From an uncultured Pelagibacteraceae bacterium (lineage in GTDB: Bacteria > Pseudomonadota > Alphaproteobacteria > Pelagibacterales > Pelagibacteraceae): a stretch of DNA of 32,921 nucleotides. Every line of letters starts with the position of its first letter. The stretch's first letter is position 1. Below are positions 1 to 32,921 of the stretch, in pieces. The stretch covers positions 1 through 32,921 of the forward strand of contig CACLIZ010000008.1 of assembly GCA_902607115.1 (NCBI GenBank). Reading direction: 5' to 3'. Position numbers and translations under genes: made by a program. The notes under the pieces are model-generated. The model had not been told where the DNA came from, did no database searches, and saw nothing but the letters and a program-made list of their open reading frames with translations.

Positions 1-370
1 GAGAGTATGCTGCAATATGAACTGTTTCCATTGAAGCAAATGCAGTCATCATCATTAATACTTCGGTAGGTTTAAATACAGTTGTGTAGTGCCTTAAATA
101 ACAGTTATTAACTTCAACATCTGCCTGAGTAAAAAATCTAAAAATTTGTGTTAATAAATTTTTTTCTGCTTGAGATAAATTTTTTTGCCAATCTCTAACA
201 TCATCTCCTAGAGGAACTTCTTCGGGAAGCCAGTGAATTCTTTGTTGAGTTAACCAAGCATCATAACACCAAGGATATCTAAAAGGTTTATATACAGGAT
301 TTTCCAGTAATAGACCTTTTTTTTTAGGAATAATTATTTCCTCTTTTTTATTTTTTTCTATTACTGACAT
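1..370 (-). CDS. nrdB: Ribonucleoside-diphosphate reductase beta subunit (class Ia), 3' end outside window
   Basis: This is the N-terminal 123 codons of the small R2 subunit, which carries the di-iron centre and tyrosyl radical for deoxyribonucleotide synthesis; the rest lies beyond base 1. The ATG (complement 368-370) sits inside the end of nrdA, a 10-nt overlap that implies translational coupling. Visible landmarks fall on the same numbers as in E. coli R2: Asp84 (in QADVEV), Glu115 and His118 (in METVH) as iron ligands, and Tyr122 as the radical site (HIAAY). The N-terminus goes straight from a short charged leader (IEKNKKEE) into the R2 fold, so there is no N-terminal ATP-cone. Identity is very secure from motifs and neighbour; the second half of the metal site (E204, E238, H241 equivalents) cannot be seen. 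Confidence 0.95.
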   Translation of the reverse strand, partial: MSVIEKNKKEEIIIPKKKGLLLENPVYKPFRYPWCYDAWLTQQRIHWLPEEVPLGDDVRDWQKNLSQAEKNLLTQIFRFFTQADVEVNNCYLRHYTTVFKPTEVLMMMTAFASMETVHIAAYS

Positions 371-2310
371 GATAAACACTCTTCATAATCGGGTTGATCG
401 TTTTGTTGCTTCTTAGATTTATAAACATTTGTTGTAACATCGGTCAATTTTGAGTCGTTAACATTTTCTGCTCTTTGAATAGATTTTGATCTACAATAAT
501 AAAGGCTTTTAAGACCTTTTTTCCAAGCTTGAAAATGAATTTGATGTAGATCCTTTTTATGTATGTCTGCAGGTATAAATACATTTATTGATTGTGCCTG
601 TGAAATATATGGAGTTCTGTCAGCTCCTAAATCAACTACCCATCTCTGGTCTAGTTCAAAAGCTGTTTTGAATACATCTTTTTCTTCTTTTTTTAAAAAA
701 TCAAGGTGAGAAACAGAGCCTTGATTGGTTGTAATACTTGACCAAGTCTCATCATTATTTTTGTCATGTTTTTCTAGAAGTTTAGCTAGATATTTATTTC
801 TTACATTAAATGATCCCGATAGAGTTTTGTGAGTGTAGCTATTTGCTGCAATAGGTTCAATTCCAGGTGAAGCGCCACCACAAATAATTGATATTGAAGC
901 CGTTGGAGCTATTGCTGTTTTGTTTGAAAACCTTTCATTTATTCCATAATCAGATGCATCGGGGCAAGGTCCTCTTTCTTCAGCTAAATCTTTGGATGCT
1001 TGATCTACTTGTTCTTGAATATCTTGAAATATTTTTTTGTTCCAAACTTTAGCCATTACTGACTCGAAAGGTATCATCTTTTGTTGAAAATAAGAATGTA
1101 ATCCCATTACTCCAAGACCAACACTCCTTTCTCTCATTGCAGAATATGTGGCGTCACTAAATTCTTCTGGTGCTTTTTCAATAAAATCAGTTAACACATT
1201 GTCTAGAAACCTCATTATATCATTGATGAAATTTTTATCATCTTTCCATTCATCATATTTTTCTAAATTCAAAGAAGATAAACAACAAACAGCTGTTCTA
1301 TCTCTACCTTCTTTATCTACACCTGTAGGTAAAGTTATCTCACTACATAAGTTTGAAGTTTTAACAGTCAAACCAGCAAGTTTGTGATGTTGGGGAATTT
1401 GTCTATTAACTGTATCTATATAAATTATATAAGGCTCACCAGTTTCAACTCTTGCAGTCAAAAGTCTTATCCATAAATTTCTTGCAGAGACAGTAGACTG
1501 GACCGATCCATCTTTAGGACTCTTTAAGCCCCATTGTTCGTCTAGTTCTACTGCTCTCATAAAAGCATCAGATACAAGAACTCCGTGATGAAGATTTAGA
1601 GATCTTCTATTTGGATCTCCGCCTGTAGGTCTTCTCATTTCAATAAATTCTTCTATCTCTGGATGATCTATTGGCAAATAACATGCGGCCGATCCTCTCC
1701 TTAATGATCCTTGACTGATTGCCATTGTTAATGAGTCCATAACTTTTATAAAAGGAATAATTCCAGATGTCTTGCCTACTCTTCCAATTTTTTCTCCAAT
1801 AGATCTTAAATTTCCCCAATAGCTTCCTATACCTCCACCTTTTGCGGCTAGCCAAACATTTTCACTCCAAAGATCTAAAATTCCATTTAAACTATCTCCT
1901 GCTTCGTTTAAAAAACACGAAATAGGTAAACCTCTTTTTGTGCCACCGTTTGATAAAACTGGTGTTGCTGGCATAAACCATAAATTACTTATGTAATTGT
2001 ACAATCTTTGAGCATGCAAATTATCATCCGCATAATGACTCGCAACTCTTGCAAATAAATCTTGATGGCTTTCATTAACACCTAAATACCTATCAGTTAA
2101 AGTTGCTTTTCCAAACTCGGTCAGATTTATATCTTTCGATCTATCTATCTTTATTGTTATCCCTTTAGAATTTTGAAATAGTTCAGTATTGTCTGATAAT
2201 GAAAATAAGTCTGGTCTTTTTTGTTTATTTTCCTCGACGATATTAACGGCACTATTGCTCGAGTACTCCGAGACAGCTTTTTTGATGGCTTGAGACAAGA
2301 CTTTATTCAT
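361..2310 (-). CDS. nrdA: Ribonucleoside-diphosphate reductase alpha subunit (class Ia)
   Basis: Catalytic large subunit (649 aa) that reduces ribonucleoside diphosphates in the cytoplasm with NrdB. Redox pair Cys132 (ISCFLN) and Cys342 (AVCCLS) match E. coli C225 and C462. The active-site loop NLCSE at 320-324 gives Asn320, Cys322 and Glu324. The radical-transfer tyrosines are Tyr604-Tyr605 (SLYYCRS). The C-terminal tail ends ECLSCQ, the CxxC that passes electrons from thioredoxin or glutaredoxin. The offset of C132 from E. coli C225 (93 residues) means the N-terminal ATP-cone is missing. The start is supported by a good Shine-Dalgarno AAGGAAG at complement 2315-2321, 4 nt before the ATG. 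It is first in an nrdA-nrdB operon, with two candidate NrdR operators just upstream. Confidence 0.97.
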   Translation of the reverse strand: MNKVLSQAIKKAVSEYSSNSAVNIVEENKQKRPDLFSLSDNTELFQNSKGITIKIDRSKDINLTEFGKATLTDRYLGVNESHQDLFARVASHYADDNLHAQRLYNYISNLWFMPATPVLSNGGTKRGLPISCFLNEAGDSLNGILDLWSENVWLAAKGGGIGSYWGNLRSIGEKIGRVGKTSGIIPFIKVMDSLTMAISQGSLRRGSAACYLPIDHPEIEEFIEMRRPTGGDPNRRSLNLHHGVLVSDAFMRAVELDEQWGLKSPKDGSVQSTVSARNLWIRLLTARVETGEPYIIYIDTVNRQIPQHHKLAGLTVKTSNLCSEITLPTGVDKEGRDRTAVCCLSSLNLEKYDEWKDDKNFINDIMRFLDNVLTDFIEKAPEEFSDATYSAMRERSVGLGVMGLHSYFQQKMIPFESVMAKVWNKKIFQDIQEQVDQASKDLAEERGPCPDASDYGINERFSNKTAIAPTASISIICGGASPGIEPIAANSYTHKTLSGSFNVRNKYLAKLLEKHDKNNDETWSSITTNQGSVSHLDFLKKEEKDVFKTAFELDQRWVVDLGADRTPYISQAQSINVFIPADIHKKDLHQIHFQAWKKGLKSLYYCRSKSIQRAENVNDSKLTDVTTNVYKSKKQQNDQPDYEECLSCQ

Positions 2311-2347
2311 GAATCTTCCTTAATTATAAACTTTATATTTTGTAAAA

Positions 2348-2363
2348 CAACTATATGTTGTGT
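2348..2363. promoter_or_regulatory. Candidate NrdR operator, proximal box
   Basis: The 16-mer caactatatgttgtgt matches the published palindromic NrdR-box consensus (acaCwAtATaTwGtgt) at 13 of 16 positions by hand count. It lies 37 bp before the nrdA start codon, where the repressor NrdR usually binds to shut off reductase genes when dATP/ATP signals are high. A second box lies exactly 31 bp away, about three helical turns, which is the normal NrdR arrangement. No nrdR gene is in this window. Confidence 0.72.
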
Positions 2364-2378
2364 GCTGAATTCGTTAAT

Positions 2379-2394
2379 ATACTATATAAACTGC
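2379..2394. promoter_or_regulatory. Candidate NrdR operator, distal box
   Basis: The 16-mer atactatataaactgc matches the NrdR-box consensus at 12 of 16 positions, with the left half and core well kept and the right half weaker. Its start is 31 bp from the start of the proximal box, so both would sit on the same helix face. It lies between the divergent nrdA and phosphohexomutase genes, but its distance favours control of nrdAB. Confidence 0.6.
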
Positions 2395-2467
2395 AATTCA
2401 AGGATTCATTTTAAAAAAATAGCTTTTTTATGCAAGAAAAAACCATAATAAATGTAGATATATCCAC

Positions 2468-3913
2468 ATGTCTAAATCAATAAAAATCGACCCATATGGT
2501 TTTAGAGAATATGACGCACGATGGTTGTATCCTAAAAACATAAATAAATTAGGAATCAAACAGGTCGGAAAAGGATTTGGTACACAAGTTATACTTACTA
2601 AAAAAAATCCCAGAGTTGCTGTTGGATATGATTACAGATCATATAGCGAAGAAGTTAAAAATAGTTTTGTTGAAGGTTTAATTTCTACCGGATGCAATGT
2701 GGAAGATCTTGGTCTTTGTTTATCCCCTACGATATATTTTTCACAATTTGATTTAAATTGTGATGCAGTAGCAATGATCACAGCAAGTCACAATGAAAAT
2801 GGATGGACTGGTATAAAAATGGGAATAAAAAAAGGTTTAACTCATTGTTATGAGGAAATGAAAGAACTGAAGGATATTGTTTTAAATAAAAAATTTGAAA
2901 GTGGTAAAGGTTCTTATAAAAAGATAAAAAATTACAAGTCTAAATATATTGATCATTTATCTAAAAATAAAATTAAAAAACAGCTAAAGGTGGTTGCTGC
3001 TTGTGGAAATGGTACTGCTGGAATATTTGCACCTGAAATACTTAGAAATATTGGATGTGAAGTAGTAGAATTAGATTGTAATTTAGATTTTACATTTCCA
3101 AAATACAATCCAAATCCAGAAGACCTCAAAATGCTTCATGAAATCGCTAAATGTGTTAAAGATAACGGGGCAGATGTTGGTTTTGGATTTGATGGTGATG
3201 GAGATCGTGTAGGAGTTATTGACGAATTAGGAAATGAAATTTTTTCTGATAAAATTGGTCTTCTGATAGCAAGAAATATTTCTAAAAATCATCCTAATAA
3301 TAAGTTTGTTGTCGATGTAAAATCAACTGGATTATACGAAAATGATTTAGTGTTAAAAAAAAATAATTGTGAAACTGTTTATTGGAAGACAGGACACTCT
3401 TACATCAAAAGAAAAGTTAACGAAGATAATGCTATAGCTGGTTTTGAAAAAAGTGGTCATTTCTTTTTTAACTCGCCACTAGGATATGGCTATGATGATG
3501 GAATAAATTCAGCAATACAAGTGTGTAAATTACTTGATAACGAGGACTCCAAATTAAGTACTTTAACAAATTCTTTGCCTAAAACTTACCAAAGTCCAAC
3601 TATGGGACCATTTTGCAAAGATGAAGAAAAATATGGAGTAATTGATGAAATTACAAAAAAAATTATTAAAATTAAAGAAACTGGCCAAAATATTGATAAT
3701 CAGGAAATCAATAATATTTTAACAGTAAATGGCGTTAGATTTAGCTTAAAAGATGGTTCTTGGGGTTTAATTAGGGCTTCTTCAAATAAACCATCATTAG
3801 TAATAGTTACGGAAAGTCCTACTTCTGAAGAAAGAAAGAAAAACATTTTTTATTTTATAGATAATCTACTTCAAGAAACTGGAAAAGTTGGTGAGTACGA
3901 TCAAAAAATATAA
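2468..3913 (+). CDS. manB/algC: Phosphomannomutase/phosphoglucomutase (alpha-D-phosphohexomutase)
   Basis: Cytoplasmic enzyme (481 aa) that interconverts hexose 1- and 6-phosphates, feeding GDP-mannose or dTDP/UDP-glucose sugar synthesis. All four family signatures are present in order: the phosphoserine loop TASHNENGWTG with Ser107; the Mg site DGDGDR at 242-247; the sugar-binding loop GFEKSGH at 325-331; and the phosphate-binding RASSNKP at 436-442. Length fits the AlgC-like PMM/PGM branch (about 460 aa). Motifs cannot settle mannose versus glucose preference. The gene stands alone on the plus strand, divergent from nrdA, with no clear Shine-Dalgarno. It could supply glucose-1-phosphate to the rfbA gene 19 kb away in the same window; that link is inference. 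Confidence 0.93.
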   Translation: MSKSIKIDPYGFREYDARWLYPKNINKLGIKQVGKGFGTQVILTKKNPRVAVGYDYRSYSEEVKNSFVEGLISTGCNVEDLGLCLSPTIYFSQFDLNCDAVAMITASHNENGWTGIKMGIKKGLTHCYEEMKELKDIVLNKKFESGKGSYKKIKNYKSKYIDHLSKNKIKKQLKVVAACGNGTAGIFAPEILRNIGCEVVELDCNLDFTFPKYNPNPEDLKMLHEIAKCVKDNGADVGFGFDGDGDRVGVIDELGNEIFSDKIGLLIARNISKNHPNNKFVVDVKSTGLYENDLVLKKNNCETVYWKTGHSYIKRKVNEDNAIAGFEKSGHFFFNSPLGYGYDDGINSAIQVCKLLDNEDSKLSTLTNSLPKTYQSPTMGPFCKDEEKYGVIDEITKKIIKIKETGQNIDNQEINNILTVNGVRFSLKDGSWGLIRASSNKPSLVIVTESPTSEERKKNIFYFIDNLLQETGKVGEYDQKI

Positions 3914-3973
3914 TTATTAAATTCAATCATTACGCGTTAAAAAAAAATTAGAGAATCAGATATAATAAATTTA

Positions 3974-4005
3974 GGGAGTGGCAGAGGGAGACTGAAACCG
4001 CTCCC
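3974..4005. terminator. GC-rich hairpin between convergent genes (probable terminator)
   Basis: An 8-bp stem gggagtgg/ccgctccc (one G-U pair) encloses a small cag/ctg inner stem, in an otherwise AT-rich gap between the phosphohexomutase stop and the oppositely oriented TauE-like gene. On the plus strand it is followed by gattttatat, a moderate U tract, so it most likely ends the phosphohexomutase transcript. The minus-strand exit has no immediate U run. A second gggag at 3986-3990 could pair with the same ctccc, giving an alternative shorter hairpin. Confidence 0.55.
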
Positions 4006-4009
4006 GATT

Positions 4010-4843
4010 TTATATAGTCAAATATCTATACAAAAATAAAGTTCCAATAACGTACAAAAAAATTCCAAAAAATCTTTGCAGTTTTGCTTTATTCATCTTG
4101 TTAGACTTGTTGGCCCCTATTCTTGCCATGAACATTGTTATGGGAATAAATATCAAAAAAGCTGGTATATTAATAAAACCAATACTTAATGGTAAATTTG
4201 CATTTAAATATGAGCCAGTTAAAAAGAAACCCAATCCACCAAATAAGGCAATAATAAATCCTATTGCAGAAGCGCTTCCTATAGCTTTATTTATTGGATA
4301 ACCAAAATATCTAAGTATTGGTACGTTCATTACAGCACCCCCGATACCCATTGGAGCAGAAATAAAACCAGAAATAAAACCAAGTATAATTTTAGGTGTT
4401 AAACCAAAATTTGGTTTAAGTTTAGCTGTCTTTTCTTTGATATTTAAAAGATATGCTCCTAAAAAATATACCACTATAGTAAAAAATAATAAAAGTGATT
4501 TAGTTTTTAAAGTTGCAGCTAAAATCGTACCTATTAAAACTCCTGAAATTACAAAAAATCCATAATTTTTAATTATTCTGACATCAACAGAATTATGTTT
4601 TTTATGAGTTAATACAGAAACAATAGAAGTAGGAATTATAATTGCAAAAGAAGTTCCAACTGACAAATGCATCAAATACGTTTGATCAAAATTTAAATAT
4701 TCAAAAATAAAAAATAAAAATGGAACAGTGATTAAGCCTCCTCCTATACCAAACAAACCTGCAAAAAATCCTGCAATTGCTGCGATTGGCATCATTAATG
4801 TAATTAAAAAAATATATTGATTTGAAAAAATTTCGTTAATCAA
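4010..4843 (-). CDS. TauE/SafE (TSUP) family anion transporter
   Basis: Integral inner-membrane protein (277 aa) with about eight hydrophobic segments and the duplicated glycine-rich signature of the TSUP family: GLFGIGGGLITVP near residue 31 and, in the second half, APMGIGGAVMNVP near residue 163. Characterised relatives move sulfite, sulfoacetate or other organosulfur and carboxylate anions, but substrate cannot be read from sequence. The ATG lies one base after the dusA stop, so it is almost certainly translated from the same mRNA (rpoZ-dusA direction). It converges on the phosphohexomutase gene across the hairpin at 3974-4005. Confidence 0.88.
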   Translation of the reverse strand: MINEIFSNQYIFLITLMMPIAAIAGFFAGLFGIGGGLITVPFLFFIFEYLNFDQTYLMHLSVGTSFAIIIPTSIVSVLTHKKHNSVDVRIIKNYGFFVISGVLIGTILAATLKTKSLLLFFTIVVYFLGAYLLNIKEKTAKLKPNFGLTPKIILGFISGFISAPMGIGGAVMNVPILRYFGYPINKAIGSASAIGFIIALFGGLGFFLTGSYLNANLPLSIGFINIPAFLIFIPITMFMARIGANKSNKMNKAKLQRFFGIFLYVIGTLFLYRYLTI

Positions 4844-4844
4844 T

Positions 4845-5828
4845 TTAAATGCTCACAGGGTTTTGACTTGGATATTTAACTTTGTCTAGTATGTGATCAA
4901 CTTTTTGAATATCTGCATTTCTTACGCACATATTTTCACTTAAATATCTTTTCCAAAAACTTGAGCCTGATATTCCATGAAATAAACCAAGTGTGTGTTT
5001 CATTATATGATGAAGTTTAGTTCCTTTTTTAACTTCAATCTTAACATAACTAATTAATTCTTTAATTACTTCTTCCCTTGTAGAGATGTTTTCAGTTGAA
5101 TAAATTTCTTTTTCAATATCAGCTAAGAAATATGGGGAGTGGTAAATAGATCTTCCAATCATAACACCATCAACTTTTTCTAGATGATTTTTTATTTGAT
5201 CAATATTATTAATTCCTCCATTAATAATAATCTCAAGGTTAGGAAAATCTTTTTTTAATTTATAAACAACATCATATTTCAATGGTGGAATATTTAAATT
5301 TTGTTTTGGTGTAAACTTGCCAAGCATAGCTTTTCTTGCATGCATTATAAATGTTTTAACACCAGTTTTAGATAAAAGATTTATAAAATCATATATGTTT
5401 TGATAATCTTCAACATTATCATAACCAATTCTAGTTTTAACTGTCACTGGTAACTTTGTAGATAATATCATTTCATTTAAACAATCAGCAACAAGATTTG
5501 GTTCTTTCATCAAGCATGCGCCAAATTTATTTTTTTGTACTTTTTTACTTGGACAACCTAGGTTTAAATTAATTTCATCATAACCAAATTCTTCGCCAAT
5601 TTTTGCAGCATTAGATAAAAGTTTTGGAGAAGAGCCACCTAATTGAAGAGCAACTGGTTTTTCTTTAATGTTAAATTCTAAAAGTTTTTTTCTGTCTCCT
5701 CTATCAATTGCCTCTGAAACAATCATTTCTGTATATAGAAGAACACTTTTACTAATTAATCTTAAAAAATATCTTTCATGACGATCTGTACAATCCATCA
5801 TAGGTGCAACTGAAACTAATCTTTTCAT
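4845..5828 (-). CDS. dusA: tRNA-dihydrouridine(20/20a) synthase DusA
   Basis: FMN- and NADPH-dependent enzyme (327 aa) that reduces uridine to dihydrouridine in the tRNA D-loop. The opening VAPMMDCTDRH is the DusA subgroup signature. The FMN barrel shows LQLGGSSP, NLNLGCPS and catalytic Cys105 in FGACLM, then TVKTRIG and INGGI. The C-terminal helical part has the DusA-type HGISGSSFWKRYLSENM. Length is usual (about 330 aa). It sits downstream of rpoZ with a 30-nt gap and runs directly into the TauE-like gene. No strong Shine-Dalgarno is visible. DusA rather than DusB or DusC is supported by the DCTDRH and the C-terminal motif. Confidence 0.95.
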   Translation of the reverse strand: MKRLVSVAPMMDCTDRHERYFLRLISKSVLLYTEMIVSEAIDRGDRKKLLEFNIKEKPVALQLGGSSPKLLSNAAKIGEEFGYDEINLNLGCPSKKVQKNKFGACLMKEPNLVADCLNEMILSTKLPVTVKTRIGYDNVEDYQNIYDFINLLSKTGVKTFIMHARKAMLGKFTPKQNLNIPPLKYDVVYKLKKDFPNLEIIINGGINNIDQIKNHLEKVDGVMIGRSIYHSPYFLADIEKEIYSTENISTREEVIKELISYVKIEVKKGTKLHHIMKHTLGLFHGISGSSFWKRYLSENMCVRNADIQKVDHILDKVKYPSQNPVSI

Positions 5829-5858
5829 AAATAACCAGAGAATTAATATATTATTTAT

Positions 5859-6380
5859 TTAACTATTTGAAGTATCTGCATCTTCACTGCTGGCTTCATT
5901 ATTTTCCTCTTCGGAAATTTCGTCTAATGAAACTTCTTCATTTTGAGATTCTTCTGTTGGAGCTTCTGTTTTAACTTCTGTTGCGTTAGTTAATTCATCA
6001 AGGTCTTCTTTTGAAACTTGTATTTTTTCAGGAATTTTTCTAGCTCTTTTTGATGGTAAAATTGGCACTCCACTTTTTGATATTTCACCTTTGTAAAGAT
6101 TTTCAAAATCGTCTCCAATTTCTTCATCTTCTTCGGAAACATCGTCGATTTGTTCCACATGTTTTCTTAATTTGTAAACCGCACTATCTACTAACTCAGA
6201 AACTTTGACTTTTTCTTCTGCTATCTCTCTTAGAGATATAACAGTATTTTTATCATTATCTCTAGGTAAGGTAGCTTCTACACCCGAGTTAAGTTGTGTT
6301 ACCCTTTCTTTTGCAACCAATACTAGCTGATAGGGGCTATCGACTTTGTCAATACAGTCTTCTACAGTTACTCTTGCCAT
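5859..6380 (-). CDS. rpoZ: DNA-directed RNA polymerase omega subunit
   Basis: Small RNA polymerase subunit that helps fold and assemble beta-prime. Residues 1 to about 75 are the omega fold: MARVTVEDC, PYQLVLVAKERV, then a helix with ISLREIAEEKV. At 173 aa the protein is about twice E. coli omega (91 aa). The extra C-terminal half, from about 76, is low-complexity and strongly acidic (for example SEEDEEIGDD and SEEENNEASSEDAD), with one short basic stretch near 110-118 (SKRARKIPEK). Alphaproteobacterial omegas are often extended, but this tail is long. It lies between an MFS gene and dusA on the same strand. Confidence 0.93.
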   Translation of the reverse strand: MARVTVEDCIDKVDSPYQLVLVAKERVTQLNSGVEATLPRDNDKNTVISLREIAEEKVKVSELVDSAVYKLRKHVEQIDDVSEEDEEIGDDFENLYKGEISKSGVPILPSKRARKIPEKIQVSKEDLDELTNATEVKTEAPTEESQNEEVSLDEISEEENNEASSEDADTSNS

Positions 6381-6420
6381 GCGTGCTATTTATACTCCGA
6401 ATAAAACAAAATCAAGTTCT

Positions 6421-7629
6421 TTATATTTTTAATGGATTAATTTTATTTCTTATTAAAAAAAGAAAAATCAAGGAAATCGATATGTAAATAGCTGAAATTA
6501 TGGCTATTTGCTCTATTGAAAAACCTCTATCAATTAAAACACCAAATAATGCCGTGCCAAATGCTGTTGCAAATACCATAAGAGCTGTTGTTAATGCTTT
6601 TATAGAGCCAATATATTTTACGCCATAAATTTCTGCCCATGTTGAAGAACCAAGAACGTTTGCAAATCCATTAGAAATTCCTATTAGACCAAGAAATACA
6701 AATGCTGAAAGTGGGTGATTAAAATATATAATTACAATTACCGATAATAATAGTGGAAAATTCATAAAAATTAAAAGTTTTCTGCTTGTAAATTTGTCTA
6801 TTAAAAAACCAGAAACGAATAAAGTTATTACAGACAAAATTGAGTAAGCCATAAATGATTGTGCAATAATAAAAGGACCCCAATTTTTTGAGTCTAAAAT
6901 AAATGATTGATAAACAAAAGTACCTGTTGCAATCCAGGGCATTGCGAGCATATTGGCGCAAATTATGTAAAACCTATAATCTTTTATAACCTCTATTCTT
7001 TTCCAATCTTTGATTTTTTTATTAGATGAACTTTTATTTTCCTGAGTTTCTCTAGAATCAAAATTTAAATTTTTAACAAGAGAGTATGAGGCAATAGGCA
7101 GAAAAATAATTACTGATATTGAAATTGTTAACCATATAATTTTCCAGTCATAAAATGCTAAAAGATATACTATTAGAACTGGTAAAATAAATTCTGCCGC
7201 TGATAATCCAAACCATCCTGTGCTTAATGCTTTTCCTCTTGATTTAGTAAAGTATCTTGAAATAGTTGTAGTTGCCGTATGAGACATCATGCCTTGACCT
7301 GAAAATCTCATTAAAAATATAGCTATAAATAATAGTGCAACTGAGGATATTTTTGAAAAGAAAAAAGATGAAAATGAAAGTAATAAAATCACATAAAAAG
7401 CAAATCTAGAAATATTAATGTCGTCTATTTTTTTACCAATCCAAATTAATAACAAGCTACTTAATAATGTTGCAGAAGCATAAATTGATCCGAATTGACC
7501 ATGTGTTATAGAAAGCTCGTTACGAATACTTGTGTTAAAAAGACCTAAAAAAAAACTCTGTCCAAAACTAGAAAAAAATGTAAATATAAAACCAAATACA
7601 ATTACTTTTAAACTTAAACTTTTAAACAT
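6421..7629 (-). CDS. Major facilitator superfamily transporter, substrate unknown
   Basis: Inner-membrane carrier (402 aa) with about twelve hydrophobic helices in two halves and a charged central loop near residue 190 (SRETQENKSSSNKK). A degenerate MFS motif A (GKKIDDINISR) follows the second helix. Length and layout are those of a generic MFS permease or exporter; nothing in the sequence names the substrate. Its start is only 11 bp from the divergent dehydrogenase start at 7641, so the promoters of the two genes must overlap or lie within coding sequence. It is followed by rpoZ after 40 nt. Co-regulation with the dehydrogenase is possible but unproven. Confidence 0.88.
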   Translation of the reverse strand: MFKSLSLKVIVFGFIFTFFSSFGQSFFLGLFNTSIRNELSITHGQFGSIYASATLLSSLLLIWIGKKIDDINISRFAFYVILLLSFSSFFFSKISSVALLFIAIFLMRFSGQGMMSHTATTTISRYFTKSRGKALSTGWFGLSAAEFILPVLIVYLLAFYDWKIIWLTISISVIIFLPIASYSLVKNLNFDSRETQENKSSSNKKIKDWKRIEVIKDYRFYIICANMLAMPWIATGTFVYQSFILDSKNWGPFIIAQSFMAYSILSVITLFVSGFLIDKFTSRKLLIFMNFPLLLSVIVIIYFNHPLSAFVFLGLIGISNGFANVLGSSTWAEIYGVKYIGSIKALTTALMVFATAFGTALFGVLIDRGFSIEQIAIISAIYISISLIFLFLIRNKINPLKI

Positions 7630-7640
7630 ATTAAAAAATT

Positions 7641-8510
7641 ATGACTTGTAATGTTGCTTTCATAGGCCTTGGTGTAATGGGTTATCCAATGGCTGGTTAT
7701 ATATCAAAAGCTGGTCACAATGTAACTGTTTTTAATAGAACAGATTCTAAAGCTGATAAATGGATTGGCGAATACAAGGGTTTAAAAGCTGACACTCCAG
7801 CCAAAGCAGCTGAAAATGCAGATTATATTTTAACATGTGTTGGTAATGACAATGATCTTAGAGAAGTAACTTTTGGTGACAAAGGAATTTTTAAAACAAT
7901 TAAAAAAGGCTCTATCTACATTGATAACACAACAGCATCAGCAACTATTGCAAGAGAAATTTATAATTTTGCTAAAAAAAATGGATTTGGTTTTTTGGAT
8001 GCTCCAGTTTCTGGTGGACAAGCTGGCGCTGAGAACGGTGCACTAACAGTTATGATTGGTGGTGATAAGGAAGATTATGATAAAGCTAACCACATTATTG
8101 ATTGCTATAGCAAAAAAATGAAGCTTTTAGGTAAAGCTGGTAGCGGCCAGCTAGCTAAAATGGTTAATCAAATATGTATTGGAGGCCTTGTTCAAGCTTT
8201 ATCTGAAGCAATTAATTTTGGTATGAATGCGGGTCTTAAAATGGAAGATGTGATTGAAGTTATATCAAAAGGTGCCGCTCAATCATGGCAAATGGAAAAT
8301 AGATATAAAACTATGATAGATGATAAATTTGAATTTGGTTTTGCTGTTGATTGGATGAGAAAAGATTTAAAAATTGCACTTGAAGAAGCTAAAAAGAATA
8401 ACTCGCCTTTGCCTATAACTGAAGTAATAGATAAATATTACGCTGAAGTTCAAGGTATGGGAGGAAATAGATGGGATACTTCTAGTTTAATTAGAAGATT
8501 CAGAAAGTAA
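7641..8510 (+). CDS. 3-hydroxyisobutyrate dehydrogenase-family NAD(P) oxidoreductase
   Basis: Beta-hydroxyacid dehydrogenase (289 aa). The Rossmann signature FIGLGVMGYPMAGY is at 7-20, the substrate loop DAPVSGGQAG starts at Asp120, and the catalytic helix GQLAKMVNQ supplies Lys173 and Asn176. The family oxidises 3-hydroxyisobutyrate in valine breakdown, reduces tartronate semialdehyde or succinic semialdehyde (GlxR/GarR/GLYR), or acts on related small hydroxyacids; the motifs do not separate these. The next gene, an FMN split-barrel protein, starts 6 nt after the stop, so they form an operon. The start is fixed by the beta strand beginning at residue 4. Confidence 0.9.
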   Translation: MTCNVAFIGLGVMGYPMAGYISKAGHNVTVFNRTDSKADKWIGEYKGLKADTPAKAAENADYILTCVGNDNDLREVTFGDKGIFKTIKKGSIYIDNTTASATIAREIYNFAKKNGFGFLDAPVSGGQAGAENGALTVMIGGDKEDYDKANHIIDCYSKKMKLLGKAGSGQLAKMVNQICIGGLVQALSEAINFGMNAGLKMEDVIEVISKGAAQSWQMENRYKTMIDDKFEFGFAVDWMRKDLKIALEEAKKNNSPLPITEVIDKYYAEVQGMGGNRWDTSSLIRRFRK

Positions 8511-8516
8511 TACTGT

Positions 8517-9116
8517 ATGCAGCCAGCATACTACGAAGATTTTAAAGAAATTAAAAAAAAAATATGGTCAATGCTTGATGATGCAGTGACAAATAGAAAT
8601 TCCCAATTTAGAATTCCAGTATTTGTTTGTGGAGAACAAAAAGACTTTGATGGAAGAATTGTAGTTCTTAGAAAATCTGATCAATCAAATAATCTTCTAC
8701 AATTTCATAGTGATATTAGATCAGATAAAATTCCTAAATTAAAAAATAATAATAATGCTTCTATGCTTTTTTATGACAAAGAAGAAAAAATCCAAATAAG
8801 ATTAAAAGTTGAATGTATAATAAATCATAACAATGAAATAACTAAAGAGTCTTGGAAAAATACAGGACACATTAGTAGAAAATGTTATTTAGTTGATAAT
8901 GGTCCGGGAACAGAATCTCCCACCCCTACTTCAGGATTAAAACCTGAGTTAGATAATTTTGAATTTACAATTGAACAAAGTGAAAAAGGTTATAAAAACT
9001 TTACAGTTATCCAGTGTAAAATAAAAAGTATTGAATGGCTTTATTTAGCAGCCAAAGGACATCGTAGAGCTAGATTTGAATTAAATAATAATAAAGAATA
9101 TTGGCTTGTTCCCTAA
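8517..9116 (+). CDS. Pyridoxamine 5'-phosphate oxidase-like FMN-binding split-barrel protein
   Basis: A 199-aa protein with the PNPOx-type split barrel: a first strand block near 29-55 (RIPVFVCG, DGRIVVLR), the phosphate-contact stretch FHSDIRSDKI near 73-82, the strand ASMLFYDKEEKIQIRLK near 89-105, and a C-terminal WLYLAAKGHRRARF. It resembles the Alr4036-type branch rather than true PdxH, whose substrate-binding C-terminal RxxxR signature is not obvious here. It probably binds FMN; the substrate is unknown. It sits between the hydroxyacid dehydrogenase (6 nt upstream) and a small membrane protein (2 nt downstream), in one operon. Confidence 0.82.
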   Translation: MQPAYYEDFKEIKKKIWSMLDDAVTNRNSQFRIPVFVCGEQKDFDGRIVVLRKSDQSNNLLQFHSDIRSDKIPKLKNNNNASMLFYDKEEKIQIRLKVECIINHNNEITKESWKNTGHISRKCYLVDNGPGTESPTPTSGLKPELDNFEFTIEQSEKGYKNFTVIQCKIKSIEWLYLAAKGHRRARFELNNNKEYWLVP

Positions 9117-9118
9117 AA

Positions 9119-9322
9119 ATGTTTTCAAATTTTATATTCTATTTATCACTCATAATTATAGGGATGGTTGCTATGAGATTTGGAATAATTCAAATAAGAC
9201 AATATAAAAAAGGTGAAACTAAAATAAAAAAGAAAGTTCTTGAACAGATTGCTTTTGGTATTTTTTTTATAATAATTTTAGGATTAATTATTTATTCAGT
9301 TGATGGATTACTTTTTAATTAA
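9119..9322 (+). CDS. Small two-helix membrane protein, unknown function
   Basis: A 67-residue protein read from the ATG at 9119, which is 2 nt after the preceding stop. A TTG at 9101 would add six residues inside the upstream gene and is less likely. Two hydrophobic helices (about 5-25 and 48-64) flank a basic loop (RQYKKGETKIKKK), predicting a hairpin with the loop in the cytoplasm. I do not recognise a family. Tight coupling to the FMN protein suggests a shared transcript. Its last bases overlap the end of the convergent hydrolase gene by 8 nt. Confidence 0.68.
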   Translation: MFSNFIFYLSLIIIGMVAMRFGIIQIRQYKKGETKIKKKVLEQIAFGIFFIIILGLIIYSVDGLLFN

Positions 9323-10409
9323 GCAAATTTTCTTCCCAAAATTTTATATTTTTATTGAAAAACATTTTTCCTTTATCACCGCCACCTTTGGCGCCAGTAA
9401 ACATACATCCGCTTAAATTATAAGAGTCAAAACTGAATTTCAAAGTACGTAAGGGATCTTCTCTGGACATTTTGTAAAAATCTTCTTCCGTTTCCCAACG
9501 ATCTACATACTCTAACAAAAAGTCAATGTATGATTTGCTCATTTTTCCGTCATCTTCGGTATACCATTTTGGACATTTCCAAAAAATTTGAGCATATTTC
9601 ATTTTTTCAACTTCATAATTTCCAATAAAATCATGATACCACCCTTGTTTAACATCAACTATTATGTCTCCACCATTTGCTTTAATTTTTTTACCAAGTT
9701 CAACGCAAGGTTCTGGTCTAGTATAGTTGTCGGATCCACCAAGAATCATCCAAGTTTTTGTTTCTTTTATTGGTTGAGGGTTTCTAAACATTCCAACATC
9801 TTCACAATCCGGATATAATGGTTGAGCTGCAGCAAAATATAAATCTTTACTTATAAGTGCATCTCTTAATCTTTTTTCTGATGCTAAAATTGAAACCATT
9901 CCGCCTCTCGAGCCTCCTTGAATACCTACTTTTTTTATGTTGATCTTTGGATTGTTTGATAAATATTCAAGAGCTATAAATGGATCAAGAAATTGTGACC
10001 AAATATTTACTGTAAATTGATTTCCTGCTGTACTTCCTAATTGATCTCTTGCAGTAAAATGATCAATAAACATTGTTGCAATTCCTTTTTTTTGTAATTT
10101 CTTTGCTTGTTTTTGATGAAAAACCATCCATTTAGATACAAACTCTTCAGGTCCCCAACTACTATGGCTTACCATTACAAGCGGAAATGGACCTTCACCT
10201 TTAGGATATATAATTAGTGCATCAAACTCACTTGGAGACTCTTTGTGCCATCCTTCTTGTATAGAATAAAAATCAAAAGCTCTGTACGATTTGATGTTTA
10301 CCAACTCGGTATTTTTAAATTTTTTTTGTAATTTTGTCATAAATTTATTAAATGAAAATGCAGGACTTGCTATTAATAAACAAATTATAATTAAAAATAT
10401 TTTTCTCAT
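9315..10409 (-). CDS. Exported dienelactone hydrolase-family alpha/beta hydrolase
   Basis: A 364-aa alpha/beta hydrolase with an N-terminal signal peptide ([19 protein letters not shown], likely cleavage near residue 19), so it should act in the periplasm. The nucleophile elbow GGSRGG gives Ser167. Likely partners are Asp227 (GGSDNYTR) and His259 (WYHDF), in the right order for a catalytic triad. An early strand has [11 protein letters not shown] for the oxyanion region. Length and fold fit the dienelactone hydrolase/prolyl-oligopeptidase-like group; the ester or peptide substrate is not evident. The ATG overlaps the stop of the upstream carbonic-anhydrase-like gene by 4 nt (ATGA), so the pair is translationally coupled. 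Confidence 0.82.
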
Positions 10410-10914
10410 ATAGCTTCAGAATATTTTTTCCAATTATCTTGGTAGTGTTTAGTATTTTCAAACACAGCTTTTTTTTCTTCGTCTGTAACCTGTCTAATTA
10501 CTTTTCCAGGCGAACCAATTACTAATGAATTGTCAGGAATTTCTTTGTTCTCAGTAATCAAAGCTTTGGCTCCAACAATGCAATTTTTTCCAATTTTTGC
10601 ATTGTTAAGAATCACCGCACCAATTCCAATTAAACTATTGTCGCCTATCATACATCCATGTAGCATAACCATATGTCCGATGGTGACATTTTTCCCAACT
10701 TTTAATGGGTACCCTGGATCAGTATGTAAAACACTGCCATCTTGAACATTAGATCCTTCACCAATATGGATATTTTCAATATCTCCTCTTAAAACTACAT
10801 TAAACCAAATACTTGAGTTTTTTCTAAAGTAACATCGCCAATTATGGTTGCATTTGGCGCTACCCAATTTTCGCCAGAGTTTTTTGTTTTTTTATCTTTT
10901 AAATCGTAAAACAT
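10406..10914 (-). pseudogene. Gamma-class carbonic anhydrase-like hexapeptide protein, frameshifted at a poly(A) tract
   Basis: The natural start is the ATG at complement 10912-10914, giving [20 protein letters not shown], the usual family opening. Frame is lost at a run of six A (complement of 10818-10823), after which the correct sequence ([16 protein letters not shown]) continues in another frame to 10406. One extra A restores a 169-aa protein, normal for the YrdA/CamH-like family. In the restored numbering the zinc ligands are His64 (VLHTDPG), His81 and His86 (GHMVMLHG), carried by left-handed hexapeptide repeats. It may be an assembly error, a true pseudogene, or a gene rescued by slippage. 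Without the frameshift a shorter product from a TTG at 10867 would lack the first repeats. It overlaps the hydrolase start by 4 nt. Confidence 0.8.
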
Positions 10915-10934
10915 AATTTATATATTAATACATT

Positions 10935-11483
10935 ATGGCAATAGAAACTCCAATATGTGATTTTGGTCAAAAAGCTACTGACTTTAAACTTAAATCTACC
11001 GATAATAAAATTATATCTTTAAATGATATTAAAGGTGAAAATGGAACTTTGATCATGTTCATATGTAACCATTGTCCATATGTAAAAGCAGTAACAAAAG
11101 ATATTGTTGAGGACTGTAAAACATTAAAAGAAATTGGAATTAATGCATTAGCAATATGCGCAAATGATGCAGATAATTATCCTGAAGATTCTTTTGAGAA
11201 TATGATTGAGTTTGCAAAGAAAAATAATTTCAATTTTCCATATTTAACAGATGAAACACAAGAAATTGCTAAGAATTATGGTGCGGTTTGTACACCAGAT
11301 TTTTTTGGTTATAATAAAAATCTAGAGCTCCAATACAGGGGAAGATTAAGAGAACTTAAAAACTTAGCTCCGGTAAGAGAAGGTGTAAGCGATTTATTAA
11401 AAGCAATGAAACAGATTGCCGAAACTGGCAAAGGACCTGAAAACCAAGTACCTAGCGCTGGTTGTAGTATTAAGTGGAAATAA
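10935..11483 (+). CDS. Thioredoxin-like / AhpC-TSA family redox protein
   Basis: A 182-aa cytoplasmic protein (no signal peptide) with the thioredoxin fold: entry strand GQKATDFKL, then FICNHCPYVKAV carrying a Cys44-x-x-Cys47 pair, a central DADNYPEDS loop, and YLTDETQEIAKNYGAVCTPDFFGYN with the cis-proline position (TPDFF). This layout matches the PRX-like redoxin family with a CxxC site, distinct from classical TlpA or true peroxiredoxins. Partners are unknown. Its start is only 20 bp from the divergent carbonic-anhydrase start, and the downstream glycosyltransferase begins 4 nt after its stop. Confidence 0.86.
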   Translation: MAIETPICDFGQKATDFKLKSTDNKIISLNDIKGENGTLIMFICNHCPYVKAVTKDIVEDCKTLKEIGINALAICANDADNYPEDSFENMIEFAKKNNFNFPYLTDETQEIAKNYGAVCTPDFFGYNKNLELQYRGRLRELKNLAPVREGVSDLLKAMKQIAETGKGPENQVPSAGCSIKWK

Positions 11484-11487
11484 TAAA

Positions 11488-12570
11488 ATGCATTTAGTTG
11501 TAACTAGAAGTTTTCCTCCTGAAATTGGTGGCATGCAGAATTTAATGTGGGGTCTTACAAATACATTATCGAAACACGATTTAATAAAGGTTTTTGCAGA
11601 TGATCACGAAAAAGCTAAAGACTTTGATGAAAAAGTATCTTTTACAATAGAAAGAATTGGTGGACCAAAAATAATTAAAAAATATAGAAAATCTTTATTA
11701 GTAAATAACTATCTAGAAAATAATAAAAAAGTGAAAACAGTTATAGCGGATCATTGGAAAAGTTTAGAACAAATAAAAACTAATGTTAAAAAAATATGTT
11801 TAATTCATTCAAAAGAAATCAATCATAACAAAGGTTCATTTTTAAATAGAAGAGTATTAAAAGTTTTAAATAATGTAGATCAAATTATAGCAAACTCGAA
11901 TTTTACAAAAGAACTTGCAATTAGTCTTGGTATATTTCCTGAGAAAATTATTGTTATAAATCCTGGAATAGAACCTGTTGAAAAATTAAATAATGAAAGT
12001 CTTAAAGAAGCTGAAAAAATGCTCAAAGGGAAAGGTCCAAGATTAATTACAGTTTCAAGATATGACAAAAGAAAAAGCCACGATAAAATTATTATGGCTT
12101 TAAGAAATTTAAAACAAATTTATCCAAATATAATTTACACTTCTATTGGGTATGGTGAAGAAGAGGAGAATGTAAAAAAATTAGCCAAAGAACTTAATTT
12201 AAATAAACAGGTTTTATTCCTCAAAAACATAAGTTTAGAACTAAAAAATGCTTTAATTTCAAAATCACACGTATTTGTAATGCCTTCAATTACCTATAAA
12301 AAATCAGTAGAAGGTTTTGGAATAGCATATGTAGAAGCTGCTCAATTTGGCATTCCTTCAATTGGAGGAAAAGATGGAGGTGCCGCTGATGCAATTAAGC
12401 ATAATGAAACAGGATTAATTTGTGATGGTAATAACTTAGATGAGATTTATTCTAGTATAGATTTAATATTAAAAAATAATTCATATAAAGAATTTGGCAT
12501 AAAAGCAAAAGAATACTCGCTCAACTTTCATTGGGATAAAATTATAAAAGAATATTTAAAATTATTGTGA
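11488..12570 (+). CDS. Glycosyltransferase family 4
   Basis: GT-B glycosyltransferase (360 aa) starting at the ATG 4 nt after the preceding stop. The N-terminal domain opens VVTRSFPPEIGGMQ, the typical acceptor-side loop of GT4 enzymes. The linker-to-donor domain shows TVSRYDKRKSHD. The donor-binding EX7E motif is EGFGIAYVE (275-283), followed by GGKDGGAADAI. It would transfer a sugar from a nucleotide donor to a lipid or glycan acceptor at the inner membrane. The exact product is unknown; the nearby GT9 gene suggests envelope glycan work. Extending the reading frame upstream into the thioredoxin gene is possible but would place non-homologous residues before the first beta strand. Confidence 0.9.
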   Translation: MHLVVTRSFPPEIGGMQNLMWGLTNTLSKHDLIKVFADDHEKAKDFDEKVSFTIERIGGPKIIKKYRKSLLVNNYLENNKKVKTVIADHWKSLEQIKTNVKKICLIHSKEINHNKGSFLNRRVLKVLNNVDQIIANSNFTKELAISLGIFPEKIIVINPGIEPVEKLNNESLKEAEKMLKGKGPRLITVSRYDKRKSHDKIIMALRNLKQIYPNIIYTSIGYGEEEENVKKLAKELNLNKQVLFLKNISLELKNALISKSHVFVMPSITYKKSVEGFGIAYVEAAQFGIPSIGGKDGGAADAIKHNETGLICDGNNLDEIYSSIDLILKNNSYKEFGIKAKEYSLNFHWDKIIKEYLKLL

Positions 12571-12582
12571 TAAAGTAAAATT

Positions 12583-12999
12583 ATGATCGAAAAATTTAAT
12601 GGAATTATTTACTTTATAATTTTTGTAGTACATTTTGGTGCTTACGCTGTTTACGCTTTCAGATGTTTGTTTACAACCAAGGCATTTGTTGACCAATATG
12701 GTATGGGTGACGGTTCAGCAATTATGACAAGGTTTTTTGGTTCTATATTTGTTGGTTCTGTATTAATGGCAATATACGTCGGCTTTATTAGAGCTGGTGG
12801 ATTAGAAAATACATGGGCTTTCTTTAATTTAATATTCTTGCAGAATGCTTGCGCTTTCTTTTTTGCTATTTGGTCTCATCAAAAAGGAAACCTTGGAACA
12901 AACGAAAAAACTTCAATTGAAGGAATAATAGCTCCTGGTGTACTTACAGTTTTAAGTGCGGTTCTTTGTTACGGATTAGCAGATAAAATTTATATTTAA
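12583..12999 (+). CDS. Conserved four-helix membrane protein, unknown function
   Basis: A 138-aa protein with four hydrophobic helices (about 8-27, 46-66, 74-95 and 113-134). Helix 1 contains a His (VVHFGAYAVYAFR), and a polar loop has DQYGMGDGSA. I do not recognise a characterised family. It follows the GT4 gene by 12 nt on the same strand and converges on the GT9 gene with a 4-nt overlap of stops. Coding potential is good: a normal ATG, no internal gaps and consistent hydrophobic patterning. Function cannot be assigned from context. Confidence 0.75.
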   Translation: MIEKFNGIIYFIIFVVHFGAYAVYAFRCLFTTKAFVDQYGMGDGSAIMTRFFGSIFVGSVLMAIYVGFIRAGGLENTWAFFNLIFLQNACAFFFAIWSHQKGNLGTNEKTSIEGIIAPGVLTVLSAVLCYGLADKIYI

Positions 13000-13931
13000 T
13001 TTAAATTAATTTTGTCAAAAACTTTTTCTGTGGATAGTTTTGCTAAATCATTAACTTGAATTGCTTTAAAATTTTCTCTTTCAATACTAACTTTGTAAGC
13101 TGTAGTATGGGATCCAAATAAAGTTAAACCTTTAGCACCTAAATGCGCTGCCATATGTGCGGGGCCTGTATCGTTTGCAAGAACAAATGAACATTCTTTT
13201 ATTAATGAAGATAACTGAGAAACATCTATAGCCTTTCCATTATCTAAAATACATGTTGCGTTAATTTCTTTCGCATCATTAATTTCATCTGGCCCTGGTG
13301 CTATAACAATTTTATAATGGTCACTGTATTGATTTTTTATTTTATCAATTAGTTCATTGTAGTAAGGCCATTTTTTTTGAGATAGATGTGGTGAGCAAAA
13401 TGGGAATAAAAGAATATATTTTTCTAATTTATATTCTGATTTTATTTTCGATATATCTGAACAACTCCATGAAAAATCAGGAGATATTGTATGTTTAATA
13501 GTTAATCCTGAAGTTTTCAATTGATGTTCAAATCTTTCTAGAACAGATTTTTTGTCAAACTCTTCTTTCGTTTTGTCTGAAGGAAGAGTTGTTTCTGAGG
13601 ATGACCAAATATTGCGATTAGCGTTTGGAAACAAAATTCTTTTATAAAAACTTGTTCTTGATGAATTTTGTAAGTCAAATACTTTTGCAAACTTATATTT
13701 TTTTATAATTCGCATAAGTAAAAATAAATAAATTAGATTAAATCTAGATAATCTTTTGTCTAATATGATTTCTTTTAAATGTGGATTTCGTTTAAATAGC
13801 TCAAAATAAGGTTTTGTTGTTAATAAATATATATCATCTTCCTTGTGAAATTCAGAAATGTCTTGAATAGCTCCACTGGCTTGAGCTATATCTCCTAATG
13901 ATCCATGTTTGATAATTAAAATATTAGACAT
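12996..13931 (-). CDS. Glycosyltransferase family 9 (heptosyltransferase-like)
   Basis: A 311-aa ADP-heptose:LPS heptosyltransferase-type enzyme. The family opening ILIIKHGSLGDIAQASGA binds the acceptor side. The donor domain has the hallmark NDTGPAHMAAHLGA with FGSH following, and KKWPYYNELI in the linker. GT9 enzymes add heptose to the lipopolysaccharide inner core at the cytoplasmic face of the inner membrane. Whether this one uses ADP-heptose or another sugar cannot be said. It is divergent from the DUF6165 gene across 36 bp and converges with the membrane protein at 12999. Confidence 0.88.
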   Translation of the reverse strand: MSNILIIKHGSLGDIAQASGAIQDISEFHKEDDIYLLTTKPYFELFKRNPHLKEIILDKRLSRFNLIYLFLLMRIIKKYKFAKVFDLQNSSRTSFYKRILFPNANRNIWSSSETTLPSDKTKEEFDKKSVLERFEHQLKTSGLTIKHTISPDFSWSCSDISKIKSEYKLEKYILLFPFCSPHLSQKKWPYYNELIDKIKNQYSDHYKIVIAPGPDEINDAKEINATCILDNGKAIDVSQLSSLIKECSFVLANDTGPAHMAAHLGAKGLTLFGSHTTAYKVSIERENFKAIQVNDLAKLSTEKVFDKINLN

Positions 13932-13967
13932 ATTTTTAACAATTTATCATACTATAAAATAAATTAT

Positions 13968-14357
13968 ATGAATAAAATTCTAGTAGAAGTTTCTGTTGGT
14001 GAGCTCTTGGATAAACTTACAATATTAGAAATAAAGCAAGAAAAAATTAAAGATCCAGAAAAACTCAAATATATTAATGATGAATGCGGTGTTTTAAAAG
14101 ATCAATTAAATAATAATATTAAATCAGACCCAAAATTAGATAAATTATTTAATTCTTTAAAAGAAATTAATTCAAAACTTTGGCTTATAGAGGACGATAA
14201 AAGATTATGCGAAAAAAATTCTGATTTCGGTGAAAAATTTATAAAGCTTTCAAGGGATGTTCATTTCCTAAATGATAATCGGGCTAAAATAAAATTAGAA
14301 ATAAATAATCATACTGGTTCAAAAATAAAAGAGATAAAAGAATATACTAAATATTAA
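13968..14357 (+). CDS. DUF6165-like conserved protein
   Basis: A 129-aa soluble, largely helical protein opening ILVEVSVGELLDKLTILEIK and continuing with charged heptad-like helices (about 15-75) that suggest a coiled coil. The opening resembles the DUF6165 family, recalled from memory. No function is known to me. Divergent placement beside a GT9 gene hints at envelope glycan work, as inference only. No signal peptide or membrane segment. Confidence 0.68.
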   Translation: MNKILVEVSVGELLDKLTILEIKQEKIKDPEKLKYINDECGVLKDQLNNNIKSDPKLDKLFNSLKEINSKLWLIEDDKRLCEKNSDFGEKFIKLSRDVHFLNDNRAKIKLEINNHTGSKIKEIKEYTKY

Positions 14358-14386
14358 TTTAGTATTAGAAAACGACTGCTTTAATT

Positions 14387-15058
14387 TTAATATTTATATC
14401 TCCTTTCAAGAAATTTTATAAAATTATGAACTAAAAATGTCATAAATAAGTAAATACTTCCAGCTACAATAAATACTTCTATCGGTCTAAATGTTGTTGA
14501 TATAATGTATTTAGCAACTCCAGTTAAATCCATTAGTGTAACTGTGCTAGCAAGAGATGTTCCTTTGAGCATTAATATTATTTCGTTACCATAAGCTGGT
14601 AAAGATTGTTTGATAGCTATAGGTATTTGAATTTTGTAAAAAATAATTCTGCTTGATATGCCAAGACTTTTTCCTGCCTCTATAAATCCTGGTTTAATTG
14701 TTTGAAATGCTGACCGTAAAATTTCTGATGTGTAAGCACCTGTGTTTAATGCGAAAGCTATAATTGCGCACCAGTAGGGTTCTTTAAAAATAACCCATAG
14801 CACTGTTGATCTAAAATACTCTATCTGACCTAATCCATAATAAATAATGAATATTTGAACTAAAAGTGGTGTTCCCCTAAATACATAAGAGTAACCATAA
14901 GAAAATTTATTTATTATTGGATTTTTATTCATTCTTAAAACTGCAAATAAAAGTCCAATAAATAAACCAAAAAATAACGATGCTGACAATAATTTTAAAG
15001 TAACCATGGTTGCATTAAGCAACTTAGGAAAACTATTTATCATCAGTTCAAAATCCAT
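14387..15058 (-). CDS. Polar amino acid/opine-type ABC transporter permease (HisM/OccM-like)
   Basis: Inner-membrane subunit (223 aa) with about five helices. It carries the binding-protein-dependent transport signature near residue 135-155 (FIEAGKSLGISSRIIFYKI), which docks the ATPase, and an upstream YVFRGTPLLVQIFIIYYGLG block typical of the HisMQ family. Its start overlaps the stop of the partner permease by one base (TGATG), so they are translationally coupled. It is the last gene of the cassette, and no ATPase gene follows: the next gene is on the opposite strand. Confidence 0.93.
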   Translation of the reverse strand: MDFELMINSFPKLLNATMVTLKLLSASLFFGLFIGLLFAVLRMNKNPIINKFSYGYSYVFRGTPLLVQIFIIYYGLGQIEYFRSTVLWVIFKEPYWCAIIAFALNTGAYTSEILRSAFQTIKPGFIEAGKSLGISSRIIFYKIQIPIAIKQSLPAYGNEIILMLKGTSLASTVTLMDLTGVAKYIISTTFRPIEVFIVAGSIYLFMTFLVHNFIKFLERRYKY

Positions 15059-15750
15059 CAGTGCCCCCTACTGTACTTAACTTCTAATCTGTTTAACAAT
15101 TTCATACTAAAATATGTTAGCAATAAATATAAAACTGCAGCAAATGAATAAAAAAATAGAGGATCTCGAGTTGATCCTGCCGCTATATAAGATTGCCTCA
15201 TTATTTCCACTAATCCAGTAACAGAAATAAGGGATGTATCTTTTAAAGTTATTTGCCAAACATTGCTTAAATTTGGAATTGCCAATCTTAACATTTGTGG
15301 CAAAATAACTTTATAAAATTGAATATGTTTTTTGATTCCTAAAACTCTTGAAGCCTCAAATTGACCTTTGTCTATAGATTGAATTGCTCCTCTAAAAACT
15401 TCTGTGGAATAAGCGCCAGATATAATACCAATTGCAAATGCGCCCGTCATAAAAGCATTTATTTCAATGTAATCATTGTAGCCAAACATAGAGGCAACAA
15501 ACATTATTGCACCACTACCTCCAAAAAAAAATAAGTAGATTACTAAAAGTTCAGGAACACCTCTAATAACTGTCGTGTAAAAATTTCCAATTAAATTTAA
15601 TGATTTATGTTTAGATAATTTTAAAGGTGTAAATATAAGTGCAAATAAAAAACCGATTAACATAGCTGTTATTGAAACAGCCAAGGTCATTAGGGTAGCG
15701 TAAAATAATTCGTCACCCCAACCAGTATCTCCAAATGCTAGAAGTCCCAT
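15058..15750 (-). CDS. Polar amino acid/opine-type ABC transporter permease (HisQ/OccQ-like)
   Basis: Second inner-membrane subunit (230 aa). The block RGVPELLVIYLFFFGGS is close to the OccQ/NocQ (octopine/nopaline) branch of the HisMQ family. The ATPase-docking loop is GQFEASRVLGIKKHIQFYKV. It forms a heterodimer with the 14387-15058 permease. There is no Shine-Dalgarno: the six bases before the ATG (gtctgt on the minus strand) are preceded directly by an 11-bp hairpin, which should limit its translation or transcription relative to the binding protein. Confidence 0.93.
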   Translation of the reverse strand: MGLLAFGDTGWGDELFYATLMTLAVSITAMLIGFLFALIFTPLKLSKHKSLNLIGNFYTTVIRGVPELLVIYLFFFGGSGAIMFVASMFGYNDYIEINAFMTGAFAIGIISGAYSTEVFRGAIQSIDKGQFEASRVLGIKKHIQFYKVILPQMLRLAIPNLSNVWQITLKDTSLISVTGLVEIMRQSYIAAGSTRDPLFFYSFAAVLYLLLTYFSMKLLNRLEVKYSRGH

Positions 15751-15756
15751 ACAGAC

Positions 15757-15781
15757 TGGCGACTATATATTATAGTCGCCA
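15757..15781 (-). promoter_or_regulatory. Strong intercistronic hairpin between binding protein and permease genes
   Basis: A perfect 11-bp inverted repeat, tggcgactata / tatagtcgcca with a 3-nt loop, fills the gap between the binding-protein stop and the permease start. It begins 6 nt before the permease ATG. Such hairpins in ABC operons protect the upstream message and reduce expression of the membrane subunits, matching the excess of binding protein needed. No U-run follows, so it is not a classical full terminator. Confidence 0.75.
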
Positions 15782-15794
15782 AATCTAAAAATAT

Positions 15795-16622
15795 TTACAT
15801 AGAAGCGTCGAAACCGAACCATTTAGTAGCAATTCTACTAATGTCTCCATTTTTTCTTGCTTTTTCTATAGCTTTGTTAAATGCTTTTAAAAGTTCAGTA
15901 TCATCTTGTCTAATACCAACTCCAACACCGTTACCAAATGCTCCACCTGAAAAAGTTGGTCCAACTAGAACAACTGATTTACCAGACTTCTCAGCATAAT
16001 CTGTAAAGGCAACAGCGGCAGCTAATGCTGCATCACATCTGCCGGAAGCTAAGTCTAAGTTTACTTCATCTTGAGTTTTATAAGTTCTTACATTTACACT
16101 TCCTACATCACCAGAGTCTAAGAAGTTTTGGTGAATAGTTGCTGTTTGTACACAAACAGTTTTACCAGCTAAAGCAGCTGTAAGTGTTTTAAGAGCTTTC
16201 TTAACATCAGAACCACCTAAGGATAAATTTATACCTGAAGGAGTGTCCATTCCTTCTAAACTAGATCCTTTCATTACAGCTAATTGAGCAACTTCGTCTG
16301 CATAACCTTGTGAAAAGCTAATTACTTTTTGTCTTTCAGCTGTAATAGACATTCCTGCCATTATTGCATCGAATTTTCTCATTATAAGCGCTGGAATCAT
16401 TCCATCCCAATCTTGCTCAACAATTTCGCACTGCTTTCCCATGTATCTACATAATGACCAAGCTAACTCAACTTCAAATCCAATTAATTTGCCTGCTTCA
16501 TTTTTTGAATTCCATGGAGGGTAAGCACCTTCAGTTCCAATTCTTATTTTATCAGCATAAACATTAGTGATAATAAATAAAGAAGCTAAAACTGAAATTA
16601 TAGTTTTTTTGAATATATTCAT
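15795..16622 (-). CDS. Periplasmic polar amino acid/opine-type substrate-binding protein
   Basis: A 275-aa extracytoplasmic solute receptor (family 3). A signal peptide ends near VYA (residue 23). The mature start IRIGTEGAYPPWN and the GFEVELAW segment are the classic ligand-cleft landmarks. The ITAERQKVISFS stretch carries the Arg that holds the ligand alpha-carboxylate in this family. The second lobe has YKTQDEVNLDLASGRCDA. Opine or basic amino acids are the likeliest ligands, because the partner permease is OccQ-like; this is inference. A strong Shine-Dalgarno lies at complement 16629-16635. It is 62 nt downstream of speDE on the same strand. Confidence 0.93.
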   Translation of the reverse strand: MNIFKKTIISVLASLFIITNVYADKIRIGTEGAYPPWNSKNEAGKLIGFEVELAWSLCRYMGKQCEIVEQDWDGMIPALIMRKFDAIMAGMSITAERQKVISFSQGYADEVAQLAVMKGSSLEGMDTPSGINLSLGGSDVKKALKTLTAALAGKTVCVQTATIHQNFLDSGDVGSVNVRTYKTQDEVNLDLASGRCDAALAAAVAFTDYAEKSGKSVVLVGPTFSGGAFGNGVGVGIRQDDTELLKAFNKAIEKARKNGDISRIATKWFGFDASM

Positions 16623-16628
16623 TATTTT

Positions 16629-16635
16629 CTCCTTT
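16629..16635 (-). promoter_or_regulatory. Strong ribosome binding site of the binding-protein gene
   Basis: AAAGGAG on the minus strand, 6 nt before the ATG. It stands out because most genes in this window have weak or no Shine-Dalgarno sites, and it contrasts with the hairpin-masked start of the following permease. This fits high output of the periplasmic receptor. Confidence 0.7.
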
Positions 16636-16684
16636 AATAAAAAATAAGTATTTCACAAAATTGGGAAATTAAAAAGAGAATAAA

Positions 16685-17725
16685 TTAGTGATTTACAGAG
16701 GAATAAAAATTCCAAGAACTATCAAAACTAGGGATATAAACTCTATCAAGGGTAGCATTTCCAAAATTTTTATTGAAAACATTTAGCCAATTTTCGACCT
16801 GTTTTGGTCTTTTGTCCTGACTGCCAACTTGAGCTGTTATAACGCCATCTGGTTTGAGAATTCTTACAAGAGAATTCATATTTTTTGCAGCAAGGTCTAT
16901 GCAGAATTGATCATCGTTTAAGTCAATAAATATTTTATCATAACTATCATCTTCAACTTTCTTGATACTATCAAAAGCATCTCCCCAAACACATTTAACT
17001 GAATTTTTTTCTGTCGCATTTTTACCAATAGAACCAATATGTTTTTTACAAACCTCAACAACTTCAGGATCTAATTCATACCAGTCAATAAATCCAAATC
17101 CTTTCGCTATACATTCTCTTGTAACTCCTCCATCGCCTCCACCAATAATTGCTGCTCTATCTTTTCTTTTATTTAATTTCATTGCAGAATTCACAAATGT
17201 TCCGCTATATAAATGCTCATCACTCTCGGCGACTTGTAAATCACCATCTATAAATAATGATTTTCCATATTCCACTAATTCTAATATTTCAATGTGCTGA
17301 CCTACTTTTGATTTAAAATCTTCTAGAACATCTTTTACTAGGTAGTTTTTTTTTAATCCTTTTGTGCTCGTGTTGTCATAATAAAAAGAAATTGTATCTC
17401 TATTTAACTCTTTTTTAATTATTCTTTTATGCTCAATCTCTTTTTTTAGAACATCTAAAGCAATTGATGGTGCAACTGTTCCACATGTATAAAAATCAAA
17501 ACTTATTATTCCTTTTTCTGGATATGTGTGAAAGCTAATGTGACTTTCTGCCAACAAAGCTACTAAAGTAAAACCTTGCGGTTCAAATTTATACTTTGCA
17601 ATATTTAAAACTGTTACTTTAGCTTTTTCTGCAATTTTATGAACTAAACCTTCAAAGAAAGATGCCTCATATTCTTTCTTAGTTCCAATTATATCTAAAG
17701 TTATATGCTCCCCTACTTTAATCAT
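16685..17725 (-). CDS. speDE: Fused S-adenosylmethionine decarboxylase-like / spermidine synthase-like protein
   Basis: A 346-aa two-domain protein. Residues 1 to about 115 are a prokaryotic SpeD: self-cleavage between Glu60 and Ser61 (AESHISFHTYPE) would form the pyruvoyl group, with His66 and Cys81 (FDFYTCG) matching Thermotoga SpeD His68 and Cys83. Residues from about 140 are SpeE: GGGDGG (195-200) and ELDPE for the nucleoside, GDAFD, and the DxxD pair Asp268/Asp271. The amine-pocket motif is altered: YHEM in standard SpeE reads YSGT here (173-176). The usual pairing would make spermidine and MTA. The start follows GAGGGAG at complement 17728-17734. It lies 26 nt after ald2 in the MTA-salvage run. 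Decarboxylase substrate is unproven, since SpeD relatives acting on other amino acids are known. Confidence 0.9.
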   Translation of the reverse strand: MIKVGEHITLDIIGTKKEYEASFFEGLVHKIAEKAKVTVLNIAKYKFEPQGFTLVALLAESHISFHTYPEKGIISFDFYTCGTVAPSIALDVLKKEIEHKRIIKKELNRDTISFYYDNTSTKGLKKNYLVKDVLEDFKSKVGQHIEILELVEYGKSLFIDGDLQVAESDEHLYSGTFVNSAMKLNKRKDRAAIIGGGDGGVTRECIAKGFGFIDWYELDPEVVEVCKKHIGSIGKNATEKNSVKCVWGDAFDSIKKVEDDSYDKIFIDLNDDQFCIDLAAKNMNSLVRILKPDGVITAQVGSQDKRPKQVENWLNVFNKNFGNATLDRVYIPSFDSSWNFYSSVNH

Positions 17726-17751
17726 ATCTCCCTCAATAATTTATAAAAAAG

Positions 17752-18417
17752 TTAACCTTTTTTATAATGAATTATTTTATCTAAGATTTTACTCATCTCT
17801 GTTGATGAAAGAATCTTAGGTTGTCCCAATTTTAATGCAATTATGTATTGATGACAAATATTTTCTATCTCTTGTGCTAATTCAAAAGCTTGTTTTAAAG
17901 TTCCGCCGATTGTTAACTGTCCATGATTTGACATCAGACAACCTTTCCTCTTTTCTAAAGCTTTTATAATATTGATGGATAAATCTGGTGTACCAAAAGT
18001 TGCATATTCGGCACATTTAATGTCGTCTCCACCAGCAAGAGCAACCATATAATGAAAGGCAGGAATTGATTTACCATGAGTTGAAACTGCGGTTGCGTGA
18101 GGAGAATGAGCGTGAACAATTGCTTTTGCTTCTCTTTTTTTTATATAAACATCTTGATGAAAACGCCATTCAGAAGATGGATTTAATCCTGAATTAAACA
18201 TTTTAAGATTGTCATATTTTTCATCTAAGGCGAGAAAAACAATATCCTCTGGTTTAAGAGTTTCATATTTAATCCCTGAAGGTGTAAGAAGAAATCCTTC
18301 AACATCATTTTCAATTACCCTTATAGAAAGATTTCCCGATCTAAGAGGAGATAAATTTGTAGTATTAAGCATAAGCGCAAATTTAATTATATCTTCTCTT
18401 TCTTTTATATTTTTCAT
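17752..18417 (-). CDS. ald2: Class II aldolase, probable methylthioribulose-1-phosphate aldolase
   Basis: Zinc aldolase of the fuculose-phosphate/adducin family (221 aa). Every catalytic residue of E. coli FucA is present with a constant +10 offset: Glu83 (SSEWRFH), His102 and His104 (VHAHSPH), Tyr123 (PAFHYM) and His165 (SNHGQ). The stretch through AGGDDIKCAEYATFGT is also FucA-like rather than MtnB-like. Its ATG overlaps the mtnA stop by 4 nt, so the natural substrate is probably the MtnA product, methylthioribulose-1-phosphate, cleaved to DHAP and 2-methylthioacetaldehyde as in the DHAP shunt. The alternative is an MtnB dehydratase for the universal salvage pathway, but mtnC and mtnD are not here. 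Confidence 0.85.
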   Translation of the reverse strand: MKNIKEREDIIKFALMLNTTNLSPLRSGNLSIRVIENDVEGFLLTPSGIKYETLKPEDIVFLALDEKYDNLKMFNSGLNPSSEWRFHQDVYIKKREAKAIVHAHSPHATAVSTHGKSIPAFHYMVALAGGDDIKCAEYATFGTPDLSINIIKALEKRKGCLMSNHGQLTIGGTLKQAFELAQEIENICHQYIIALKLGQPKILSSTEMSKILDKIIHYKKG

Positions 18418-19484
18418 TTAAATAGATCCTTTAATCCTTTTTCTGATGCTTCACATACGCCTTTTTCAGTAATTAATCCTGTAACATATTTTGCGGGCGT
18501 TACATCAAAAGCTAAGTTCATTGATTTACTTTTTTTTGGATAAATCTGGATTTTTTTTACATTTCCATTTTCGTCTAAGCCCTCTATATGAGATAATTCT
18601 TCTGAATTTCTTTGTTCAATTGGTATATCTTTATAATTTTTTATATCCCAATCGATTGTTGAACTTGGTAGTGCTACATAAAAAGGAACATTATTATCTT
18701 TAGCTGCTAATGCTTTAAGATAAGTTCCGATTTTATTACAAACATCACCGTTAGCTAGCGTTCTATCTGTTCCAACAATACACATATCAACCTCGCCTCT
18801 TTGCATTAAGATTCCACCAGTATTATCTGCTATAATAGTATTAGGTACGCTCTCTTCATTTAGCTCATAAGAAGTTAAATTAGCTCCTTGGTTTCTTGGC
18901 CTTGTTTCATCAGCCCATACATGAACTGGTATTCCTTTTTTGTGTGCATGATAAATTGGAGAAGTTGCAGTTCCCCAATTAATTGTTGCAAGCCATCCAG
19001 CATTACAATGAGTTAAAATATTAACTGTATCTTTTTTTTTATTATATATTTCTTCAATTATTTTAAGACCATTTAATCCAATATTTTCACAAAATTTAAC
19101 ATCTTCCTCGCAAATTTCTTTTGCTTCATTTAATGCTATTTCTAAAATTTTATCGCTATTAACGCCAGACAATTTCTTTATCATTCTATCAACTGCCCAC
19201 TTTAAATTTATAGCAGTTGGTCTCGAATTAATTAAATTTTCTGCTGATTTTTTTAAAAAAGATTGATCGTTGTTTTCAATAATAGACAAAACTAATCCAT
19301 AAGCAGCGGTAGCGCCTATCAAAGGTGCGCCTCTTACTTCCATTACTTTAATTGCATTTATTGCATCTTTGACTGTTTTAAGATCTTTAATAATAAATTG
19401 ATGTGGAAGTTTTGTTTGATCAATAATTTTTACAACATTATTTTCAAACCAAATAGTACTATATTCTTTTCCTTCTATTTTCAT
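18414..19484 (-). CDS. mtnA: Methylthioribose-1-phosphate isomerase
   Basis: A 356-aa eIF2B-like sugar-phosphate isomerase that turns MTR-1-P into methylthioribulose-1-phosphate. Landmarks are RGAPLIGATAAYG at 51-63, catalytic Cys160 (LTHCNAGWLAT), the ETRPRNQGA loop at 193-201, and catalytic Asp240 (VGTDRTLANGDVCNKIGT). Cys160 and Asp240 have the same numbers as in the Bacillus subtilis enzyme. Standard VGADRI reads VGTDRT here, a conservative change. It overlaps both neighbours by 4 nt (mtnP stop and aldolase start), so the three are one translation unit. Confidence 0.95.
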   Translation of the reverse strand: MKIEGKEYSTIWFENNVVKIIDQTKLPHQFIIKDLKTVKDAINAIKVMEVRGAPLIGATAAYGLVLSIIENNDQSFLKKSAENLINSRPTAINLKWAVDRMIKKLSGVNSDKILEIALNEAKEICEEDVKFCENIGLNGLKIIEEIYNKKKDTVNILTHCNAGWLATINWGTATSPIYHAHKKGIPVHVWADETRPRNQGANLTSYELNEESVPNTIIADNTGGILMQRGEVDMCIVGTDRTLANGDVCNKIGTYLKALAAKDNNVPFYVALPSSTIDWDIKNYKDIPIEQRNSEELSHIEGLDENGNVKKIQIYPKKSKSMNLAFDVTPAKYVTGLITEKGVCEASEKGLKDLFK

Positions 19485-20353
19485 TTATTTAAAACTCTAC
19501 CAGCCACTGTATTAAGTTTATCTTTAGTTTTTTGTGTTCTTTTTTCTGGAGCAGTAATTATAGCAACATCTAAACAATTATTTGTAGGATCTTTTGGATC
19601 GATATGCTTTTCAAAATTTTCTATTAAATTTTTAATCATGTTTTTAGCTTTAGCTGCATTTCCTAAAAGAACTTTGATAACTTGTTGAACATCAACATTT
19701 TCATGATCTGGATGCCAACAATCATAATCTGTCACCATTGAAACTGACGCATATCTAATTTCAGCTTCTCTTGCTAATTTAGCTTCAGGCATATTTGTCA
19801 TTCCGATTACATCTGCTTTCCAAGATCTATATAAAATCGACTCTGCTAATGTTGAAAACTGAGGACCTTCCATAACAATATAAGTTCCACCTCTTTGATA
19901 TTCTATTTTTTCTTTTTTAATAGCTTCTTCACATGCATTCATTAATCCATTGGCTGTTGGATGAGCCATAGAAACGTGAGCTACTATTTCATCATCAAAA
20001 AATGTTTTATTTCTTGCAAAAGTTCTATCTATAAATTGATCAACTATTACAAATTTTCCCGGTGGCAAATCTTCTTTTAAAGAACCAACCGCTGAAACTG
20101 ACACAATATCTGTTACACTAAGTTGTTTTAGCGCATCTATATTAGCTCTAAAGTTTATATTTGAAGGATTAATAAAATGACCTCTTCCGTGTCTTGGTAA
20201 AAAATAGATTTCTTTATTTTTATATATAGTTTTTAGTATTTGATCTGAAGGCTTTCCCCAAGGCGTGTTTAGGTCTAATAATTCTCTTTCTTTGAATTCT
20301 TCAACGTCATATAAACCACTGCCACCAATTATAGCCAATTTATTGTTTGCCAT
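19481..20353 (-). CDS. mtnP: 5'-methylthioadenosine phosphorylase
   Basis: A 290-aa PNP/MTAP-family phosphorylase that splits MTA with phosphate into adenine and methylthioribose-1-phosphate. It starts IIGGSGLYD, has the phosphate-site PRHGRGH and NINFRANI, the ribose/base region VMEGPQFST and MTNMPEAKLAREAEI, and VTDYDCWH, where the Asp pair favours 6-aminopurines (adenine) over guanine and hypoxanthine. Length is usual. It is the first gene of the minus-strand salvage run and is divergent from apt across 41 bp, so the two enzymes that make and rescue adenine share a control region. Confidence 0.95.
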   Translation of the reverse strand: MANNKLAIIGGSGLYDVEEFKERELLDLNTPWGKPSDQILKTIYKNKEIYFLPRHGRGHFINPSNINFRANIDALKQLSVTDIVSVSAVGSLKEDLPPGKFVIVDQFIDRTFARNKTFFDDEIVAHVSMAHPTANGLMNACEEAIKKEKIEYQRGGTYIVMEGPQFSTLAESILYRSWKADVIGMTNMPEAKLAREAEIRYASVSMVTDYDCWHPDHENVDVQQVIKVLLGNAAKAKNMIKNLIENFEKHIDPKDPTNNCLDVAIITAPEKRTQKTKDKLNTVAGRVLNK

Positions 20354-20394
20354 ATCAAAAAAATAATTTATTTATTTATATATCGTAATTTATT

Positions 20395-20922
20395 ATGGAT
20401 TTAAAAGATTATATTAGATCAATTCAAGATTATCCTAAGAAAGGGATTCTTTTCAGAGACATAACAACGTTAATAAAAAATGAAAAAGCTTTTACTTATT
20501 GCATTGATCAAATAGTCGAAAAATCTAAACAATTTGATTTTAACAAATTAGCAGCGGTTGAATCTAGAGGTTTTGTTTTTGCATCTGCGGTTTCATATAT
20601 TCTCAAAAAACCTTTTATTTTACTTAGAAAAAAAAATAAGTTGCCGGCAGAAACTTATTCGGTCGATTTTGAATTGGAGTATGGAACAGCAACTATTGAA
20701 ATGCACAAAGATTCAGTAGATAAAAATGATTCAGTTCTAATAATAGATGACCTTATAGCAACAGGAGGAACTGCCGAAGGTGCTGCAAAACTAATTAAAA
20801 TATCAGAAGGAAAAGTAGCTGGATTTATATTTGTAATAAATCTCTTTGATCTAGGTGGTTGTGATTTGCTTCTGAAACAGAACTACAGAGTGGAAAATCT
20901 AATTGATTTTCCTGGTCACTGA
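20395..20922 (+). CDS. apt: Adenine phosphoribosyltransferase
   Basis: A 175-aa purine salvage enzyme converting adenine plus PRPP to AMP. It opens YIRSIQDYPKKGILFRDIT, the Apt signature, then AVESRGFVFA, LRKKNKLPAET (flexible loop) and the PRPP-binding VLIIDDLIATGGTA near 118-131. Divergence from mtnP makes sense, since MtnP releases adenine. Its stop overlaps the end of the convergent GT2 gene by 7 nt, marking the edge of the sugar island. Confidence 0.95.
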   Translation: MDLKDYIRSIQDYPKKGILFRDITTLIKNEKAFTYCIDQIVEKSKQFDFNKLAAVESRGFVFASAVSYILKKPFILLRKKNKLPAETYSVDFELEYGTATIEMHKDSVDKNDSVLIIDDLIATGGTAEGAAKLIKISEGKVAGFIFVINLFDLGGCDLLLKQNYRVENLIDFPGH

Positions 20923-21812
20923 CCATTTATTCTAAAATAAGACCTTTTTCCTAGCATTGAACTTAATAAACCTAAAAATCTAAACAAGTAATTAATTTTT
21001 TTCTTACGATTAAATATAATAGTAAAAAAAATTATTTTAATAAAAGATCTAATCAACTTGCCAAGAGAAACCCTTAATGCTTTCAGATAACCATCATTTT
21101 TTTTATGATAATAAAAATAAGACCACATGTAATGCCAATTTCTTAATTTAAGTAATTCTTCCTCGTTTTTAATTACTGTTGAGCTTTTATAGCCTAAATG
21201 ATTCACAATCAGTTTCGAAGATGAAAAAATGTTTTTATTTTCTCTCTTTAAAGATTTACATAAATCAAATTCTTCAAAGAAAAGAAAAAAATTTTCATCA
21301 AATATTGACTTATTATCAAATTTTTCTAAATCTATCAGCATGGAGCATCCAACTACCCAATCTATCTTGTAAAGACTTAGTTCGCTGTCAAATTCTGCAT
21401 TTTTTAATTTTAGTTTATTGTCAAAAAAACCAGCAGGTGCATATGCTTCATTATCTGAGTACTGTGATCCGATTATGCTAAAGTTAACTTCACTATTTAG
21501 ATATTTTTTTAAATTATTAAAATACTCTTTGTCACAAGTAATATCAGGATTTAATATTAAAGCATATTTTGTGGTTGCTTTGTTAAGACCAAAGTTATTT
21601 CCTCCGCCATATCCTAAATTTGATCCAGTACAAAATATTGACACATTTTTGTAATTATTTTTAATTTGATTTTCATTTATGAACATTTCAGAATTTTCAA
21701 TCAGAAGAATTTTAATATTGCTATCAATCGAGGATAGGCATTTTTTTAAAATATCTAATTCAGTTTTGTAAGTTAATATTATGACGCTTAAGTTGTTAAA
21801 ATCATTATTCAT
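20916..21812 (-). CDS. Glycosyltransferase family 2 (rhamnosyltransferase-like)
   Basis: A 298-aa GT-A enzyme. The nucleotide-binding start SVIILTYKTELDILKKCL and NLGYGGGNNFGLNKA lead to the metal site NPDI (Asp90). The middle has DWVVGCSMLIDL and FLFFEEFDLC, a pattern of rhamnosyltransferase/WcaA-like GT2 proteins. The C-terminal part is basic with a hydrophobic patch (IIFFTIIF), probably an amphipathic membrane anchor. It faces the dTDP-sugar genes across a 55-bp gap and may use their product; donor and acceptor are inferred. Confidence 0.85.
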   Translation of the reverse strand: MNNDFNNLSVIILTYKTELDILKKCLSSIDSNIKILLIENSEMFINENQIKNNYKNVSIFCTGSNLGYGGGNNFGLNKATTKYALILNPDITCDKEYFNNLKKYLNSEVNFSIIGSQYSDNEAYAPAGFFDNKLKLKNAEFDSELSLYKIDWVVGCSMLIDLEKFDNKSIFDENFFLFFEEFDLCKSLKRENKNIFSSSKLIVNHLGYKSSTVIKNEEELLKLRNWHYMWSYFYYHKKNDGYLKALRVSLGKLIRSFIKIIFFTIIFNRKKKINYLFRFLGLLSSMLGKRSYFRINGQ

Positions 21813-21867
21813 AAACTTGAAAAAACTTAAATATATACTTTTTTTTTAATTAATGTAAAAATTTTAT

Positions 21868-22887
21868 ATGAACAAAATAGTGGTTACTGGTGGTCTGGGT
21901 TTTATTGGAAGTAATTTAGTTGAATTATTAATTAATAAAGGTTTTACAGTCATAAATATAGATAAAGTAAGTTATGCATCCAATTTCTATAACGTTTCAA
22001 GCATTAAAAAAAATAAAAAATACAAATTTTTTAAAATTGATATAAATAATAAAAAAAAAATATTAAATATTTTCACAAAATTTAAACCAATTTGCATTTT
22101 CAACTTGGCCGCTGAAACTCACGTCGATCGTTCAATAGATTCCCCAAAAGAATTTATTAATAGTAATATTTTAGGAACTTTCAATATTCTTGAAGCTTAT
22201 AGAAATTACTCAAAAAATAATAATAAATCTAAATTTATCCATATATCAACTGATGAAGTCTATGGTGATATAATAAAAGGTAGAACAAATGAAAATTATC
22301 CTTACAATCCTAGTTCTCCTTATGCAGCAAGCAAAGCTTCATCTGATCACTTGGTTATTTCTTATATAAAAACTTTTGGAGTCAGGGCGATTATAACAAA
22401 TTGCTCTAACAATTATGGGCCAAGACAACATCCTGAAAAATTAATACCTAAAATGATTTATAATATTTTAAATAATAAAAATTTACCAATTTATGGTGAT
22501 GGAAAAAATTCTAGAGAATGGATTTATGTTAAGGATCATTGTGAGGCATTGTATAAAGTTTTTAAGTCTGGAAAAATTGGCGAAAATTACAACATCGGTT
22601 CAAACAAAAATTATAATAATTTAGAAATATGTAAAACTTTAATAAAAGTTGCCAAAAAAAATATTATTATAGGTAAAAATGTAAGGGTAAAATTTGTCAA
22701 AGATAGACCTGGTCACGATAAAAGGTATGCCTTAAATAGCTCTAAAATAATTAATCAACTAAAATGGAAACCAAAAACTAGTTTTATTAATGGAATTAAC
22801 AAAACATTTAAATGGTATCTTAATAATAAAAAATATTATAAGTCGATTAATAAAAAAGATATTATCAAAAGATTAGGAAAAAATTAA
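21868..22887 (+). CDS. rfbB: dTDP-glucose 4,6-dehydratase
   Basis: A 339-aa extended SDR that makes dTDP-4-keto-6-deoxyglucose, second step of dTDP-rhamnose-type sugar synthesis. The NAD site GGLGFIGS is at 8-15, AAETHVDRSID at 81-91, the catalytic ThrAspGlu at 128-130 (STDEVYGD), and YAASK with Tyr152/Lys156. RPGHDKRYA near the end is the dTDP-glucose dehydratase hallmark. It overlaps rfbA by one base (TAATG). Lysine and AAA content is very high, as across this island. Confidence 0.96.
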   Translation: MNKIVVTGGLGFIGSNLVELLINKGFTVINIDKVSYASNFYNVSSIKKNKKYKFFKIDINNKKKILNIFTKFKPICIFNLAAETHVDRSIDSPKEFINSNILGTFNILEAYRNYSKNNNKSKFIHISTDEVYGDIIKGRTNENYPYNPSSPYAASKASSDHLVISYIKTFGVRAIITNCSNNYGPRQHPEKLIPKMIYNILNNKNLPIYGDGKNSREWIYVKDHCEALYKVFKSGKIGENYNIGSNKNYNNLEICKTLIKVAKKNIIIGKNVRVKFVKDRPGHDKRYALNSSKIINQLKWKPKTSFINGINKTFKWYLNNKKYYKSINKKDIIKRLGKN

Positions 22888-23759
22888 TGATAAAAAAAGG
22901 AATTATTTTAGCCGGAGGCAAAGGCACAAGAATGAGTCCATTAACTAAGGCTGTAAATAAACAATTACTTCCTATATATGACAAACCTTTAATATTTTAT
23001 CCTTTGTCTATTCTAATGTTAGCAAATATCAGAGATATTTTAATAGTTGTTAATAAGGGTCAACTAGATCAGTATAAAAAAATACTTCCAGATGGTAAAA
23101 GACTAGGTATTAAAATTTCTTATATTGAACAAGATAAACCAAGAGGGTTGCCTGATGCTTTTATTTTAGGTGAAAAATTTATTGGAAAAAATAATGTTTC
23201 TTTAATTTTGGGTGATAATTTCTTTTATGGACAATATTTATCGGAAAGATTGAAAGATTCAGTTAAACTTAGCAAAGGAGCAAAAGTTTTTTTACATAGA
23301 GTTTCACATCCAGAGAGATACGGTGTTGCGAAGGTAAAAAATAATAAAATTACAATCATAAAAGAAAAACCAAAAAAATATATTTCAGATCTTGCGATAA
23401 CTGGTCTATATTTTTTTGATAATAGAGTAGTGAAACTTGCAAAAAAACTTAAACCTTCAAAAAGAGGAGAGCTTGAAATAGTTGATCTTCTGAATAAGTA
23501 TAAAAGAGTAAATAAACTTTCTGCTGATTATATAGGTAGAGGTGGGTCATGGCTTGATACAGGTTCAATAAGCGATTTTTATAAAACAAGTGATTTTGTT
23601 TCTGTTATAGAAAATAGACAAGGTTTTAAAATTGCATGTATTGAAGAAATTGCTCTTAATAATAAATGGATAAAAAGAAAAGATATAATTAAGTCGATTA
23701 AATTCTATGGAAAATGTGAGTATTCTAATTATCTTAAAAAATTAATCAAACATAGATGA
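22887..23759 (+). CDS. rfbA: Glucose-1-phosphate thymidylyltransferase
   Basis: A 290-aa nucleotidyltransferase that makes dTDP-glucose from dTTP and glucose-1-phosphate. The signature LAGGKGTRMSPLTKAVNKQLLP is at the N-terminus (GGKGTR 10-15, Lys25). Later blocks are LILGDNFFYG, GVAKV, ITGLYFFDN and the RfbA-type SWLDTGS. It overlaps rfbB by 1 nt and rfbC by 4 nt, forming a tight operon. Glucose-1-phosphate could come from the phosphohexomutase at 2468. Confidence 0.96.
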   Translation: MIKKGIILAGGKGTRMSPLTKAVNKQLLPIYDKPLIFYPLSILMLANIRDILIVVNKGQLDQYKKILPDGKRLGIKISYIEQDKPRGLPDAFILGEKFIGKNNVSLILGDNFFYGQYLSERLKDSVKLSKGAKVFLHRVSHPERYGVAKVKNNKITIIKEKPKKYISDLAITGLYFFDNRVVKLAKKLKPSKRGELEIVDLLNKYKRVNKLSADYIGRGGSWLDTGSISDFYKTSDFVSVIENRQGFKIACIEEIALNNKWIKRKDIIKSIKFYGKCEYSNYLKKLIKHR

Positions 23760-24281
23760 AAAAAATAAAAACAAAAATTAAAGGCTTATATATTTATGAA
23801 AGTAAAATATTTCATGACAATCGTGGCAATGTAAGGGAGGCCTTCAAAAAAAATTCTATAAAAAAAAATTTATTTTTTTCAGTAGTTTCAAAATCTAAAA
23901 AAAATGTGATAAGAGGCCTACATTTACAAATAAAAAAAACCTCAAGATAAATTCATTGGAGTCTTAAAAGGTAAAATTTTAGACGTAGTTGTTGATTTGA
24001 GAAAAAATTCAAAAACTTTTGGTCATCATTTTAAAATTATTTTGAGTGAAAAAAAAGCAAGATACCTGTTTGTACCGAAAGGCTTTGCTCATGGATTTTT
24101 AGGTTTAGAAAAAGAAAATATAGTTTTATACAGCTGCTCGAACTATCGATATAGTAATTACGAAAGATCCATAAGGTGGAACGACAAAGATTTAGATATA
24201 AATTGGGGAATAAAAAAACCTATAATATCTAAAAGAGACTCTAAGGCATCTACGTTAAAAGAATATATTAAAAATAAATAA
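23756..24281 (+). pseudogene. rfbC: dTDP-4-dehydrorhamnose 3,5-epimerase, frameshifted at a poly(A) tract
   Basis: The first 61 codons encode the RmlC N-terminus with catalytic His56 (VIRGLHLQ). At a run of eight A (23932-23939) the frame slips and a stop follows. Removing one A gives KKPQDKFIGVLKGKILDVVVDLR and joins to LRKNSKTFG and FVPKGFAHGFLGLE, restoring a 174-aa protein of usual length ending at 24281. Both halves are well conserved, so the damage is recent, a sequencing or assembly error, or is bypassed by slippage on A8. If truly dead, the dTDP-sugar made here would stop at the 4-keto stage or be the glucose-configured form. Confidence 0.85.
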
Positions 24282-24286
24282 TTAAT

Positions 24287-25459
24287 ATGATTTTTTTGGA
24301 TCTAGGATATCAACCTTTTGCAAATGAATACTTAAAAAAAAAGAAAAAAAAAGAAAAAAAATATAGGCTTCTTATTGACTTTAATAAAAAAAATAAAATT
24401 GTATCAATTAAAAAAAAATTTTTAAGCGAAGAAATATTTAAAAATAATTATCCCTACAGATCTTCTATCTCAAAAACAATGAAGAAAAGTTTTAAAGATT
24501 TATCAAAAATAATTAAAAAAAAATTTAAAAGTGAAAAAATTTTAGAAATTGGTTGTAATGATGGTGTTTTTTTAGAAAATTTTGATAAAAAAAAAACAGT
24601 TGGCATTGAACCTTGTAAAAACATTGCAAGATTATCAAAAAAGAAAAATTTAAATGTATTATCTGAATATTGGACAAAAAAACTTTCAAATAAGATAAAA
24701 AAAAAATACGGAAAATTTGATATAATTTTTTCAGCTAACACAATTACTCATATAAAAAATTATGATGAAGTGTTTAATTCAGTTAATAATGTTTTAAGTG
24801 ATAATGGAGTTTTTATAATTCAAGATCCATCATTACTAAAATTAATTAAAAAAAATGCATATGATCAATTTTATAATGAACATATTTATGTATTTTCATA
24901 CTTATCTCTTGCGAGAATAATAAAAAAACATAATTTAGAAATTTTTAATTTAGAAAATATAAAGGATCATGGAGGATCAATAAGATACTATATTAAAAAA
25001 AAACAAGCTAACTATAAAATAAATAAATCCATAAGAATCCAGAATAAAATCGAAATTAAAAATGGTCTTCACAAATTCTCTACTTATAAAAAATTTAGAA
25101 ATAGAGTAATATTATCAAGAAAAAAATTAATAGGCTTATTTAATAAAATTAATAAAAAGAACAAAAGAATCATTGGTTACGGAGCAACGGCCAAAGCAGT
25201 AACAGTCTTGAATTATTGTCAAATTAACCACAAAAATATTAAATATTTTGTTGATACAACTCCTGAAAAACAAGGAAAGTTTATGCCCGGTGTCAAAATT
25301 CCAGTTAAAAAATATTCTAAATTATTAAAGAAGAAAGTTGACTATGTATTTCTTGGTGCGTGGAATTTTAAGAATGAAATATTTAAAAAAGAAAAAAAAT
25401 TTCTTTTAAATAATGGTAAATTTATAACTCATGTTCCATTTCCAAAAATTATCTCATAA
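24287..25459 (+). CDS. SAM-dependent sugar C-methyltransferase-like protein lacking the zinc cysteines
   Basis: A 390-aa protein resembling NDP-sugar C-methyltransferases: an N-terminal LDLGYQPFANEYL block, the SAM motif LEIGCNDGVFLE (86-97), DPSLL, and a C-terminal domain with GYGATAKAV (297-305) and FLGAWNF. In relatives the N-terminus starts with CxxC and has a second Cys pair binding zinc. Here the protein begins just after where the first pair should be, and the second region reads DFNKKNKIVSI with no Cys. An in-frame stop just upstream excludes a longer start. It may methylate the dTDP-keto sugar made by RfbAB; the target is inferred. Confidence 0.82.
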   Translation: MIFLDLGYQPFANEYLKKKKKKEKKYRLLIDFNKKNKIVSIKKKFLSEEIFKNNYPYRSSISKTMKKSFKDLSKIIKKKFKSEKILEIGCNDGVFLENFDKKKTVGIEPCKNIARLSKKKNLNVLSEYWTKKLSNKIKKKYGKFDIIFSANTITHIKNYDEVFNSVNNVLSDNGVFIIQDPSLLKLIKKNAYDQFYNEHIYVFSYLSLARIIKKHNLEIFNLENIKDHGGSIRYYIKKKQANYKINKSIRIQNKIEIKNGLHKFSTYKKFRNRVILSRKKLIGLFNKINKKNKRIIGYGATAKAVTVLNYCQINHKNIKYFVDTTPEKQGKFMPGVKIPVKKYSKLLKKKVDYVFLGAWNFKNEIFKKEKKFLLNNGKFITHVPFPKIIS

Positions 25460-25463
25460 ATAA

Positions 25464-27578
25464 ATGAATATTAATTTTTTATTAAAAAAGAAAACATCAA
25501 TAATAATTATTTTACTGTGGCCATATATTTTTTTATTTCCTATTACATTTGGTTTTATATCAATTGGAAATGATTTTGATTTAATTTACTTCTCTTATAA
25601 AAGATATATTGCAGAAATGTTAGTTGAGGGAATTGTTCCTCTTTGGTCCCCAGCTGAAGGTACTGGTTTTTCTTTAATCTTTAATCCTTTTGCTCAATAT
25701 TTTTATATTCCTGGATGGATTAATTACATAATTCATTTTTTTAGTAAAAATCTAACCCTGCACAATTACGTATTATATACAATCTCTGCTATTTCAATTT
25801 TTTCTCTAGGAACTTTTTATTGGTTGAGAACTTTAAAAATAGATCACTTTGTAGCTTTATTATCTGCTTTACTTGTAGCTTGTAGCTTGAAAGTTACAGA
25901 ACTTATGCGATTTCCAAACGCTGCTCATGCAGCTGCTTGGATGCCGTGGATATTATATGGAATTAATTTAATGATTTTATATAATAAAAAATTATCTATT
26001 TTAATTATATTTTTATCAAATTTATTTATTTTAACTGCTGGATATCCTTATTTTATAGTTTATTCATTATTTCTTTTTGTTCCGTATATTATTTTTATTC
26101 CATTGATTCTTAATGAAAGTAGAAAAAATAATTTAAAAAATAATTTATTTTTTTATTTTTATATTTCCATACCTTTTGCTTTATCATATTTGGTTGCATT
26201 ACCTTGGTTATTGAGAGTTAAAGAATTTTTGAACAGTTTAGTCGATAGAACTGAAAATAATTGGGAATTTTCCACTGAACATATTTTTTATTGGAAAGAT
26301 ACTATTGGATCTTGGATTTTTCCGCCTGCTTCTAGCACTGAAGGCTGGTATTACTCCGGAATTTTGGTCTCAATATTAATTTTTTTTGTTTTAATTATTT
26401 TGTTACTTAATACTAAAAAGTTAAATCATTCTGATAGAAAATTAATTATATATTCAACTATATTTTTATTATTTATTACTTATTTTAGTTGGGGAAAGTA
26501 TTCTATTTTATTTGAATGGTCATGGAATAATATACCACTTATAGGTTCTTTAAGAACATGGCCTAGAATTAATATTGTTTTAGTGCCATTTATAATATTA
26601 TTATCTGCAATCAGCTTTAAATATCTATTATCTTTTATTGATGAAAATAATCAAAAATTTTTAAATAAATTAATAATAATATTTATAGGAATATTTACAT
26701 TTTTATTTTGTTTACAATTAATTTTTTATATTTTTGGTTTTCAAAATGAAGAATATTGGAATTTTTGGCAAAAAAAAAGATTTGATGCAGCTATAACTGC
26801 GCTTCCAACTTTTTTTGGAAATATATTAAAGTTATTTAATGGTGAGATATATTTATTTTTTAATTTATTATGTTTAATATTTTTCATAACAATAATTAAT
26901 ATTAGATTAAAAAAACAATTTATTTTCATAATAGTAACATTGATCGTTTCTTCGGAATTATTCATTCTGTCAAATTTGCAATGGGGTTTGGATAAATGGA
27001 AGACAAATTTAACTAAAACTGAAAATTCACTAGAGCTATTAAAAGAAGGATTTTTATCACCTAGAATAATTGATACCGTAAAAGGAAATGAATATTTTAG
27101 AGATAATAGAACTTTTAATGTCAATTATCCCGACAATTATGGATATGATTCTCATGCAAAAAATTTCACTAAGTATTTTCAAAGGTACGGTGGTAAAAGT
27201 AAAAAAAATATCTTAAATAAAAACTTGGATGATATAAAGTTATTTTATGGAGCGTCAGAAGAAGGGAAAAGAATTTTTTTTTCTCAAAGTATAAAACATG
27301 AAAATATCTCTTCTTTTATTTTTGATAGTAATAATTTTGAGTTTGTGAGTGATTTTCAAACTGAAATTTTAATGGATAAATTTGATGGTAATAAACTTGA
27401 ATTAAATGTTACTTCAAATCAAGAAGGTTGGTTGAGCTATATTGATAATTGGGATAAAGGATGGATCGTTTTTATAAATGGTGAAAAAAGTGAGATATAT
27501 AAATTATTTAACTCTTATAAATCTATAAATATTAAAAAAGGATTTTCAAAAGTAAAATTTGAGTATAAACCTTGGTAA
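25464..27578 (+). CDS. YfhO-like multi-spanning membrane protein
   Basis: A 704-aa integral membrane protein with roughly a dozen hydrophobic helices over the first 500 residues and a C-terminal extracytoplasmic beta-rich domain containing GWLSYIDNWDKGWIVFINGE, the hallmark of YfhO-family proteins. These belong to the GT-C-like group, and relatives help glycosylate lipid-linked or surface polymers from polyprenyl-phosphate sugars. An early loop has LWSPAEGTGFSL. A flippase/GT2 partner would be expected, and the GT2 gene 9 nt downstream fits that. The substrate is not known. Confidence 0.8.
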   Translation: MNINFLLKKKTSIIIILLWPYIFLFPITFGFISIGNDFDLIYFSYKRYIAEMLVEGIVPLWSPAEGTGFSLIFNPFAQYFYIPGWINYIIHFFSKNLTLHNYVLYTISAISIFSLGTFYWLRTLKIDHFVALLSALLVACSLKVTELMRFPNAAHAAAWMPWILYGINLMILYNKKLSILIIFLSNLFILTAGYPYFIVYSLFLFVPYIIFIPLILNESRKNNLKNNLFFYFYISIPFALSYLVALPWLLRVKEFLNSLVDRTENNWEFSTEHIFYWKDTIGSWIFPPASSTEGWYYSGILVSILIFFVLIILLLNTKKLNHSDRKLIIYSTIFLLFITYFSWGKYSILFEWSWNNIPLIGSLRTWPRINIVLVPFIILLSAISFKYLLSFIDENNQKFLNKLIIIFIGIFTFLFCLQLIFYIFGFQNEEYWNFWQKKRFDAAITALPTFFGNILKLFNGEIYLFFNLLCLIFFITIINIRLKKQFIFIIVTLIVSSELFILSNLQWGLDKWKTNLTKTENSLELLKEGFLSPRIIDTVKGNEYFRDNRTFNVNYPDNYGYDSHAKNFTKYFQRYGGKSKKNILNKNLDDIKLFYGASEEGKRIFFSQSIKHENISSFIFDSNNFEFVSDFQTEILMDKFDGNKLELNVTSNQEGWLSYIDNWDKGWIVFINGEKSEIYKLFNSYKSINIKKGFSKVKFEYKPW

Positions 27579-27587
27579 ATTTCAAAA

Positions 27588-28337
27588 ATGAGTAAAAATA
27601 TTCCAGACAAAAAAATTTATGCAATGGTCATTTCTTATAATAGTTCTCCTGTACTGCAGGAGTTGTATCAAAGAATAGACAAGGAAAATTTTGATAAAGT
27701 TTATTTTTTTGATGATAACTCGCCTGATGATTCTGCTGAAAAAGCAAAAAAGTTTGATTGGATTGTAATAAAAAATGAAAAAAATTTAGGTCACGGTGGT
27801 AATCTAAAGAAAGCTTTAAAAACTGTATTTGAAGATGGCGCAGACTATGGTGTAGAAATACATGCTGACAATCAATACTCGCCCAATGAAGTAATTAAAG
27901 CCAAAGATATGATTGATGATAATTTTGATTTAATTATTGGTTCAAGATTTAAAAATAAAAATCCCCACAAGCAAGATGGTATGCCATTTATGAGATATTT
28001 TACAAATAAAACAATGAGTTTAATTACAAGTGGTTTGTTTGGTATTAATTTGACTGAATTTCACACTGGGTGCAAAATATTTAGTAAAGACTTTTTTTAC
28101 TCAATACCAATAAAAAATACATCAGATAATTATCTATTTTCATTTGAAATAATTTTGCAAGCTGCATATTTTAAAAAAAAATATGGAGAAATAAGCATAT
28201 CATCAAGTTACGAGGGCTATCATACATCGTGTAATTATCTAAATGGTTTTATTTACCTATTAGGAAATATTAAATTAATGTTTCTTTATTTTTTTTCTAA
28301 AATAAAAATATTTAAATCAAAAACTTTTAATCGATGA
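27588..28337 (+). CDS. Glycosyltransferase family 2 (polyprenyl-phosphate sugar transferase-like)
   Basis: A 249-aa GT-A enzyme with MVISYNSS, FDDNSPDDS (Asp42/43), NLGHGGNLKKAL and the metal site EIHADNQYSP (Asp94), then IIGSRF, which together resemble dolichyl/undecaprenyl-phosphate mannosyl- or glucosyltransferases. Only one weak hydrophobic stretch is at the C-terminus. It probably loads a sugar on undecaprenyl phosphate for the adjacent YfhO-like protein. It overlaps the next SDR gene by 4 nt (ATGA). Confidence 0.85.
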   Translation: MSKNIPDKKIYAMVISYNSSPVLQELYQRIDKENFDKVYFFDDNSPDDSAEKAKKFDWIVIKNEKNLGHGGNLKKALKTVFEDGADYGVEIHADNQYSPNEVIKAKDMIDDNFDLIIGSRFKNKNPHKQDGMPFMRYFTNKTMSLITSGLFGINLTEFHTGCKIFSKDFFYSIPIKNTSDNYLFSFEIILQAAYFKKKYGEISISSSYEGYHTSCNYLNGFIYLLGNIKLMFLYFFSKIKIFKSKTFNR

Positions 28338-29029
28338 AAAAAATAATTGTTACGGGTGGATCAGGTAGATTTGGTAAAATATTAAAAAAATATAAATCTA
28401 AATATAACGTATTTTTTCCAACAAAATCTAAATTGAATATAAAAAAATATAAATCAATTGATAAATATATCAAAAAAATTAAACCAGATTATTTTATCCA
28501 TTGTGCTGCAATTTCAAGACCAATGAAAATTCATGAGAAAAATATAATCCAAAGCATAAGCACAAATATAATTGGAACATCTAATGTTGTTATGGCGTGC
28601 AAAAGATATAATACAAAATTAGTATATTTTTCAACAAATTATGTTTATCCCAAACTTAAAGGAGCATACCGTGAAACTGATCCTGTTTTTCCTTTTAACA
28701 ATTATGGTTGGTCAAAGTTGGGGGGTGAGGCTGCAGTTCAAATGTATAATAACTCTTTAATTTTAAGAATTTGTATGACTGAAAAACCCTTTGTTCATAA
28801 CAAGGCATTCTACAATGTAAAATCAAATTTTATGTTTCATGAAGATGTGGTCAAAATCTTGTTCAAGGTTTTAAATTTGAAAGGCATTTTAAATGTTGGT
28901 GGCCCTTCACGAAGTGTATTTGATTTTGCAAAAAAGTTTAACCCTAAAGTTAAAAAAATTAAATGTAATTTTAAACATATTCCCTTAAGTTCAGTAATGA
29001 ACATTTCAAAATTAAAAAAAAAAGTATAG
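28334..29029 (+). CDS. RmlD-like short NAD(P)-dependent sugar-nucleotide reductase/epimerase
   Basis: A 231-aa extended SDR. The cofactor loop GGSGRFG is at 8-14, HCAAISRP near 56-63, STNYVYP near 100-106, and Tyr124/Lys128 form YGWSK. The opening, CAA and STNYVYP motifs are those of dTDP-4-dehydrorhamnose reductase (RfbD), but it is about 60 residues shorter than typical RfbD, missing much of the C-terminal substrate lobe. As no other rfbD is present beside rfbABC, it may do that 4-keto reduction. It is the last island gene, just before the tRNA fragment. Confidence 0.75.
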   Translation: MKKIIVTGGSGRFGKILKKYKSKYNVFFPTKSKLNIKKYKSIDKYIKKIKPDYFIHCAAISRPMKIHEKNIIQSISTNIIGTSNVVMACKRYNTKLVYFSTNYVYPKLKGAYRETDPVFPFNNYGWSKLGGEAAVQMYNNSLILRICMTEKPFVHNKAFYNVKSNFMFHEDVVKILFKVLNLKGILNVGGPSRSVFDFAKKFNPKVKKIKCNFKHIPLSSVMNISKLKKKV

Positions 29030-29035
29030 AAATTT

Positions 29036-29056
29036 TAGCTGGAAGTGGGATCTAAC
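29036..29056 (-). repeat. Partial duplicate of the tRNA-Met 3' end (tRNA remnant / att-like)
   Basis: 21 bp match 29172-29192, the T-arm and acceptor 3' strand of the adjacent tRNA, with 2 mismatches and the same orientation. One mismatch changes the invariant T-loop C56, so this is not a working tRNA. The remaining 29057-29168 stretch holds no gene I can support; the tRNA follows. On the minus strand a gctgg/ccagc stem can form across the remnant. Confidence 0.7.
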
Positions 29057-29168
29057 TAATTAGACCAGCATCAAGATAAGTATTAATATAATTAAAGCAA
29101 TTATAGGAACAAAGAAATGCTGCATATTGTTATTATACTTTAAATTCTAACTCAATATTAATTCAAAA

Positions 29169-29245
29169 TGGTAGCGGGAAGTGGGATCGAACCACTGACC
29201 TCGGGCTTATGAGTCCCGCGCTCTAACCAACTGAGCTACCCCGCC
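29169..29245 (-). tRNA. tRNA-Met (anticodon CAT)
   Basis: A full 77-nt cloverleaf including an encoded CCA. The acceptor is GGCGGGG/TCCCGCT with G-U closing pairs at both ends, the D-arm GCTC/GAGC, the anticodon loop CTCATAA (anticodon CAT), and the T-arm AGTGG-TTCGATC-CCACT, then discriminator A73. The 1-72 G-U pair instead of an open C-A, and no CGCGGGG start, argue against the initiator. Elongator Met is favoured because the acceptor resembles that of alphaproteobacterial elongators; tRNA-Ile2 (CAT, modified by TilS) cannot be excluded. The anticodon stem has an A31-G39 mismatch. Its 3' end points toward the sugar island. Confidence 0.93.
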
Positions 29246-29311
29246 ATTAAATTAATATTGACTTATAATTGATTTATTTTTTGATTCAATAAAGATAATG
29301 TAGTTAATTAA

Positions 29312-29986
29312 ATGAATCATAATATATCTAATCTCAACAATAAAATAACTAAATGTAAATTATGTCCTCGTTTAATTAATTTTAGAGATCAAATCGTTAA
29401 AAATAAAAGGAAGCAATTTATTAATGAAAAATATTGGGGTAAACCAATTACAGGTTTTGGCGATATTAATGCAAACATATTATTTGTTGGTTTAGCGCCT
29501 GCGGCACATGGTGGAACTCGAACAGGCAGAGTTTTTACTGGAGATAAATCGTCTGATTTTTTATATAAATGTCTTCATAAAGCAAAAATTTCTAATCAAA
29601 GTAATTCTGATCACATCAATGATGGATTAAAATTAAAAAATGCATACATAACAACTGCTTTAAAATGTGTTCCACCTGAGGATAAGCCATTAAAAAATGA
29701 ATTAGATAATTGCTCAAAATTTTTTAATAAAGAGTTAGAATATCTAAGAAATCTTAATGTAGTTGTGGCGCTAGGCAAGGTGGCTTTTGATGCCTGTAAA
29801 TATTTTTATCAAAAAAAAATTAATCTAGATAAAAATGTAAAATTTGGACATGGAGAAATATTTAAATTAGAAAATGGTATTTCATTAGTTGGATGCTATC
29901 ACCCAAGTCCAAGAAATGTTAATACTGGCAGAATAAATGAAAAAAAAATGGTTTCTCTTTTTAATAAAATAAAAAAATTAAATTAA
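29312..29986 (+). CDS. Family 5 uracil-DNA glycosylase (iron-sulfur)
   Basis: A 224-aa DNA repair enzyme that removes uracil, and in this family other deaminated bases, from DNA. Four cysteines for a 4Fe-4S cluster are at 15, 18, 119 and 134 (CKLC, ALKCVPP, NCSKFF). Motif 1 is GLAPAAHGGTRTGRVFTGD (60-78), characteristic of family 5 (UDGb), and motif 2 is CYHPSPRNVNTGR. Family 5 lacks the acidic catalytic residue of family 1, and that position here is APAAH, which fits. It follows the tRNA on the opposite strand, and its stop overlaps that of ybgC. Confidence 0.92.
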   Translation: MNHNISNLNNKITKCKLCPRLINFRDQIVKNKRKQFINEKYWGKPITGFGDINANILFVGLAPAAHGGTRTGRVFTGDKSSDFLYKCLHKAKISNQSNSDHINDGLKLKNAYITTALKCVPPEDKPLKNELDNCSKFFNKELEYLRNLNVVVALGKVAFDACKYFYQKKINLDKNVKFGHGEIFKLENGISLVGCYHPSPRNVNTGRINEKKMVSLFNKIKKLN

Positions 29987-30381
29987 TTTTCTAGTTTATT
30001 TTTTAATTCGTCTGGTACCTTGGAAGGTTTTCCGTTTTTAGCAATTGATACAAGATGAATTTCAGCTGTAGAAATTAATTCATTATTTCTTAAAATATTT
30101 TGTTTCATGATAAAGGAAGTTTTAGTAAATGAGACTACTTCTGAAACTATATCAAGTTTATCCTCAAATTTTGCAGGTTTCTTGTATTCAATTTTACAAG
30201 ATTTTACTATTAATAAGACGCCGTAGCTTTCAAGCAAACCAGAGTTTGTGTAGCCTAAGGAATATATGGCCTCCGATCTTGCTCTTTCTAAGAAATTTAA
30301 GTAGTTTGCATAATAAACTACTCCACCTGCGTCAGTATCTTCGTAATAAACTTTAACACTAAATTTAAATTTTTTTGCCAT
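29983..30381 (-). CDS. ybgC: YbgC/FadM-family acyl-CoA thioesterase
   Basis: A 132-aa hotdog-fold thioesterase of the 4HBT family. The active-site segment YYEDTDAGGVVYYANYL has catalytic Asp17, followed by FLERARSEAI. Tyr replaces the His that follows the GGVVY in E. coli YbgC. YbgC normally starts the tol-pal operon, but no tolQ follows: the gene converges on the uracil glycosylase with overlapping stops. It hydrolyses short or phospholipid-linked acyl-CoA/ACP thioesters; the exact substrate is unknown. Confidence 0.88.
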   Translation of the reverse strand: MAKKFKFSVKVYYEDTDAGGVVYYANYLNFLERARSEAIYSLGYTNSGLLESYGVLLIVKSCKIEYKKPAKFEDKLDIVSEVVSFTKTSFIMKQNILRNNELISTAEIHLVSIAKNGKPSKVPDELKNKLEN

Positions 30382-30418
30382 AAATAATAATTTTAATTAT
30401 ATTGAAATTATTTTTTAT

Positions 30419-30559
30419 ATGAAAGTTTTTATTATTTGGTTATTAGGCGTGATTCTTTGGAACTTTGGCTACCCTGCCGCATCTCCTTTGGAAGATGTTT
30501 TGGCGGCTATAGCATTATCTTTTGTAAGCATGTACCTTAAAAAATATATCAAAAATTAA
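30419..30559 (+). CDS. Small 46-residue membrane protein
   Basis: ATG at 30419 to TAA at 30557-30559 encodes 46 residues. A first helix (VFIIWLLGVILWNFGY) and a second (DVLAAIALSFVSMYL) are separated by PAASPLE, and the tail is basic (KKYIKN). Helix-turn-helix patterning, composition and a clean fit in the gap between ybgC and DUF3047 support a real gene. No family recognised. It is divergent from ybgC by 37 bp and its stop abuts the DUF3047 stop. Confidence 0.6.
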   Translation: MKVFIIWLLGVILWNFGYPAASPLEDVLAAIALSFVSMYLKKYIKN

Positions 30560-31210
30560 CTATTCAGCTGAAAAATAGATGTTTTGATAATAAGAGATTG
30601 ATTTTAATTTTGAATTATCAGTATCAGCCATTATTGCAACACCATTAATTTCATCTAAATCTAGATCGTGAAATTTTTTAAAATGTTCTTTGATATTAAC
30701 TTTCACTGTTACCCATTCATTTAAATGATCATTAGTTGTAGATAAAACATAATCTATTGATTTTTTTGTATATGGGCTTGAATGAAAGACATTTATATCT
30801 TCATTGCTTGAAAAAACATAGTTCATTGCTCTATTCGATAATGGTGTAGCTCCTGTTTTTTTTACCACGAAAACTCTTGCAGCATAATCATGGCCTTTTT
30901 TACTTCTTTCATTAATGCCTTTAAGGTCTTTTTCAACTTTCCAAGTTATATTAAGAAAAGGTGTTTTATTAAGATCTATTTTAATCTCCTTTCCTAAGCC
31001 TGAAGCGGCATTATTTGCTACAGCCTTTAAGAAGTTTCCATTTTCGTTATTTCCTAGTGAATAATCGGTTTCACTATCGGCTCCCCTTACTTTTCTTACT
31101 TTTAAGGTTTCTAATTCTTCTTCAGTGAAATTGAAAACTTCAACCTCTTCAGCAAAACCCAAGCTGGTCATTATAAAAAAGGATATAAAAAATTTTAATA
31201 ATTGTTTCAT
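30560..31210 (-). CDS. DUF3047 domain protein, exported
   Basis: A 216-aa protein with a signal peptide (hydrophobic core FFISFFIMTSLGFA, cleavage near residue 20). The mature part has the DUF3047 pattern: LNITWKVEKDL, GHDYAARVFVV, a central SSPY, EWVTVKVNI and GVAIMADTDNSK ending in YYQNIYF. Jelly-roll-like beta structure is likely, and the function is unknown. The periplasm is the expected location. Confidence 0.85.
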   Translation of the reverse strand: MKQLLKFFISFFIMTSLGFAEEVEVFNFTEEELETLKVRKVRGADSETDYSLGNNENGNFLKAVANNAASGLGKEIKIDLNKTPFLNITWKVEKDLKGINERSKKGHDYAARVFVVKKTGATPLSNRAMNYVFSSNEDINVFHSSPYTKKSIDYVLSTTNDHLNEWVTVKVNIKEHFKKFHDLDLDEINGVAIMADTDNSKLKSISYYQNIYFSAE

Positions 31211-31296
31211 AAATAAATTTTAAAAAAAGCTCTTAATACATTATTTTGACAAAATTTAAACATTCAAAAATCAACTTTCGTCAGTATATATTAATT

Positions 31297-31437
31297 ATGA
31301 AGACAATTTCGATTTTTATCCTTTTAATTTATTGGTCAATAATGATTTTGGCACCTGTAATGTCTAAAGATCTTAAATTTAGCAGGGCTAAATTAAATGA
31401 AGGGAGATTAGCCCCTATTTCTAAGGCAGCAAAATAA
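31297..31437 (+). CDS. Small 46-residue protein with one hydrophobic helix
   Basis: Starting at the ATG at 31297, it encodes MKTISIFILLIYWSIMILAP followed by a basic tail VMSKDLKFSRAKLNEGRLAP. The helix could be a membrane anchor or a signal peptide. A TTG at 31246 would add 17 residues without hydrophobic pattern and is less likely. The last 17 bases overlap the end of the convergent alcohol dehydrogenase. No family recognised. Confidence 0.5.
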   Translation: MKTISIFILLIYWSIMILAPVMSKDLKFSRAKLNEGRLAPISKAAK

Positions 31438-32425
31438 TCTTTGGAGCTACGCAAGTCCCATCATGGATTTGCTTGAAAGCGTTACCGCCATTCTTTAAAT
31501 CTCTAAACTCTATCCAATCAAGAGGTCCTATATCTTTATTGGCTAAAATTTTAATAGTATGCTCAAAATCTTTATTTGTATAACAATAAGTGCCTATAAC
31601 TGTCACTTCTTGTAATGTCATTTTTCTAAAATTAAAAGGTCCCGCTGGCTGAGTTAAGCCAATATGTATTATTGATCCACCTGGTTTTATAACGTCAATA
31701 GCTTGTTGTCTTGAAATTTCCAAACCAACGGTGTCAAATACAATATCAAAAGTGTTACTTTTAATATCTTTGTTATCAGGGGTAACAAATTTAGCTTCTA
31801 AATATTTAGAACATTCGTTTAACCTTAGTTTATTAGGATCAGATAAAACAATATTCTTATTTCCTTTAATATTAGACAATATTAAACCACATAATAAACC
31901 AATAGCTCCACCTCCTTGGATTAGTGTTCTACATTCTGAGAGAGGTTTATTTAAAGATTGTTCACCAATTAAAACCGCATGCAATGAAACCGCTGTTGGT
32001 TCAGCAACGGGTGCTTGATTTTTATCTAAGCCATTTGGAATTTCGTAAATATTTTGATCTGGTGTTGAGACAAATTCGGCGAACACACCCTGTCTTTCGA
32101 TAGGTCTATTCATGCCTAAAAGAACTCTCGTTGGACATAAATGTTCGCTGCCTTTTATACAATATTCACATTTTCCACATGTAATTAATGGATTTAAAAC
32201 AACATCTTTACCTTTGAATTTACCATTTTGGACTTGTCCGCTAACTTCATGTCCTAGGATTAGTGGAGGAATACGCCTTTCATCCTTACCATGATAAGCG
32301 TGCATGTCTGATCCACAAATTCCAGACGCATGAACTTTTAAAATACTTTCACCTTCTAACTCTGATGGGTTTTTTTCATCTCTATAAACCAGTTCTTCTG
32401 TTCCGGTGTAAACTAAAGCTTTCAT
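31421..32425 (-). CDS. Zinc-dependent medium-chain alcohol/polyol dehydrogenase
   Basis: A 334-aa MDR protein. The catalytic zinc ligands are Cys37 (GICGSD), His59 and Glu60 (LGHE). The structural zinc lobe has Cys83, 86, 89 and 97 (CGKCEYC, HLC). The cofactor-binding GGGAIGLLCG follows. The pattern GICGSDMHAYHGKD is that of threonine-/polyol-dehydrogenase relatives; the substrate cannot be named. It starts one base after the NCS1 permease stop, so it shares a transcript, and might oxidise the imported compound or a derivative (inference). Confidence 0.88.
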   Translation of the reverse strand: MKALVYTGTEELVYRDEKNPSELEGESILKVHASGICGSDMHAYHGKDERRIPPLILGHEVSGQVQNGKFKGKDVVLNPLITCGKCEYCIKGSEHLCPTRVLLGMNRPIERQGVFAEFVSTPDQNIYEIPNGLDKNQAPVAEPTAVSLHAVLIGEQSLNKPLSECRTLIQGGGAIGLLCGLILSNIKGNKNIVLSDPNKLRLNECSKYLEAKFVTPDNKDIKSNTFDIVFDTVGLEISRQQAIDVIKPGGSIIHIGLTQPAGPFNFRKMTLQEVTVIGTYCYTNKDFEHTIKILANKDIGPLDWIEFRDLKNGGNAFKQIHDGTCVAPKIILLP

Positions 32426-32426
32426 T

Positions 32427-32921
32427 TTATTTACTAGCCATTAAATAATAAGTTATATAAGAAACAAAAGCACCAATTAACCAAGAAAAACTCTGCAAAA
32501 ATGTTAATTCAACATTCCATATAGTGGAGGCAGCAAATATAAAACCAATAAACATTGAATATACACCTTTTATATGCCAGCCACTACTGAAGTAATAAGC
32601 TGCACTTTTAGAATCTGAAAATATATCTTTCGAAATATACTCTTTATTTTTTATCAAATAATAGTCAGCAATAATTACTCCTGCTATTGGTCCAAAAAAA
32701 GAACCGATTGTATCAATTATTGATAAAACACCAAATTGACTTAATTTTGGAAGCCATAAAGCCCCAAATACTAATCCAAAAATGACAATTAACAATCCAG
32801 AACTATTTTTATCAAAACTCTTTGGAAAGAAATTTAATAATGTATTTTGAGCAGGAATATAATTTGCAATCAGATTGGTAGATCCTGAAGCAACTAATAT
32901 AAATAAGATAGCAATTACTGT
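32427..32921 (-). CDS. NCS1 family nucleobase/allantoin-type permease, 5' end outside window
   Basis: The C-terminal 164 residues of a 12-helix transporter, in frame from the edge of the window. It shows the NCS1 hallmarks STNLIANYIPAQNTLLNFFPK and GPIAGVIIADYYLI, several hydrophobic helices, and a SGWHIKGVYS loop. NCS1 carriers bring in cytosine, uracil, allantoin, thiamine or hydantoins, and the substrate is undetermined. A TTG at 32795 is inside the coding region and not a start. It is followed one base later by the alcohol dehydrogenase. Confidence 0.88.
   Translation of the reverse strand, partial: TVIAILFILVASGSTNLIANYIPAQNTLLNFFPKSFDKNSSGLLIVIFGLVFGALWLPKLSQFGVLSIIDTIGSFFGPIAGVIIADYYLIKNKEYISKDIFSDSKSAAYYFSSGWHIKGVYSMFIGFIFAASTIWNVELTFLQSFSWLIGAFVSYITYYLMASK

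Follow-up and report, generated by a model that had tools for sequence, protein, structure and literature searches.

A SpeD-SpeE fusion of SAR11 bacteria with an altered aminopropyltransferase motif

The locus and its distribution in SAR11

The window, that is, the whole stretch of 32,921 nucleotides that was analysed, comes from an assembly of 892,538 bases that is 68.7% complete. One of its genes joins an AdoMet decarboxylase (SpeD) to an aminopropyltransferase (SpeE) in a single reading frame, and is flanked on one side by genes of methylthioadenosine (MTA) metabolism and on the other by a transporter (Table 1). Its relatives show that this frame is no chance ORF. Named genomes yielded 540 of them, and the best 80, titled Pelagibacteraceae, Pelagibacterales or Ca. 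Pelagibacter (SAR11), are 74-97% identical to the window protein. Within the order, 86 of 147 genomes hold a match, counting that of the window; in two of these genomes the match is weak and confined to the SpeD part, and a few others are incomplete. No match to the fusion was found in 61 of the 147 genomes, at least eight of which belong to the window's own genus. In trees the window protein is placed inside the SAR11 clade.

Table 1. Features of the speD-speE locus. Scores are in bits with model cut-offs in brackets where given; neighbour counts are from 92 loci examined, of which 81 have 3 kb of upstream and 88 have 4.2 kb of downstream sequence.
Feature	Position	Strand	Evidence or remark
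Two permeases, same ABC transporter	14387..15750	-	Pfam BPD_transp_1 in both; downstream in 83/88 loci
ABC transporter solute-binding protein, basic-amino-acid type	15795..16622	-	Pfam SBP_bac_3; downstream in 83/88 loci
speD-speE fusion gene, 346 aa	16685..17725	-	ATG start; AdoMet decarboxylase and spermidine/spermine/thermospermine-type aminopropyltransferase
Spermine_synth catalytic domain, residues 170-343	16697..17218	-	Pfam PF01564, 81.6 (22.9)
GGGDGG (195-200), Glu217, Asp268, Asp271	within 16697..17218	-	residues of the Spermine_synth domain
YSGT motif replacing YHEM, residues 173-176	17198..17209	-	
Spermine_synt_N (tetramerisation) domain, residues 117-167	17225..17377	-	Pfam PF17284, 27.8 (22.1)
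AdoMet_dc domain, residues 7-109	17399..17707	-	Pfam PF02675, 91.3 (25)
Ser61 (pyruvoyl precursor), His66, Cys81	within 17399..17707	-	residues of the AdoMet_dc domain
Class II aldolase adjoining mtnA	17752..18417	-	Pfam PF00596, 162.7; upstream in 64/81 loci
mtnA, methylthioribose-1-phosphate isomerase	18414..19484	-	TIGR00512, 422.6 (279); upstream in 67/81 loci
mtnP, methylthioadenosine phosphorylase	19481..20353	-	TIGR01694, 302.3 (274.85); upstream in 60/81 loci
apt, adenine phosphoribosyltransferase, divergent	20395..20922	+	TIGR01090, 193.4 (185.85); upstream in 63/81 loci

Neighbouring genes and the polyamine pathway

MTA is the by-product of aminopropyl transfer, and the set of genes adjoining the fusion fits a role in its salvage by a route of the DHAP-shunt type. 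The class II aldolase, for which no NCBIfam model scored over its cut-off among 25 of 28 rows, is probably the aldolase of this salvage and would be of the DHAP-shunt type. The route is not obligatory for the fusion enzyme, since no mtnP match was found in two of the 10 genomes searched, G011 and G026, both of which are near-complete and carry the fusion. In G011, apt adjoins the fusion. The ABC transporter downstream resembles lysine/arginine/ornithine systems, the solute-binding protein scoring 234.2 bits against TIGR01096, just under the cut-off of 256.35. Farther along the window, positions 21868-29029 hold nucleotide-sugar and glycosyltransferase-like genes (dTDP-sugar type, by eye), likely a surface-sugar region.

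An earlier reading of this DNA from its sequence only had found no ornithine or arginine decarboxylase gene near the fusion, and none is evident among the window ORFs (translations by eye; Pfam on 10 proteins). It had pointed to the rest of the genome as the place to look, and there, with PF02784 as the only model, a homologue was indeed found outside the window; the absence from the window therefore says nothing about the genome. The PF02784 search of the source genome returned two proteins. One is the diaminopimelate decarboxylase lysA (416.3 bits vs 297.9), and the other is a 224-residue piece at a contig end that is over no NCBIfam cut-off. Full-length relatives of the piece occur in all nine other SAR11 genomes that were searched; their open frames span 392-485 aa, that of L197 being 397 aa long. 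A Pelagibacter 'ODC' has been described that acts on arginine, not on ornithine or lysine (PMC9992855), and orthology together with an adjoining deoxyhypusine-synthase-like gene suggests that the 224-residue piece is the same gene. The deoxyhypusine-synthase-like ORF of the source genome (L118:523-1101, contig C13) is 192 aa long vs 347 aa in L197, and is either a truncated gene or an assembly error.

Domains and catalytic residues

That the gene encodes a SpeD-SpeE fusion with both catalytic sites kept, as proposed from the sequence, is borne out by all of the residues named and by Pfam domains scoring over their cut-offs. The SpeD part is also over the NCBIfam equivalog TIGR03330 (95.1 bits vs a cut-off of 75.65). 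In contrast, the SpeE part falls far under both speE equivalogs, TIGR00417 (96.1 bits vs 249.55) and PRK00811 (120.5 bits vs 260), so the family models do not name it a spermidine synthase. Autocatalysis in class 1b SpeD proteins uses a Ser, a His and a Cys, which are S63, H68 and C83 in T. maritima (PMC10407285); in the larger alignment described below, the corresponding Ser61, His66 and Cys81 do not vary in any of the 117 distinct SAR11 fusions, and neither do Tyr173, Asp198, Glu217, Asp268 and Asp271. The fusion thus has the aminopropyltransferase hallmarks of a GGG(D/E)G dcAdoMet motif, an Asp pair and an acceptor Tyr. A pattern described for spermine synthases has an Asp in motif 2, a Gly two residues beyond that motif and a Glu in motif 3, although its motifs do not separate out spermidine synthases (PMC11107197). 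Asp198, Glu217 and Gly200 of the SAR11 fusion match this pattern, the assignment of Glu217 depending on an alignment with a one-residue gap.

The altered YHEM motif

The replacement of YHEM by YSGT is present as the sequence-only reading had it, with His and Glu both lost. Among 110 aligned SAR11 fusions (the window and 109 loci), residues 173-176 read YSST in 74 and YSGT in 33, with YSGA, YSSV and YSYT found once each. After addition of 12 loci and removal of identical rows, which left 117 distinct SAR11 sequences out of 122, the counts are YSST 80, YSGT 31 and six others once each; His at 174 and an acidic residue at 175 are absent from all 117. These rows are not independent: some named and unnamed loci share a genome, and even non-identical rows are closely related. 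The survey was BLAST-based, a stricter pattern scan having missed 58 of 81 loci. Other aminopropyltransferase ORFs carry His or Gln at 174 in 47 of 48 cases (Ser in one) and Glu or Asp at 175 in all 48, these comparison ORFs being best hits that are neither random nor free of near-copies. On these alignments the change from YHEM is a SAR11-wide trait, fixed across the group.

Fusion itself does not bring the motif change, since YHE is kept in all seven non-SAR11 SpeD-SpeE fusions (L135, L136, L138, L139, L159, L160, L161). These proteobacterial proteins have the same domain order but are 22-29% identical to the window protein, and the tree separates them from the SAR11 clade (100/100). Further divergent stretches in the SAR11 and phage copies are the gatekeeper loop, DLND (DLNDDQF), which is mostly of the DPxG type in other aminopropyltransferases, and a C-terminal PS[FY]DxxW (PSFDxSWNF in SAR11). 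Gly301 was considered as a lost acceptor Glu (AQCE in Plasmodium vs AQVG here) and was rejected, since 44 of 48 other bacterial aminopropyltransferase ORFs also have Gly.

In the Plasmodium spermidine synthase, putrescine is held by Tyr102, Asp196, Ser197 (backbone) and Asp199, while His103 lies close enough to the aminopropyl nitrogen of dcAdoMet to bond with it (PMC4356361). By alignment His103, Tyr102, Asp196 and Asp199 correspond to S174, Y173, D268 and D271 of the SAR11 fusion, and the spacing of 24 is common to Plasmodium His103-Asp127 and S174-D198. His85 of thermospermine synthase takes part in dcAdoMet binding, and its position is uninformative about specificity (PMC11107197); we take it to be the equivalent of S174 on the same 24-residue spacing (His85 to Glu109). 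From the match to Plasmodium His103 at dcAdoMet, the lost His would be a donor and not an acceptor contact, with the main acceptor contacts (Tyr and both Asp) kept. The claim that a conserved His and Glu next to the amine site were lost therefore holds for the loss but not for the His as an acceptor contact. For the Glu of the motif (Glu104 in Plasmodium), the passages of PMC4356361 consulted give no role and do not mention the residue.

Structural relatives

An AlphaFold2 model built with 29 sequences, including five phage copies, reached pLDDT 87.5 and pTM 0.70 and was used here; a first model (pLDDT 66.5, residues 165-172 under 50) was discarded. The model matches aminopropyltransferases over about residues 110-346, with Z up to 27.7 by VIA-align. 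The top row, for the SpeE part only, is Pyrobaculum calidifontis SpeE (7xif; Z 27.7, rmsd 2.4, 233 aligned), and Medicago thermospermine synthase (6bq2/6bq6) is close to it, again for the SpeE part only (Z 27.4, rmsd 2.2, 230 aligned). Spermidine synthases come within 1 Z of these top rows, so the Z-scores were rejected as an indicator of which acceptor the enzyme uses. The best whole-chain match by Foldseek is human spermine synthase (PDB 3c6k; E 4.6e-24), which covers both domains. The N-terminal domain of the human enzyme is AdoMet-decarboxylase-like and inactive, whereas the decarboxylase residues of the SAR11 fusion are intact; the domains are also placed differently in the two proteins (rmsd 12.0 over 319 residues).

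Activity and acceptor range

SpeD-SpeE fusions of Ca. P. ubique HTCC1062 and Ca. Pelagibacter sp. HTCC7211 were expressed in 2024 by Li and others (PMC11107197). Both restored spermidine in E. coli BL21speD, a speD deletion, gave spermine/thermospermine in BL21speE and BL21speG, and made norspermidine from 1,3-diaminopropane; per the authors, they could be considered bifunctional spermine/thermospermine synthases (PMC11107197). SAR11 SpeE is also described as the product of a gene fusion with a broad substrate range in PMC8437039, on the strength of its reference 69. In our set, the orthologues from genomes G011 and G013 (fusions L121 and L120, respectively) are 75% identical to the window protein over residues 1-346 and have the motif YSST. 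We take these genomes to be HTCC1062 and HTCC7211, and their fusions to be the assayed enzymes. The two presumed copies have the same two-domain architecture, DLNDDQF loop and PSFDxSWNF segment as the window protein and are likewise without the His and Glu; at residue 175 the window protein has Gly whereas the presumed HTCC1062 (WP_011282223) and HTCC7211 (WP_008544956) copies have Ser. The SAR11 SpeE fusion and its broad substrate range are said to have been studied earlier by Green and others in 2011, presumably the reference 69 just mentioned.

The reading preferred here, with a probability of about 0.9, is that the gene encodes a bifunctional SAR11 enzyme for AdoMet decarboxylation followed by synthesis of spermidine, spermine and thermospermine, with MTA salvaged by the neighbours. 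Its domains, catalytic residues, orthology and conserved neighbours are observed, and the activities are published for two orthologues; by analogy the window protein would share them. The class 1b SpeD domain would self-cleave at Ser61 to form its pyruvoyl group and would decarboxylate AdoMet. The C-terminal domain would then transfer the aminopropyl group to putrescine, giving spermidine, and by further transfer to spermidine would give spermine and thermospermine; 1,3-diaminopropane could also be used. Methylthioadenosine released in these steps would pass for salvage to the enzymes encoded next door by mtnP, mtnA, the aldolase gene and apt.

Several other readings bear on this. The altered motif might have switched the acceptor, such that the protein aminopropylates only another amine (agmatine, cadaverine or other) and makes no spermidine. 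The loss of the YHEM His and Glu and the different DLNDDQF loop and C-terminal segment throughout the 117 distinct SAR11 fusions would fit such a switch, as would the use of more than putrescine by the assayed relatives (PMC11107197). However, the Tyr and the two Asp that correspond to putrescine contacts are present, and the assayed orthologues make spermidine while their presumed copies L120 and L121 share the lost His and Glu, the loop and the segment, which makes a complete switch very improbable. The sequence-only reading had raised a different amine acceptor, and this stands as a broader range (spermine, thermospermine, norspermidine) but not as a switch; a standard putrescine-to-spermidine activity, which it had itself named beforehand as counting against its proposal, is what the assayed SAR11 orthologues show (PMC11107197). 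Given those orthologues and their presumed YSST copies, the altered motif is compatible with a normal formation of spermidine and a wide choice of acceptors, and we infer that it goes with a tolerant rather than a switched acceptor site.

A change at the other end of the protein, turning the SpeD domain into a decarboxylase of ornithine or arginine, has precedents in some phage and bacterial SpeD homologues, including that of a pelagiphage (PMC9992855; PMC10407285). It is a most remote prospect here, since the domain is over the AdoMet decarboxylase equivalog TIGR03330 and the orthologous SAR11 fusions restore spermidine in the E. coli speD deletion (PMC11107197), and the earlier suggestion of a SpeD acting on another amino acid is not supported. 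One proline is shared by all true AdoMet decarboxylases but is not conserved in those of the arginine type (PMC10407285); every one of the 117 distinct SAR11 fusions carries Pro69, which lies near the catalytic His and may be that residue. Finally, metabolite measurements in HTCC7211 led to the proposal that the enzyme also runs backwards in the cell and breaks down imported spermidine and norspermidine, in a catabolic role (PMC8437039). Results for HTCC1062 were less clear, and bidirectionality of SpeE is not known elsewhere (PMC8437039), so that a reverse reaction seems unlikely; it would in any case be compatible with the bifunctional enzyme and no alternative to it.

With the bifunctional enzyme as the preferred reading, the gene is largely explained as a known and already assayed enzyme type, and the fusion illustrates that YHEM can be lost with no switch of acceptor. 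Since SAR11 ranks with the most abundant bacterial groups of the ocean, naming the gene correctly, as AdoMet decarboxylase plus spermidine/spermine/thermospermine synthase, keeps marine annotation accurate.

Phage copies of the fusion

The SAR11-type fusion is also found on eight phage contigs of a viral collection (L186-L192 and L200). It is whole on six of them, e.g. at L187:4758-5801 and L200:6773-7816, and is cut by the contig end on L191 and L192; L186 and L187 encode the same protein. At residues 173-176 the eight copies, which are not all distinct, read YSTT (3), YSGT (3), YSST (1) and YSNT (1), and all eight are without the His and the acidic residue. A gene for the ribonucleotide reductase small subunit follows the fusion in seven (L186-L191 and L200), and one for the large subunit precedes it in L186, L187, L189, L190 and L200. 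On L191 the contig starts within the fusion, and on L188 the gene before the fusion is a different one, GMP reductase-like by eye. Model scans identified a primase, both reductase subunits and a RuvC-like resolvase on L187, both reductase subunits on L200 and the small subunit on L188, the other phage-contig genes being read from translations. The copy at L192:1-915 (same contig as L202) has its start cut off, and baseplate wedge proteins were found by model scan. By gene order, the fusion-carrying phages are presumably T4-like.

Two separate phage lineages carry the fusion, and in trees their copies fall among those of the SAR11 family. L192 groups with SAR11 genera g2 and g4 (100/100), and the reductase-type copies form a separate clade whose placement is less firm (94/98 in one tree, 73/51 in another); a single common phage clade is rejected (AU p 1.45e-05, 5 phage vs 20 host rows). 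These trees are unrooted, which makes any direction of transfer an interpretation and not a result; for L192, the 100/100 clade with SAR11 genera makes transfer from host to phage likely. Somewhat favoured on present evidence is that the SAR11-type fusion is a self-contained unit of broad polyamine synthesis captured by phages from SAR11-family hosts at least twice, once beside reductase genes, and making spermidine-type polyamines during infection. If true, a single gene would take phages of SAR11-type hosts all the way from AdoMet to spermidine, a point of more weight than the SAR11 gene itself; the altered pocket is kept in all eight copies.

These phage copies may be new. A limited literature search (titles and abstract starts) found no report of a phage SpeD-SpeE fusion, and PMC9992855 describes one phage with a separate pair of SpeD and SpeE genes, the words 'fusion' and 'fused' being absent from its main text. 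Among 50,697 phage records none covers 80% of the query; 135 match, and the 40 matches listed lie in the SpeD part. A SpeD homologue, 41% identical over residues 5-109, was also observed at L193:5001-5324, on a viral contig of 82.6 kb.
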